NCBI GenBank assembly: GCA_903908605.1
Contig: CAIVSQ010000575.1
Span: 1-64,000 of the forward strand
Length of the DNA: 64,000 nt
Reading direction: 5' to 3'
From: an uncultured Anaerolineae bacterium
Lineage (GTDB): Bacteria; Chloroflexota; Anaerolineae; Anaerolineales; Villigracilaceae
The notes beneath the pieces are model-generated. The model was not told where the DNA came from and ran no database searches. It was given only the letters and a program-made list of their open reading frames with translations. How positions within the stretch are numbered: the first letter of the stretch is position 1; the number at the start of each line of letters is the position of its first letter. Below are positions 1 through 64,000 of the stretch, piece by piece. The position numbers were made by a program, and so were the translations under genes.

Positions 1-320
1 GGGTGCTGCGCCGAGGTGGGTTCATGTTAGCCGGTTTTATGAACCCGGTTTGTTATATTTTTGATTACTTGAAAGCCGAAAAAGGCATCCTGGAAGTAAA
101 GTATCCGCTTCCATATGCGGATGTGGATTACCCGGAGATGCTCGATTTTCAAGCCAGGCACAGCTGGCCATTGGAATACAGTCATACCCTAAGCGACCAA
201 ATAGCCGGGCAGTTGGAAGCAGGTTTTCACCTGGTAGGTTTCTATGAAGACCATCACAGCGAATTGGCGCTCAGCAAGTACACGCCCACCTACATGGCCA
301 CACGTTCATTGAAGCCTTGA
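1..320 (+). CDS. C-terminal fragment of a class I SAM-dependent methyltransferase (5' end outside window)
   Basis: Open frame runs in from the window edge; 'LRRGGFMLAGFMNP' resembles the post-motif III region of class I methyltransferases. Confidence 0.6.
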   Translation, partial: VLRRGGFMLAGFMNPVCYIFDYLKAEKGILEVKYPLPYADVDYPEMLDFQARHSWPLEYSHTLSDQIAGQLEAGFHLVGFYEDHHSELALSKYTPTYMATRSLKP

Positions 321-500
321 TTTCGAAACTATTTTTCCAGGTGGTATCTATCTTGTATAAATCTATGAGAAAATAGCTGTTTGGGCTTGGGCTTTGATTC
401 CTTGCGATAACTTGACGCACTAGAAGGTCTGTGCTAGTATCAATTAAAATGCCCATAATAGCGTGTACCCCGCTTTATTTCTTGGAGGAGAAAAGAAGAT

Positions 501-1244
501 ATGAATAAGAGATATGTGCAAATTTTGGTGGTAGTGTTGGCGGTCTTACTAAGCGCTTGTACCCGTACAGCATCATCCAGCCCTGTTGCCACAGCCACCC
601 CGAAGACGAATTTCCCCAAACCGGTTCCCACTTCCGGAATGAATTTGATCGAAGTAGCTGGCACCCAGACGGCAGTTGCAACGGCTGGTTTACCCATGCC
701 CAAAGCCACTGGGAATGATGCTGCCACACCCGTACAAGGTATAGCCCCTACGTTTACGCCTCTCGCAGGTGCCCAGGCGATTGTGCCAACCATCGACCCC
801 GCTCTGACCGCAGTTAATTCGCCGCTGCCTTCGCCGACCGGGGCTGTTGTGCCTACCCTGTCTTCCAATACACCGCTTCCACAGTCAACTGCTGCCCCGA
901 TCGTTAAGCCTGCTACCTACGAGCTGCATGAGGGCGAATTCCCCTACTGCCTGGCCCGGCGTTACAACATTAACCCCGAGGAGTTGCTAAATTTGAATGG
1001 CCTGGATAGCAACCAGAGTTATTATGCCCCGGGAACCATTGTCAAGATTCCGCAATCAGCGGCAGTATTCCCTGGACAACGCTCCTTGTTGGTTCACCCT
1101 GCAAAATATACTGTCCTGGCAGGGGATACGATTTACAAAATCGCTTGCAAATTTGGTGATGTTGATCCGATGGGCATCGTAAGCGCCAATAACCTGACTG
1201 GAAATTTCGCTCTGACCGCCGGCGCCTCCATCCAGATTCCGTAA
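501..1244 (+). CDS. LysM-domain lipoprotein
   Basis: Signal peptide plus lipobox 'LLSAC', Pro/Thr-rich linker, LysM-like repeats ('YCLARRYNINPEELLNLNGL', 'YTVLAGDTIYKIACKFGDVDPMGIVSANNL'); RBS ggagg upstream. Confidence 0.85.
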   Translation: MNKRYVQILVVVLAVLLSACTRTASSSPVATATPKTNFPKPVPTSGMNLIEVAGTQTAVATAGLPMPKATGNDAATPVQGIAPTFTPLAGAQAIVPTIDPALTAVNSPLPSPTGAVVPTLSSNTPLPQSTAAPIVKPATYELHEGEFPYCLARRYNINPEELLNLNGLDSNQSYYAPGTIVKIPQSAAVFPGQRSLLVHPAKYTVLAGDTIYKIACKFGDVDPMGIVSANNLTGNFALTAGASIQIP

Positions 1245-1262
1245 CCAGACAATAAAGCTATT

Positions 1263-1297
1263 ACACCCGGGCTGATCATTTGCCCGGGTGTTTCTTT
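1263..1297 (+). terminator. Intrinsic terminator after the LysM lipoprotein gene
   Basis: ACACCCGGGC-N9-GCCCGGGTGT followed by TTTCTTT. Confidence 0.75.
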
Positions 1298-1314
1298 GTA
1301 AAACGGAGTAAATT

Positions 1315-1842
1315 ATGAAATTTGAGCTGCTTAAGTCTGAAAATACCTACCAGGGGCGTGCCTTTAGTGTGCGACGTGATCATCTTTTGACCCCCGGGGG
1401 CAATACTGTCAAGTATGACATTATTGAACACATTGGTTCAGTCAGCATTGTGCCGGTTGATGAGCATGGAATGATGTATTTTGTCAGGCAGTATCGTCAT
1501 GCAGCACAGTTGGACTTGCTCGAATTACCTGCTGGCACGCTCGAACCCGGTGAGCCCCCCGAAGAGGCAGCTGCCCGTGAGGTTCGCGAAGAAGTTGGCA
1601 TGGCGGCTCAAACGCTTAAAAAGATTGGCAGTTTTTATCTTGCACCTGGTTATTCCACCGAACTTATGCATGTTTATCTCGCCACTGGCCTGACAGAAGA
1701 TCCACTTGATCCGGATCAGGATGAGTACCTTAGCGTGGAAAAGATACCAGTTGCTGAAGCGCTGCGCCTGGCTGAAAGCGGCCAGATGCAGGATGCCAAA
1801 TCGCTGGCAGCCCTGATGCTGGCAAGGCCATATCTACTTTGA
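1315..1842 (+). CDS. NUDIX hydrolase (ADP-ribose pyrophosphatase-like)
   Basis: Nudix box 'GTLEPGEPPEEAAAREVREEVG'. Confidence 0.9.
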   Translation: MKFELLKSENTYQGRAFSVRRDHLLTPGGNTVKYDIIEHIGSVSIVPVDEHGMMYFVRQYRHAAQLDLLELPAGTLEPGEPPEEAAAREVREEVGMAAQTLKKIGSFYLAPGYSTELMHVYLATGLTEDPLDPDQDEYLSVEKIPVAEALRLAESGQMQDAKSLAALMLARPYLL

Positions 1843-1947
1843 TAAATTGGCTAGCCGAAACTCGCTAGCTTCGTAAGTGTTGTCTCATCTACTTTTATAA
1901 CCTTTATTGTCCAAATATATGACAAGATTCGGCTGTTTTAGGTGTCA

Positions 1948-1982
1948 TTTATTACTATCAAGAATGAATTGATAGTAATAAA
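1948..1982. promoter_or_regulatory. Perfect 14-bp inverted repeat upstream of PFOR; candidate operator
   Basis: TTTATTACTATCAA-gaatgaa-TTGATAGTAATAAA; followed by an extended -10-like TGGCATAAT at 1995-2003. Confidence 0.6.
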
Positions 1983-2070
1983 CTTGTTCAAATGTGGCAT
2001 AATTAGCTTGTTTGCGAAAAATTTCACAATCATCAGAATGCGTTCTGATCCTTACTTAATAGGAGTTAAA

Positions 2071-5000
2071 ATGACAAAACGATCCATGATCACCATTGAC
2101 GGAAATGAGGCAGCTGCATCGGTTGCATATCGTGTCAGTGAGGTGATCGCAATTTATCCCATCACCCCTTCTTCAACGATGGGTGAGTTATCAGATGAAT
2201 GGGCGTCAAAAACCAAACCCAATATTTGGGGAACGGCCCCGCACGTCATCGAAATGGAATCTGAAGGCGGCGCTGCAGGCGCCGTCCACGGAGCGTTGCA
2301 GACGGGCGCGTTGACAACCACGTTTACGGCCAGCCAGGGTTTGCTGCTCATGATCCCCAATATGTATAAAATCGCGGGCGAATTGACCAGCACTGTCTTT
2401 CATATCGCGGCACGTGCTATTGCAGCACAGGGGCTTTCCATTTATGGTGATCACCAGGACGTGATGGCCGCTCGCCAGACAGGTTGGGCGATGCTTTCCT
2501 CCGGTTCTGTTCAGGAAGCGCATGACATGGCTGCCATTGCGCACGCTTCCACGCTCAAATCCCGCCTTCCGTTCCTTCACTTTTTTGATGGTTTCCGTAC
2601 ATCGCATGAAGTTGCCAAGATTGAGCAATTGACTGACGATGATTTGCGTGAAATGATCGACATGGATCTTGTTCAGGCCCATCGCGCTCGTGGTCTTTCC
2701 CCGGATCATCCGTTTATCCGTGGAACGGCGCAAAACCCCGATGTCTATTTCCAGGGACGCGAAACGGTTAACCCGTTTTACGCTGCCTTACCCGCCATGG
2801 TTCAGGCTGATATGGATAAATTCGCCAAGTTGACCGGGCGTCAGTATCACCTGTTTGACTATGTTGGGCATCCGGAAGCTGAACGTATTGCGATTGTAAT
2901 GGGTTCTGGCGGAGAGACGCTTGAATCGACCGTTGATTACCTTGTGGAACGTGGCGAACGGGTTGGCGCAGTGCGTGTGCGTTTGTATCGCCCGTTTGAT
3001 ACTGAAGCATTCATCCGATCTTTGCCCAAGAGTGTCAAGTCGATTGCTGTACTCGATCGCACCAAAGAACCAGGTGCAGCTGGCGACCCGATGTACCTGG
3101 ATATTGTTAACGCCTTGTTCGAATCCGGGCGCAGTGATATCAAGGTGATTGCTGGCCGTTATGGTCTTTCTTCCAAGGAATTTACCCCTGCAATGGCCAA
3201 GGCTGTCCTGGATGAATTGAAAAAAGAGACCCCAAAAAGGCACTTTACGGTTGGAATTAATGACGACGTGTCGCACACCAGCTTGGAAGTTGATTCATCT
3301 TTCAGTATTGAATTCCCCGAAACTGTGCGTTGCGTGTTTATTGGTTTGGGTGCGGATGGCACCGTGGGCGCTAACAAGAACTCGATCAAAATCATCGGCG
3401 AAGAGACGCCCAATTATGCACAGGGTTTCTTCTACTATGACTCCAAGAAGTCAGGTACGCTGACGGCTTCCCACCTGCGTTTTGGTCCCAAGCCATTGAA
3501 GGCGGCGTACCTTATTTCGGCAAACACGGCCAATTTTGTTGCTTGTCACCAATTTAGCTTCCTGGAACGTTATGACGTGGTTAAATACGCCCAGCCCGGG
3601 GGTACCTTCCTGCTTAACAGCCTCTTCGGACCTGATGAAGTCTGGGATAACCTTCCGGTGGAAGTTCAACAGGCCATCATTACTAAGAAACTCAAGTTTT
3701 ATAACATTAATGCCTATGAAGTGGCTGAACTGACCGGTATGGGCAGCCGCGTGAATACCATTATGCAGACCTGTTTCTTCGCCATCTCGGGTGTTCTACC
3801 GCGTGAACAGGCTATCGAAGAGATCAAGCATTCCATTGAAAAGACGTACGGTAAGCGTGGCGAAGCGGTTGTCCGCAAGAACTTTGAAGCTGTGGACCAG
3901 ACCCTGACCCACTTGTATGAGATTAAGGTTCCCGAAAAAGCTGAAGGGTCTATCTCTATGCGGGCACGTGTTCCAGCAGAAGCGCCTGACTTTGTCAAGA
4001 AGACCCTGGGACCGATCATTGCCCTCGAAGGTGAGGAAGTGCCGGTTTCTGCCATGCCTGTCGATGGCACATTCCCGAGTGGCACCACCCAGTGGGAAAA
4101 GAGAAATATTGCACTTGAAATTCCTGTTTGGGAACCAGACCTGTGCATCCAGTGTGGCAAGTGCGTGTTTGTTTGTCCGCACGCTGTTATCCGTCACAAA
4201 GTGTACCCCACTGCCGAGCTTGAATCCGCGCCTGCCACATTCAAGCACATGGATTCGAAATTCAAAGAATTCCCTGGTATGGCATACACCATCCAGGTTG
4301 CCCCTGAGGACTGCACGGGTTGCACACTTTGTGTTGAGGCCTGCCCTGTGAAGGATAAAACCCAGGTGGGTCGCAAGGCAGTCAATATGGCTCCCCAACC
4401 TGCCCTGCGCGATACCGAAGTTGCCAATTGGGACTTTTTCTACAACCTGCCCGAAGTTGACCGGACCCTGTTCAACCCGTCCACCATCAAAAACTCCCAG
4501 CTTCTCCAGCCGTTGTTCGAGTTCTCCGGCGCGTGTGCTGGTTGTGGTGAAACTCCCTACATCAAGCTCGTTTCCCAGCTATATGGTGATCGCGCCGTTA
4601 TTGCCAATGCTACCGGTTGTTCCTCCATTTACGGTGGCAACCTGCCCACCACACCGTGGGCTGTCAACAAAGATGGTCGTGGTCCGGCCTGGTCGAATTC
4701 GCTGTTTGAAGATAACGCGGAATTTGGCCTGGGCATGCGTTTGACCCTCGACAAACAAACGGAATATATCCACTTCCTGCTCAAGCAATTGTCAGCCGAT
4801 TTGGGCTCACTGGCAGAAGAACTTTTGACTGCTGATCAGTCCACCGAAACGGGCATCAAGAAACAGCGCGAGCGCGTGGAAGTCCTCAAGCAGATGCTTG
4901 CCTCGAAGACCGATCCGAAATCCCGAGATTTGCTGAGCCTGGCTGACTTGCTGGTGAAGAAAACCGTCTGGATTATTGGTGGAGACGGTTGGGCCTATGA

Positions 5001-5634
5001 CATCGGCTACGGTGGTCTCGATCATGTTCTGGCTTCGGGTCGTAATGTAAACGTGCTTGTGCTTGATACTGAAGTGTATTCCAACACAGGTGGTCAGGCT
5101 TCCAAATCCACCCCGCGCGCAGCTGTGGCGAAATTTGCCACCAGCGGTAAGGGAACTTCCAAGAAGGACTTGGGCCTGATCGCGATGTCTTACGGTTATG
5201 TCTATGTAGCTCGCATTGCCATGGGCATGAGCGATCAGCAGACCTTGAAAGCCATCATTGAAGCGGAAGCTTTTGATGGACCGTCCCTGATTATTGCTTA
5301 CTCGCACTGTATCGCGCATGGTATCGATATGGCCAAGGGCCTTGAGCAACAAAAACTGGCTGTTCAGTCTGGTCACTGGCCTCTCTATCGTTACAACCCG
5401 GATATGATCGCTCAGGGACAAAATCCCCTCAGCCTGGATTCAAAGGATCCTTCCATCCCCCTGGAACAGTATGTATACAACGAAACACGTTATCGCATGT
5501 TGATCCAGTCTGACGAAGCCCGCGCCGAATTACTGTTAAAAGCCGCTCAGAATGACATTGGCAAGCGATGGGAGTATTACCAACAGATGGCCTCCATGCA
5601 CTATGGTAAACCGGCGGCCACCGACAACAAGTAA
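2071..5634 (+). CDS. nifJ: Pyruvate:ferredoxin (flavodoxin) oxidoreductase
   Basis: Full-length single-chain PFOR; 'YPITPSSTMGELSDEWA', ferredoxin motifs 'CIQCGKCVFVCPH' and 'CTGCTLCVEACPVKD', TPP domain 'GDGWAYDIGYGGLDHVLASG'. Start placed at 2071 behind 'aggag'; the track's 1942 start is over-extended. Confidence 0.96.
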   Translation: MTKRSMITIDGNEAAASVAYRVSEVIAIYPITPSSTMGELSDEWASKTKPNIWGTAPHVIEMESEGGAAGAVHGALQTGALTTTFTASQGLLLMIPNMYKIAGELTSTVFHIAARAIAAQGLSIYGDHQDVMAARQTGWAMLSSGSVQEAHDMAAIAHASTLKSRLPFLHFFDGFRTSHEVAKIEQLTDDDLREMIDMDLVQAHRARGLSPDHPFIRGTAQNPDVYFQGRETVNPFYAALPAMVQADMDKFAKLTGRQYHLFDYVGHPEAERIAIVMGSGGETLESTVDYLVERGERVGAVRVRLYRPFDTEAFIRSLPKSVKSIAVLDRTKEPGAAGDPMYLDIVNALFESGRSDIKVIAGRYGLSSKEFTPAMAKAVLDELKKETPKRHFTVGINDDVSHTSLEVDSSFSIEFPETVRCVFIGLGADGTVGANKNSIKIIGEETPNYAQGFFYYDSKKSGTLTASHLRFGPKPLKAAYLISANTANFVACHQFSFLERYDVVKYAQPGGTFLLNSLFGPDEVWDNLPVEVQQAIITKKLKFYNINAYEVAELTGMGSRVNTIMQTCFFAISGVLPREQAIEEIKHSIEKTYGKRGEAVVRKNFEAVDQTLTHLYEIKVPEKAEGSISMRARVPAEAPDFVKKTLGPIIALEGEEVPVSAMPVDGTFPSGTTQWEKRNIALEIPVWEPDLCIQCGKCVFVCPHAVIRHKVYPTAELESAPATFKHMDSKFKEFPGMAYTIQVAPEDCTGCTLCVEACPVKDKTQVGRKAVNMAPQPALRDTEVANWDFFYNLPEVDRTLFNPSTIKNSQLLQPLFEFSGACAGCGETPYIKLVSQLYGDRAVIANATGCSSIYGGNLPTTPWAVNKDGRGPAWSNSLFEDNAEFGLGMRLTLDKQTEYIHFLLKQLSADLGSLAEELLTADQSTETGIKKQRERVEVLKQMLASKTDPKSRDLLSLADLLVKKTVWIIGGDGWAYDIGYGGLDHVLASGRNVNVLVLDTEVYSNTGGQASKSTPRAAVAKFATSGKGTSKKDLGLIAMSYGYVYVARIAMGMSDQQTLKAIIEAEAFDGPSLIIAYSHCIAHGIDMAKGLEQQKLAVQSGHWPLYRYNPDMIAQGQNPLSLDSKDPSIPLEQYVYNETRYRMLIQSDEARAELLLKAAQNDIGKRWEYYQQMASMHYGKPAATDNK

Positions 5635-5706
5635 TAATCTATGGGAAAGTGGGACACGGGTAAACTTAACGTGTCCTACTTTCTTTCCTGGAAAATTTGA
5701 GGAAAA

Positions 5707-6708
5707 ATGACTGACCTAACAACTCATTATCTCGGTTTAACGCTTAAAAATCCTATCGTCGCTGCTGCCTCACCGCTTACAAAAAAAATAGAGACTGCCA
5801 AGAAGTTGGATGATGCCGGTGTCGGCGCGATAGTGATGTATTCACTGTTTGAAGAACAAATTATTCACGAAAGCCTCGAACTGGATCATTACCTTTCCCG
5901 TGGGGCCAACACATTTGCAGAAGCACTCTCCTATTTACCAGAAATTAGCAGCTATAACATGGGGCCTGGTAAGTATCTTGACCATCTGGCTGCGATTAAA
6001 AAATCAGTCAGTGTACCTGTCATAGGTAGCCTGAATGGTGTCTCCAAAGGTGGATGGACGCGTTATGCCCATCATATGCAGGAAGCTGGCGCTGATGCAA
6101 TTGAATTAAATCTTTACTATCTTCCTGCCGATCCCGATTTAACTGCAAATGAATTGGAAAACACCTACGTGGAATTGATCTCGGATGTTCGGAAATCCTT
6201 GTCGATCCCGCTTTCAGTAAAAATCAGCCCATTCACCACCGCTTTGCCCAATTTCGCCAAACGCTGCGCGGAGGCCGGTGCCAATGGCATGGTTTTATTT
6301 AACCGTTTTTACCAACCGGATATTGACCTGGAAAACCTGGAAGTGGTTCACAGCCTATCATTGAGTACCTCTGAAGAGCTGCGTCTGCCTCTCCGTTGGA
6401 TATCCATTTTGTACGGCAAAGTGAATATTGACCTGGCTTTGACCAGTGGCGTTCATACTGCCACCGATGTAATCAAGTCCATGATGGTTGGTGCCAAGGC
6501 AGTGATGGTTGCTTCTGAGTTGTTGAAAAACGGGTATGGCCGGGTCCCTGATATGCTCGCAACCATGACTTCATGGATGGAGGAGCACGAGTACGAATCT
6601 GTTCAGCAGATGCAGGGTAGCATGAGTCAGCAGTCTGTCAAGGAACCTGCCGCCTACGAACGTAATAACTATATGCAGGTGTTGGGAACCTACCGCGACT
6701 TGCCCTAA
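5707..6708 (+). CDS. Dihydroorotate dehydrogenase-like FMN TIM-barrel protein
   Basis: DHOD-family fold motifs ('LGLTLKNPIVAAASPLT', 'VPVIGSLNG', 'ADAIELNLYY', 'SIPLSVKISPF', 'SGVHTATDVIKSMMVGAKAVMVAS'). Confidence 0.85.
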   Translation: MTDLTTHYLGLTLKNPIVAAASPLTKKIETAKKLDDAGVGAIVMYSLFEEQIIHESLELDHYLSRGANTFAEALSYLPEISSYNMGPGKYLDHLAAIKKSVSVPVIGSLNGVSKGGWTRYAHHMQEAGADAIELNLYYLPADPDLTANELENTYVELISDVRKSLSIPLSVKISPFTTALPNFAKRCAEAGANGMVLFNRFYQPDIDLENLEVVHSLSLSTSEELRLPLRWISILYGKVNIDLALTSGVHTATDVIKSMMVGAKAVMVASELLKNGYGRVPDMLATMTSWMEEHEYESVQQMQGSMSQQSVKEPAAYERNNYMQVLGTYRDLP

Positions 6709-6726
6709 TAAAACACTAGTTTAAAT

Positions 6727-6769
6727 AAAATCCCCGGGAAGCCAACCAATGGCGTGCCCCGGGGATTTT
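6727..6769 (+). terminator. Terminator after the DHOD-like gene
   Basis: 12-bp perfect stem AAAATCCCCGGG / CCCGGGGATTTT. Confidence 0.75.
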
Positions 6770-6986
6770 ATGTCTGTTGGTTGACGATTAATTCATAAGC
6801 TTGTTATCGGCTCAGCAATATGACAGCGAATGGATTTAGTTGAAAAAACGCCAGAAACTCAAGCATATACTTTCTTGCACGTCCTACCCGGCCGAAATTG
6901 GCAGTAAAGGAGTTTTTGTAAAGTGGCACTTATGTTTTCCCGCAGAAAGTAGTAATTCTCAAACCGGGCAAGGAGAAAATGCCGGG

Positions 6987-7439
6987 TTAATTTTTGTGCC
7001 CAAAATAACTGAAAGCGATCAGGATGCCTGAAACCAGTGTAATGGCGGCTCCGAATTGCAGGACATCGCTGTAATTTTTAACATCCACCAGCTTTTCAAC
7101 AAACTTCACAGCCATGACCAGCACAATCATACTGCTGAGCTTGGTTTTCAAGTCATACAGGTCGTGAGCTTCCATCCATGTGGGGATGATCACATCCTCT
7201 ATAAACAGTTCATAAAGATTCACCGAAAAAATCAGTAAGGTTGTAGCGATCAAGAAACTATCCACAATTTCAATCAAGGCTATGGTAATCCCGATGTCCA
7301 CCCCTCGACTTTCAATAATCATGCTGACCGCATGCCATGTTTGGAAAATACCCCAAACAAAAGCAGCCAGGGCTGCAAAAAGAAGTGCCAGCACCCCAAT
7401 GATTGTAAGATAACGAGAACTCTCAAGTATTTTTTTCAT
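6987..7439 (-). CDS. YqhA/UPF0114 family membrane protein
   Basis: About 150 aa with multiple TM segments; 'ALIEIVDSFLIATTLLIFSVNLYELFI' typical of UPF0114. Confidence 0.8.
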   Translation of the reverse strand: MKKILESSRYLTIIGVLALLFAALAAFVWGIFQTWHAVSMIIESRGVDIGITIALIEIVDSFLIATTLLIFSVNLYELFIEDVIIPTWMEAHDLYDLKTKLSSMIVLVMAVKFVEKLVDVKNYSDVLQFGAAITLVSGILIAFSYFGHKN

Positions 7440-7602
7440 CTTTCCTCACTCCTGCCCCAGCAGAATACCGTCTTCTGTTACTGGGGAAAATATGTTATCC
7501 GACGTCTTTTTATTAAAAAGAACCGTCCTCCAAGTATTTTAGAAAGGCGGTTCATTCAGATAAATCTCAGTGATTATTTTATCTGCGACACCCGGGCCAA
7601 AT

Positions 7603-7866
7603 TTAGAGTTGTTCAAACCGGCTGACTGGAACCACGAAAACTGTTGCACGTTTTTGCTCATTTGCAACAGCTGTGGTGGTTTTGCGCAATAATGCGATGG
7701 CAGGCTCAACTTGCTCATCATCAACACCAATCAGGAGGGTTGTACTTCCTTTGCGGAATAAACCTCCAGTGGATGCTACGCGAGTCACACGAAAATTATC
7801 CGCGGTCAATGCCCCGATAACGTTATCCACGTCATCATCCTTGATAATGGCAAATAGTAATTTCAT
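7603..7866 (-). CDS. PII-like cyclic-di-AMP receptor (DarA/PstA family)
   Basis: 'MKLLFAIIKDDDVDNVIGALTADNFRVTRVASTGGLFRKGSTTLLIGVDDEQVEPAIALL' resembles DarA. Confidence 0.85.
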   Translation of the reverse strand: MKLLFAIIKDDDVDNVIGALTADNFRVTRVASTGGLFRKGSTTLLIGVDDEQVEPAIALLRKTTTAVANEQKRATVFVVPVSRFEQL

Positions 7867-7868
7867 GG

Positions 7869-8210
7869 CTAAAACTCCTCAAATCGCTCAACTGGCAAGC
7901 TAAACATGGTGGCACCGCCTACTGTCACGGGGACGGGGGTCGGCATGGGAAGTGGGGAACCTTCAAGCGGAATTGCGAGATACTCAACTCGTTGACGGCA
8001 GGAAGACTGCAGCGCTTTGTGAACTTTTTCTTCTTCATTATCACGCAAACCGATTAACAAGGTGGCGTTTCGGCGGCCAAGAAAACCTCCGGCGCTGGAA
8101 AGATGAGTGACGGGCGCGTGGATTTGTTCAAGCGCGCGTAATGCCAGGTCCACATCCTGCTCCTGGATGACTGCGGTCATGATGAAATGAATATTGGTTG
8201 ATTCTGACAT
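7869..8210 (-). CDS. Second DarA/PII-like cyclic-di-AMP receptor paralog
   Basis: 'DLALRALEQIHAPVTHLSSAGGFLGRRNATLLIGLRDNEEEKVHKAL'; start at 8210 behind GGAGCA. Confidence 0.75.
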   Translation of the reverse strand: MSESTNIHFIMTAVIQEQDVDLALRALEQIHAPVTHLSSAGGFLGRRNATLLIGLRDNEEEKVHKALQSSCRQRVEYLAIPLEGSPLPMPTPVPVTVGGATMFSLPVERFEEF

Positions 8211-8220
8211 ATATTGCTCC

Positions 8221-10599
8221 TTACTCACTCGAAACAACAGATTCTGTTGGATCGTTCAAGATAACAGGCCGCCCATCAGGGAAGATGATTTCGGTATGTC
8301 CCATCAGGCGTGATACTGTTAATCCCTTATATTTTACCGTAACAGGCCACGGGAAGAGATTTTCTCCCGATAGAATTACCCGATTTGGTGAAAGAATTTC
8401 CACTCCGAGCGCGTTTAGGAATAAACCCAAAGGGGCCAGTCCCTGCACTGTGTTTCTTTCTCCCATCCCATTGCCAGTTTCGGCGTGATAAGACTGGTAA
8501 AAAGATTGTGAACGCTTAAGATTCTGAATAACTGCCGACATGATGTGGGCAGTCAGCCTGACAGTTTCACGGCGATAACCATAGGCAAGCAGTCCTTCAC
8601 CGATCAGGTGATTCCAAGGAATATGGACGCTGTTGCTAAGCTGATCAGCATCCGGGCTAATCAGGCTGGGTAGGGCGGGTATGCCAAAGGGATGGTCAAA
8701 TTGGTTTGCATCCAAAATGGTGTGGTAAACCAATGATGAGGCATCGTCTGGGTTGGGAATGCCTGCCCACAGAGGGATCAGAGATGTATGGTCCGCAATC
8801 GTCAGATCGGTCGTCTGGATAATAATGCGGTCCTGGTTGTTAAGACCATCGAAATCAAATTGTCCAAGCGATGTGAATACTTTTTCAGTTGTGGCGAAGG
8901 CGCCGCTTGCGCTGTAAGTAAAGCTGCGCGCTTCAATCGTTTCTTTTTGATCCTGCCCATTGAGTTGACCAGAGATGGTTACATGTGGACGTTTGAGCGC
9001 ATCGTTTTGCCCGAGGATGCGTATGATCAGGCGAACGGGTTGTTTAAAGTCTTTTTGGATCGTAATTTCTGGCGCGTTCTGCAGATCGCACAGTAATTTC
9101 CCTGGCTGACTAATATGGGTATCGCGATCTACATAATGATAATAACTTTTATCAGGATCCCAGCAAGCCTGGATTCCCAGGCGAAGGGTTTCTGCCTGGG
9201 CTTTCAACATTACCAAATCAGAGGAACGTCCCATCAGTTCGGCAATTTTTATGAGGAGGGTTGCTTCACGATATAAAGCAGCCAGAAGAGCCGGGCTTTG
9301 TACTGTTGTGATTTTAATACCATAAGCCCAGGGATGCCAACCATCGAAAAGTGGATTATCTTCAAAACCAGTTTGGATGGGATGTTGCCATTCTGGTAGC
9401 CCATTTCGATCCCTGTCGTTGGTCGGGGAAAACCAGCTCCAGAAAAAAGCCAGCAAGGCCGGGTAAATTGAGGTCAGGAAGCTGGTTTCTTGGCCGTTTT
9501 TTGACAGCCGCCAGGCCATACTGGAAAGCAGTGGTGTTGCCAAAAAGCGTCCACGTTGGCCAGCGAGACCCGGTTTGCAATCGATTGCACCATTATGGGG
9601 GTCTTGAATGGTGATGAAATTTTTCAAAATTCCAGCTGAAAGGTAATCTGCGCCTGGCAGCAATGTGGAAAGGTAATAAGCTTCCAGGACAGGTTGACCG
9701 TTCCAAAAATGTTGGTAATCACTTCCATCCCCGAGGCGCGAATATCCCTGGTCGGGCAGGCGCGATAGGACAAAGCTTGGGTGGGGTAGGTAATTACCAT
9801 AACCCATGCTCAGGCTAAGAGCGGTTTTTTGGGTTAATGCAAACGCGGCATCCCATTCGGTGTCACCGGTATGGATTTCAATGGTTTCGCTGGCATTGAG
9901 AACTTCAATGCGGGCTTTTTCAGCATCAAATTGGTGAGCGGCGGTTTTGCGTGCCAATTCAAAACTTTCCTGGGTGTCTTTAATCGTTGCCAAAGCCCAG
10001 GTGGCCTGGCGTGAAGCCCCGGGTGCCAGGTCCAGCATCAGTGACAGGGAGGAATAAGGGCCGGGCCCCGGTTGCGGCCCACCAGTAAGAAACAATACTG
10101 GTCGCAAATCCTCCACTTTGCCTTCAAGTGTGCTCACGGATTGGCGCTGGTTGGCGCTCATGCTCTCGCCTTCCAGCGGGATTAATTGTGCTACCAGCTC
10201 AAAACGGATGGGGTGTTGTATTGGGGAGCGGTTTGTTACGGTAAACCGGCCAGAAGCCGTTTGCGATGTAGGAATCCAATATTCTGCCAGAACCTCAACA
10301 TCCGGGTAGGGAAAAAAGCTGACTGTTAGAAAGTTGGGGAAAAAATTTCGGATGCGTGGTGGCAGCGCGAATTCGGCCGGATTATTTAGTGGTTTCCCGT
10401 TTTCGGTAAAGCGTGGAAAGATGCGCATCAGGCGTGCGCGTAAACCATAAGTGGTTCTCAATGCAAGTGCAGCCGGGTCTCCGCCACTCAGATCGAGGTC
10501 CCAAATGTGATCATTAGGATAATCGAGTGTCGCCAGGCGTGCATCAGCCGCGATGGTGAGTTGAATAGGGTCGCCAAGACCAAGATTCCAGTTGCGCAT
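8221..10599 (-). CDS. Six-hairpin glycoside hydrolase (MGH1/GH63-like)
   Basis: (alpha/alpha)6 glucosidase-like segments 'RDRNGLPEWQHPIQTGFEDNPLF' and 'WNHLIGEGLLAYGY'. Confidence 0.7.
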   Translation of the reverse strand: MRNWNLGLGDPIQLTIAADARLATLDYPNDHIWDLDLSGGDPAALALRTTYGLRARLMRIFPRFTENGKPLNNPAEFALPPRIRNFFPNFLTVSFFPYPDVEVLAEYWIPTSQTASGRFTVTNRSPIQHPIRFELVAQLIPLEGESMSANQRQSVSTLEGKVEDLRPVLFLTGGPQPGPGPYSSLSLMLDLAPGASRQATWALATIKDTQESFELARKTAAHQFDAEKARIEVLNASETIEIHTGDTEWDAAFALTQKTALSLSMGYGNYLPHPSFVLSRLPDQGYSRLGDGSDYQHFWNGQPVLEAYYLSTLLPGADYLSAGILKNFITIQDPHNGAIDCKPGLAGQRGRFLATPLLSSMAWRLSKNGQETSFLTSIYPALLAFFWSWFSPTNDRDRNGLPEWQHPIQTGFEDNPLFDGWHPWAYGIKITTVQSPALLAALYREATLLIKIAELMGRSSDLVMLKAQAETLRLGIQACWDPDKSYYHYVDRDTHISQPGKLLCDLQNAPEITIQKDFKQPVRLIIRILGQNDALKRPHVTISGQLNGQDQKETIEARSFTYSASGAFATTEKVFTSLGQFDFDGLNNQDRIIIQTTDLTIADHTSLIPLWAGIPNPDDASSLVYHTILDANQFDHPFGIPALPSLISPDADQLSNSVHIPWNHLIGEGLLAYGYRRETVRLTAHIMSAVIQNLKRSQSFYQSYHAETGNGMGERNTVQGLAPLGLFLNALGVEILSPNRVILSGENLFPWPVTVKYKGLTVSRLMGHTEIIFPDGRPVILNDPTESVVSSE

Positions 10600-10665
10600 A
10601 CTCTAACTATTGTACGTGTAAGCGCCTTACAGGTCAAAGGGAAATTGGGTTGCGACTTATTCCAC

Positions 10666-10694
10666 TTGACAACAGAAAATAAACACTGTATATT
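10666..10694 (+). promoter_or_regulatory. Sigma70-type promoter of the tetR-family gene
   Basis: TTGACA (10666-10671), 17-bp spacer, TATATT (10689-10694). Confidence 0.8.
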
Positions 10695-10721
10695 TATTGC
10701 GTAAATATACAGTGTTTATTT
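10677..10721. promoter_or_regulatory. Perfect 20-bp inverted repeat overlapping the promoter; likely TetR autoregulatory operator
   Basis: AAATAAACACTGTATATTTA-TTGCG-TAAATATACAGTGTTTATTT. Confidence 0.85.
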
Positions 10722-10731
10722 AGGAGCGAAA

Positions 10732-11421
10732 ATGGTTAGGCCTAAACGAAATGTGCAAATCATGGATTTACAGAGCGCCATAAAAGAAACAGCCTGGAAA
10801 CAAATCGCTGAATATGGAACCTCATCCCTCTCGCTTAGGGCTATTGCGCGCGATTTGGGTATCACGGCACCGGCGATATACAATTATTTTCCTCGCAGAG
10901 ACGATCTTGTGACCGCGCTCATCATCGATGCATATACTTCGTTTGGAGATTCGCAAATTGAAGCACGCGATGCCCTGCCCCTTGAAGATATTATTGGCAG
11001 GTTTATTGCCATTGGTGTTGCCTACCGTCAATGGGCACTCTTGTATCCTCAGCGTTACCAGTTGATTTTTGGAACGCCTATTCCAGGTTATCAGCCTCCA
11101 TTGGAACAGGTATATCCTTCAGGAGCTCGTTCTATGAGCGCACTTGTCAGTGTGGTGGAAGCGCTACGGGTAAAGGGCAGGTTAAAGGTCGAAAATTTCC
11201 CCCAAATTAAACCGGGTTTTGAAGCGGGTATTGAAGCCTGGAAAAAGTTTGGTGGTGAGGTTGAGGTTTTGAGCATTTCTGTGTCAATTTTAATTTGGAG
11301 CTATGTTCACGGCCTGGTCTCGTTGGAAATCAGTGCTGGCTTGCAATCATTTGGCTTGAATGGCGATGAACTTTACATGTTTGCACTCAGGCAGATGAGC
11401 AAGCAATTTACTACTGATTGA
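10732..11421 (+). CDS. TetR/AcrR family transcriptional regulator
   Basis: N-terminal HTH 'SLRAIARDLGITAPAIYNYFPRRDDLVTALI' plus WHG-type C-terminal domain. Confidence 0.92.
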   Translation: MVRPKRNVQIMDLQSAIKETAWKQIAEYGTSSLSLRAIARDLGITAPAIYNYFPRRDDLVTALIIDAYTSFGDSQIEARDALPLEDIIGRFIAIGVAYRQWALLYPQRYQLIFGTPIPGYQPPLEQVYPSGARSMSALVSVVEALRVKGRLKVENFPQIKPGFEAGIEAWKKFGGEVEVLSISVSILIWSYVHGLVSLEISAGLQSFGLNGDELYMFALRQMSKQFTTD

Positions 11422-11494
11422 GCGAGAGCCAAAGCAACTAGTTATTTGTTACGAATATTTTGTATTTGGAATCAAGATATGAAAGAGGCGCAGT

Positions 11495-12820
11495 ATGAAG
11501 GCAATCTTGTTGGATGCTTCAAATGTTAACGACCTACTTGGGCAACGTACCAGGGAACTGCTCGAAAATGAACTTCATACCCGTGGATGGGAAACCACCC
11601 ATATAGCATTGGATGCCAGAAAAATTGGGAATTGTGCCGGTGACTTTTTTTGCTGGGTGCGTACCCCCGGCATGTGCAATGTAAATGATGACAACCGCGA
11701 AATCGCGGCTGAGATTGTTAATAGCGATTTGATGATCTATTTGACCGAGGTTACTTTTGGAGGTTACTCATCCAGCTTGAAGCGCGTTGTGGATCACCAA
11801 ATCCAGAATATCATGCCTTTTTTTGCCAGCCTTGCAGGAGAAACGCATCACCAAAAAAGGTATTCCGCTTACCCGGATTTCTTAGCGATTGGGTGGACGT
11901 CACAAGTGAATGAACAGGCCGGTAAGGTATTCAGGCAGCTTTGCGCCCGCAATGCCTTGAATTTTTACGCGAAGAATTTTGCCTCTGCAATTATCTCGGG
12001 CGAGCAGCCTGATGCGGAAAAATTATCCCTGCTGCGGGGCGGGTTGGATGATCTTCGTGTTGTTAGCAAATCCCTTGGATTGGTAGAAGCAAGCGTACGT
12101 CCTTCCTCAGGAGATCATGTGCATACGAGCGAGCCGATTAGCAAGGTTGTATTGCTGGTAGGTAGTCCGCGGACCAGGAAAAGCACGTCGTATTCACTGG
12201 GTGGTTATTTAGGCGAGAGAATTTCCCACCTGACATCAATCCAGGTGGAAACTATCCATCTATACACGGTTCTTCGTTCCAAAGAGAAAATGCGGGGATT
12301 GCTGGAGGCTGTGGATGCCGCCGATGTAATTTTGCTAGCATTTCCGCTTTACGTGGATTCTTTGCCAGCACCGGTCATTGAAGCCATGGAGCGAATTGCT
12401 GTGCACCGGCAGGAATCAACGGAAGACAGGCCGGCTTTGTTCGCTGCGATTGCCAACTGTGGTTTCCCCGAGGCTAGACACTGCGAGACCGCCTTGGCGA
12501 TTTGTGAAGTTTTCGCCAGGCAGGCTGGGTTTACCTGGGCAGGTTCCCTGGCTTTAGGTGCCGGCGAAGGGTTGGTCCATGGAGCTCAACTTGCTGGGGC
12601 TGGCGGGCCAGCTGTTGTAATCCGGCAGGCCTTGGATTTGGCGGCAGCTGCCCTGGCGGAAGGACGTGGTATTCCTGCATCTGTTGCCGCTACTCTCGCA
12701 AAAACCATCATCCCCGGTTGGGTCTATCGAATCATGGGTAGTGTGGGGTGGAAGCTGCAGGCCAAAAAATTTGGTGTTGGGCATTTGTTGAAACGAAAAA
12801 CATACCAACCTAAGTCTTGA
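11495..12820 (+). CDS. Tandem (two-domain) flavodoxin-fold NAD(P)H-dependent FMN reductase-like protein
   Basis: N-terminal domain 'YLTEVTFGGYSSSLKRVVDH'; second domain 'VVLLVGSPRTRKSTSYSLGGYL...AFPLYVDSLPAPVIEAMERI'. Confidence 0.75.
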   Translation: MKAILLDASNVNDLLGQRTRELLENELHTRGWETTHIALDARKIGNCAGDFFCWVRTPGMCNVNDDNREIAAEIVNSDLMIYLTEVTFGGYSSSLKRVVDHQIQNIMPFFASLAGETHHQKRYSAYPDFLAIGWTSQVNEQAGKVFRQLCARNALNFYAKNFASAIISGEQPDAEKLSLLRGGLDDLRVVSKSLGLVEASVRPSSGDHVHTSEPISKVVLLVGSPRTRKSTSYSLGGYLGERISHLTSIQVETIHLYTVLRSKEKMRGLLEAVDAADVILLAFPLYVDSLPAPVIEAMERIAVHRQESTEDRPALFAAIANCGFPEARHCETALAICEVFARQAGFTWAGSLALGAGEGLVHGAQLAGAGGPAVVIRQALDLAAAALAEGRGIPASVAATLAKTIIPGWVYRIMGSVGWKLQAKKFGVGHLLKRKTYQPKS

Positions 12821-12873
12821 GACGGATTGGGTAGTTACTAAGTTTGTGACGACTGTTAAAAAAAGGAGAGAAA

Positions 12874-13821
12874 ATGAGCAACGAAATGCATGTGATATTT
12901 GGCGCTGGTCCACTTGGCCGGAGCACCGCCCGGGAATTGGTTCGCCTCGGAAAAAACGTCAGAATAATCAACCGGTCCGGAAAATTAAGCGACATGCCTG
13001 CCGGGGTGGAAGCTGTGGCTGGAGATGCGAACGATCTTCAGCGCAATATTGAGGTAACCCGGGGTGCCGCAGTGGTTTATCAGTGTGCTCAACCGTTGTA
13101 TTATGAGTGGGCCGAAAAATTCCCGGCTTTTCAGCAGGCCATCGTGGATGCTGTGGTAAAAAATGGGGCCCGGTTGGTGGTGGCCGATAATCTTTACATG
13201 TATGGCAATACTCATGGGCAGCCGATCAGGGAAGATATGCCATACCAGCCAGATACTAAAAAAGGCCGGGTACGTGCTCAGATGGCACAGATGATCATGG
13301 ACGCGCATGCAGCTGGGGAAATTCAGGCGACGATAGGTCGCGCTTCCAATTTCTTTGGCCCAGAGGACCGTGTCGTTACTGATTTGGCGATTCGTCCGGC
13401 GTTGCTCGGAAAGACCATTAACCTAATTGGACGGATGGATCAACCGCACACTTTTTCATACGTCGTCGATTTTGGTAAATTGCTTGCCACTTTGGGTACG
13501 CACGATGAATCTTTTGGGCAGATATGGTTTACCCCCAGCCCGGCACCTGTGACCCAGGCTGAGTTCGTGAAACTGTTGGAAGCAGAGCTGGGCGCCCCGG
13601 TCAAGTTCATGGCGGCTGGACCATTGATGATGAAGTTGTTGGGAATGTTTGACCCGATGATTCGCGAGACAGTGGAGATGATGTACGAATGGATGCAGCC
13701 TTTTGTAGTGGACACTAGCAAGGCGGAAAAAGCCTTTGGCTGGCAGGCCACGCCTTTACAACAGGCCATCAAGGATACAATTATCTGGCTTCGCGAGGAT
13801 ATTGCCAAGGCGAAAGCGTAA
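12874..13821 (+). CDS. NAD-dependent epimerase/dehydratase (extended SDR)
   Basis: N-terminal Rossmann motif 'VIFGAGPLGRSTARELVRLGKNVRIINRSG', SDR region 'ADNLYMYG'. Confidence 0.85.
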   Translation: MSNEMHVIFGAGPLGRSTARELVRLGKNVRIINRSGKLSDMPAGVEAVAGDANDLQRNIEVTRGAAVVYQCAQPLYYEWAEKFPAFQQAIVDAVVKNGARLVVADNLYMYGNTHGQPIREDMPYQPDTKKGRVRAQMAQMIMDAHAAGEIQATIGRASNFFGPEDRVVTDLAIRPALLGKTINLIGRMDQPHTFSYVVDFGKLLATLGTHDESFGQIWFTPSPAPVTQAEFVKLLEAELGAPVKFMAAGPLMMKLLGMFDPMIRETVEMMYEWMQPFVVDTSKAEKAFGWQATPLQQAIKDTIIWLREDIAKAKA

Positions 13822-14090
13822 CGGGTCATTCCCTTATATTTCAGTGCTTGTGAAACGATTGGGACCGGATTTATAGTATCTTCCACCCTGGAGATGCCGA
13901 ATCTCATTAAGAACTCGAAGATAGGTTGTTGTAGTGAAAGTATTTCTGGAGATTTTGCGAGCTGCTCCGCCCTGGTACAAGTCGCTTTTTATAATCTGTG
14001 TGGTTCACCAGGGACCTCGCACCCTCACACCTGATGGTCTGGCGGCAATTTAACCAAGCCATCAGGTGTGTATAAGACGCTTTATCCGGT

Positions 14091-14864
14091 TTATTGGAGC
14101 TGCTCTAGTAACTTGTCGTATAGTTGCGGGTTGGCTGCCACGATGGATTGTGGCGCGTTGAGATAGTCTTCCGCCCCTTTGATGTTGGTCACTTTTGCCC
14201 CGGCTTCTTCGGCAATCAGGCCGGCTGCGGCCACATCCCATGGTTTCAGATACAGCTCCCAGTAACCATCCAACCTGCCTGCGCCTACATAGCACAGATC
14301 CAGGGCGGCAGATCCCATGCGGCGGACACCCTGGGTCTGTTTGCCAAGCTTGGCGAATAGGTCAAAATTGTTGGGGATGACATGCCAGGCATCGTATGGG
14401 AAACCAGTTACCAGCAGGCTTTTCTGCAATTCGCTGGCGTTCGAGGCCATGAGGGGGCGGCCGTTTAGCCAGGCACCCTTGCCTCTTTCCCCAACAAACA
14501 TTTCATTGCGCATCGGGTCAAAAACAGCCCCCAGGACCACCCGCCCGCGGTATGAGTACGCGATTGAAACACAAAAGAAGGGGACGCCGTGGGCATAATT
14601 CACGGTGCCGTCCAGGGGATCAATGATCCAAAGGTGTTCGGTTTGAGATTCGCTTGCACCGGATTCTTCGGCCAGAAAGCTGTGGCCCTGAAACTGGCGG
14701 TTAATTTCAGCAAGTAGGAATTCCTCAGAGGCGTGGTCTACTTCTGTTACCAGGTCGATCACACCTTTGAAGTTAACCTGGTGGTCTTTTTCATAACTGT
14801 CGGACAAAATTTGACCGGCCTGACGAGCGAGGCGCTCGAGGTCGGCCAGGGTTGGTTGATTCAT
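14091..14864 (-). CDS. suhB: Inositol monophosphatase family protein
   Basis: 'AEESGA', 'WIIDPLDGTVNYAHGVPFFCVSIA', 'WDVAAAGLIAEEAGAKVTN'. Confidence 0.9.
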   Translation of the reverse strand: MNQPTLADLERLARQAGQILSDSYEKDHQVNFKGVIDLVTEVDHASEEFLLAEINRQFQGHSFLAEESGASESQTEHLWIIDPLDGTVNYAHGVPFFCVSIAYSYRGRVVLGAVFDPMRNEMFVGERGKGAWLNGRPLMASNASELQKSLLVTGFPYDAWHVIPNNFDLFAKLGKQTQGVRRMGSAALDLCYVGAGRLDGYWELYLKPWDVAAAGLIAEEAGAKVTNIKGAEDYLNAPQSIVAANPQLYDKLLEQLQ

Positions 14865-14962
14865 TGGATTTGATTACCTGTCATAATTGAATTTACCAAA
14901 CGTATTGCTGTATAAGTCGCCTGGGTGGGATGATTTTACTCCTGTTTCCAGGCGCAGCTTGA

Positions 14963-15862
14963 TTATTCCGTCCAGATGCGGCGGCCAAGGGCCGAGACAG
15001 CCAGCTCAACTGCCAGGGCAGCGGTCTGGTTTTGCACATCGAGGATCGGGTTGACTTCAACCAGGTCCATACCGAGCAGCTTACCGGTTTCGGCGATCAT
15101 TTCGCAGGCCAGGTGAGCTTCACGGTAGGTCAGGCCGCCTGAGACCTGGGTTCCGACCCCGGGGGCATGGCGCGGGTCGAGTGAATCAACGTCAAAGGAG
15201 AGATAAATACCATCTACCCCGGGCAGGATGTGGTTCAGGGCTTTTTCCATAGTTTGGAACATGCCGAAACGGTCGATCTGTTCCATTGCCTGCACGAGCA
15301 CACCGGCTTCGCGCAGGTTTTTCTTTTCACCATCGTCCAGGTCGCGTGCGCCTATTACAGCCACGTGGCGCGGGTCCAACACAGGCAGGGGCTCGTCCCA
15401 CAGGCGCACAAGACGTGGATCACCCAGCCCGCATAAAGCCGCCAGCGGCATGCCATGAATATTGCCTGATGGAGTCGTTTCGGCAGTGTTGAAATCGGCA
15501 TGGGCATCAATCCAGATCACCCCTATTTTTTTGTGCCTTGTCGCACCGCGCACCGAGCCTAATGCAATACTGTGATCTCCGCCGATTACCAGTGGAAAAT
15601 GTCCTTGTTGCATTGATGTCGATACTGCACCAGCGGTACGGCGTGCCATGGGGACGATGCAGTCAATATATTTCAGGTTTGGTTCGTTGATCGAGCACAT
15701 TTCGGCGATGGGTACTTCCAGGTTGCCGCGATCCTGGATGGTGTGCCCGCTGCGAAGCAGTTCGCTGTTCAAATGGGCGTAGCGGATGGCACTGGGACCC
15801 ATATCCACCCCGCGACGGTCGGCACCGAGGTCGATTGGTACCCCGATAATATCGATGTGCAT
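14963..15862 (-). CDS. rocF: Arginase
   Basis: Ureohydrolase metal motifs 'GGDHSIALGSV', 'DAHADFNT', 'SFDVDSLDPRHAPGVGT'; start at 15862 behind GGAGGT. Confidence 0.9.
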   Translation of the reverse strand: MHIDIIGVPIDLGADRRGVDMGPSAIRYAHLNSELLRSGHTIQDRGNLEVPIAEMCSINEPNLKYIDCIVPMARRTAGAVSTSMQQGHFPLVIGGDHSIALGSVRGATRHKKIGVIWIDAHADFNTAETTPSGNIHGMPLAALCGLGDPRLVRLWDEPLPVLDPRHVAVIGARDLDDGEKKNLREAGVLVQAMEQIDRFGMFQTMEKALNHILPGVDGIYLSFDVDSLDPRHAPGVGTQVSGGLTYREAHLACEMIAETGKLLGMDLVEVNPILDVQNQTAALAVELAVSALGRRIWTE

Positions 15863-15888
15863 GGTGTTACCTCCAAATAAATAATTGG

Positions 15889-16527
15889 CTAACGTTCGCC
15901 GTTCCACTCAGCAATCAGGCGTTTGAAAAAATCATCCAGGTACTGGTGTCTTTCCTCTGCAATAGCCCGCCCAGTTCGCGTGAACATGCGTGCCTTAAGT
16001 TTGCTAAGTTTGAATAGATGTTCATGATAGGAGCTATGTGGTTCCTGCTCTTCGTGCTGGCCGGTCTGAAGGAATTGCTCGGAAGGCGGCGAATAGAATG
16101 GGCGCGATACCCGGGCTGAATAAGCGATGACGCGTGCGACACCTACCGCGCCAATCGCATCCAATTTATCAGCATCGAAGATGATTTGGGCTTCGAGCGT
16201 TTGGGGTGGTTCAGAATCATCGCGAAAACGGTGGGCACGGATGCAATGCTGCACAGCGGCGATGCGCTCTGCAGGCCAGCCTTCGGCAGTGAGCACTTCG
16301 CCAGCGAATTCGGCAGAGGCGTGATGGTGGCTGGCGCGTCGGGATGGGTTGGCCAGGTGGCTGCCTTCGGCATCATGCAGCAGGGCGGCGGCGCGTACGA
16401 TCTCGAGATCAGCGCTTTCGGCCAGGGCCAGTCGTTCGGCCATGCGGTAAACACGCAGGATATGGTCGAAGTCGTGGACCGGGTCGGATGATGAATACCA
16501 GGAACGAGCTTGTTCAATGGTTGGCAT
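15889..16527 (-). CDS. HD-domain phosphohydrolase
   Basis: 'HDFDHILRVYRMAERLA...AALLHDAEGSH...HHHASAEFAGEVL...IIFDADKLDAIGAVGVARVI'. Confidence 0.88.
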   Translation of the reverse strand: MPTIEQARSWYSSSDPVHDFDHILRVYRMAERLALAESADLEIVRAAALLHDAEGSHLANPSRRASHHHASAEFAGEVLTAEGWPAERIAAVQHCIRAHRFRDDSEPPQTLEAQIIFDADKLDAIGAVGVARVIAYSARVSRPFYSPPSEQFLQTGQHEEQEPHSSYHEHLFKLSKLKARMFTRTGRAIAEERHQYLDDFFKRLIAEWNGER

Positions 16528-16616
16528 GTGGCGTATTATCGCAGAAATTATGATTCTATGGGAGGTACGTATCCGGGTTACAATTGTTCGGGAATGTTTC
16601 TTATTGGAGGTTGTTG

Positions 16617-17651
16617 ATGCCCGATCGTGAAGTCTTCATTCTATCCGCTGTGCGCACGCCTTTTGGCCCGATGAACGATGGCAGCTCGCTGGATCTCTCT
16701 GAGCAGGTAATTACAGAGTCAGCCAGGCGGGCTGGTGTGGATGTCGGCCGCCTGGAGGATGTGATTTGGGGCGCAGCACTGCATGTAGGTGTACAGGTCT
16801 CTCGTTCAACCGGGTCTGGTCAGCAGGCGGTTCACTTTGCCGCTCAGGCCATCCTGGCGGGCGATGCGGATATTATCTTGGCGGGGGGGAGCGAGCCTGG
16901 CGCGGGTTCCGTCATGAAAAGCCTCGGAAGCGAGTATGACCAGGGAGAAGAGCTTGCTAACCTTGAAAAATTGGCCGAAAAGTGGTCGATTCAGCGCGAT
17001 GAGATGGATGATTACGTCTATGAGAGCCTGTTGCGCTACAGCGAGGCGATTCGGGCCGGTTTTTTTGAGGGACAGATTCTCCCGGTTAATCTGACTGATG
17101 GAAAACGTCTGGCTTTGGACCAGGAGAGCGGGCAGGTTACTACCCGCGAGCAGTTGGCCACGTTGAAACCCTTTACAGGGGATACCGGCAGGATTACGGC
17201 AGGTAATAAAGCGCGGGTGACACCAGGTGCCGCGGCACTGGTGTTGGCTTCGGCCCAAGCGGTGGGCAAGTTGAATTTGTTGCCTCGGGCGCGTATCGAG
17301 AGGCGCGTGCTGACCGCTGGTGAAACGGGTAATGATATGAATGCCCTGGTTTCCGCCAGTCAGTTGGCGTTGAAGAATGCGGGGTTAGATTTGGCGGAGA
17401 TGGACGTCATTGTGGTCGATGAAGATTCCGCGCTGAATGTGTTGGCCTGGCGGCGGGCACTGCAGGTGGACCCCCGAAAAGTGAACCCGAACGGCGGGGC
17501 ACTGGCACATGGACATGCGCAAGGGGCCATGGGAGTGATCCTAATGACCGGTTTGCTTCATGAGTTGGAACGGCGTGCCGGTCGCTTTGGCCTGCAGGTG
17601 ATGAGCGCCGGGCATGAAATGGCTATTGCCACAATTATTGAAAGGGTGTGA
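16617..17651 (+). CDS. Thiolase-family protein lacking catalytic residues (pseudo-thiolase)
   Basis: Thiolase signatures 'AVRTPFG', 'GSGQQAVHFAAQAILAGDADIILAGGSEP', 'NPNGGALAHGHAQGAMG', but nucleophile Cys is Thr65 and the C-terminal Cys is absent; start 16617 behind ttggagg. Confidence 0.85.
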   Translation: MPDREVFILSAVRTPFGPMNDGSSLDLSEQVITESARRAGVDVGRLEDVIWGAALHVGVQVSRSTGSGQQAVHFAAQAILAGDADIILAGGSEPGAGSVMKSLGSEYDQGEELANLEKLAEKWSIQRDEMDDYVYESLLRYSEAIRAGFFEGQILPVNLTDGKRLALDQESGQVTTREQLATLKPFTGDTGRITAGNKARVTPGAAALVLASAQAVGKLNLLPRARIERRVLTAGETGNDMNALVSASQLALKNAGLDLAEMDVIVVDEDSALNVLAWRRALQVDPRKVNPNGGALAHGHAQGAMGVILMTGLLHELERRAGRFGLQVMSAGHEMAIATIIERV

Positions 17652-17657
17652 ACGAAT

Positions 17658-18419
17658 ATGCCTGAGCAGCCACGTTCTTTTCGCGTCGAAGCCGTTGTCT
17701 TGCGCCATGCTGATTGGGGTGAGGCTGACCGCATCCTGACGTTGTATACCCGCGAACAAGGCAAGCTGCGCGCGTTAGCAAAGGGGGCCCGCAAGATACG
17801 CTCACACAAAGCAGGGCACCTGGAGCCGTTTACTCATATCACTTTGCAGCTGGCCCGCAGTCGTGATATGGCGATCGTGACACAGGTGGAAACGCTTGAC
17901 CCCTACTTGCCGCTGCGCGATGACTTGACCCGCACAGGTTATGCCTCGTATGTGCTCGAACTGCTTGACCGCTTTACCTATGATCAGGAGGGCGGTAACC
18001 CGGCCTTATTCAGATTGGTAACCGACACGCTCGAGCGGCTGTGCAGCACGGCCGAGATCTGGGCGGTAGTCAGGTTTTATGAAATGAGGTTGTTGGATTA
18101 TCTTGGGTTCAGGCCTCGGCTTTTTGAGTGTGCCAACTGTGGAGCGGAGATCACAGCTGTGGATCAGTTTTTTTCTCCATCCGCTGGCGGGGTGATCTGC
18201 CCAAGCTGCGGGGGCGGTTTGCCAGGCCTGTGGCCTGTTTCAGTGGATATACTAAAGTATTTGCGGCATTTTCAACGCAGCAATTATGATGTGGCTGCAC
18301 GAGCGCGGGTGGCTCCGCCGTTGCAGCGTGAAGTGGAAACGTTAATGCAGGCATATTTTACCTACCTGCTGGAGCGCGGTTTGAATACGCCAGGATTTAT
18401 TAAGAGAATCGCCGGTTAG
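17658..18419 (+). CDS. recO: DNA repair protein RecO
   Basis: N-terminal OB fold 'AVVLRHADWGEADRILTLYTREQGKLRALAKGARK'; zinc finger 'CANCGAEI...CPSCGG'. Confidence 0.92.
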   Translation: MPEQPRSFRVEAVVLRHADWGEADRILTLYTREQGKLRALAKGARKIRSHKAGHLEPFTHITLQLARSRDMAIVTQVETLDPYLPLRDDLTRTGYASYVLELLDRFTYDQEGGNPALFRLVTDTLERLCSTAEIWAVVRFYEMRLLDYLGFRPRLFECANCGAEITAVDQFFSPSAGGVICPSCGGGLPGLWPVSVDILKYLRHFQRSNYDVAARARVAPPLQREVETLMQAYFTYLLERGLNTPGFIKRIAG

Positions 18420-18447
18420 GGTGGTTTGAGGGGATAATTAACTGGTT

Positions 18448-19590
18448 CTAGCGCAGGCGGCGGCCCCAGTTGAGTACAAAGACCCACGCAACTAAAATCA
18501 CTATGGGTTGCAAAAAACGCCAAAGCAATACCTGGAACCATTTCCATTGAAAGCTGTAAATTAAATAAGCAATAACCCAGCGCGCAAAGAGCGTTTGGCC
18601 AAGCGGGCTGAAGCGCACGCGCCGACGGTAGCCGGACAGGTCGAAACGATTGTTCTTGAAGGCCTGGATAATTTCGCGGGCTGCCAGTCGTCCGTAACCG
18701 AGGGCGATGCTGATGCCCTCTCCAAAGAGCGGGTCAGCGCCGGCGGCATCCCCTGCCAACAGCACGCGCGGTGCACTGATGCGCAGGAATGGATCAAACC
18801 AGCGGATGGGATGTCCCTTGAGTTCAAGCTCATCCAGCGAATACCCGCAGCGTGCCATTTCGGCAGCCAGGGTTTCTTTTAACGGTGCGCGTGGACCGCT
18901 GGAAAGGATGTTGGCGTCGTAAATGCCCCAGCAACGCATTGGCTGGCCTTCGACACTGGTGGGAAAATCCCAGGTGTACCCGGCGATGCCTAGTGGAACA
19001 GGAGAAAAATCAAAATAAGCGTCCTGGTTGAGGTGGTGTGCGTTCGGCCGGGGTGGAGCAAGTACTTCGAGCAGGCGGGCAGTATAGATGGGTTCGTGTG
19101 GCAGGATGGCGCGGCGCACCACGCCGTTTGATCCATCCGCACCAACCACCAGCCTGGCGCGAAAGCTGCCTGAGTCCGTTTCCACACTAACACCATCCGC
19201 ATCCGGTAGGATTTTGAGTACAGTAACACCCTGGCGGATTTCGATACCGCGTTCAAGTGTTTTTTTTGCTAGCCAGGCGTCAAATTCATTGCGACGGATA
19301 ATGCGCAGGCTGTGTGCTCCAGGAATACGGACGGAAAGACCCTTTCCGGCGAAATCAAAATGGGTAACCTGGTTATCGACATGTGGAATCTCACACACGT
19401 CCAGCCCAAGGCGTTCAAGGAGCACCTCGGCATCCCCAACCAACCCACCGGCGCATAGTTTGGGGCGTGGATGCTGGGCTTTTTCCAGGATTAAGATACG
19501 GCCGGTTAGGCTGGGTTCGAGTTTCTGCAGGTGCAAGGCGGTGGAGAGCCCGGCTGGTCCGGCGCCGATGATCAGTATGTCTTTTTCCAT
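18448..19590 (-). CDS. Geranylgeranyl reductase family FAD-dependent oxidoreductase
   Basis: 'DILIIGAGPAGLSTALHLQKLEP', 'RLVVGADGSNGVVRR', 'VLLAGDAAGADPLFGEGISIALGYGRLAA'. Confidence 0.88.
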   Translation of the reverse strand: MEKDILIIGAGPAGLSTALHLQKLEPSLTGRILILEKAQHPRPKLCAGGLVGDAEVLLERLGLDVCEIPHVDNQVTHFDFAGKGLSVRIPGAHSLRIIRRNEFDAWLAKKTLERGIEIRQGVTVLKILPDADGVSVETDSGSFRARLVVGADGSNGVVRRAILPHEPIYTARLLEVLAPPRPNAHHLNQDAYFDFSPVPLGIAGYTWDFPTSVEGQPMRCWGIYDANILSSGPRAPLKETLAAEMARCGYSLDELELKGHPIRWFDPFLRISAPRVLLAGDAAGADPLFGEGISIALGYGRLAAREIIQAFKNNRFDLSGYRRRVRFSPLGQTLFARWVIAYLIYSFQWKWFQVLLWRFLQPIVILVAWVFVLNWGRRLR

Positions 19591-19657
19591 GGGATCAATT
19601 GTAAAGAAACGGGCCCAGCTTGTAAAGCTTTAGATCGGGGTAAGTATAGTTAAATCA

Positions 19658-19679
19658 AAAGCGGCCAAACGGCCGCTTT
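19658..19679 (-). terminator. Intrinsic terminator (minus strand) after the small ORF
   Basis: AAAGCGGCC-AAAC-GGCCGCTTT; T-rich on the minus strand after the stem. Confidence 0.7.
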
Positions 19680-19698
19680 ATTCATCAAGACCGGGCAA

Positions 19699-19839
19699 TC
19701 AGCTTTCGGTGGGCTGTCCAGGGTTTTCAGTTGGCTGGATAGGTTTTTTGCTCAGCTTGCCTTTTACTTTCTGATCTTTCTTTTTTTTCTTGTCCAATTC
19801 GCGTTTGCGTTTTTCCTGTTTGTAGTTTACCTGTGGCAA
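19699..19839 (-). CDS. Small Lys-rich protein, 46 aa, TTG start (not in the supplied ORF track)
   Basis: Translation MPQVNYKQEKRKRELDKKKKKDQKVKGKLSKKPIQPTENPGQPTES; AAAGGA upstream; terminator 20 nt downstream. Confidence 0.6.
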   Translation of the reverse strand: MPQVNYKQEKRKRELDKKKKKDQKVKGKLSKKPIQPTENPGQPTES

Positions 19840-20047
19840 TGGATGATCCTTTCTCTTGATTTAATGGATGATGAGGTTACAGCGACATTATGCCATAAAA
19901 TGATGTTTTTTAGTTGTCCGGTTGTAAAACCGTGCAGGGTGGGTAGATTGCTGAGAGCCCAGTATCACGATACTTCACAATGTGGTAGTCATGGTAGCCG
20001 TATTGGTAGAGGGAAGTACTCCTAATGGCGTAGCATTGTCCCAAAGG

Positions 20048-20830
20048 TCAAGGTGTGTTCCACGCGGTCAGCATGGCAAGTACTGAGCGGTTCATCTCCT
20101 GCGTGAAGGCGGCGCTGAACTTGCGCCTGTAAACATATTGAGCCACATTCTGCGAGCCGCCAATTTCGGGGCGATCCTTGAAGATTTGTTTGTGACGTTG
20201 AGCGGTCATTTCTTCAAACTCGGGCGGGTCGAGCGGTCGGTAACGGTTTTCAAAGACGATGTAACGCTCGTCGAAACGGGTGGACTGGTCACGTTCCTGC
20301 TGTTCGGAGGTGGGATAACCAAAGCAAAGCAAGCAAACCGGCAGGGCGTATTTGGGCAAAAGAAACATGTCTCGGTGTTCTTCGTAATGCTCAAGTATGT
20401 CACCGATATAACAGGAACCCAGGCCGAGTGCCTCGGCGGCGATCACCGCATTCTGAGCGGCAATTAGGGCGTCGCAACATGCCAGCAAGAGGTCACCTTC
20501 ACCTGGTTGGCGTATTGGTTCGTTTTTGGCGGCGCAAATCTCTGGGACTCCACCGGTAATAAAACCGTCCTGCCAGCGCTGATAATCAGCCAGGAAGAGC
20601 CAAAGCATGGGTGCGGTAGCGATGAATGGTTGGTCATCACATGTAACAGCCAACCGGTCTTTGATGGCTTGGTCGGTAATATCAATGATCGAGTACAGCA
20701 TCATGTTGCCGGCGGTGGGTGCGCGCAGGGTGGCTTGTAAGACTTGGGCTCTGACGTCCGGATTGACCGGGCGAGGTTGATAGGCACGGATGGACTTGCG
20801 TTTGAGTATTAGGTCGATGACATTATTCAT
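20048..20830 (-). CDS. Nitroreductase family protein
   Basis: 'KRKSIRAYQPRPV', 'LRAPTAGNMMLYSIIDI', 'AAEALGLGSCYIGDI'. Confidence 0.9.
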   Translation of the reverse strand: MNNVIDLILKRKSIRAYQPRPVNPDVRAQVLQATLRAPTAGNMMLYSIIDITDQAIKDRLAVTCDDQPFIATAPMLWLFLADYQRWQDGFITGGVPEICAAKNEPIRQPGEGDLLLACCDALIAAQNAVIAAEALGLGSCYIGDILEHYEEHRDMFLLPKYALPVCLLCFGYPTSEQQERDQSTRFDERYIVFENRYRPLDPPEFEEMTAQRHKQIFKDRPEIGGSQNVAQYVYRRKFSAAFTQEMNRSVLAMLTAWNTP

Positions 20831-20853
20831 GGACGGGTGGGGTCCTGAAGCCG

Positions 20854-22710
20854 TTAAAATAGCACATGTTGTTTTAGGAAGTTTTCCAGGGTATCGTAGT
20901 AATCGATGATGTTTTCGGTCTTGCGGAAACCGTGGCCTTCGCCGGGATAGAGTCGGTAAACATGGGTGACACGGTTGGCTCGCAGGGCGGCAACGATTTG
21001 TTCGGATTGTTCGGGTGGCACAACCTTGTCATCGGCCCCTTGAAAAACAGCCATGGGGTCCTTGATACCTGCGACGTGGAAGGCGGGTGACCAGGCTTTG
21101 TAGCGTTCAGCGGCATCTGGCAGTACACCAACCAGCGAATCGTTGTAATGTTGCTCAAATTTGTGTGTGCCAATCAGAAGATCAAAAAGATTGGCGACGC
21201 CAAATAGATTAACACCAGCCCGGAAAACGCCTTGGTAGTGAATGAGCGCGTTGAGCACCGTATAACCACCCGATGAGCCGCCCATAATAACGATACGTTT
21301 CGGGTCGGCAAGACCCAGAGCGCTTAGCGCCCCAGCTGCGCCAGCCGCGTCTTCGGTATCGATCAAGCCCCATTTTTGGCGCAGCATGAGCATATAGCTG
21401 CGTCCATAACCGGTAGAGCCGCGGTAGTTGACTTCCAGGAAAGCGTAGCCACGGGTGGTGAAGTAGGCTGCATCGGGATTGTAGGCGTTGACCCGCGCAG
21501 AAGTGGGGCCACCGTGGATGTTAACAATAGCCGGGGGCAGGTCATCGCAATAGCAGGTGGAAGATGTGGGCGGATAGTACAGCCCGTGGACCACTGTACC
21601 GTCTGGTGCGGGCCATTCGATCAGGCGGGGTTCAGGTAGTTCAGCTGCGGGGACGGCTTCACCGGAGGATCGCCGGGCAATTTGCAGAAGGCTATTCTCA
21701 AGACTAACGACCCGGGTGGGTATTTTTGAAGACGAGGCGATCAGGGTGAGCTTATTACCAATGGGCGAGGCGGCTATTTGGCTGACCCAGGTATAAGGGG
21801 CGATATCGACGTTGGTAATCTGCCCTGAAGCCAGTTCTATGCTGCAGAGTGAGCGCCAGCCCCGGTCGTTTTTGAGAAAGTGAATACAGCGGGAATCCGG
21901 ACTCCATGCAAAGAGCCTAATGCCCTGTATCCAGGCTGGGTCGACCAGGGTTGCATTCTGTACGAGTGGGCGCAAGGAATTGCTGGCGAGATCAAGAATG
22001 TAGAGGGTATCCCATTCGCCATCATTGGCAAGGAATGCCAGGGAGCGACCATCGGGCGAGAATTCCGGTTCAAAGACGGGGATGTCGGTTGACCCAAATA
22101 CCTGGTGAATATCCTGCAGGCTGCTGCCGGTCAGGCGAGCGGTCATCAGCCGGGTACCATCCCAGGGCATTTGCGGGTGGTCCCACTCGATCCAGGCAAG
22201 ACGAGTGCCATCGGGGTGCCAGCTGGGTTGCATGTAGAAATCTGCGTTGCCTGCCAACTTGGCAGGCCAGTCCTGCCCATCTGTGTAGGCCAATGCCAGG
22301 CTGTCAGCGCCTTCGTAGGTGTGAATATAAAGTACGCGGGTGCCATCAGGTGAGATAGCCGGGGAGGCGCAATCACCAAATTCAGGGGTGATTGGCTGGG
22401 GCAGTCCTTCTTGAAGCGATACACGCTGTAGGCGTCCGCCTGAGACGAAGACAGCGAAGCCGCCGCGTACAGTGAAATCGCCACCGCCATAACCAACACC
22501 GGCGCTAATTTTCAGACCGCCTGAGATATCGCGTGGGGCATCGGAACCCGCCTGGACCATCAGCGCCGTATTTCCACTGAGTGATTCCAGCCAAACCAGG
22601 CTGCCATCACTGTCAAACTGGGCGTCATCGAGGCGTAGGCGAGCCCCCTGCATGGCTGGCGAAATGGATGAGGGCCACAGCCCGTGGGGTAGTTGTCGTT
22701 TATTGGTCAT
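20854..22710 (-). CDS. S9 family peptidase (prolyl oligopeptidase / acylaminoacyl peptidase-like)
   Basis: N-terminal beta-propeller; catalytic 'GGSSGGYT', 'GADDKVVPPEQSEQ', 'GEGHGF'. Confidence 0.93.
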   Translation of the reverse strand: MTNKRQLPHGLWPSSISPAMQGARLRLDDAQFDSDGSLVWLESLSGNTALMVQAGSDAPRDISGGLKISAGVGYGGGDFTVRGGFAVFVSGGRLQRVSLQEGLPQPITPEFGDCASPAISPDGTRVLYIHTYEGADSLALAYTDGQDWPAKLAGNADFYMQPSWHPDGTRLAWIEWDHPQMPWDGTRLMTARLTGSSLQDIHQVFGSTDIPVFEPEFSPDGRSLAFLANDGEWDTLYILDLASNSLRPLVQNATLVDPAWIQGIRLFAWSPDSRCIHFLKNDRGWRSLCSIELASGQITNVDIAPYTWVSQIAASPIGNKLTLIASSSKIPTRVVSLENSLLQIARRSSGEAVPAAELPEPRLIEWPAPDGTVVHGLYYPPTSSTCYCDDLPPAIVNIHGGPTSARVNAYNPDAAYFTTRGYAFLEVNYRGSTGYGRSYMLMLRQKWGLIDTEDAAGAAGALSALGLADPKRIVIMGGSSGGYTVLNALIHYQGVFRAGVNLFGVANLFDLLIGTHKFEQHYNDSLVGVLPDAAERYKAWSPAFHVAGIKDPMAVFQGADDKVVPPEQSEQIVAALRANRVTHVYRLYPGEGHGFRKTENIIDYYDTLENFLKQHVLF

Positions 22711-22761
22711 GCGAGGCCTCTTTCGCGCGGGTGCTGGCAATAGCTACGCGCCGGAATGGGT

Positions 22762-23085
22762 TTAGATATGCGGACTCATCTTACCGAGCAGCTTGTCCTT
22801 GGGTTGGTAGCCGGTGACACGTTCGACCATTTTGCCATCTTTGAAGAGCATCAGGGTCGGGATGCCCATGATGCCGTACTGCATGAGAATGTTGGGATTT
22901 TGATCGGCATCGCATTTTAGCACTTTGACTTTGCCTTCCCATTCACCAGCGAGCTGCTTGACAATCGGGTCGACCATCTTGCAAGGACCACACCAAACAG
23001 CGGTGAAATCGACCATGACGGGGATGGATGATTCAATCACTTCGCTGTTGAAATCCTGTTCATTGACGTAGGTAACTTCTGCCAT
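22762..23085 (-). CDS. trxA: Thioredoxin
   Basis: 'VDFTAVWCGPCKMVDPIVKQLA', 'YGIMGIPTLMLFKDGK'. Confidence 0.96.
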   Translation of the reverse strand: MAEVTYVNEQDFNSEVIESSIPVMVDFTAVWCGPCKMVDPIVKQLAGEWEGKVKVLKCDADQNPNILMQYGIMGIPTLMLFKDGKMVERVTGYQPKDKLLGKMSPHI

Positions 23086-23343
23086 ATATGTCTCCTGTAA
23101 AATGTAGATGAAATAATCTTATCATGTCAGGATTGGAGGGACGTTAGAATCCAGTCCAAAAATGGGTTGGATCTTTATTATGGTACAGTAATTTCCCGGC
23201 AATGAAAAGTATGGAATATTTGGATCTCTTCATCTTCATTCTGGAGATAAATAAAAACCAGATTCGTAATTTATTCTGGCCGCTGAATCTGCAGCTGGTC
23301 TAAAATTTGGCAGAAAATCTCTATTATTAGCCTTGTTTTTAGC

Positions 23344-23373
23344 TTGCCAAAATTTTCGATTTGCGTGTATAAT
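23344..23373 (+). promoter_or_regulatory. Promoter of tRNA-Val
   Basis: TTGCCA (23344-23349), 18-bp spacer, TATAAT (23368-23373), ending 12 nt before the tRNA. Confidence 0.7.
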
Positions 23374-23385
23374 ACCCGTCTGCCC

Positions 23386-23459
23386 GGGCGGGTAGCTCAG
23401 TTGGTTAGAGCATTGCGTTGACATCGCAAAGGTCGTAGGTTCGAGTCCTATTCCGCCCA
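23386..23459 (+). tRNA. tRNA-Val (anticodon GAC)
   Basis: Cloverleaf: acceptor GGGCGGG/TCCGCCC, D-arm TAGCTCAGTTGGTTAGAGC, anticodon arm TTGCG-TTGACAT-CGCAA, T-arm GTAGG-TTCGAGT-CCTAT. Confidence 0.95.
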
Positions 23460-23469
23460 CTGAATTTTA

Positions 23470-23712
23470 TATGTGCTGTGACCGGGAAGAGTACGTGGTC
23501 CAGAAGCTGACAGGGAGAACCCGCCAAAGACTGAGAGCTGGTTCCAGCAACTACCGCAGAAAACCACCCGCGAGCTAGAACCTGAAATCTACAGAAAGTA
23601 GGGTGAACGATTGGCCTCGTTACCGGCTCAAAGAGATGCCACATAATGTGGCAATCTGGGTGGAACCGCGTGATTGAAACTCTCGCCCCAGTTTTGGGTG
23701 AGGGTTTTTTTA
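23470..23712 (+). promoter_or_regulatory. T-box leader of thrS
   Basis: T-box sequence AATCTGGGTGGAACCGCG (23653-23670) followed by terminator CTCTCGCCC/GGGTGAGGG and a 7-T run (23680-23711), upstream of an aminoacyl-tRNA synthetase gene. Confidence 0.92.
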
Positions 23713-23787
23713 TTTTACCGGGCTTGTTATCCCGGGGGCGGCGTGGATGAAATATCCAGGCCCGTTATCTACGAAAAGGAGATTGTT

Positions 23788-25590
23788 ATGTCTCAGGAAC
23801 GTTATCAGGATACACAGTTGTATCGCATTCGGCACTCTGCCGCGCATGTGATGGCACAGGCTGTGCTGGATTTTTACCCGGAAACGAAATATACGATTGG
23901 GCCGCCGGTAGAAAACGGCTTTTATTATGATTTTGAACTGCCGCAGGCCATCACCCAGGAAGATTTGGAAAAGATTGAAAAGCGCATGCGCCAGATTGTG
24001 ATGGGCAATCACAAGTTTGAGAAGAAGGTGGTTTCAGCCGAAGAGGCACGCGAGGTCTTCAAGGACCAGCCCTACAAGTTGGAACTGATCGAAGGTCTCG
24101 AGAAGGGCGGGCTGGATGAATATGGCAACCCGCTGAACGAGAAGCCCGAGATTTCTTTGTACCAAAGTGACACCTTCACAGACCTGTGCCGTGGCCCACA
24201 TGTCGATAGCACCAAGCAGATCAACCCTTCGGCGTTTAAGTTGACCTCAATTGCAGGTGCGTACTGGCGTGGCGATGAGCATAACAAGATGTTGACACGT
24301 ATTTATGGCACCGCTTGGGAAAAACCAGACGAGCTGAAGCAGTATTTGCAAATGTTGGAAGAGGCCAAAAAGCGCGATCACCGCAAGTTAGGCAAGGAAC
24401 TGGAGATCTTTATTTTCGATGATGAGGTTGGCCCTGGTCTGCCGCTTTGGTTACCGAACGGTGGTATCCTGATCGAGGAGCTTGAGCGCCTGGCCAAGGA
24501 AATGGAAGATAAGGCCGGTTACAGCCGTGTGCGCACGCCTAATTTGACCAAGGAAGACTTGTTCCTGCGTTCTGGGCACTTGCCTTATTATGCCGAGAGC
24601 ATGTATCCACCAATGGAATTGGAAGGCGTGAAGTATTACGTTAAGCCGATGAACTGCCCGATGCACCATAAAATCTTTGGCGCACGGCCGCGTTCCTATC
24701 GAGAATTACCGATTCGCCTGGCGGAATACGGGACTTGCTACCGTTATGAAAAGTCCGGTGAGCTTTTTGGCCTGATGCGCGTGCGCTCGATGCAGATGAA
24801 CGATGCGCATATTTACTGCTCTGAAGAGCAATTTGAGCAGGAGTTCATGGGCGTAATCGATCTGTACAAGAAGTATTTCGACCTGTTTGGGATTGGCAAG
24901 TACGTGATGCGTCTGTCGTTACACGGTACGGCTGGCCTGGGTAAGAAATACGTTGATAACCAACGCCTTTGGTTGAAAACCGAGGATATGGTGCGTCGTG
25001 CCATGCAGAATGGCAATGTGCCATTTGTAGAAGCGGTGGACGAAGCAGCTTTTTACGGGCCGAAGATTGATGTGCAAATCTGGAGCGCGGTTGGTCGCGA
25101 GTTTACCCTGGCAACCAACCAGGTGGATTTTGCGGTGCCGGAGCGTTTTGATCTCAAGTTTATCAATCGTGAAGGAGCAGAGGAAATCCCGCTCTGTATT
25201 CACCGTGCGCCGCTCAGTACCCATGAACGTATGATTGGGTTCCTGATTGAACACTACGCTGGGGCTTTCCCGGTCTGGCTGGCGCCGGAGCAGGTGCGCG
25301 TGATCCCGATTACAGATGGACAGAATGAGTATGCTGCACAGTTGGCTGCCCAATTAAAGGAACAGGGTATTCGGGCAAGCGCCGATTTGAACTCTGAGCG
25401 CATGAATGCCAAGATACGCAGCGCACAGCTGGTGAAGACGCCCTATATGTTGGTGGTTGGCGAAAACGAGCGCACAGCCGGGACGGTTTCGCTGCGCGGT
25501 CGTGATGGCAGCCAGAAGAACAATATCCCGTTTGAAGAGTTTATTGCGCAGGTCAAGGCGCGCATCGCGACGCGTTCCAGTGAACTATAA
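23788..25590 (+). CDS. thrS: Threonyl-tRNA synthetase lacking the N-terminal TGS domain
   Basis: Editing domain 'HSAAH...CRGPHV', class II core 'MNCPMHHKIF', 'RMNAKIRSAQ'; start 23788 behind aaaagga. Confidence 0.95.
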   Translation: MSQERYQDTQLYRIRHSAAHVMAQAVLDFYPETKYTIGPPVENGFYYDFELPQAITQEDLEKIEKRMRQIVMGNHKFEKKVVSAEEAREVFKDQPYKLELIEGLEKGGLDEYGNPLNEKPEISLYQSDTFTDLCRGPHVDSTKQINPSAFKLTSIAGAYWRGDEHNKMLTRIYGTAWEKPDELKQYLQMLEEAKKRDHRKLGKELEIFIFDDEVGPGLPLWLPNGGILIEELERLAKEMEDKAGYSRVRTPNLTKEDLFLRSGHLPYYAESMYPPMELEGVKYYVKPMNCPMHHKIFGARPRSYRELPIRLAEYGTCYRYEKSGELFGLMRVRSMQMNDAHIYCSEEQFEQEFMGVIDLYKKYFDLFGIGKYVMRLSLHGTAGLGKKYVDNQRLWLKTEDMVRRAMQNGNVPFVEAVDEAAFYGPKIDVQIWSAVGREFTLATNQVDFAVPERFDLKFINREGAEEIPLCIHRAPLSTHERMIGFLIEHYAGAFPVWLAPEQVRVIPITDGQNEYAAQLAAQLKEQGIRASADLNSERMNAKIRSAQLVKTPYMLVVGENERTAGTVSLRGRDGSQKNNIPFEEFIAQVKARIATRSSEL

Positions 25591-25618
25591 GAACTTCTTT
25601 CCTGAGTTTTGATTAATG

Positions 25619-25654
25619 ACAACAGCCCGCCTCGTTAACGAGGCGGGCTGTTGT
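25619..25654. terminator. Perfect 36-nt palindrome; bidirectional terminator between convergent thrS and pfk
   Basis: ACAACAGCCCGCCTCGTT/AACGAGGCGGGCTGTTGT. Confidence 0.75.
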
Positions 25655-25679
25655 GAATTTAATTGAGTTGGTGGGTGGA

Positions 25680-26795
25680 TCAACCGAAAGAAATGCCCAG
25701 GTCGAGAGCAGTAAGTACGATGTCTGAATCCATCGGGACCATTTTCATCTTGCCTATGGCTTCCTCAATTGGGACGTACTTGACGTGTGGCGGATCCAGG
25801 GCGACCATGACACCGGCCTGGCCTTCTTCAAGCCCGCGCACGGCCGCGGCGCCGAAGCGCAGGGCGGTTAAGCGGTCGAATGAGGTGGGCGAGCCACCAC
25901 GCAACAAGTGTCCGAGGACTACCAGGCGTGTTTCCTTGCCCGAAATAGCATGGATTTCAGCCGCGACTTTTTCGCCGACACCACCCAGGCGTTCGGCTCG
26001 CCCGGCTTCATGTTCTACAACCGAAGCGCCACCACCGATTGTTGTTGCGCCTTCGGCGACAACTACAATGGTAAAGTGATTGCCTCGTTGTTCGCGTTCC
26101 TTGATTTTTTCGATCACCTTATGGATGTCATAGGGGTGTTCAGGGATAAGAATTACGTCAGCCGAGCCAGAAACCCCGGCATGCAGGGCGATCCATCCTG
26201 CGTAGCGGCCCATCACCTCAACGACCATAACGCGCCCGTGCGAGGCAGCGGTAGAGTGCAGGCGGTCGAGCGATTCTGTGGCGAAACCGACGGCAGTGTC
26301 AAAGCCGAAGGTTACATCTGTTTTATCCAGGTCGTTGTCAATGGTCTTGGGGACAGCGATCAGTCGCAGACCTTTTTTAGCGAGTACGCTGGAAATAGCC
26401 AGTGATCCATCGCCGCCGACAGAGATCAGGGCGTCAATGTGGTGCAAGCGGAAGGCGCGAACAATTTCATCGCTGCGGTCAACTTCTTCCACGCTGCCAT
26501 CGGCCAGGGTAATGGGGTATTTCAACGGGTTGTTGCGGTTGCTGGTGCCAAGGATGGTACCGCCCAGGTGGGTTATGCCGCTGACTCGTTCGCGGGTGAG
26601 CGGCATAAGGCCGCCAGACGGATATTCTTCGGGCAAGAGCAGGCCATGAAAGCCGTCACGAACGCCGTATACTTCCCATCCGCGCTTGATGGCGGATAGG
26701 GCAGCGGCGCGGATGACAGCGTTTAGCCCGGGGGCATCACCGCCGCCGGTGCTGATTGCAATTTTCTTGATGGGTGTATTAATAATTGGTGCCAT
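25680..26795 (-). CDS. pfkA: 6-phosphofructokinase
   Basis: 'GGGDAPGLNAVIRA', 'GGDGSLAIS', 'PKTIDNDL', 'MGRYAGWIAL'. Confidence 0.93.
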   Translation of the reverse strand: MAPIINTPIKKIAISTGGGDAPGLNAVIRAAALSAIKRGWEVYGVRDGFHGLLLPEEYPSGGLMPLTRERVSGITHLGGTILGTSNRNNPLKYPITLADGSVEEVDRSDEIVRAFRLHHIDALISVGGDGSLAISSVLAKKGLRLIAVPKTIDNDLDKTDVTFGFDTAVGFATESLDRLHSTAASHGRVMVVEVMGRYAGWIALHAGVSGSADVILIPEHPYDIHKVIEKIKEREQRGNHFTIVVVAEGATTIGGGASVVEHEAGRAERLGGVGEKVAAEIHAISGKETRLVVLGHLLRGGSPTSFDRLTALRFGAAAVRGLEEGQAGVMVALDPPHVKYVPIEEAIGKMKMVPMDSDIVLTALDLGISFG

Positions 26796-27218
26796 GATAA
26801 TTCTCCATACGGTGCGATTGAATTCGCAGTGAATAACCGGCCCTGTGGGGGGGGATTCCCGTTGGCCCGGATTGTATATATTGTTTATACAGCATACGAT
26901 TATAGTACGAAATCGAGCACGAAGCGTAATGTGCAGGCTGCTTATGGTTTCTTTTGGTATTTATGAGTACCTGGCTATCGGTTCATCTTTCCCTGCAGGG
27001 TTTTGACTGCCAGTGAGCTGTTCTAGCATGGCTCATTGTCGGGGAACCGGAATTCGTTGTTTGGCATTATTACAGCTCTGTTGAATATGCTTTAGATTAA
27101 CGCTCTGATTGTTGTATACTATCTGTACGTGTACACTAAATTTTGCGATATAACCTGACTTGTCGATCCTGTAAAAATCGAATCAGAACGAAATTTTACA
27201 GCGATTCGGTTAAATAGT

Positions 27219-27247
27219 TTGACGCAACTGGGTGTATGTGGTATTAT
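27219..27247 (+). promoter_or_regulatory. Promoter of infC-rpmI-rplT
   Basis: TTGACG, 17-bp spacer, TATTAT. Confidence 0.65.
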
Positions 27248-27308
27248 CCATCCGCTCAAAAGCCAGCCTGTGGGGCTGGTTACGTGTTATTAGTTGAAGG
27301 AGACACAT

Positions 27309-27851
27309 ATAGTCGACCAAGAGTTTCGAGTAAATGAGGCCATCCGTGTTCCGGAAGTGCGCTTGATCGGCCCTGCCGGCGAGAACGTGGGTGTCGTGGC
27401 GATTCGCCAGGCACTACAGATCGCCCGCGATGCCGAGCTAGACCTTGTGGAAGTCTCGCCGAACGCTGCCCCGCCTGTGTGCAGGGTTCTCGATTTTGGC
27501 AAGTTTCTTTATGAGCGCGAAAAGAAGGATCGCGAAGCAAAGAAGGCCCAGGTCAAAATTGAAGTCAAGGAAATCCGCCTGCGACCAAAGACCAATGAAG
27601 CCCACCGCGGTTTCAAGGTGGATGATGCTCGCCGCTGGCTGAACCAAGGCCATAAAGTGCGCGTGACCATCAAGTTCCGTGGACGAGAAATGGATTATCC
27701 AGAAATCGCGTTGGAAGATTTGCGCGAGATCGCCCAGTCCCTGGCGGATGTGAGCGTTATTGAACAGGCTCCCATGATGGAAGGTCGCACAATGTTGGTT
27801 GTGTTAGGCCCCGCCAAGGCAAAGCCTGTTAAGGAAGCCAAGGCCGAGTAA
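27309..27851 (+). CDS. infC: Translation initiation factor IF-3 (probable AUA start)
   Basis: 'FRVNEAIRVPEVRLIGPAGENVGV...PPVCRVLDFGKFLYE'; SD AAGGAG 27297-27302, in-frame ATA at 27309. Confidence 0.93.
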   Translation: MVDQEFRVNEAIRVPEVRLIGPAGENVGVVAIRQALQIARDAELDLVEVSPNAAPPVCRVLDFGKFLYEREKKDREAKKAQVKIEVKEIRLRPKTNEAHRGFKVDDARRWLNQGHKVRVTIKFRGREMDYPEIALEDLREIAQSLADVSVIEQAPMMEGRTMLVVLGPAKAKPVKEAKAE

Positions 27852-27977
27852 TCAAACCATCAGGCCTGATGTGGAAAAAGCCGTTTTACGGCTTGAAGTA
27901 CGTCTCCATACAAAGGTGAAACCCCCGCGGGTGGTAGATACCTCCGTGGTTAATTTGTCTGAAAGGAGTAAGCCGCT

Positions 27978-28205
27978 GTGCCCCAAAAGCAGAGATCCGG
28001 GAAGTTCAAGCTCAAGACCCATAAGGCGACGTCGAAGCGTTTTCGCCTGACCGCGTCAGGGCTGTTGGTACGTACGAAGGGTGGCAAGAGCCATTTACGC
28101 CGCCATACTTCAAAGCGTACCAAAGCGCAGTTCCTCGAGATGGTGCCCGTCAATGGACGTGGTATTATCAAGCGCATTCGTCGTTTAGTGCCGAATATTA
28201 AGTAG
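27978..28205 (+). CDS. rpmI: 50S ribosomal protein L35 (GTG start)
   Basis: 'PKQRSGKFKLKTHKATSKRFRLTASG'; located between infC and rplT. Confidence 0.95.
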   Translation: MPQKQRSGKFKLKTHKATSKRFRLTASGLLVRTKGGKSHLRRHTSKRTKAQFLEMVPVNGRGIIKRIRRLVPNIK

Positions 28206-28320
28206 GCGATCGTATCCGTTTTTTCATTTGCGGCTACCGGGTGTATGCAACTGGCAGCAAGGGTGCTCTCGACGTGAGACCCTTCACCGACGCCCGGAGG
28301 TTTGCAGGAGGTTTTGAAAC

Positions 28321-28665
28321 ATGCGTGTAAAAGGTGGTCCGCAAGGACATCTGCGCCACAAAAAAGTATTAAAGATTACCAAGGGTCAGCGTGGTACACG
28401 CCATTTCCTCTTTAAGCGCGCCAGCGAGGCGATGCTTAAGAGCATGTGGTATGCGACCCGCGACCGCCGCGTGCGCAAACGAGATCTGCGCAAGCTGTGG
28501 ATTGCCCGTATCAACGCTGCAGCCCGCCTGAATGGCATCAGCTACAGCCGCCTTGTTTCTGCGATGAAGAAGGCGAACATAACCCTCAATCGCAAAATGC
28601 TGGCCGACTTGGCCGTGCGCGATCCGCAGGCTTTTGCCGCGGTTGTGGCCCAAGCGAACAGCTAA
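28321..28665 (+). CDS. rplT: 50S ribosomal protein L20
   Basis: '[60 protein letters not shown]'. Confidence 0.97.
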
Positions 28666-28687
28666 GAAATCAGCGTTTCAATTGCAT

Positions 28688-28724
28688 AAAAGACTGGCGG
28701 AGAACTTCCCGCCAGTCTTTTTCT
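28688..28724 (+). terminator. Intrinsic terminator of the infC-rpmI-rplT operon
   Basis: 13-bp stem AAAAGACTGGCGG/CCGCCAGTCTTTT followed by a T-run. Confidence 0.9.
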
Positions 28725-28834
28725 TTTACCGGTGTGTTTCACAAGCTTTATATAATCTTTGTGCTGACTTTACAGATTCTTCATGTGCTGGCGCTATGAT
28801 GAAAGTAATTCACCAGGAAATGGAGATTATAAAA

Positions 28835-29176
28835 ATGACCAAGTATTGGAAGTGGTTTGCGGGTATTGCTTTGGGGCTGGTTTTATTATTCGGAGGCTAT
28901 TTACTTTGGTTGGTGTTCCCTGTCATCGGCAATGGCTACGGGATGATGGGCGGTGGGCACAGGCTGATCGGCGGCTTCGGTTTACCCCTGGTTGGCATGG
29001 GGCTTATGTGGATCATTCCTGTTGGAGTGTTCGTGCTGCTGCTTATAGGCGCTGCCTGGTTAGGGAGAAAGTCTCTTGGCCAGAAAATCACGCCTGGCTC
29101 GATGTGCCCGGCTTGTGGGCAGGAGATTCAGGCTGAATGGACAACCTGCCCGCACTGTGCAACCGCGCTGATTTAA
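28835..29176 (+). CDS. Small membrane protein with C-terminal zinc ribbon
   Basis: Two TM segments then 'CPACGQEIQAEWTTCPHC'; start 28835 behind ggag. Confidence 0.65.
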   Translation: MTKYWKWFAGIALGLVLLFGGYLLWLVFPVIGNGYGMMGGGHRLIGGFGLPLVGMGLMWIIPVGVFVLLLIGAAWLGRKSLGQKITPGSMCPACGQEIQAEWTTCPHCATALI

Positions 29177-29220
29177 GCAGGTGTCTTGGATTATTCATGT
29201 AAGGTTCGGTATTTCTTTGA

Positions 29221-29259
29221 AAAAGCCAGGTTGGGAAATTTTTCCCGACCTGGCTTTTT
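29221..29259 (+). terminator. Intrinsic terminator
   Basis: Long near-perfect hairpin AAAAGCCAGGTTGGGAAA-tt-TTTCCCGACCTGGCTTTT plus T-tail. Confidence 0.8.
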
Positions 29260-29376
29260 GATTTCATTCATCCGCTTGGGGCGATGGCCTCAACCAACGC
29301 TGACAGCTGTTGAAGCTCATATCAACTAATGGGGTGTTCGAAGAATGGGGTCAAAAATTATACCGTTTTGTGTAAA

Positions 29377-30798
29377 TCAATCGGATGCCTTTGGCTTGCT
29401 GGCAGCCTTTTGTTCAACGGCGAAGGCAACTTCGAGCGCCTGGTAGATGGAGCGCACTTCTATGATATGGATATTCTCCGGCCAGGGTTCGGCTTTGCGG
29501 AGACGCTTGGGCACGATGGCGGTTTTAAAGCCGAGTTTTTGGGCTTCACGCAAGCGCACAGGCATTTGTCCTGGCAGACGCAGCTCACCCGCCAGTCCGA
29601 TTTCGCCAATCAGAACACAGTCGGCACGGACGGGAAGATCGCGCATGGATGAGACAATCGCGGTGGTGATGGCCAGGTCGGCGGCGGGTTCATCGATTTT
29701 CAGTCCACCGACTACATTGACAAAGATGTCCTGTTCCCCCAGTTTGACGCCGACACGGCGGGTGAGGACAGCCGCGAGCATAAGCAAGCGGTTGTAATCG
29801 ACCCCATTGGGGGTGCGGCGAGCATTGCCAAACTGGGCGGCAGATGTCAATCCCTGGACTTCGACCAACAGGGGACGGGTGCCTTCCATGGTTACTGCGA
29901 TGGCGGAGCCAGGGGCGTTTACCATGCGCTCAGCCAGGAAAGCCTCAGATGGGTTGGTGATTTCGGCCAGGCCACGTTCCCGCATTTCAAAAACACCTAC
30001 TTCGGCGGTAGCGCCAAATCGGTTCTTGACGGAGCGAAGCAGGCGATAGGCCTGGAAACGATCGCCTTCCAGGTACAAAACGGTATCTACAATATGTTCC
30101 AAAACACGTGGTCCGGCGATGACGCCTTCCTTGGTAACGTGACCGATGGCGAAGACGGAAACGCCGCTGGATTTGGCCAGTTCACGAAGCTGTGATGAAC
30201 ATTCGCGCACCTGGGTAACGGACCCGGCCGAGGAATCGAGTTCTGGCAGGTAGACGGTCTGGATGGAGTCAACGATCAATATGGCTGGGCGCACTTCCCT
30301 GTTGTGGTCGAGGATGGTGCTAAGGTTGGTCTCGGTGACCAGGTAGAGGTTTTCGGGCAGGCTGGCGCCATTTTCCAACAGGCGATCGGCTCGCATCTTA
30401 ATTTGTCGTTCAGACTCTTCGCCCGAGACGTATAGCACGCCCCGGGTCTTGGCCATTTCCATGGCCAGCTGGAGCATAAGTGTGGACTTGCCGATGCCAG
30501 GGTCGCCGCCGACCAGGATGATTGAGCCGGGCACGATGCCGCCGCCGAGGACGCGTGAAAACTCGCTGATCGGAACGGGCATTCGCGGTTCTGGGTCGGT
30601 AGCAATATCGCCGATACGACGGGGCGAGGTGCGACCGGTTAGCCCACGCGAAGCATTGGGGGAACGGGCGGGCGCTTCTTCCTGGATGATTTCTTCAACC
30701 ATGCTGCTGAATGAGCCGCACTGCGGGCATTTTCCCATGTAAGAGGCAGAAACGCGTCCACATTGTTGGCAGATAAAGCGGGAATGGGTTTTGGGCAT
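29377..30798 (-). CDS. radA: DNA repair protein RadA
   Basis: N-terminal zinc finger 'CQQCGRVSASYMGKCPQCGSFSS', Walker A 'GGDPGIGKSTL', 'KNRFG' motif, Lon-like C-terminus. Confidence 0.96.
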   Translation of the reverse strand: MPKTHSRFICQQCGRVSASYMGKCPQCGSFSSMVEEIIQEEAPARSPNASRGLTGRTSPRRIGDIATDPEPRMPVPISEFSRVLGGGIVPGSIILVGGDPGIGKSTLMLQLAMEMAKTRGVLYVSGEESERQIKMRADRLLENGASLPENLYLVTETNLSTILDHNREVRPAILIVDSIQTVYLPELDSSAGSVTQVRECSSQLRELAKSSGVSVFAIGHVTKEGVIAGPRVLEHIVDTVLYLEGDRFQAYRLLRSVKNRFGATAEVGVFEMRERGLAEITNPSEAFLAERMVNAPGSAIAVTMEGTRPLLVEVQGLTSAAQFGNARRTPNGVDYNRLLMLAAVLTRRVGVKLGEQDIFVNVVGGLKIDEPAADLAITTAIVSSMRDLPVRADCVLIGEIGLAGELRLPGQMPVRLREAQKLGFKTAIVPKRLRKAEPWPENIHIIEVRSIYQALEVAFAVEQKAASKPKASD

Positions 30799-31110
30799 GT
30801 TGTTACTCCTAAAAGCCGGCTCGGTTTTAGATAATTCTTAAGCGCGGATGGTTGCTTTATTATACATTTGTTCTAATTGTTGTGGGCGATTATGCAACCG
30901 GTTTGGCTAGTGTGAACGTAGAGTGGAATGCGCGGAAATATGATCAAAAACCCCGGTTCAAAGAGGGTTGAATGAGCAAAAAGACGACAATATGCATGTT
31001 TAATGGGATTTGTGGGGTAAGCATAGGGTAGGCATAGGGTAAGCGTCAAGTATTGTTTTTGGTTTTGAGTAAAATAGAGTTACAAGCGTTTCTCTTCTCC
31101 TCCTTTGAAA

Positions 31111-31141
31111 AGAGAGCCGGGGTCGGCGTCCCCGGCTCTCT
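31111..31141 (-). terminator. Terminator (minus strand) after azlCD
   Basis: AGAGAGCCGGGG-N7-CCCCGGCTCTCT, followed on the minus strand by TTTT. Confidence 0.75.
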
Positions 31142-31162
31142 CGATTCCTGTACAGGTCGGTT

Positions 31163-31477
31163 TTATAGCCAGATTTTGAGGATCCAGAAGGCGGCCATGC
31201 CTGCGGCGATGGTGACCAGGACGTTGCGGGTACGGAAGGCAACCAGGGTGGCGACCAGCCCGGCCAGCAAGCGTGGGTTGGCCAGGGTTGTTATGAATGA
31301 GCCGTTGGTGAATAATAGTTCTGGTGCAATGATGGCGCTGAGTACCGCGATAGGTACAAAGCGCAGTGTGCGCTGAAGGGGGCGAGGCAGGTTTATTTTT
31401 TCAAGCAGCAAAATAAAGCTGAAGCGGGTCAGGAAGGTGAGCGTTCCAAGAACGACCATGATGATCCAGATATTCAT
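31163..31477 (-). CDS. azlD: AzlD domain-containing protein
   Basis: Small multi-TM protein overlapping the AzlC homolog by 4 nt; 'RFSFILL...LRFVPIAVLSAIIAPELLF'. Confidence 0.85.
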   Translation of the reverse strand: MNIWIIMVVLGTLTFLTRFSFILLLEKINLPRPLQRTLRFVPIAVLSAIIAPELLFTNGSFITTLANPRLLAGLVATLVAFRTRNVLVTIAAGMAAFWILKIWL

Positions 31478-32163
31478 TTTTTATCACTCCACAAGCCAGC
31501 AGCGATGCCGATAAACGCAGAAAGGATCAATCCGAGCTTGAGCGGTAGCCCGAAGAAGATCAATGCGCACAGGCTGGCAACTGCCGCGGTGATAAAGCCG
31601 GCCGTATCCCTGAGACCAGGCACAACCAGGGCAATAAAGGTCAGTGGAAGGAAAAAATCCAATTCCCACGAGGCTGGGATCTGCGCCCCCAAGAAGATGC
31701 CAACTGCGGTACTTAACTGCCAGGATGACCAGAGGGTTAGGCCAGAGCCCAACAGGTGCCAGTGCTTATGAGTCAGGTCACCTTCGCGTTGGTAGTGGAC
31801 AATACTAACCGCGTAGGCTTCGTCGGTGAGCAGGTAAGCCAGTACGGCTTTCCACTTGAGGGGTAGGTGTTTTGTATACGGGGCAATCGAGGCGCTGTAG
31901 AGTGCATGGCGCAGGTTGATGACGAAACCGGTCAGTATGACGATCATCCCTGGAGTGACGGCACCAACCAACCTGGCAGTCATAAATTGAGCCGATCCGG
32001 CGAAAATCACCGAGGACATCGCCTGGGCATCCAGGGGACTTAAGCCTGCGTCCAAGGCCAGGATACCGTAGATCATACCGAATGGGACGACCCCCAGCAG
32101 GATGGGTAATTCCTCGCGTACTCCGAGCCAAAATTGTTGGGTTGGTGTGGATGATGTATTCAT
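31474..32163 (-). CDS. azlC: AzlC family branched-chain amino acid exporter
   Basis: 'PFGMIYGILALDAGLSPLDAQAMSSVIFAGSAQFMTARL', 'NLRHALYSASIAPY'. Confidence 0.9.
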   Translation of the reverse strand: MNTSSTPTQQFWLGVREELPILLGVVPFGMIYGILALDAGLSPLDAQAMSSVIFAGSAQFMTARLVGAVTPGMIVILTGFVINLRHALYSASIAPYTKHLPLKWKAVLAYLLTDEAYAVSIVHYQREGDLTHKHWHLLGSGLTLWSSWQLSTAVGIFLGAQIPASWELDFFLPLTFIALVVPGLRDTAGFITAAVASLCALIFFGLPLKLGLILSAFIGIAAGLWSDKK

Positions 32164-32324
32164 AATGACGCGCTATTATACTCTTGAGAAGATGAAAAAT
32201 GGGTAAGGATTGCACTCAGCGTCTGGCCTGCCCAGGTGCAAAAGGTGGCGCAGGATCTAGGAATGTGTGTCCTCAGGTTTTTAGTTGTAAAGTACAATAA
32301 GCCATTCTTGCTTTTGGAGGCACG

Positions 32325-33032
32325 ATGAATCCCTTCCTCGCCATGATTTTGACATTTGCCGCAGCAATGGGTTGGTTGCGTTTGATGGACCTATTCGCGC
32401 ACCAGGGTTGGATTGAAAGCCGGATGAGCCGAAAAATCATCCATATTGGCACCGGTCCTATCTTTGTTTTATGTTGGTTACTATTCCCCGATGTATGGTA
32501 TGCGCGTTGGCTGGCGGCACTGGTGCCCTTTGGTATCTCGGTGCAATTTGCATTGATTGGGCTTGGCATTATGAAGGACGAAGCATCGGTCAAGGCTATG
32601 TCGCGCAGCGGAGATCCCAAGGAAATCCTGCGCGGACCACTCTATTACGGGATTATGTTCGTAATACTGACGCTGGTCTTTTGGAAGGATTCGCCAGTAG
32701 GCATGACAGCCTTGATGATGCTATGCGGTGGTGATGGCGTTGCCGATGTGGTTGGTCGTCGCTTTAAATCCCCCAAGCTGTTTCATAGCCCACAGAAATC
32801 GATCGCTGGCTCCATGGGCGTTTTTGTGGGTGGCTGGGTGATGACCATGATCATTCTGATCATTTACAGTTTCATGGGGGTTTTCAGCCTGCCATTGGAT
32901 AGCTACCTTGTGCCAGTGACCTTGATTGCGTTGGTTTCAACGGTAATCGAATCACTGCCCCAGCGCGATATTGACAATGTCACCGTGACACTGGTAGCGA
33001 CGGTGATGGGTTACTTCATGTTTAAAATGTAA
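32325..33032 (+). CDS. Phytol/dolichol kinase-like (CTP-transferase family) membrane protein
   Basis: 'MSRKIIHIGTGPIFVLCW', 'CGGDGVADVVGRRF', 'PQKSIAGSMGVFVGGW'. Confidence 0.75.
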   Translation: MNPFLAMILTFAAAMGWLRLMDLFAHQGWIESRMSRKIIHIGTGPIFVLCWLLFPDVWYARWLAALVPFGISVQFALIGLGIMKDEASVKAMSRSGDPKEILRGPLYYGIMFVILTLVFWKDSPVGMTALMMLCGGDGVADVVGRRFKSPKLFHSPQKSIAGSMGVFVGGWVMTMIILIIYSFMGVFSLPLDSYLVPVTLIALVSTVIESLPQRDIDNVTVTLVATVMGYFMFKM

Positions 33033-33058
33033 ATCCGGGGTTTGTGAAAAAAATAAAG

Positions 33059-33087
33059 CGCGCGCGGCGGTCTACCTGCCGCGCGCG
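33059..33087 (-). terminator. Terminator overlapping the 3' end of the metallophosphoesterase gene
   Basis: CGCGCGCGGC/GCCGCGCGCG; stop codon in the loop; T-rich tail on the minus strand. Confidence 0.7.
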
Positions 33088-34079
33088 ATGTTTAACCAGT
33101 GAGCCTCGTTATAGGTTTGTAGTGGAACCACGCTCATATCCGCGAGGAAAAGCGCATCCATCTTGAGTGAGGTGGGGCTTACATGTACACGAATGAGGTT
33201 GTCTTGGGGGCTGTCTCCCAGCCCGGTCATGACCAGGGTCAGCGGTAACCAGGGATCGCGCTGGTAATAAGGCGAGAGGTTTCCCCATGCGCCGACATCC
33301 CCGGCGAAAATGATGACCGGTTTGTGACGAGCCGCCGGGATGAAGTAGGTTTCCATGAGTGGGTTGGCCCCGTCTTTTTTTTGACAATCCCATACATTGG
33401 GCATTGCCTGCTTGTTCTTTAGGGCTTTCATGCCGGGGTTTTGGAAAACCAGGGTTTTGTGCATAAAGACAAAAATATATCGGGTTTGGGGGTCAGAAAG
33501 AGCTTTGTCCAATTCGCTTCTCAACAGGTCGAGTTGTGGCTGATCGAGGCTGCATTCCACTCGCTCGGTGTCCAAGAAGATTAATTCGGCCGGGCCACGT
33601 TGTAAACCAAAATAAGTTTGTTTTCCAAAGTAAGATTCGTAAATTTCGCGGTGATTGGTGACATCATGGTTCCCAGGGGTGTTGTACAGTGGAAATGTCA
33701 GTTGATCGAGCAGCGAGCTGCGCAGATTGTCAAAATCGGTTTCGGTTTTACGGTAGACCACATCACCCAGCGAGACGATGAAGTCAGGCTGGGTGTTGAT
33801 GATTTCGGGAAGACGATTAAGTAGTGAAGCAGCTGGCAACCCGTCGGGGATGGAGGGGGAACCATAGATGTGACCAAGTACATAAAAATTCAGATCACCC
33901 GGTTCGCGCTCCTCCGGGGTAATGAGATTGGCCGTTTGCAGGAACAACCATTCGCGTAGACTGGAAGGCAGTCTTTCGGTAGCCCATAGCCCTGTGAAGA
34001 GCAAGGCAAGCAAGCCAAGCAAGCCAAGCAAGCCAAGCAAGCCAAGGGTGATGGTAATTGGCCCGGTTTTACGATTCAC
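33072..34079 (-). CDS. Metallophosphoesterase with N-terminal TM anchor
   Basis: 'YVLGHIYGS', 'VSLGDVVY', 'YNTPGNHDVTN', 'FVFMHKTL', 'IIFAGDVGAWG'; GTG start overlaps the VTC stop (GTGA). Confidence 0.8.
   Translation of the reverse strand: MNRKTGPITITLGLLGLLGLLGLLALLFTGLWATERLPSSLREWLFLQTANLITPEEREPGDLNFYVLGHIYGSPSIPDGLPAASLLNRLPEIINTQPDFIVSLGDVVYRKTETDFDNLRSSLLDQLTFPLYNTPGNHDVTNHREIYESYFGKQTYFGLQRGPAELIFLDTERVECSLDQPQLDLLRSELDKALSDPQTRYIFVFMHKTLVFQNPGMKALKNKQAMPNVWDCQKKDGANPLMETYFIPAARHKPVIIFAGDVGAWGNLSPYYQRDPWLPLTLVMTGLGDSPQDNLIRVHVSPTSLKMDALFLADMSVVPLQTYNEAHWLNIARGR
34008..34046. repeat. 9-bp tandem repeat (AAGCAAGCC x4 plus partial) inside the metallophosphoesterase TM-helix codons
   Basis: Four perfect consecutive copies, encoding (LLG)n in 'LGLLGLLGLLGLLALLF'. 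Confidence 0.9.
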
Positions 34080-34765
34080 ACCAGATCCTGCCAGAGATTA
34101 TCAACATACTTGGAAAAACGGTTGGCTCGGACAGGGAAATGGGAGAGCACATCGGCCAGTTCGCCAGCATACTTTACGTCACCTTTTAGCTCAACAATTA
34201 CCTGTCCATTGGGCGGGTTACAGAAGCCCAGGTTCGGGCGTGCGGCAAAGAGCTGGTTGTAGCCACGTAAGTTGGAATCGATCGTCAGCCGCACGCGACC
34301 ATTGGCGGAAACGAGATAGTCGCGTGTGTAAACGACCAGCAGGGTGGGACGTGAAACGGAAAGCAACTCCCGAATCAACCCGCTCGATGCAGCACGCATG
34401 GCATCTGAAAGGACGGCCCAGCTGTGGATTGCAAGGTCGAAGTCAGGGCTGAGTTTTTCGGTTAGCTTCCAACCGGCGCGCTCGGATTTGTTCTTGACTT
34501 CCACCTGTCCTGCATGTGCGAGTCCCAAGTTTGGTCCGTACCAGCGGTAGCGCAGTTTGCGGCGAACGGGTACACCGGCGAGATGGTCATTGAAGGTATC
34601 CAGTCCGTTGGTATCGAAGTAGATGCTGTTGACCTGGCGGGAGGGGTAAGCGGTGCGAAACCCTGCTGGATGCATGCACACCCAACTGTGGATTTCGGGC
34701 AGGAGCAGTTCGGAATACGACTGCTTTAGCTCGTAACGTGAGTCAAAAGCCTGTTCGATACTCAT
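34076..34765 (-). CDS. VTC-domain polyphosphate polymerase
   Basis: 'RYELKQSY', 'NSIYFDT', 'RRKLRYRWYG', 'EVKNKSE', 'LTIDSNLRGY', 'VIVELKGDVKYA', 'NRFSKYVDNL'. Confidence 0.9.
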   Translation of the reverse strand: MSIEQAFDSRYELKQSYSELLLPEIHSWVCMHPAGFRTAYPSRQVNSIYFDTNGLDTFNDHLAGVPVRRKLRYRWYGPNLGLAHAGQVEVKNKSERAGWKLTEKLSPDFDLAIHSWAVLSDAMRAASSGLIRELLSVSRPTLLVVYTRDYLVSANGRVRLTIDSNLRGYNQLFAARPNLGFCNPPNGQVIVELKGDVKYAGELADVLSHFPVRANRFSKYVDNLWQDLV

Positions 34766-37422
34766 CAGTTGCCGAGGATCCCTTCCGCGTAGAGTTTGTC
34801 GACATCCAAATCCTGTTCAGTCATTTTTTGCCCATTGAGTGTAATTGAGCTGCCAATTTGAGTGACGCACAGCTGCTTGGTGTCGTTGATGGTCACATTA
34901 ATAGCGGTGATGGTAGCCGGACCAAAGACAGCTTTCTTAATATAGGCGGCCAGACCTGAAAAACGTGCACTGGTGATGCTGGAATTTTTAATCTCGATAG
35001 TGGAAAGATCTTTGCTGGCGACGCCGATACCAACAACATCCATGGTGATGTTTTCGGCCAGAATATGGCTGTCTTCACCTATCGAAAGTCCTTTATCCAC
35101 GATGTTGTTGATTTGCAAACCTGAGAGGGTGGCGCTGGTGCCGCTGACATCCACGGCGTCGCCCTGGATATCGTGGAAGCTGCAATCGCGAATATCACCA
35201 TTCGAGAAATCGCTGTCAAATGCATCTGCGAAAGTGTTTTCAAATTCTGTATTGAGGAAAGTAAATTTGCCGTGGATTACGTTGATGGCATCCTCGGTTT
35301 GATTATTCCCGATAATGGCGTGATCAAGGCGGATGTCGCTGGCAAAAAAAGTGATGCCACCGGTGAGAATCCAGCCCTGGCGCTCGATGCCGTGCGTGCT
35401 ATCAACACGGGCGTATTTCCACAATGATTCACGCCCGGCGTGCAAAACGACAACCCCGCCCCAGCCCTTTTGCTCATCCTGGGCGGTTAAAAGAACAGGA
35501 TTGCTGGCGTCGCCCAGCATGTTCACTGCGCCTCGGGCCAGCAGAACTGCGCCAGGTTCAAAACGAAGCACGGTGCCTGGTGCAATTTGCAGGGTTACAC
35601 CTTCGGGAGTGATAATGTCGCCGTGAACATCCCAGACCCCTGGCGAGATGAGCATCTGGCTCGAATCGGGGGACGCTGAGATATAAGGGTGGCTCTTTAA
35701 AATTTCATCCTGGGATGGCGGAATGGGTAGCGGGCCAATCGTGATTCCCGCCGGGGTCATGACCCCATCCAGGTTGACCTTGATTTCGTTTGGTACCCCG
35801 CCAAAGCGTACGACCGCTTCGATTTTTGGCGACTTTTTAGATTGAGTCCAGGGCGTGGTGTCGTTGAGTGGAATCTCATACCAGGTAAGGTTAGGAACCT
35901 GCTCGCCGCTTTTTAACGAAGGGATTATGGCGGCTGCATCGGATGGCAGAGCTAGCGGTGCACCGTTGACCTCCAGCCGAACCACATCGATCGGCAAAAT
36001 GGATATGTTGGTTAGTTCAACCCTGAGAGCCGGTGGATTGGTATCGCCCAGGTTCAGCCCGGTAACGGTGACTGCGCCTTTAACCGGGTTGGGTGGGGAG
36101 AACCACAGGTTAAGAAAAGCCTGGCGGTCGGTAAGACGCTTCCAGTTGATATCCAACCCCTTCTGGTTGTATTCGCCTTGTAGAGCGGTAGTGAAGTCGA
36201 TCGCTTCCGGGTTGTATTTTTCTTTGAGTTGCTCAATATAACCGGGGCGGGTCATGCGGTAGAGTTCCTCAGCATAGGCGCGCTTGACATCGTCATCGTT
36301 GAAGATGCTGTTACCGGCATCGAAGATGAAATTTTTGGTTGCATCCTGCCGGCATTCATCAAATGGGATGGCGTCGTAAACCACCGGCTCCAGTCGAGAG
36401 GTAACGGGGTTGTAATAGAAACGCAAGTTGTGCCAGTTCGTGCCGTGGCAGGCGGCCCACAAGTCAGAAAGGGCGAAAAAGCGTCCCATCAGGCGCACAT
36501 CAAAGACCTGTGAGGCTGACAGGGCACCGCTTTCGTAGGCGCGCAGCAGTTCACCAGCAGTCTTCGCCTCGGCAGAGAGGGTTGAGCTGACTTCAATTTT
36601 GCCAGATTGAAAATTGCTAATGTCAGCGGTTTTTTCAGTGGTATACGTCCAACCATTACCAACGAACTTGGTGCCGTTGGCGTAAAAATAAGCCCATTTA
36701 TCCCACAAGTTTTCCTCGTCAAAACGCAGGATGACTCCCTGGCGACGACCCTGACTCTCGATTAATTCAGATGCGAAACTTTCTTCGATTCCATAAATAC
36801 CCAGCAGCTCGCCATTCAACATGACATTTACAAAGTTATAGCGGGTGGTCAGGATGTTCTCTTCCATCAAGTTTTGATGGAAGGCCCATTCGTAAAGGAA
36901 GTTGCGGGTTTCGGGGGTTTGGATGGAGAACTGGCGGAAACCCATAATTTGTGCGCCGTTCTTTAACTGAATGCGAAAGGACCATTTTTTCCCTTGCAAG
37001 TGGTCGGTCCAATCGCCTTTCAGGCGCATTTGTACATCCATTTTGGGACCATTGTTAAGCGTAATCGTGGCGGGCACTAAGTCTTCGTCAGTGGTTTGCA
37101 GGATACCTACCTGCAGGGCCTCGTCACGCTTTTCGAGCATCTTGCGATAATATTTGAACTTGAGGTCAATTGCGAGGGTTTTGAGACCGTTATCCTGGTA
37201 AAGGCGGACCTCGTCACTGGTGTTTTTTTGGACAGTCGCCACTGCGGACTGCACCTGGGTACGGGCCTGGCTGAGCAGCCCGGTTCGATCGAGCAGGATG
37301 CCGGCTCCGAAAGCAAAAATGAATAACAAAGCCAAAACCACTCCAACCATGATGCGCCGGGTGGGTGTACCGTTGACCGGCTTGGTGTTTGTGCCAGTCT
37401 CTTCAGGTTGGCGTAACTTCAT
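34765..37422 (-). CDS. CotH kinase-family protein fused to a C-terminal parallel beta-helix
   Basis: CotH motifs 'VQMRLKGDWTDHLQGKKWSFRIQL', 'FVNVMLNGELLGIYGIEESF', 'GTNWHNLRFYYNPVTSRLEPVVYDAIPFDE'; C-terminal right-handed beta-helix-like repeats; N-terminal TM. Confidence 0.85.
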   Translation of the reverse strand: MKLRQPEETGTNTKPVNGTPTRRIMVGVVLALLFIFAFGAGILLDRTGLLSQARTQVQSAVATVQKNTSDEVRLYQDNGLKTLAIDLKFKYYRKMLEKRDEALQVGILQTTDEDLVPATITLNNGPKMDVQMRLKGDWTDHLQGKKWSFRIQLKNGAQIMGFRQFSIQTPETRNFLYEWAFHQNLMEENILTTRYNFVNVMLNGELLGIYGIEESFASELIESQGRRQGVILRFDEENLWDKWAYFYANGTKFVGNGWTYTTEKTADISNFQSGKIEVSSTLSAEAKTAGELLRAYESGALSASQVFDVRLMGRFFALSDLWAACHGTNWHNLRFYYNPVTSRLEPVVYDAIPFDECRQDATKNFIFDAGNSIFNDDDVKRAYAEELYRMTRPGYIEQLKEKYNPEAIDFTTALQGEYNQKGLDINWKRLTDRQAFLNLWFSPPNPVKGAVTVTGLNLGDTNPPALRVELTNISILPIDVVRLEVNGAPLALPSDAAAIIPSLKSGEQVPNLTWYEIPLNDTTPWTQSKKSPKIEAVVRFGGVPNEIKVNLDGVMTPAGITIGPLPIPPSQDEILKSHPYISASPDSSQMLISPGVWDVHGDIITPEGVTLQIAPGTVLRFEPGAVLLARGAVNMLGDASNPVLLTAQDEQKGWGGVVVLHAGRESLWKYARVDSTHGIERQGWILTGGITFFASDIRLDHAIIGNNQTEDAINVIHGKFTFLNTEFENTFADAFDSDFSNGDIRDCSFHDIQGDAVDVSGTSATLSGLQINNIVDKGLSIGEDSHILAENITMDVVGIGVASKDLSTIEIKNSSITSARFSGLAAYIKKAVFGPATITAINVTINDTKQLCVTQIGSSITLNGQKMTEQDLDVDKLYAEGILGN

Positions 37423-37427
37423 TTATT

Positions 37428-38099
37428 TCATCCTCCAAGCAGGTTGCTCTGCTCTACAACGCTGATGCTGCTGCCAGGATAGGCTTTGCGCAGGGTATCC
37501 ATCATCGAAATGATGTCATCTGAGTTGGTGATGTTTACGTAATAAGTGAGCTGGAGCAGATCGCCGGAGTGGTCGAGGCGGCGAAAATCAAGGGTTTTGA
37601 ATTGTTTGAGCAGGGCTGCGTTGATGTCGGCGAAAAGGTGATCCCCTTCTTGGGCGGCGGGCACCTGGATATTGAGGTAGAGATTGTGCAAGGCTTTACG
37701 ACGATTGAAGAGTAGTGCGCGCGCTAAAAGGAAAATCATAATGACGGCCACTGCCACCAGGGTTGGAATGCGTTGGTCGGCACCAAAACCCAGACCAACA
37801 GCGATGGCCAGGAACAGGAAGATGAGTTCCTCTGGGTCTTTGATGGCTGTGCGGAAGCGCACGATCGAAAGAGCACCTACCAGGCCAAGGGAAAGTGCGA
37901 GTGAAGATTTGACGACTGAGATGACCAGCAGGGTAATAAGGGATAGCAACGGCAGGATCGCAGCAAAATGCAGGCGATTGGAGAGAGAGTTGCCAAATTT
38001 CACGTAATACAGGGCAACAATGATGGAAACCCCCGTTCCAAGGGCAAGATTAAGCAGGAGAATAGGTAGTGAAAGCGGGGTAATTTGGGAGATATCCAT
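37428..38099 (-). CDS. DUF4956 family membrane protein
   Basis: 'LALSLGLVGALSIVRFRTAIKDPEELIFLFLAIAVGLGFGA'; start 38099 behind AAAGGA. Confidence 0.85.
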   Translation of the reverse strand: MDISQITPLSLPILLLNLALGTGVSIIVALYYVKFGNSLSNRLHFAAILPLLSLITLLVISVVKSSLALSLGLVGALSIVRFRTAIKDPEELIFLFLAIAVGLGFGADQRIPTLVAVAVIMIFLLARALLFNRRKALHNLYLNIQVPAAQEGDHLFADINAALLKQFKTLDFRRLDHSGDLLQLTYYVNITNSDDIISMMDTLRKAYPGSSISVVEQSNLLGG

Positions 38100-38205
38100 G
38101 TAGCGTTCCTTTGTGTGACGAGATTGGCAAATTATATCCCCGTTTGATCTGGAGGGTATGGGAGCGTAAAGGTGAAAGCGGGTTGATGGAATGTCCAATG
38201 CGGAT

Positions 38206-38252
38206 AGCCCGGGAAATTTATGTCTGAAGAATTACGATAAATTTCCCGGGCT
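38206..38252. repeat. 15-bp perfect inverted repeat between the PIG-L and DUF4956 genes
   Basis: AGCCCGGGAAATTTA-N17-TAAATTTCCCGGGCT; no adjacent T-run on either strand. Confidence 0.8.
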
Positions 38253-38269
38253 TACTTGACAACCTAAAA

Positions 38270-39010
38270 TCAATTTTCGGGTTGGTCCTGTTCGAGCACC
38301 ATTACTTTGTAGGCCTCAGCGTAGTTAAGACCCTGGGGTTTGCCTTCTTCTGTAGCCCATTCGCGGATCATTTTCTCCGGGTTCCACTCGCCAAGCTGGC
38401 TGGCGTGTTTTTGGAGAGCGGTGATTTTGAGCTCAATGGTGTCCGTAATATCGACCCATGTATCGGGTTTTTCTGGACCGTGCAGGTAAAGGCGCTTGAC
38501 ATTGTGAGGTTCAAAGCCTTGCGCCAGCAGGTCGGCGAAGACAAGTCTGGAACCGGCCGAAGGGAAAACAGCGTAGGTGGCTAATTGAGCGGCGGCGCGG
38601 TGATCAGGGTGATTGATGTAACCGTTACCGTAGAAGACAGCCTGTGGATCGCCAGTGACAACGACTTCCGGGCGATGGGTGCGGATGATTTTGGTCAGCT
38701 CTTTGCGCAGTGTCACGGTGGGCTCAAGTTCACCATCGGGCAGGTGTAGATAAATGGTGCGATGAATGCCCAACACCTGGTTGGCCGCGCTTTGCTCTGT
38801 TTCGCGGATAGCGGCCAGGGTTGGTTTGTAGCTGGCGTCGTGGGTGGGGTCGTTGGAACCGCCATCGCCGCTGGTGAGGATGACCGAAGTAATTTCGCAG
38901 CCGGTAGCGGCCCAGCGGGCCAGTGTGCCAGCAACGGTAAATTCCTGGTCGTCGGGGTGGGCATGGATGCTCATGGCGCTTTTGGGAATGAACTCTTTTT
39001 CGTCGGGCAT
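38270..39010 (-). CDS. PIG-L/LmbE family deacetylase
   Basis: 'MSIHAHPDDQEFTVAGTLARWAATG', 'HLPDGEL', 'NHPDHRAAAQLA'; start 39010 behind AGGAG. Confidence 0.93.
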   Translation of the reverse strand: MPDEKEFIPKSAMSIHAHPDDQEFTVAGTLARWAATGCEITSVILTSGDGGSNDPTHDASYKPTLAAIRETEQSAANQVLGIHRTIYLHLPDGELEPTVTLRKELTKIIRTHRPEVVVTGDPQAVFYGNGYINHPDHRAAAQLATYAVFPSAGSRLVFADLLAQGFEPHNVKRLYLHGPEKPDTWVDITDTIELKITALQKHASQLGEWNPEKMIREWATEEGKPQGLNYAEAYKVMVLEQDQPEN

Positions 39011-39112
39011 GTTGGTACTCCTGGAGGTGGCCACTTCTCTTGCTGGGGAAGTGGATGATTGAAACGATAAATGTTGTTGAATTTTACCCGTATTATACGT
39101 AATGGCAAAAAA

Positions 39113-39139
39113 CAACCCCGGGTTTTGTGCCCGGGGTTG
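39113..39139 (-). terminator. Intrinsic terminator after acnA
   Basis: CAACCCCGGG-N7-CCCGGGGTTG then TTTTTT on the minus strand. Confidence 0.9.
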
Positions 39140-39171
39140 AAGTTGAAGATGGGTGCAGCCGTGCCCCGGGA

Positions 39172-41868
39172 TCAGGAAACCAGGTTGCGCAGCACGGTAT
39201 GCAGGATGCCACCGTTGCGGTAATAGTTGACTTCAACGCTAGTGTTGAGTAGTGCACGAGTTTTGAATTCGATCACCTGTCCATCGGCTTTTTTGGCTTT
39301 TACTGTGATTTCGCATTGTGGGGCCATGTTGTCGCTGAGACCTTCGATGTCAAAGATTTCAGACCCAGACAGACCGAGGGATTCAGTGTTTTGTCCTTCC
39401 ATGAAGCGCAACGGCAGGATGCCCATGCCAACCAGGTTGGAGCGGTGAATGCGCTCGAAGGATTCAGCAATGACTGCTTTGACACCCTGCAGCATGGGGC
39501 CCTTGGCAGCCCAGTCGCGGCTTGAACCAGTACCATATTCCTTTCCAGCCAGCACGATGGAGGGAATGCCCGCCTGCTTGTATTTCATGGCTGCATCGAA
39601 AATGGAAATATCCTGGGTCGATCCGTTTTCAAAATAACGAGTCCAGTTACCTTCGCGCGGGGCGACCAGGTTGTTCTTCAGGCGTATATTTGCGAAAGTG
39701 CCGCGGGCCATGACCAGATCGTTGCCGCGTCTGGCCCCGTACTGGTTAAAGTCCTTGGGCATAACGCCGCGTTCCTGCAGGAAGATACCAGCGGGGCTTT
39801 CGGCAGCGATGTTACCGGCGGGGGAAATGTGATCGGTGGTGATCGAGTCACCGAAAACACCCAGGACGCGCGCGCCCTGGATGGCGCTGACGGCAGGCAC
39901 ATTCAGGGTCAGGCTCTGGAAGTACGGTGGGTGATGGATGTAGGTGGATTCTTCACTCCACTGGAACAGTTCGCCGCCTGTGACCTGGATATCCTGCCAC
40001 ATTTCGGAGCCTTCAAAGACGCTGGCGTACTTGTCAGTGAACATCTCGGTACGAACATGGGCGGTGATGGCTTCGGCGATTTCGGCGCTGGTAGGCCAAA
40101 TATCCTTAAGGTAGACTGGTCCGGCGCTGCCTTGCCCGATCGGATCATTGTTCAGATCAATGTCTACTGTTCCAGCGAGGGCGTATGCAACCACGAGGGG
40201 CGGTGAAGCCAGGAAGTTGGCCTTGACCAACGGGTGGACACGACCTTCAAAGTTGCGGTTGCCAGAGATGACCGCTGAAGCGACCAGGTCTGCGCTGGTG
40301 ACAGCCTTTGAAACCTCGCCAGGCAGCGGGCCGCTGTTGCCGATACAGGTGGTGCAACCGTAGCCGACCACATTAAAGCCGAGCTGGGCGAGTGGTTCTA
40401 GCAAGCCGGCGGATTGTAGATATTCACTGACTACGCGTGAGCCTGGGGCCAGGCTGGTCTTAACATAGGGTTTGACTTGCAGTCCTTTTTCAAGTGCTTT
40501 TTTGGCGAGCAAGCCTGCGCCGATCAGAACCGAGGGGTTGCTGGTATTGGTGCAGGATGTGATTGCTGCAATGACCACAGCGCCGTGCTTCATGCTGGTA
40601 CCGTCGCTGCCGAAGGTGGTTTCACGGGCCAGGGCTTGCTCGGAAAGTTCATAACCACGTTCTTTAACGGGGGCAGTCAGGGCGCGCCGGAAGGTGGATT
40701 TCATATCCGCCAGAGCTACGCGGTCCTGGGGGCGTTTGGGGCCAGCCAGGGAGGGCACAACCGAGCCAAGATCAAGTTCGAGCGTGTCGGTAAACTCGGG
40801 GTCTGGGCTTGTTTCGTCACGGAAGAGGCCCTGGGCACGGCAGTAAGCCTCGGTGCGTTCGATGACAGCTTCTGGGCGACCGGTCAGCTTCATGTAGCGA
40901 AGGGTTTCGGCATCGACCGGGAAAAAGCCCATTGTAGCGCCGTATTCGGGGGCCATATTGGCGATGGTAGCCCGGTCAGTGAGTGACATGGATGCCAGGC
41001 CTGGACCAAAGAACTCCACAAACTTGTCGACCACACCTTTTTTACGAAGCATTTGGGTGACAGTCAGGACCAGGTCGGTGGCGGTGATGCCATCATTTAA
41101 TTTGCCAACCAGTTTGAAGCCGATTACATCTGGCAGGAGCATGTCCATGGGTTGGCCAAGCATGACGGCTTCGGCTTCGATGCCGCCCACACCCCAACCA
41201 ACGACGCCCAGGCCATTGATCATGGTGGTGTGCGAGTCGGTACCAACCAGGGTATCGGGGAAGGCGTAGGTTTCGCCATTTTCGCTACGGGTGAAGACCA
41301 CTTCCGAGAGGTATTCCAGGTTAACCTGGTGGATGATACCCGTCATGGGTGGTACAACGCGGAAGTTCTTGAAAGCCTTTTGACCCCACTTGAGGAATTC
41401 ATACCGTTCGCGGTTGCGCTGGAATTCAACCTCGGCGTTGCGGTTGAAGGCATCGCCGGTGGCGAAAAAATCCACCTGAAGTGAGTGGTCGATGACGAGA
41501 TCCACCGGTACCAGCGGGTTAATCTTTTTAGGATCACCGCCCAGCCGGGCAACAGCGGCTCGCATGGCGGCGAGGTCTACGACCGCAGGGACGCCAGTAA
41601 AATCCTGCATGACAACGCGCGCAGGCAGGAAGGGGATGCCGGGGCGTGTACCCTTGGGTTGCCAGGCGGCAATGTTGCGGACATCCTGCTGGGTGATTTC
41701 GGTATCGTTGCATTGGCGTAGGGCCGCCTCGAGCATGACCCGGATGGAGAATGGCAGCCTGGATAAATTAACCAGCCCGGCCTTCTCAAGAGCATCCAGG
41801 CGGTAGATGATGTAATCACCGTGGCTCGTTTTCAGGGTTGAACGCGAATTAAAGAAATCTTTTTTCAT
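39172..41868 (-). CDS. acnA: Aconitate hydratase
   Basis: '[29 protein letters not shown]', '[14 protein letters not shown]', '[14 protein letters not shown]', '[15 protein letters not shown]', '[16 protein letters not shown]'. Confidence 0.98.
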
Positions 41869-42031
41869 TACAGCTCCTTTGGCTATCTCCCGTTTCTGGC
41901 ACGGGCTGGGTCAATCAAAAACACCCTTGCGCGTTTTTGTGACCGTGTGGTGGAATAAAGAATCACAACACTTCCACAAAAGACCCAAAGGTGCGCCTTT
42001 GTTGTCCTTTGTCAATCTACCTAGAAATAAT

Positions 42032-43072
42032 CTACTGGTTTAACTCGCGGGTAAGCGCTTCGACCAGGTTGTCTTTTTCGCCGGGTGGCAGGAATGAGGC
42101 CTGCGCACCAGCCAGGATGCACTGTTTGATCGTCTCCTGGGAGAAGTGTAATTCCTCTCGGGCGACACGATACTCATTGCTGAGGGTGATTTGCGAAATG
42201 GAGGGATCATCTGTGTTAAGGGTCACATTCAGCCCGGCCTTGATCATGCCAGTGGCAGGATGGTCGGCCAGTTGTTTTACCACGCCAGTTTGGTAATTAC
42301 TGGTCAGGCAAACTTCGAACGGGGTCAAACGTTCACGTGCCAGACTGGTGGTGTACTCATCCTCGAGTACGCGCACCCCGTGACCGATTCGGTCAGCTGA
42401 GAATTTCTCAATGGCGTCGCGTATGTTTTGCGGCCCACCCCATTCACCTGCGTGCATAGTGATATGTAGACCCGCTTGGCGTGCTTCGTTAAAGAGCCCA
42501 AGGAAGGGCAGCGCTGGGTGCTCGGCTTCGTTGCCGGCCAGGTCTATGGCGACAATATTCCTGGCGCGGTGTGATATGGCGAGCCAGACAACCTGTTCGG
42601 CCAGCTCGACGGCTTCATGCCGGTTGATCGAAGCGATCAGACGCACAGGTATGCCAACCTGGGCGGCGCTTTTTTCCGCGCTTTCACAAACCCAGTCCAT
42701 CACATCATGCAGTGGAAATCGCTCTGCGCGGCTCAGGGCAACAGGGGTGAAGCGGAGTTCAAGATATTTGACATTATCCCGGGCGGCATCTTCGATGACT
42801 TCGCGGGTGATGCGTTCAATCACTCCGGGTGAGCGGTAGAACATGCGCAGGGTGGTAAATTTCGCCAGGAAATTTTCAAAAGTCAGGCTATCTTCATCCT
42901 GGACCTGTACAAGTCGGCTTAACAGCGCGATACCGCTTGGCAGGCTGATCTCATGCTGGTTGGCAATTTCTAGCATGGTATCAAGACGCAGTGAACCTTC
43001 CAGGTGCCTGTGCAATTCCACCTTGGGGAGCCTGACATATTGCTCGGGTTGAGGCATGGACGAAATTGACAC
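42032..43072 (-). CDS. add: Adenosine deaminase
   Basis: 'LPKVELHRHLEGSLR', 'HAGEWGGPQNI', 'RIGHGVR', 'LNTDDPSIS'. Confidence 0.92.
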   Translation of the reverse strand: MSISSMPQPEQYVRLPKVELHRHLEGSLRLDTMLEIANQHEISLPSGIALLSRLVQVQDEDSLTFENFLAKFTTLRMFYRSPGVIERITREVIEDAARDNVKYLELRFTPVALSRAERFPLHDVMDWVCESAEKSAAQVGIPVRLIASINRHEAVELAEQVVWLAISHRARNIVAIDLAGNEAEHPALPFLGLFNEARQAGLHITMHAGEWGGPQNIRDAIEKFSADRIGHGVRVLEDEYTTSLARERLTPFEVCLTSNYQTGVVKQLADHPATGMIKAGLNVTLNTDDPSISQITLSNEYRVAREELHFSQETIKQCILAGAQASFLPPGEKDNLVEALTRELNQ

Positions 43073-43134
43073 AGTTCACCCGGAGTTCACGACACGCTGC
43101 ATATAAATTTGAGGAAAGCTCAAATGGCGGATAA

Positions 43135-46100
43135 TTATTTTTTCTTGTGTCTTTTGCGACCGGCCCTGGCAGCCGCGGAGTTATCCTCTGCATCGTCGGA
43201 GGGTACGGCCATGGGGATCTCCATGGCGGATTCGGCAGAGTCATTTTCAACCGCAACAACACGCGGAAGATAGCGGAACACCCGATCGATGACGCCCGAG
43301 CGAACTTCGCCGAGGAGAGTTTGGAACATGTCTGAGGCTTTGGTCTTATATTGTACCAGCGGGTCGCGTTGCCCGTAAGCCTCCAGCCCAATGGAAACGC
43401 GCAACGCCTCCACGCGGGTGAGGTAATCGACCCACAGCTCGGTGATGACTCCCAGCAGCACATTGCGCTGAATTTCGGCTGTGCGACGTTGCCCAACTGT
43501 AGCCATAAATTGGGATCGTTGTTCCGCATTCAATCCGGCGAGGGCAGTTCCTGTGGGAATGTGGCTGGCTGCGTAGATATCATCCAACGTTTCTGGCTGC
43601 GGGTTGTTCTGGATCATCTGGGCGTAATCAGCCTGACCCCAGCCTGTGAGCAGTTTGCTGGTGGCTTTTTCCAGGTGGTCAAGAACGTCTGCCTGCACAT
43701 CTTCGGGTTTGCGCCCGACGATCAATAGGGCGGCCAGGTAGACATAATTGAAGCGCTGGAATTCCTGGGTGACCTGTTTGTGAGTCTTGGTGTTGAAAAC
43801 GGTCCGGCGGCCTCGTGAGAGGGACATGAGCAGGCCGGCGAGGTCCGAGTCGTCCATTTCAGTGACGTTCAAGCGGCCTAGCATGAATTCCAACTCGCGC
43901 ATGGTTTGACTGTTTGGACCAGTGAGTTTTTCGCGGCGAGTGACCAGCATCTTGTGGGAAGCTTCCATCAGGCTGGCAGCCGCAGCATCCCAGTCCAGGC
44001 GAGCCAGCTCATCTGCTTTGACGGGGATCTGTTCGTTCAGACGGTATTCAAGGCTGGCGAGCAGGCGCGAAATGGCCAGGTTGGAGAGCGCAACATCAAT
44101 CTGTTCTTTGACTGGTTCTTCAAGTGCATCGGGACGGGTGGTGAGCTGTTTGAGCTGGTCATTATTCAGGCGGATATCGAGGTGCATCAGGCTTTTTAGT
44201 TCCTCAAGCACTTCGGTGGCGCGTCTGCTGGCAGTTTCTTCGTTGTCTTTGAGCGCTTCCAGAAAGGTATCCAGGGTATCGAAACGCTCCTGCAACTGGG
44301 TTTCAAGCGATGTGGCTGTGCTGGCGACGGCGGTCTCGATGGCGCGCAGAATGTGCTGTTCTTCGGTTTCCACCGCGCGGCGGATCACATCCATGAGAAT
44401 ATCCGCGGGCTGACCGTTGGCATTTGTCAGGTCGTCCAGCAGCAATCGGAATGTGAAGGAAGGAAAGAATTTGTTGTCGGCGTAGACGAAGGGCGGTTGA
44501 ATTTGTTCCAACCAGGCCAGCAGTTTCCACGGGCCTTCAGGGTCTTTCATGGCAGGGGGTACGCGGGCGACAATCTCATCGGCGAGCAGGGCGGCAATGT
44601 CTTCCGTCAGATCATGCTTGGTCATGGCGCGATCGCGCTGGGAGTAGATGGTGCTGCGCTGTTTGTTGAGCACATCATCGTATTCGAGCAAGTGTTTACG
44701 TACGTCGAAGTTGGAACCTTCCACGCGGTGCTGCGACTGTTCGATCAACCCGGTGACCAGTTTGTTTTCGAGTGGGAAGTCATCATCCAGGCGGAAACGC
44801 TGCATGATGTTATCAACCTGTTCGCCGCCAAACATGCGCATCAGGTCATCTTGCAGGGAAAGATAAAAGCGAGAGGAGCCGGGGTCGCCCTGGCGGGCGG
44901 CGCGTCCACGCAACTGGTTGTCAATGCGGCGGGCTTCATGTCGTTCGGAGCCAATCACGTGCAGACCACCCAGGTGGCGGACGGTTTCCATATCTTCGAA
45001 ATATTTAAGAAAATAGTGAATTTCCGATTCGTAAATACCGAACTCGGAGGCGTTCATTTTTAGAATAGCCTGGCGCTGTTCCTCCAGGCGCATGTTGTAG
45101 GGGTCAAACCCGGCACGTTTGAGCACGCGGCTGACGATGGCGATGATTTCATCGGCCAGTTCGCCGCCCAGCTTGATATCGACACCACGGCCGGCCATAT
45201 TGGTGGCGATGGTCACCGCGCCATGCGAACCGGCGGCGGCGATGATCTGGCTTTCCTCAGTATGCTTGCGCGCGTTTAAAACCTGGTGGGGAACACCACC
45301 CTGGATGATGGATTTGAGCGAGTCGATGTATTGTGGTTCCAGCCGTAGAATGGTGATGAGCCGGGTGAGGTTGGCTGCGTCTTCGGGGTTGATGGAAATG
45401 TTTAGCGGTTTGGCAAAACTGCGCAGCAGGTTTGGTTCAAGCTGGTCAAGAGGTTTGTAAAGCGGCTCTAATTCATTAAAGAGGCGGCCATCCTCCTCTT
45501 TGCCAGATTGTTCAAACCAGGTATGCCGGAGCATTTGCACTTGCAGCAGGCGCCGGATGGGCTCGGCCTTGAGCCGTGAGGATATTCGCTCAGAAGATTC
45601 CACTGAGGTGGTGCCGACCAGGATTGGACGACCAAGGACGTGGTCACGCACGATTTCCATGGCGATTGCACGCAGCTTGGCTTCGACAGTGCGGTAGACC
45701 ATATCGGGATAGTCCGAACGGCGCCAAAAGACGGGCGCTTTTTCTGCATCGCCGCGGCTTGCAAAGTAGGCGATTTCGTAACCATCCTTGTCTTTGGTCT
45801 TGATTTCGATCAGTGGTGAGGTACCCTGGGTTGCGTTGTATTCAAGGTTGGTGGGGATGGGTAACACATCTAGCTTGTATATCTTGTGGAATTCTTCGGC
45901 TTCGGTCAGCGCGGTACCGGTCATGCCGGCTAACTTCTGATACATGCGGAAGTAGTTTTGCAGGGTGATGGTGGCGTAGGTGACGTTTTCTGGCTCGACC
46001 TTGACGCCTTCCTTTGCTTCCACGGCTTGGTGAAGCCCATCACTCCAGCGACGCCCGGCCATCAGACGCCCGGTAAATTCATCCACAATGACGACCTTGC

Positions 46101-47175
46101 CACCCTGGACGAGGTATTCTTTGTTACGTTTGTAAAGAAATTGGGCGCGCAGGGCTTGTTCGAGATGACCGAGCAGGCGAGCTTGCTCAGGAGTGACATC
46201 CTCTGGCCGTTCCGGGTCGCGCAGGGGCTGACCGAGCAGTTGCTCGACGTGCACCGTGCCCATTTCGGTCATGGAGATGTTTCGATCCTTCTCGTTGATT
46301 TCGTAATCTTCCGGCACCAGTTGTTTAACGAGCTGGGCCATCTGGCCGTAGTATTCCAGGTCTCCGGCGGCGGGGCCAGAGATGATTAACGGGGTACGGG
46401 CTTCATCAATCAGCACGTTGTCGACTTCATCGACGATGGCGAAATAATGCCCGCGCTGAACTTTCTCGGCTGGGGTATACACCATGTTATCGCGTAGGTA
46501 ATCGAAACCGAATTCGGAATTGGTGCCATAGGTGATATCTGCATCGTAGGCCAGCCGACGATCCACCAGTCGCAGGCGGTGCTTGTCTTCTTGGGGAGAT
46601 TCGCGATCTGGGTCGTAAAGGAAGGCTTTTTTGCCATTCTCTGTGGAGTTAGCAGATTGAAGGATGCCGACTGAAAGCCCAAGTGCTTGGTAAATTGGTC
46701 CCATCCAGCGTGCGTCACGTCGGGCGAGATAGTCGTTGACAGTGATCAGGTGTACCCCACGCCCGGTGATGGCGTTAAGGTACATTGGCAGGGTGGCAAC
46801 CAGGGTTTTTCCTTCCCCTGTGCGCATTTCGGATATCTTCCGATTGTGCAATGCTGCGCCACCAATCAGCTGTACGTCATAATGCCGTAATCCAAGGGTG
46901 CGTTTGGATGCTTCGCGTACTGCGGCAAACGCTTCGGGGAGGATTTCGTCCAGAAAAGCCTGTTCAGCTGCCTGGCGTACTTCGCCTTCAGGCAGCTCTT
47001 TTAGCCGATCGGCCAGCTGGCCGCGGAAGAAGACGGTTTTTTCTCGCAGGTCCTCATCGCTCAGCTTTTCATATTGGGACTCGAAATCGTTGACCGGTAA
47101 AATTTTCTCGGTCAGACGTTCAACTTCACGTTTATTGGGGTTACCCCCGACAAGACTTAGGAATTTTTGAAACAT
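43135..47175 (-). CDS. secA: Preprotein translocase subunit SecA (enlarged, 1346 aa)
   Basis: '[22 protein letters not shown]', '[20 protein letters not shown]', '[14 protein letters not shown]', '[25 protein letters not shown]'. Confidence 0.96.
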   Translation of the reverse strand: [1346 protein letters not shown]

Positions 47176-47334
47176 GGCTATCCTTTCAGAATGGAAATTA
47201 TAGCATATCGATAATTATTGAATAATATGAGGCAGATAAGAAATTTATGAACTCATGGCCAGATCCAGGTTGTTTTTGACTAACCTGACCCGCTGAATGG
47301 TTAAATTTTTGTTGTGGCAGGGTAGAATTGAAAC

Positions 47335-49872
47335 GTGTTGATCCCAATGCGTTTTTCAAGATTTGTTTTTATTTGCGTTCTCATGCTAGTCATGCTGCTG
47401 GCTGTGGGTTGTGCACCTTTTGCAGCCACAAGCCCGGTTGTTCCAACCAAAGTGGGTGCGCCTGCCCACCGGCTGGATGGGCAATGGGAAGGATCCGGGG
47501 TGACAGGGGAAGGTAAAACAATTCACCTGATGTTCGTGCTGCGCCAGGGACGATTGGCGGGGGTCAGCTATGAATTCATGGGCAGGGATGGAGTCCCGTG
47601 TACTAATATTTCCTATAACTTACTGGCGGAGGATGGACCAAGCCTGACGGGTCATGCGCTCTCTGCTACGCTTGGTTTGGACCTGGATATGCAGGCCTTT
47701 TTTGAGAATGATAGCAGTGCGTCGGGAAATTTGAATGTGGATTGGCAGGGACGTCATAACTGCACCACGCAGTTTCAGCTTCGGTGGCAGGCCACCCGGG
47801 TAGAACAGGTCCAGGCCCAACCAACGCGGTCACTGGTGGATGTTGGTTTGTGTGCCAAGGTCAACTGTCCTGAAGTGGCGTTGCAATTAATTGTGTTTGG
47901 GCTGGCAAATGGGGCTGTGCTGGCTTTGAATGCCATCAGTGTCACGGTTGTTTATGGGGCGGTCCGCAGCCTGAACTTGGCGCATGGAGATGTGTTTTCG
48001 CTGACCTCAGTGTTGGTGACCTCGATTCTGATAGGCCTGGGGGCTAAGCCGGATTGGCCGGTGCTCAAATTGATGGGTGTGTTGGCTGCCAGCCTGGCAG
48101 CTGCCCTGATTTTCGGTGTATTGCTGAATATCATCCTGGAATGGATTGCTTTTCGTCCCTTCCGGGGCGGGTCACGACTGGCATCGCTGATTGCTTCTTT
48201 GGGGATTTCGTTCATCCTGTTCCAGGCTGCCATGATCTGGCGTACCCACCAGGGTAGTTGGATTCCAGGGGAACACCGCAGTGTACCCGGTCTGCCAGAA
48301 GTGCCGACAGACGGTATTCCGAACTTGCTACCGGATTTTAACCTGGTGAAGCTGTTGGGTGTGCCGCTTCAAGTTACCTTTCGATTTAATGATTTGTTGA
48401 TTATTTTGCTGGCAGTTTTTTGTGCCTTGTCTACCTATGCATACTTGCGATTTTCCAAAGGCGGGCGATCTATCAGGGCATGCACTCAAAACCCTGAGCT
48501 GGCTCAGATGATTGGGATCGATTTGAATGGTGCCATTCGGCGTGCCTTTGCCATTGGTGGTTTATTGGCTGGCGCAGCGGCCTTTGTTTTTGCGCTTTAT
48601 TACGGGCGCCCATTCGGACAGAATGGCGCTCAGAGTGGGCTGCTGGCTTTCACTGCTGCCATGTTGGGCGGCATTGGTAATCCGTTAGGAGCGTTGGTAA
48701 GCGCTTTGCTACTGGGGATATTCTCTGCATTCAGCGATTACCTGGTCAATGCTGAATGGACCCCTGTGTTGCTTTTGGCTCTTTTGGTCGGGGTATTATT
48801 CCTGCGTTCCGGCGGATTATTTGGCGGGGAAGATGCTCCAGATTCCTTGGGTGATGAAGAGCTGGCCGGCGGTCAGCGAATGCGAAGTTGGCGCAGCCTG
48901 GCTTGGATCCTGGCTGGGTTGGCGATTTTCCCGGTGCTTGCGTTGCTACAGGTGCCAGGTGTGGCTGTTTTGATGCGTGGCTTGGGCATTTTTATCCTCC
49001 TGGCAATTGGGTTGAATATTCTGCTGGGTATGGCAGGTGTTCTGGACCTTGGCTACGCAGCTGCCTTTGGAATTGGTGCTTACAGTGCGGCGATTGTCAC
49101 GAATCCTTGGGGCTTGCTTGGCTCCAGCCAGCCCGCTCATTTTGAATTTCTGTGGGTGCTGTTGATTAGTGTGGCGGTGGGGAGTGTCTTCGGTTTGCTC
49201 AAAGGATGGGTGACAGCCCGACTGCGAAATGAAAACCTGGCCCTGGCCACGCTGGCCCTGGGTTTGCTGGTTTCGCGTTTGGCGCTAAACCTCAAGCCCC
49301 TGACCGGTGGGGCGGCGGGGATTTCGGCCCTACCTGCGCCGAGGGTGCTGGGATTTACGTTCACAGGTGTTTTCCCTACTTATTTTCTTGTGTTTTTCTT
49401 CGTAGTACTGGCGGCTTTGGCCAGTCGCCGGCTGATTGGTGGGCGGATTGGGCGAAGCTGGTTGGCGGGCAGTGATGATGAAGTTGCTGCCCGGGCAATT
49501 GGTATCAAGGTAGAACGGTCTCGCCTGCTGGCGATGGTGATCAGTTCCGGTCTGGCTGGCGCAGCAGGTGCGCTTTACGCAGGCAGCTTTGCCTATGTAG
49601 ATCCAGACATCCTCTCTTTTCACTGGACCGTCATGCTGTTGGCTATGGTCATTCTGGGCGGGCCGGGTAGCGTGAGTGGGGCGATGCTGGGTGCTCTCTT
49701 GATTATTGGCTATGACAAGCTGATCATTCCGCAGCTTTCCACACTGCTTTCCCTGTTTTGGCCAAAAGATTTCTTTATTGGCTCTGTTCCTGACTTGCGT
49801 GGAACCAGCTTTTTTAACTTTGGAATTGTTTTGTACCTGACTGTTTTGCTGCGGACAGGTAAGCGCAAATAA
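47335..49872 (+). CDS. Fused LivH-LivM branched-chain amino acid-type ABC permease with N-terminal lipoprotein-like domain
   Basis: N-terminal signal with lipobox-like 'LAVGC'; LivH part 'LANGAVLALNAISVTVVYGAVRSLNLAHGDVF'; LivM part 'LGMAGVLDLGYAAAFGIGAYSAAI...DEVAARAIGIKVERSRLLAM...GGPGSVSGAMLGALLI'. Confidence 0.88.
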   Translation: MLIPMRFSRFVFICVLMLVMLLAVGCAPFAATSPVVPTKVGAPAHRLDGQWEGSGVTGEGKTIHLMFVLRQGRLAGVSYEFMGRDGVPCTNISYNLLAEDGPSLTGHALSATLGLDLDMQAFFENDSSASGNLNVDWQGRHNCTTQFQLRWQATRVEQVQAQPTRSLVDVGLCAKVNCPEVALQLIVFGLANGAVLALNAISVTVVYGAVRSLNLAHGDVFSLTSVLVTSILIGLGAKPDWPVLKLMGVLAASLAAALIFGVLLNIILEWIAFRPFRGGSRLASLIASLGISFILFQAAMIWRTHQGSWIPGEHRSVPGLPEVPTDGIPNLLPDFNLVKLLGVPLQVTFRFNDLLIILLAVFCALSTYAYLRFSKGGRSIRACTQNPELAQMIGIDLNGAIRRAFAIGGLLAGAAAFVFALYYGRPFGQNGAQSGLLAFTAAMLGGIGNPLGALVSALLLGIFSAFSDYLVNAEWTPVLLLALLVGVLFLRSGGLFGGEDAPDSLGDEELAGGQRMRSWRSLAWILAGLAIFPVLALLQVPGVAVLMRGLGIFILLAIGLNILLGMAGVLDLGYAAAFGIGAYSAAIVTNPWGLLGSSQPAHFEFLWVLLISVAVGSVFGLLKGWVTARLRNENLALATLALGLLVSRLALNLKPLTGGAAGISALPAPRVLGFTFTGVFPTYFLVFFFVVLAALASRRLIGGRIGRSWLAGSDDEVAARAIGIKVERSRLLAMVISSGLAGAAGALYAGSFAYVDPDILSFHWTVMLLAMVILGGPGSVSGAMLGALLIIGYDKLIIPQLSTLLSLFWPKDFFIGSVPDLRGTSFFNFGIVLYLTVLLRTGKRK

Positions 49873-49982
49873 CCAATCAGGAAATACGATTTTGAAAGTT
49901 GAAATGGATGCATGGAACACATGTTAAAATAGGTTGGCGTTGCCACCACCCGGCTTGCACGGGAAGGTGAATTTCCAGTCAC

Positions 49983-51440
49983 ATGAAGGACTCAATGACA
50001 AAAAAAGTTATGATTTCGGCGGATCACGGCATGGCGCTCATTTATTTTTTGCAGAGCGACGTCATCCCGAACCTGCTTTCAGCTGGTGTCGAGGTCGTGG
50101 TGCTGACCGATGACGATATCGTGGACCGTATTGCCGGGCAGTTTGCGCGCCCGGGCTTAAGTTTTGAAGGTCTGCGATTGAAGCAAGCCAATCATTATTA
50201 TCAAAAAGTGGATACCCGCCGCCAATGGCTGTTGGCCTACCTGCGGCGTGTGAGCAGTTCCTGGCGAATAAACATCGAGGCTCAGACCAGCCATATTTGG
50301 GAGGTATGGGCTGAAAACTCGTGGAGATTCAGGTTGGGTGTCTGGTTGCCGGCAGCATTTGCAACCCTGGTTCTGCGTTCCAGTCGGGCTGCTCGCCAGT
50401 CGTTGGTAAGTGCCCAACAACGCTTCACGACCGATTTGTACGGCGATTATTTTGATAAGTATCTGCCCGACTTGGTGATCGCTTCTACGCCAGGTTGGCG
50501 CATCGATCGCTACCTGCTGCGCGAAGCGGCACGGCGTGGTATCGAACGTATGACGGTTATCGTAGGTTGGGATAATCCTTCCAGCTACGCCATCCCGGGG
50601 GCGCCGGTCGATTGGGCTACTTGCTGGTCGCAGGAGCAGAAGGATGAGCTTGTACACGGTTCAGACTGGTCAGAAGCGCGCGTCAATATTGGAGGTATTC
50701 CCTCTTATGATGGTTATTTTCGTAAAAGCTGGTTGATGTCGCGAGAGGAATATTTTCGGCTTCATGGGCTGGACCCGGCGCGTAAATTGATTTCATATGC
50801 CTGTAGTTTCGTTCATTTTGCACCTAACTACCCCAACGTGGAAGCACTGGCGCGCCTGGTTTCTTCTGATAGCCTGGCTGAACCCAGCCAGCTGCTGGTG
50901 AGGTTGCACCCCAGCCATTTTCAGGACAAGCCCACAATCTTTGCCGAGGAGCGCGAACTAATTCACCAACTTGAAAAGACCTACCCGCATGTGCATATTG
51001 TGCGGCCTGTGGCCTTGGGTGGTTCATTGGGCTATTACGGTGGCGAGGATATGGATGAGAAGTCATCCATGATGGCACATTCAGATGTTTTTGTGACGGT
51101 CTATTCAACCATGGTGGTGGAAACGGCTGTACATGATACCCCGATTGTTGCCGCAGTGATTGATACCCCCGGTGGTTGGAAAGTGCCAGGAAAGTTTTCG
51201 CTTTCGCTGAAAGAAATCGGTAATTGGCCAACCCATAAGCGCTTCCGGGACGCGCGCGCCGGTCGTGTGGCGGCTGATGAATCTCAGCTGCGGGATGTCT
51301 TGAATGCCTATCTGCGCGACCCGAAGTTGGATTCGGCCGAGCGCAAGGCGTTTATTGAAAAGGAAATTACTTTCACCGATGGGTCCGCTGGTGGTAGAAC
51401 GGCCGAATTTATCCTGAAAGTGTTAAATAAGCAACAGTAA
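49983..51440 (+). CDS. GT-B glycosyltransferase / CDP-glycerol glycerophosphotransferase-like protein
   Basis: 'KVMISADHGMALIYFLQSDVIPNLLSAGVEVVVLTDD', C-terminal 'LLVRLHPSHF...HSDVFVTVYSTMVVETAVHDTPIV'. Confidence 0.6.
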   Translation: MKDSMTKKVMISADHGMALIYFLQSDVIPNLLSAGVEVVVLTDDDIVDRIAGQFARPGLSFEGLRLKQANHYYQKVDTRRQWLLAYLRRVSSSWRINIEAQTSHIWEVWAENSWRFRLGVWLPAAFATLVLRSSRAARQSLVSAQQRFTTDLYGDYFDKYLPDLVIASTPGWRIDRYLLREAARRGIERMTVIVGWDNPSSYAIPGAPVDWATCWSQEQKDELVHGSDWSEARVNIGGIPSYDGYFRKSWLMSREEYFRLHGLDPARKLISYACSFVHFAPNYPNVEALARLVSSDSLAEPSQLLVRLHPSHFQDKPTIFAEERELIHQLEKTYPHVHIVRPVALGGSLGYYGGEDMDEKSSMMAHSDVFVTVYSTMVVETAVHDTPIVAAVIDTPGGWKVPGKFSLSLKEIGNWPTHKRFRDARAGRVAADESQLRDVLNAYLRDPKLDSAERKAFIEKEITFTDGSAGGRTAEFILKVLNKQQ

Positions 51441-51499
51441 TCTTTATCCGCATTCGGTTTGGCCAGCGGCGTGCTGGCCAATTTCATGGAGAATAAACT

Positions 51500-52825
51500 A
51501 TGGCTCAAGCTACCATTCGTTTCCCACGTGGTTTTTTATGGGGCACCGCCACTGCGGCGCACCAGGTCGAAGGTAACAATACGAATAATAACTGGTGGGC
51601 CTGGGAACAACAGGAAGGACGGATTTTGCAAGGGCACAAATCTGGGTTGGCTTGCGATTGGTGGGGCGGGCGCTGGAAAGAAGACCTGGATCGCGCCGCT
51701 GAGGCAGGTCAGAATGCGCACCGTTTTTCGATCGAGTGGAGCCGCATCCAACCCACACCCGATCAGTGGGATGAAACCGCGCTGGAACGTTATCGCAGTA
51801 TATTGCGTGGGATGCATGAGCGTGGCTTGATGCCGATGGTCACGCTGCACCACTTTAGCAATCCGATCTGGTTGGAAGAGCAGGGCGGCTGGGAGAACGA
51901 CGATACCCCGGCCAAATTCGCGGCTTTCGTGCGTAAGGCGGTTGATGCGCTTAAAGAATATGTTTCCCACTGGGTGACGATCAATGAGCCGAATGTGTAT
52001 GCCTATGCTGCGTTTAACGAAGGCGTATTCCCACCCGGAAAGCGCAACATTGGTTCAACCTTCCATGTCATGCTCAACCTGGTGCGCGCACATGCCATGG
52101 CCTACAAAATAATTCATGAAATTCAGCCCGAGTCGCGCGTTGGCTTGGCAATGAATTACCTCTCCATTTTCCCCGCTACCGCATCCCCCCTGGATCGATT
52201 TGTTGCTGGAGTGCAGTCCACCATTTATAACGATCTCTTCCCGCGTGCTGCCAGGGATGGTAAGGTCAATTTCATGTATCGAACTGTGCGGATTCCCGAG
52301 GCGGCGCACACCCAGGATTTCCTGGGCATTAATTACTATTCACGTAATGTGGCTTCATTTGATCTTCGCGCGGTCTCGACACTCTTTGGCCGTATGAAAC
52401 ACCCTGAGGGCGTAGAAGAAAGCGCGACGGGTTTTATTGCGAATGTACCAGAGGGCTTTTACGAAGCGATGAAGTGGGGCTTACAGTTTAACGTGCCCAT
52501 GATCGTCACTGAGAATGGCGTGGAGGATCACGAGGACAAGATGCGCCCGCGCTATATTGTTCAGCACATCCAACAAATGTGGCGAGCGGTTAACTTTAAT
52601 TGGCCAGTGAAGGGTTATTTTCACTGGTCTTTGGTGGATAACTTTGAATGGGAACGGGGTTGGACGCAGCGCTTTGGCTTGTGGGGCCTGGATATCGAGA
52701 CCCAGGCGCGCATTCGCCGTAATTCAGTGGATTTGTATGCTGACATTTGCAAGGAGAATGGTCTTTCGAGCGCGATGGTAGAAAAGTACTGCCCGGAGAT
52801 ATTGGCAAGAATATTCCCTGATTAA
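51500..52825 (+). CDS. Glycoside hydrolase family 1 beta-glucosidase-like
   Basis: 'FPRGFLWGTATAAHQVEGN', 'RFSIEWSRIQPT', 'VTINEPNVYA' (acid/base), 'MIVTENGVED' (nucleophile), 'FHWSLVDNFEWERGWTQRFGL'. Confidence 0.95.
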   Translation: MAQATIRFPRGFLWGTATAAHQVEGNNTNNNWWAWEQQEGRILQGHKSGLACDWWGGRWKEDLDRAAEAGQNAHRFSIEWSRIQPTPDQWDETALERYRSILRGMHERGLMPMVTLHHFSNPIWLEEQGGWENDDTPAKFAAFVRKAVDALKEYVSHWVTINEPNVYAYAAFNEGVFPPGKRNIGSTFHVMLNLVRAHAMAYKIIHEIQPESRVGLAMNYLSIFPATASPLDRFVAGVQSTIYNDLFPRAARDGKVNFMYRTVRIPEAAHTQDFLGINYYSRNVASFDLRAVSTLFGRMKHPEGVEESATGFIANVPEGFYEAMKWGLQFNVPMIVTENGVEDHEDKMRPRYIVQHIQQMWRAVNFNWPVKGYFHWSLVDNFEWERGWTQRFGLWGLDIETQARIRRNSVDLYADICKENGLSSAMVEKYCPEILARIFPD

Positions 52826-53013
52826 TGGTTGACTTTTGTGGTCGATTTGGAGTATATAATGACTAAAGTCCTTTGTAGTACCAAAGCAGCCGAATTATTC
52901 TGATTCACCAGGGGTTCCTGCTTCGCGCCTCCACGGTGTTAACCCTTGCAGGCTGCATTTATTGGATGGAGCTTGAATAATATCGTGGCCGTCTCCCGGA
53001 GATAATAGGTATC

Positions 53014-53616
53014 TTGATGAAGAAAAATTCCTTTATTGTTTTATTCCTGGCGCTTATCCTGTTGTCAGCTTGTGCTGCCAGCCCGACTGATGCTCAGCCT
53101 ACTCCTACTGAATTCGATGTCAGCGCGCTGCAGACGGCTGCCGTCGAAACCATTGTTGCTGTCTACACCCAGACAGCTGAGGCGCAACCCAAGCCAGTGT
53201 TGCCGAGTGAAACAAGCACGCCTGTGCCGCTTGTACCCACCGAGACCGTCACGCCTACCCCGGCGCTTAGCCCCACGGCGCAGTTATGTGATAATTCGGC
53301 TTACGTGAGCGATATTTCGGTCGTTGACGGTATGCAAATGGCTGCCGGCCAGGCTTTTGTCAAAACCTGGAAAATCAAGAATACCGGTACCTGCTTGTGG
53401 ACCAAGGGTTATCAGATGATTGTGGCGTATGGTGAGAAGATGGGTGGGATACCTACCGCTGTACCGGCGGAAGTATTGCCTGGAGCTGAAATTGAGATTT
53501 CGATCAACCTGGTTGCGCCGGCTAAACCCGGGAATTATGGTGGTTATTGGCGTTTGATCAATGACAATGGCGTGCCGTTTGGCGAAATTTTCACTGTGTT
53601 AATTGTTGTTCAATGA
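53014..53616 (+). CDS. Lipoprotein with NBR1-type Ig-like domain
   Basis: Lipobox 'LLSAC', Pro/Thr linker, 'FVKTWKIKNTGTCLWTKGYQMIVAYG...PAKPGNYGGYWRLINDNGVPFGEIF'. Confidence 0.85.
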   Translation: MMKKNSFIVLFLALILLSACAASPTDAQPTPTEFDVSALQTAAVETIVAVYTQTAEAQPKPVLPSETSTPVPLVPTETVTPTPALSPTAQLCDNSAYVSDISVVDGMQMAAGQAFVKTWKIKNTGTCLWTKGYQMIVAYGEKMGGIPTAVPAEVLPGAEIEISINLVAPAKPGNYGGYWRLINDNGVPFGEIFTVLIVVQ

Positions 53617-54710
53617 TGGTTGGTGAGGGTGGTCAGCACGCGCTGATGCAGCCAGCCGAACTGGCCCATGCATTGAAGCAGGAAGCCCGCCGGCTTGGTT
53701 TCACGCTGGCGGGTATTGCTTGCCCAGTGCCGCCGACTCATCTGGATGTTTACTTGGCATGGCTGAAAGCCGGCAGGCAGGCTGGGATGGGCTACCTGGC
53801 GGAACCTCGTGCGGTTGAACGTCGCTCTGATCCGCACCTGATCCTGCCTGAATGTCAATCCATCCTGGTGTTGGGTGTTCCTTACTACAATCCAAATTAT
53901 GCTGGTGCCCACGACCTACAGTCTGCGCATGGGCCGCATGGGCGGGTGGCTGCTTACGCATGGGGTGAAGATTATCACCTGGTACTACCGCAGCGATTGG
54001 AAGCACTGGTACGATTCCTCGAGAGGTTAACTGGTTCACCGGTTCCCAATCGCTGGTATACCGATACTGGCCCAATTCTTGAGCGTGAGCTTGCTATGCA
54101 AGCCGGGCTGGGATGGATCGGTAAAAATACCTGTTTGATCAATCCACGGCATGGTTCGTATTTTTTGCTCAGCGAGATACTGCTGGGTATCCCCCTGCCA
54201 CCAGATCCTCCGCAGGTGACTGACCAATGCGGTAGTTGTACACGCTGCATACAGGCTTGCCCGACCGGTTGTATTCGGCAGGATCGTACACTGAATGCCA
54301 GCCGTTGCATTTCCTACCTGACAATAGAAAATAAGGCTGAAATCCCCCTGGATTTGCGTGCTTCGGTCGGGGACTGGGTGTTTGGATGTGACCTGTGCCA
54401 GATGGTTTGTCCCTGGAATAAGCATTTCGCCCATGATGAGGGTGACCCGATGTTTGCACCTCGACCTGGGGTTGCATTTCCCGACCTGGCGACTGAATTG
54501 ATGCTTACTCCGCAGGAATTTAACAGCAAGTTCAAGGATAGCCCGGTAAAACGAGCCAAGCGGCGCGGATACTTGCGTAACACTGCCACCGTAGCAGGCA
54601 ACAGCGCCGACCAGCGGCTGACGCATGTGCTTGAGCACTCAGGTCAGGATGACGAGCCACTTGTGCGTGAAGCGGCTGGCTGGGCGATGGCGCGAGTGAA
54701 GCCATCGTAA
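53613..54710 (+). CDS. queG: Epoxyqueuosine reductase
   Basis: 'RWYTDTGPILERELAMQAGLGWIGKNTCLINPRHGSYFLLSEILL', 'CGSCTRCIQACPTGCI', 'CDLCQMVCPWNKHF'; overlaps the upstream gene by 4 nt. Confidence 0.95.
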   Translation: MMVGEGGQHALMQPAELAHALKQEARRLGFTLAGIACPVPPTHLDVYLAWLKAGRQAGMGYLAEPRAVERRSDPHLILPECQSILVLGVPYYNPNYAGAHDLQSAHGPHGRVAAYAWGEDYHLVLPQRLEALVRFLERLTGSPVPNRWYTDTGPILERELAMQAGLGWIGKNTCLINPRHGSYFLLSEILLGIPLPPDPPQVTDQCGSCTRCIQACPTGCIRQDRTLNASRCISYLTIENKAEIPLDLRASVGDWVFGCDLCQMVCPWNKHFAHDEGDPMFAPRPGVAFPDLATELMLTPQEFNSKFKDSPVKRAKRRGYLRNTATVAGNSADQRLTHVLEHSGQDDEPLVREAAGWAMARVKPS

Positions 54711-54746
54711 TCGTGATTGGGAAAGAATTCATTTTTCGAGGTTGGT

Positions 54747-55346
54747 ATGTTAAAGTTGTTGATCGCAACAGGTAACAAGGGGAAAATCAAGGAGCTCCGT
54801 ACCCTGCTTGCTGGGCTGGAGGTGGATCTGCTTACTCCGGGTGATATTGGCCTGGACTTGGATGTGTTAGAGGATGGACAGAATTACGAGGAAAACGCAG
54901 GCAAGAAGGCGCGGGCTTATAGCCAGGCCAGCGGCTACGTTTCACTGGCGGATGATTCTGGTCTCGAAGTGGATGCGCTGGGCGGGGCACCCGGGTTGTA
55001 TTCTGCTCGTTATTCGCCTAAGCCCCATGCAACCGACGCGGATAGGCGTGCTTATATGCTGGAAAATCTGAAAGGTCACCCACGCCCGTGGAAGGCCCAT
55101 TTTCACGCTACCATCGCAATTGGCACGCCTGATGGGCCGACTTTGTTTGCCGAAGGAAACTGCCATGGGGAGATTATCCCCACAGAACGGGGGAACAATG
55201 GTTTTGGATATGACCCAATATTCTATATACCGGAAATGAATGCCACCATGGCTGAATTGAGCATGGATGACAAAAACCGTTTGAGCCACAGGGCCCTGGC
55301 GGTCAACAACGCGATCCCTGCGTTGAGGAAGTTGATGAAATTTTAA
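54747..55346 (+). CDS. rdgB: XTP/dITP diphosphatase (Ham1/RdgB)
   Basis: 'LLIATGNKGKIKELRTLL', 'VSLADDSGLEVDALGGAPGLYSARYS', 'GNNGFGYDPIFYIPE'. Confidence 0.93.
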   Translation: MLKLLIATGNKGKIKELRTLLAGLEVDLLTPGDIGLDLDVLEDGQNYEENAGKKARAYSQASGYVSLADDSGLEVDALGGAPGLYSARYSPKPHATDADRRAYMLENLKGHPRPWKAHFHATIAIGTPDGPTLFAEGNCHGEIIPTERGNNGFGYDPIFYIPEMNATMAELSMDDKNRLSHRALAVNNAIPALRKLMKF

Positions 55347-55365
55347 GGCAGCCAGGGACTGAATT

Positions 55366-56166
55366 TCAGATATTTCCACCAGGTTGATAGGGTATGCTGT
55401 TTAGAAAGAGATCCAGGCTTTTGGCAACTTGCTGAGGCTGTTCCAGCATCACCATGTGGCCTGCGCCAGGAACGATCTGCAACATGGATTTTTTTATTCG
55501 ACCGTGCATGGCCTCGGAATAACGCGCCGGGGTCATTTTATCTTCGGAGCCGCACAAGATCAGGGTTGGTGCCTTGATGCGACCGATAAGGCTGGTTTCA
55601 TCGTATGCGTCGCAGGCCAGGAAATCCCCGTGCAGGACAGGACAGCGAATTTCATTCATCCGGTGAGCAGCCTGTTCTTTTAAGCGATGATCCGCCTGAG
55701 AACTAAAGGAATAGTCCACACAGTTTTTGATGGCAATTGGCATGGTAGCTTCGATCGAAGAATCAGATAACAGGTTGGCTGCAACTCGCAGTCGTGGCGC
55801 TGTAGAAATTAGCCCCAGCCCCAGTGTGCGGCTGGGGTTGTGGATGCCGAGGTATAGGGCGATAGCTCCGCCCATTGAGTGCCCGATAAAAATTGCCTTG
55901 TGGATTTTGAGCGTCTCCATAAACGCCAGCACGCATTGAGCGTAGTCAGCGATGGATTGGCGGCCGATGCCCTCGGATTTCCCATGACCGGGTAGATCGA
56001 GAGCGTAAATTCGCTGTTCTTTGAGGCGCCGAATCTCGGGAGGCCAGGACAGGTTGTTACCACCAGCACCGTGGATAAAAATGATAGCTGGTTTGGCCCA
56101 GTTTTCCCCATTGTTGAAATAATACATACCCGCAGAGAGTGGCATAATTCTTATCCTGGCTGTCAT
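55366..56166 (-). CDS. Alpha/beta hydrolase
   Basis: 'IIFIHGAGGNNLSW', 'FIGHSMGGAIALYLG', 'ILCGSEDKMTP', 'GAGHMVMLEQP'. Confidence 0.88.
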   Translation of the reverse strand: MTARIRIMPLSAGMYYFNNGENWAKPAIIFIHGAGGNNLSWPPEIRRLKEQRIYALDLPGHGKSEGIGRQSIADYAQCVLAFMETLKIHKAIFIGHSMGGAIALYLGIHNPSRTLGLGLISTAPRLRVAANLLSDSSIEATMPIAIKNCVDYSFSSQADHRLKEQAAHRMNEIRCPVLHGDFLACDAYDETSLIGRIKAPTLILCGSEDKMTPARYSEAMHGRIKKSMLQIVPGAGHMVMLEQPQQVAKSLDLFLNSIPYQPGGNI

Positions 56167-56202
56167 GAACTGGCTAGGTGTGGATAGTGCGTCAACACCT
56201 GG

Positions 56203-58002
56203 TTAGTTAGTGGTATTCTTTTTTTGATTATCGCGGGCGTTATGTAACAAGTCGGCTGCATCTTCTGTGAGAGGGATGAAGACCTGAATTTTTGTGCCTT
56301 TGCCGGGAGCAGATTGGATATTCAGTATGCCGTTGACAAGTTCGGTCCGTTCTCGCAGGTTAACCATGCCAAGACTGCCCCGCTTGTCGTAAGACTGTGT
56401 TACGGCGGCTACATCAAAGCCTTCGCCGTTATCTGAAATCTCCAAGAAGGCAATATCGGGGTGTTTGGGCAGCGGATTCAATCGCACCCATATCACCGGG
56501 GACTTGGCGTGTTTGCGGGCGTTGTTGACGGCCTCTTCGGCAATGTAGAAAATAACTCCACTCTTGCCCATTTCAATCTGGGCGGCAAGGGTTTCATCCA
56601 CCTGGATGCTGACATCCTGCTCATACATTTCCTTCATTTTTTCAGCATTGGCTTGCAGGGCAGCGATTAGGCCTTGCGATTCAAGTACCAGCGGGCGCAA
56701 GGTGAAAAGCATGTGCCTGATTTCCTTGGTGGTGCGCCGGGCGAGATCTTCGATTTTGACCAATTCATCCATGGCGATCGCTTGGTCGCCTCGATCGATC
56801 AGGCGCCGGACCATGCCGACACGCATGGCGATGGCAGAGACAGACTGGGTTGGACCATCATGCAGGTCGCGGGCTAGTTTTTTGCGGGCTTCCTCCTGCA
56901 CTTCCATCATGCGTTCTTTTTCATCGGATAAATCCTGGTAAAGGCGCGCGTTGTGTATGGCGATGACTGCCTGCCGGCCCACGATGCCGAGAATATCACA
57001 GCGTTCACGGTCAAAGAATCCCGGGCTGGTATGTCCGTAGATGATGACCCCATACATATTCAAACCGCTGCGCATGGGAATGCAGTAAACTGAGTTGCAT
57101 TGGCTCAATGCGATCACACGACCCAGCTCTGGGTCTTCTGCGAGATTGCCGCCAACTAGTGGCTCGCCTTCCTCTAGGGTTCTGGCGAGGATGCCGGTTT
57201 TTCCTGGGAAGGTGGTACGTGCATCGATTTGGGTAAACCGACGTGAAGCGCCAACAATCAATTCCTCTCCCTGGAATAGCAACACTGCACCGCAAAAATT
57301 ATTCTCTGCCATTTCGGGATTTGCCCGGCTGGTTTTGATTTCCACCTGCAAAGCGTTGATGCTTAAATCAAGGGAAGCCTCCAAAACATGTGTGTAGCTA
57401 AGCATGGAGGTCAGCTCTGAGGACATGTTGTAAATTGTACGCAATCGGTCGGTATCGACTTTCTGCTGTTTTTCACGCAGAACGATTTGTTTCTTGCGTT
57501 CATTCTGTAATTGGTTATAAGTGCGCTGACTGAGGTATCCAAACAGGCAGCCCAACCCAAGCGTGACAAGCGCTCCGATCATGATGATGAATATATTGGT
57601 CGTATTGAAGAAAATATCGGCAAGCTCAACCATGACCATGATTATGCTTGCCAGCAAGCCGCCCTTGAAGTTGAAATACAGGCTGGCACTTATCATGGGC
57701 AGTAGCAGTATCCAGGCGGCTGGGCCAACAAGTCCACCCGCGAAGAGAAAGAACAGGGCTGCGATAACCAGATCGACCGCGACGTTAATTTCTCGATGAC
57801 GTGCGAGGCGGCGGCTTTGCCCGGCCAGCCACATCAGGGTGGCATTCCAGGCAGTTAGGATCAACAACAAAATACTTGCAGGCGAGAGCAATTTCGCCGC
57901 AAGCGATAAGGATACTGTGGTTCCCAAGAGGATCAACCAGCGCAGGGAAACAACGTACCAGTCAGCCAGGTAAGGTGAATCAGATCGTACCATATTGATC
58001 AA
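56203..58002 (-). CDS. Membrane sensor histidine kinase (HisKA_3/NarL-type with GAF-like domain)
   Basis: Multiple N-terminal TM segments, GAF-like region, H-box 'ARDLHDGPTQSVSAIAMRVG', ATPase 'DNGEGFDVAA...KRGSLGMVNLRERTELVNG'. Confidence 0.9.
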   Translation of the reverse strand: MINMVRSDSPYLADWYVVSLRWLILLGTTVSLSLAAKLLSPASILLLILTAWNATLMWLAGQSRRLARHREINVAVDLVIAALFFLFAGGLVGPAAWILLLPMISASLYFNFKGGLLASIIMVMVELADIFFNTTNIFIIMIGALVTLGLGCLFGYLSQRTYNQLQNERKKQIVLREKQQKVDTDRLRTIYNMSSELTSMLSYTHVLEASLDLSINALQVEIKTSRANPEMAENNFCGAVLLFQGEELIVGASRRFTQIDARTTFPGKTGILARTLEEGEPLVGGNLAEDPELGRVIALSQCNSVYCIPMRSGLNMYGVIIYGHTSPGFFDRERCDILGIVGRQAVIAIHNARLYQDLSDEKERMMEVQEEARKKLARDLHDGPTQSVSAIAMRVGMVRRLIDRGDQAIAMDELVKIEDLARRTTKEIRHMLFTLRPLVLESQGLIAALQANAEKMKEMYEQDVSIQVDETLAAQIEMGKSGVIFYIAEEAVNNARKHAKSPVIWVRLNPLPKHPDIAFLEISDNGEGFDVAAVTQSYDKRGSLGMVNLRERTELVNGILNIQSAPGKGTKIQVFIPLTEDAADLLHNARDNQKKNTTN

Positions 58003-58091
58003 TCATAACCGGATTTATTAATCGATTCAGGTGAGTACCATTTCAAACAGGCAGGTAACTTCAGCCAGGGTGGATTATTTCAACTGAGGCT

Positions 58092-58826
58092 TCAGATTTC
58101 GTACCCCATTTTTTCAAGTTGACTACCAAACCGGTCGGTGAGTGTTTTTTGCTCGGCGGCCGTGTAGCGTTCACGGAAGCGGCCCACCTGGCCTTTGAAA
58201 AAATGGGTGCCCTGTTGGCCCTGGACCTGCCCGGACGGGCGGTACTTTTCGACCACATTTTTCACGGCTTCGCTGGCTGGATCAATATCCAAAAATTCAA
58301 CCAACCCGGCGGTTTCGTTGTCATAATTTTGGAGCAGGTCTTCGTAACGAGCCTTGAGCACGCCAGAGACTTGCATCCACTTCTCCCAGTCCATGACGTA
58401 TTCGGTGAAAAAGGCCATCGTTTTCTGGAAGTCGGTCAGGTGTGAGAAGGCATTTGGGCGGCCTTGTTGTTCCAAGACGCGCTTGCCGTAATCGTACGCC
58501 GAGAGCATGGCATCGCGCGGATCGCGGTAAATGTAGGTGGCGCGCATAATCCCGCCCTGGATAAGCGCTCGCGCCGTGATGGTAGGCCCTGAGTGGGCTT
58601 TGATTACAAAAGTATGGCCTAGTAAGGCAGGGCGAGCTACCATGATCAGTCTTCGGACGCTGAGTACGCCGATATTGCAGTTTACTTCGGTCAGGATGCC
58701 TTGCAACCCGAATTTTTCGCGAATATCACGGGCATCATTGCAGCCGGTGGTCGCCATTAGATCGTGGACAAGATTGTAGTGCCAACCGGAACCGGCGCGT
58801 GGCATGCCTACAGAAAGAATAATCAT
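58092..58826 (-). CDS. Sulfotransferase domain-containing protein
   Basis: 'ILSVGMPRAGSGWHYNLVHDLM' (PAPS-type 5' loop), 'ATYIYRDPRDAMLSAYDYG', 'ARYEDLLQN'. Confidence 0.8.
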   Translation of the reverse strand: MIILSVGMPRAGSGWHYNLVHDLMATTGCNDARDIREKFGLQGILTEVNCNIGVLSVRRLIMVARPALLGHTFVIKAHSGPTITARALIQGGIMRATYIYRDPRDAMLSAYDYGKRVLEQQGRPNAFSHLTDFQKTMAFFTEYVMDWEKWMQVSGVLKARYEDLLQNYDNETAGLVEFLDIDPASEAVKNVVEKYRPSGQVQGQQGTHFFKGQVGRFRERYTAAEQKTLTDRFGSQLEKMGYEI

Positions 58827-58836
58827 GGTCAATCCT

Positions 58837-60324
58837 TTATTTATGTGTGAATGATGCGGCTGCACCGGCCAGGATGCCGAGGTTGATCCACATCTCCGGC
58901 ATGGCGAAGGAGTCCTGCGAAAAGCCTTGAAATACAACCGCTACCAGGGTGAAAATTCCTGCTGCGGCCAGCCAACGAGCATCGCCTGGTCCGGAACGTA
59001 ACAACTTCAGCGATTCGCCAAAAAGTGATAGGTAAAATGCCAGGAAGAGGATGAACCCGGGCAAGCCGGTCTCGGCCAACAAGCGCACGTATATGTTCTT
59101 CGGGTTGGGGTAAATGTTGGAAGATGGACTCATTTGGCGTGCGATTTCTGGTTCGCCCGAGAGCACCCAATCCGGCATATTTTGCATCATCTCAAAACCA
59201 CTTGCGCCCAGCCCTACGCCAGTGAATGGATGCTTCTCAAAGCTCTTGAGTGCGGCAGTGGCATAGGCCAGGCGTGGGCCCAAGTAGACATCCTGTGCAT
59301 ATGAAAGTATATCTGTTTTTTCTGATTTAAAGAACGCGGCGATGTAGCCTTTATCCGCCAGGAAAATTGATGCGCCAGCCAATGCGGCGATCACTGCCAG
59401 GATCAGAAACATCCTTGGCAAGGCAGTTGCCAACCAGGTTGGCTTGCCAGATCTCGCGCGGTTGTCAAAGCCAGCGCGCAGCCAGTCCCATGCGGCGCCT
59501 AGCGCATCATGCCCGGCAATAACCAGGGTAATCAACCCGCCAGCAACTGCAATCAGCAAGCCAGAGCGGGAGTAAGTCATAAGCAATAGTGCCAGGGCTG
59601 CCAGGAATAAGAGTGGCTCAACAAACTTAGCCAGGGTTGCAAGGTTGAATCTCCCCGATGTGGACCTGCTGGTGGAGACAAGTGTCCGGACGCGTGCCAA
59701 GAGCGCGCCTAACAGCCAGGGTAAATATAAAGTGGCGATTTGCCCGGCCAACCAGGACGGCTCATAAGCAAAACCCGAGACGCGCTTGTTCTTGACCAGG
59801 CCGCGCACTGAAAATAGGTTTTGGATCTGCAACAGTTGTTTGCGATGGCCGGTGTTTAGCCCAATGAATTGGACCGCTCCCCATAGCAGGTGGGCTACCA
59901 GGCCGACCATTATCCAGCGGACCGAGAACTTGATATCTTGGCTGTCCTGGTTCATCCAAAGTGAGGCGATAAAAAAGCCCAGCCCAAGGGCCAGGGTAAC
60001 GAAGGCACGCAGGGCGCGGTCGAAAAAGTCCACACCGCGCAATTCAATGGGTGCCATGGTGGCGCCAATGGCGGTTGCAGCCAGCGTAGCGAGCAGGAAG
60101 GCCAGCAGGATGGTGAGTGAGCCAGGCCAGGGACGTTTTATTTGGCCGTGGAATAAGCGATAAAGCAGTATGGGCAACAGCGCGGCAAGTGGATACAATG
60201 CCAGGGGACGAACATAGGTTCCGGAGCCCAGGAATGGCATGAATCGGAAACTGGTGATGGGTAGGGTCACCAGCACAAGGGCCCACAGGATGCGTGCCAG
60301 CGTTGAACTGCTGATCGCCTTCAT
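58837..60324 (-). CDS. O-antigen ligase / Wzy-like polymerase
   Basis: Polytopic; 'FAYEPSWLAGQIATLYLPWLLG', 'LMTYSRSGLLIAVAG', 'HPFTGVGLGASGFEM...KNIYVRLLAETGLPGFILFLAF'. Confidence 0.82.
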   Translation of the reverse strand: MKAISSSTLARILWALVLVTLPITSFRFMPFLGSGTYVRPLALYPLAALLPILLYRLFHGQIKRPWPGSLTILLAFLLATLAATAIGATMAPIELRGVDFFDRALRAFVTLALGLGFFIASLWMNQDSQDIKFSVRWIMVGLVAHLLWGAVQFIGLNTGHRKQLLQIQNLFSVRGLVKNKRVSGFAYEPSWLAGQIATLYLPWLLGALLARVRTLVSTSRSTSGRFNLATLAKFVEPLLFLAALALLLMTYSRSGLLIAVAGGLITLVIAGHDALGAAWDWLRAGFDNRARSGKPTWLATALPRMFLILAVIAALAGASIFLADKGYIAAFFKSEKTDILSYAQDVYLGPRLAYATAALKSFEKHPFTGVGLGASGFEMMQNMPDWVLSGEPEIARQMSPSSNIYPNPKNIYVRLLAETGLPGFILFLAFYLSLFGESLKLLRSGPGDARWLAAAGIFTLVAVVFQGFSQDSFAMPEMWINLGILAGAAASFTHK

Positions 60325-61058
60325 TTTTGTTTTTTCCCGCCTGGCCTGGCTAACTGGGCCGCTGGAAGAAACAAAATGGCCAAACCTGCCAAGGTTAACA
60401 GACTGACTGCGCCAGCCAGGGCCTGAATTCCCAGGCTTGTTTTTCGTTCCGCCGGTAGCTCGGTGCCCTGACTGTAGGAGATTTGCAATTCAGGTGTAAT
60501 CGCCAGGGACTTGCCCTCGAGATTTTTGATCATGGCTTGCAAGCTGGTGTCAGTTGGGTTCTTTTCGAGGGCTTTGTGGGCGGCATCCAGGGAAATGGAA
60601 GACTGGATGGCATCGTGAACCTGGTTGGTAAAAGCCTCTGCCCAGGCAGCGGCGATTTTTGCAGCGGTCTTATCCGAGGGGTCGCTGGCGTAAAAGTGCC
60701 AGGCACCATCCTTTGGTTGGCTGAGCTCCAGCATGCCGCTGGATCGCAGTGTGCTTATCGTCAGGTTGGTCTGGGCAGAGACCTTCTCAAGTGTTGTATC
60801 CGACCAGGCTACTTCCACTAACTTGCGGCTTTCGCGTTCCAGATAGTAAAACAGTTCATTGTCTGGTTTATTGGGCCAGGATTTTTCCATATTAAAGCTG
60901 ACTACCACCGTGGCGCGAGCACGGTAATCAGGTGGATTGATCAGGTAAAGAACGCTGCCTAAAAGCCCACCAAGCAGGGCACCCAACACCCAAAAACGCC
61001 AGGCGCGCAGCAAGCGGATAAAGTCTTCCAGTGTGGCGGGGGCAAGCAGTGTTTGCAT
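60321..61058 (-). CDS. Wzz/chain-length determinant-type protein
   Basis: Two terminal TM segments flanking an extracytoplasmic region; 'LRAWRFWVLGALLGGLLGSVLYLINPPDYRARATVVVSF'. Confidence 0.7.
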   Translation of the reverse strand: MQTLLAPATLEDFIRLLRAWRFWVLGALLGGLLGSVLYLINPPDYRARATVVVSFNMEKSWPNKPDNELFYYLERESRKLVEVAWSDTTLEKVSAQTNLTISTLRSSGMLELSQPKDGAWHFYASDPSDKTAAKIAAAWAEAFTNQVHDAIQSSISLDAAHKALEKNPTDTSLQAMIKNLEGKSLAITPELQISYSQGTELPAERKTSLGIQALAGAVSLLTLAGLAILFLPAAQLARPGGKKQK

Positions 61059-61082
61059 GTATATTTCCTGGGGATGGGGAGT

Positions 61083-61880
61083 TCAGGTGGTTTTACGAGT
61101 GGAGTTTTGCAACATCTGGCGCTTGCGTCGCCAGTTCAAAAACGGAGCCACCAGCCGGCGCACGAAATATTTGGCGACGATGGGCGCAAAATATGAACCC
61201 CCATCCCGGTAATGTACCTTGAGCATTTCGGGCCAGCAGCGGTCATCCGCTACGATAGTTTTACCACTTGTGTGCAGACGGAAATTTGCCCAGGTTTGCC
61301 CGGGCAGGTAGGCTAACTTAGCCGTGCGTGCCAGCCGAACCCACAGGTCATAATCCATGGCGAAATAAAAATCAGGATCGAGTGGCCCAACCTGGCGCCA
61401 CAGGTCAGCACGGAAAAAAGCGGCCTGTTGGGGTATGTGTACATAACCACGGCGCAGCCGGTTGTAATCTGTTTGCGCGGCCGGGAAGCGCCCGATTTTT
61501 TGGCCGTTTTCGTCGATGAAATTAGCATCGGCATAAATGAGACCCACTTCTGGGTGTTTGATCAGGTATTCTGCAGCGGCAGCCAGCGCGCCCGGCTCGT
61601 ACGTGTCGTCCGAGTTGATCCATGCCAGGATTTCGCCCTTGGCTTGTGAGAAACCCTTATTGAGCGCATCTGTCTGGCCTTTGTCAGGTTCCGAGACCCA
61701 CCAGGCCAACCTGTCACTATATCGCTGGATAATGTCAACCGAACCATCGCGCGAGCCCCCATCCACGATGATGTATTCCAGTGCAGGGTAATCCTGGTCC
61801 AGGACCGAGCGAATGGTGGTTTCGATAAAGCGGGCTTGATTGAAAGATGGTGTGATGATGGAAATTAGCGGTTTGTTCAT
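61083..61880 (-). CDS. Glycosyltransferase family 2
   Basis: 'ISIITPSFNQARFIETTIRSVLDQDYPALEYIIVDGGSRDGSVDIIQRY', 'WINSDDTY'. Confidence 0.95.
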   Translation of the reverse strand: MNKPLISIITPSFNQARFIETTIRSVLDQDYPALEYIIVDGGSRDGSVDIIQRYSDRLAWWVSEPDKGQTDALNKGFSQAKGEILAWINSDDTYEPGALAAAAEYLIKHPEVGLIYADANFIDENGQKIGRFPAAQTDYNRLRRGYVHIPQQAAFFRADLWRQVGPLDPDFYFAMDYDLWVRLARTAKLAYLPGQTWANFRLHTSGKTIVADDRCWPEMLKVHYRDGGSYFAPIVAKYFVRRLVAPFLNWRRKRQMLQNSTRKTT

Positions 61881-63406
61881 TTTATTGCCTGGGTAAGATC
61901 AAAAATCAGGTAGCCATCGCCTTTGGCAAAAACGGGGTAGGTTTTTATCACCAGGTCTTTGATGGCTGGTTGTTGGTCGAACTTGTTAAATTGTGTGACT
62001 ACCAGGTATTTTTTTCTGGCTGCTTGCTCCTGGAAACGCTGCATTAGGTCAATCTGGCGTCCGTCCAGGCTGCGCAGTTCTAGATCGCCGGAATCGTACC
62101 ACGAATCAACTTGCTGCCAGCCCCAGTAGGCCAGCCGGTAGCCATAATCCTGAGCAATGGCGAGGACCGGGCCACGCTGGCTGCCAGTACCCAGGTGGGT
62201 ACCCAGGTCAGCCCAAAAAGCAGCGTCTGGGCGCCAATCATCGCGGACCAATTCCACGCGTACATTCCAAAGCTGCAGGGCGGTTACCAGCAAGAGCATG
62301 GCAGCCAGGCTGACGCGGGTGATGATCATCTCAAGGCCAACCGGTGAGATTTGAGCGGCTTTTTCAAAAAGTGTCTCCGCCAGGCTGCCAAGTGAGAGAG
62401 CTACAATTGGGATCAGCATGAGCTGATAATAGTCGTGAGTGGTGATGTGATATGCAAAGGTCATGCCGTAGGCGAAATAGCCCAGCCAAAGCCCTATCAG
62501 GAAGAGCATTCCTCGCCGGCGGGTGACAAATACACCAGCAACGGCTGCTGCAAAGGCTCCAAAGCCAGTGACACCGTCGATTTGGTTTTTCCAGCGTAAG
62601 TAGAAGGCTGCCTGGCTCCAGAGTTGCGGAAAAAATCGAAAGGCAAACTGCTGGCCGAGAAAGCCGGAGCCGAACAGGCCGTAAAGGGTGTATGCGGCGG
62701 TTGGCAGGATTGATAATGCCGCAAGCGCCCAGGTTTGTCGATCTTTTATCGATCGTACCAGGCCTGCTTCTAGTACCAGCATGACCAGCGCGAGAGCAAG
62801 GGGAAAGACCGCTACATTCTTGACAAAAATGGCCAGCCCATTGAGAATGCCCGCCACCAGGACCCACTTCCACTGTCGTGTATTGGCCCATCGGAAACTG
62901 GCCCAAGCTCCCGCGATGATCAAGGCAATCATCAAAGGGTCGGGCTGGAAGCTGCGGCTGGCAATTACACCATAAGGTAGGAACAGGTAAAAGAGCAGGG
63001 AAACCAGCGCGCCAGCTGGGCCGGATATTTCCTGAGCCAGCTGGAAGAGTAATACACCTGCCAGAACCCAGAAAAGGGAGGAATATACGCGGGCGATCCA
63101 AAGATGTTCGCCAAAGGCCAGATATGAGAGCGCAGTGAGTGATTCAATCACGGTTGGCTCGATGGCCTGCGTGGCCTTCCACTGTTGGATGGCTAGTTCG
63201 CGTTGCCACGCTTCCACCCCCGGCGCGTTGGCAGGTAGCATGGCGTAATACATGCCGCGGGCCTTGAGTGCGGAGAACAACTGGCGGGTGGGGGCGAAAT
63301 CGAGAGGCAGGTCGGTTAAATCATAAAACCGAATGCCGGCGGCCAGGAAAAAGGCCAGGACAAGCGCGAAGAACAGCGATTTGCGATTTCCGAAGAACCA
63401 TGTCAT
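61877..63406 (-). CDS. ArnT/GT39-like membrane glycosyltransferase
   Basis: Polytopic; 'RFYDLTDLPLDFAPTRQL', 'LAFGEHLWIARVYSSLFWVLAG', 'ASRSFQPDPLMIALIIAGAWAS'. Confidence 0.8.
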   Translation of the reverse strand: MTWFFGNRKSLFFALVLAFFLAAGIRFYDLTDLPLDFAPTRQLFSALKARGMYYAMLPANAPGVEAWQRELAIQQWKATQAIEPTVIESLTALSYLAFGEHLWIARVYSSLFWVLAGVLLFQLAQEISGPAGALVSLLFYLFLPYGVIASRSFQPDPLMIALIIAGAWASFRWANTRQWKWVLVAGILNGLAIFVKNVAVFPLALALVMLVLEAGLVRSIKDRQTWALAALSILPTAAYTLYGLFGSGFLGQQFAFRFFPQLWSQAAFYLRWKNQIDGVTGFGAFAAAVAGVFVTRRRGMLFLIGLWLGYFAYGMTFAYHITTHDYYQLMLIPIVALSLGSLAETLFEKAAQISPVGLEMIITRVSLAAMLLLVTALQLWNVRVELVRDDWRPDAAFWADLGTHLGTGSQRGPVLAIAQDYGYRLAYWGWQQVDSWYDSGDLELRSLDGRQIDLMQRFQEQAARKKYLVVTQFNKFDQQPAIKDLVIKTYPVFAKGDGYLIFDLTQAIK

Positions 63407-63418
63407 AGGTTTACTGTG

Positions 63419-64000
63419 TTACCCGTTTTTATTTAACCATTGGCGCAGGCGAATATAACCGCCGCGAATATTTTTCAACCCGAGCAGGGCCAGACAGGCG
63501 TAGATCATGCGGTGCCAATCCCTGAGAGCCGTGGCTGGGCGAGCCTTAAATGACTGCCAATAAGCGCTTAATGCGGCTTTGTACTGACCGCCGTCCAGCA
63601 AGTAGAAGGCATTCAGCCGGTGGGCTCCGCTCATAATTCGCGCGTTGTTTTGTTCAAAAATAGGTGCGAAGCCCGGGGTGATTTTCATCCATTCGATGAT
63701 TTTGAATGCTTCTCTTCCAAAGTCAGCCGTACGGGCCAGGTTCTTGGCTTCGGCGTGGTAGCGGGCGGCTGCCAAAGTCTCAGGAATGAAGACGATCGGG
63801 GCCAGGATTGCCATGCGCAGCCAGAGGTGGTGATCGAGGAGGAAATGATAGCCGGGATCGAGCAGACCCGCCTGTTCGAGTACCGAACGGCGCATAAACA
63901 CAGCCGGTTGGCTGATGATTTGGAAGGACATCAGGTCTACAATGTTGAAGGGTTTGAATGTTTGCAGGTTGAAGGAATTGCCAGCGGCATCAACTGAAAG
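63419..64000 (-). CDS. Glycosyltransferase family 2, C-terminal part (5' end outside window)
   Basis: 'SQPAVFMRRSVLEQAGLLDPGYHFLLDHHLWLRMAI'; frame remains open to the window edge. Confidence 0.75.
   Translation of the reverse strand, partial: LSVDAAGNSFNLQTFKPFNIVDLMSFQIISQPAVFMRRSVLEQAGLLDPGYHFLLDHHLWLRMAILAPIVFIPETLAAARYHAEAKNLARTADFGREAFKIIEWMKITPGFAPIFEQNNARIMSGAHRLNAFYLLDGGQYKAALSAYWQSFKARPATALRDWHRMIYACLALLGLKNIRGGYIRLRQWLNKNG

Follow-up and report, generated by a model that had tools for sequence, protein, structure and literature searches.

What brings a polyphosphate polymerase of the yeast VTC type into one operon with a membrane protein, an exported kinase-fold protein and a phosphoesterase-like protein, and do these genes belong together at all? 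The question is raised by four genes in the 64,000-nt stretch of an Anaerolineae contig analysed here (the window). They are packed end to end on the minus strand, as a preliminary description of this DNA had stated, and its coordinates, a 5-nt gap between DUF4956 and CotH, and overlaps of 1 nt between CotH and VTC (TGATG) and 4 nt between VTC and the metallophosphoesterase-like (MPE) gene (GTGA) are exact; the GGAGG that it assigned to CotH indeed lies within the DUF4956 3' end. From upstream to downstream, the features are:

38206-38252: long inverted repeat in the intergenic region that separates DUF4956 from the PIG-L gene upstream (fold -27.2 kcal/mol, z -6.1)
37428-38099, minus strand: DUF4956 gene (ATG start; Pfam DUF4956, 58.8 bits)
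34765-37422, minus strand: CotH-fold/beta-helix fusion gene (885 aa; Pfam CotH and Beta_helix)
36445-36447, minus strand: codon of His326, at the site of the CotH catalytic Asp228 (hhalign and B. cereus CotH alignment)
36373-36375, minus strand: codon of Asp350, the kept equivalent of CotH Asp251 (alignments)
34837-35685, minus strand: beta-helix domain, residues 580-862, AlgG-type fold (model, Foldseek, homologue alignment)
34076-34765, minus strand: VTC gene (229 aa; Pfam VTC, 79.7 bits)
33072-34079, minus strand: MPE gene (GTG start; Pfam Metallophos, 31.9 bits)
33050-33087, minus strand: terminator-like GC hairpin with U-run at the operon 3' end (fold -24.4 kcal/mol, z -3.3)

The GC-rich hairpin and its U-run overlie the MPE stop codon, and a promoter scan returned sites no commoner than in shuffled sequence. 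VTC, CotH and DUF4956 are each single-copy in the genome. No polysaccharide synthase gene lies within the operon, and the cassette is flanked by ordinary genes (PIG-L, AzlCD, SecA and others). The upstream PIG-L gene and a plus-strand gene at 32325 were considered as cassette members and rejected, since neither adjoins the cassette in relatives. A foreign or contaminant origin was also rejected: in the cassette tree the window falls among Anaerolineae, with full support, and the GC content of the flanks matches. The SecA open frame (43135-47175) is unusually long, at 1346 aa, with SecA domains extending to about residue 950.

The gene grouping is more than chance, because families that are rare in 221 Chloroflexota genomes (VTC in 20, DUF4956 in 18, CotH in 11) sit together there. 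By listed coordinates, 17 of 19 DUF4956 loci adjoin VTC and 10 of 14 CotH loci lie beside a VTC/DUF4956 pair; of 14 control genomes, the three with a VTC match were also the three with a DUF4956 match. Within the window's own family the CotH/beta-helix protein occurs in 6 of 120 genomes, and the order DUF4956-CotH-VTC-MPE is kept in four relatives, a fifth locus being broken off at a contig end. One relative (L087) has an additional CotH copy. A GTDB-based genome collection was scanned with a DUF4956 alignment and the best 80 loci were kept. VTC was present in 62 of these 80 and a contiguous DUF4956/CotH-beta-helix/VTC trio in 39, frequencies that are not unbiased, as the loci were chosen by similarity to the window DUF4956. 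The trio spans about 12 phyla by record titles (Chloroflexota, Pseudomonadota including SAR11, Bacteroidota, Planctomycetota, Nitrospinota, Calditrichota, Omnitrophota, Acidobacteriota, Margulisbacteria and others), with median gaps of 9 nt between DUF4956 and CotH and -6 nt between CotH and VTC. When neighbours in the best 80 loci were clustered, VTC (57 loci), window-type CotH (56) and MPE-like proteins (23) were the commonest recurrent partners of DUF4956, the next cluster being GT2 (10). VTC and DUF4956 form the constant pair across loci and MPE is absent from most cassettes; the window order including MPE recurs exactly in two Planctomycetota, and other cassettes place MPE differently. 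The cassette tree mostly tracks phyla, with the window among Anaerolineae. The three families had been called frequent neighbours and a neighbourhood survey had been proposed; the order found conserved in the family and the trio contiguous in 39 of the best 80 loci bear this out across a wider range than was then known.

Several loci depart from the common arrangement. At L056, L062, L066, L072 and L073, CotH is missing beside VTC/DUF4956 and a Cthe_2159-type carbohydrate-binding protein (Pfam-checked in L066, assigned by clustering in the other four) is found instead. The window beta-helix had no homology to Cthe_2159 profiles, and such proteins are therefore substitutes at most. Canonical CotH with its Asp present accompanies VTC/DUF4956 in other Chloroflexota, indicating that the pair functions with either of two types of CotH. 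A larger array in Bacteroidota L110, L141 and L143 runs DUF4956, VTC, canonical CotH and an O-antigen-ligase-like gene, then CotH/beta-helix and MPE. An inorganic pyrophosphatase gene lies directly beside the cassette in two Bacteroidota (L142:9232-9837, L146:5040-5645), and the pyrophosphatase cluster covers 6 loci at varying distances. One Kordiimonadaceae contig (L148) has two opposite-strand cassettes plus an additional CotH/VTC pair. In the SAR11 (Pelagibacteraceae) records L153, L162, L164, L165 and L168, all with very small genomes, either the cassette or its DUF4956 gene is present. Dokdonia pacifica (L161), a cultured non-pathogen, also has the cassette. Several relatives have GT2, O-antigen ligase, sugar epimerase and MBOAT genes in their vicinity.

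Is the VTC protein a polymerase? Its Pfam score stands against a cut-off of 23, and its profile matches Vtc4 structures (E 8e-18). It lacks an SPX domain, as previously described, and a TM segment, which was found in 0 of 89 relatives. None of the ten Vtc4-type tunnel residues examined (K14, R72, R74, K91, K100, R148, R159, E192, K194 and K219) is missing, and each is 89-100% conserved across 89 proteins. The C-terminal motifs of Vtc4, E-x-K and S-K, are found too, in agreement with the earlier view that the active-site-like motifs are intact. The catalytic role of R264, R266 and E426 in yeast VTC is taken from PMC9911596. The tunnel-enzyme superfamily is described as functionally diverse (PMC4641920), and no assay of a bacterial VTC was found in the literature searched, so that another tunnel-enzyme activity, or a polyphosphate or nucleotide sensor, could be envisaged; we hold this to be very unlikely, as none of the Vtc4-type residues has been lost, in the C-terminal motifs or elsewhere. 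PPK1 was found in the window's genome and in three cassette-bearing relatives, and hence bulk polyphosphate does not need VTC, which probably serves a local purpose. The two PPK1 matches of the window's genome (G000:C333, G000:C402) may partly reflect its 6% contamination. Elsewhere, a VTC domain lies within a 735-aa open frame (L070:8015-10222).

The proposal that DUF4956 is the membrane component is supported by its AlphaFold model (pLDDT 87.8), which has five membrane-region helices and a cytosolic ferredoxin/ACT-like domain. R81, R83, K87 and E90 of the RFRTxIKxPEE motif are invariant in the alignment, and by positive-inside reasoning the basic residues of RFRTxIK would lie on the cytosolic side. 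Foldseek gave weak matches (E near 0.009) to the ACT-like domain, including that of MgtC. Profile comparison with MgtC (hhalign) gave a probability of 79% and E 1.6e-5. With the columns reversed E was 0.16, and other membrane proteins reached 0.25 at best; reversed alignments served as the control because rotated ones retained the local match and were useless. With this weak profile support, the architecture appears MgtC-like, and an MgtC TM domain plus ACT domain had already been noted in the S. intermedius DUF4956 protein (PMC12345266). No sequence or fold link between DUF4956 and Vtc1 was detected.

The MgtC-like architecture and profile match would suit regulation rather than export: VTC and DUF4956 would form a cytosolic ATP/phosphate-state switch tuning an envelope-polymer machine, with polyphosphate a local signal confined to the cytosolic side and the CotH/beta-helix protein acting outside on the polymer. 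In S. intermedius, where the accessory genes are SIR_1591-1594, loss of DUF4956 raised and loss of CotH lowered the amount of Pel, and aggregation was lower in both (PMC12345266); these opposite Pel effects, and the two-component regulators that adjoin VTC/DUF4956 in several Chloroflexota, also favour such a switch. However, the profile support for MgtC is modest, and regulation does not by itself explain a tight operon with two exported proteins. We regard this reading as rather unlikely, though worth keeping in view.

We then asked what the exported proteins can do. The fusion protein consists of a TM helix (residues 20-46), a CotH-like domain (82-440), a linker and the beta-helix, and its AlphaFold model has a pLDDT of 88.1. 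The Pfam matches are CotH, at 27.1 bits just above the cut-off of 23.8, and Beta_helix at 26.5 bits. PDB sequence searches gave no real match, but the fold search did, aligning the protein with B. cereus CotH (5jda; E 1e-11, TM-score 0.64 by target) and its C-terminal domain with AlgG-type beta-helices. An N-terminal hydrophobic segment is found in 62 of 70 CotH/beta-helix proteins. The N-terminal TM and right-handed beta-helix predicted from the letters alone are thus supported by AlphaFold and Foldseek; the accompanying claim that the CotH motifs are intact fails. In the profile alignment to canonical CotH (hhalign probability 99.4%), His326 falls on the catalytic Asp, and the B. cereus CotH alignment fixes the register, its two Asp being 23 residues apart like D228/D251. 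Of 49 homologues, 44 have His at the Asp228 site and none has Asp; at the Asp350 site 42 have Asp and 6 have Glu.

The MPE protein is altered as well. Motifs II (GD), III (GNHD) and IV (H) are kept, whereas motif I is LGHIYG (not D-x-H) and motif V is GDVG (not G-H-x-H). In the cassette-linked MPE clade these motifs read xGHxYG and GDxG, with an unrelated protein (L096) as the sole exception, and the motif-I Asp and both motif-V His are gone throughout. An N-terminal hydrophobic segment of TM, Sec or lipoprotein type is present in 19 of 23 proteins. A 9-nt repeat (GGCTTGCTT; window 34005-34046) encodes the Leu/Gly-rich TM helix of the window MPE protein; it is in frame, and a change in copy number would affect only the length of this helix.

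The preliminary description had pictured a writer and an eraser, CotH phosphorylating surface proteins and the phosphoesterase removing the phosphate. The CotH fold, with R133, K135, E213/E214, Asn332 and Asp350 mostly kept in the 49 homologues, and MPE motifs II-IV would fit this. However, D228Q and D251A were each inactive in B. subtilis CotH (PMC7821199), and the catalytic column lacks Asp in all 49; metal ligands of MPE motifs I and V are lost clade-wide, leaving the eraser role unsupported, and most cassettes have no MPE. With Asp228 replaced and motifs I and V lost, a simple kinase/eraser pair is highly doubtful. These degenerate sites would fit a system in which the beta-helix does the work, either modifying a glycan enzymatically or serving as an adhesin, while the CotH and MPE domains are non-catalytic scaffolds. 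Across the 49 homologues the beta-helix, besides its AlgG-type fold, has a near-invariant Asp/Asn/Lys/Ser ladder of 22-residue period and more near-invariant columns than any other part of the protein. Against this, the constant link to an intact VTC is left unexplained, and the residues that CotH has kept point to continued ligand binding. The DPHD-type catalytic His of AlgG is also not obvious in the window protein. A cassette centred on the beta-helix in this way is in our judgement improbable.

From topology predictions and models, the layout is a cytosolic VTC, a membrane DUF4956 and an exported CotH/beta-helix protein, joined in a minority of the loci by an MPE-like protein that is exported too. 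The reading we favour, tentatively and at somewhat less than even chances, is that polyphosphate synthesis is coupled to the membrane and serves a glycan-associated CotH/beta-helix protein that is exported. VTC would convert ATP to polyphosphate at the inner membrane face, docked on DUF4956, which would take the role of the yeast VTC membrane subunits and receive or pass on the chain. Outside, the CotH/beta-helix protein (and the MPE-like protein) would hold a surface glycan and use, bind or be regulated by the phosphate delivered there, tuning how much of an extracellular polymer there is or how strongly it coheres. The VTC residue conservation, the constant VTC/DUF4956 pair, the consistent TM layout and the presence of PPK1 count for this model, as do the resemblance of the beta-helix to alginate epimerases and the glycan genes near several relatives. 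Basic TM residues of yeast VTC couple synthesis to translocation (PMC9911596), and DUF4956 and CotH deletions in S. intermedius alter Pel amount and aggregation (PMC12345266), which further favour it. Against it stand the S. intermedius polymerase-gene deletion, for which no aggregation or Pel change was reported (PMC12345266), the lack of a Vtc1 link for DUF4956 and of a polysaccharide synthase in the operon, and the MgtC-likeness, which suits regulation as well as transport. In a more specific and decidedly unlikely version, exported polyphosphate rather than ATP would fuel extracytoplasmic phosphate transfer: VTC would make the chain, DUF4956 would pass it across the membrane, and His-CotH, perhaps via phospho-His, would modify the glycan held by the beta-helix.

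How does the cassette compare with known systems? The DUF4956/polyphosphate-polymerase/CotH trio is already known as a Pel-operon accessory: CotH, polyphosphate polymerase, DUF4956 and DUF4832 are accessory genes beside Gram-positive pel (PMC7112168). The only experimental work that we found on the gene set treats it as such, no DUF4956/polymerase/CotH synteny having been found outside Pel (PMC12345266). As in the Gram-positive accessory set, a single operon of the window encodes DUF4956, a VTC-type polymerase and a CotH-family protein that is exported. Unlike Gram-positive Pel operons, it lies in a genome without the PelF marker; its CotH is fused to a beta-helix rather than to FN3 and has the catalytic Asp replaced by His, and MPE stands where the Pel set has a DUF4832 glycoside hydrolase. 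PF11997, which we take to be the PelF marker, was found in none of the 47 cassette genomes tested (sets of 10 and 37, several genomes incomplete), and the cassette is thus not in general a Pel accessory. In the present data the gene set stands on its own across roughly a dozen phyla, with SAR11 single-cell genomes and cultured marine flavobacteria among its carriers.

In C. perfringens, NELoc-2 is a cluster of VTC, 'tubulin/FtsZ', CotH and GT2 genes (PMC2879425). VTC and CotH share a locus as in the window, and the membrane 'tubulin' neighbours (222-226 aa) are probably DUF4956; unlike the window, NELoc-2 includes a chitin-synthase-like GT2, and MPE is not described there. AlgG-type alginate epimerases share the right-handed beta-helix fold at ~10% identity, the DPHD-motif His not being evident in the window. 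MgtC, a separate Pfam family with weak profile similarity, resembles DUF4956 in its TM bundle with a GxxGAxxIxR-like motif and its ACT-like C-domain. The Bacillus CotH spore-coat kinase (5jda) is alike in fold and profile, with the Asn and second Asp kept, whereas the window protein has His for the catalytic Asp, a C-terminal beta-helix and a membrane anchor. In the yeast VTC complex (Vtc1/Vtc3/Vtc4) the Vtc4 TTM domain is homologous, with conserved tunnel residues, whereas the window polymerase has neither SPX nor TM and is partnered in the membrane by DUF4956 in place of a Vtc1-type protein. If VTC and DUF4956 are a bacterial counterpart of this complex, bacteria that already have PPK1 would possess a dedicated membrane-coupled polyphosphate route, suggesting how an exported kinase-fold protein could work without ATP outside the cell.
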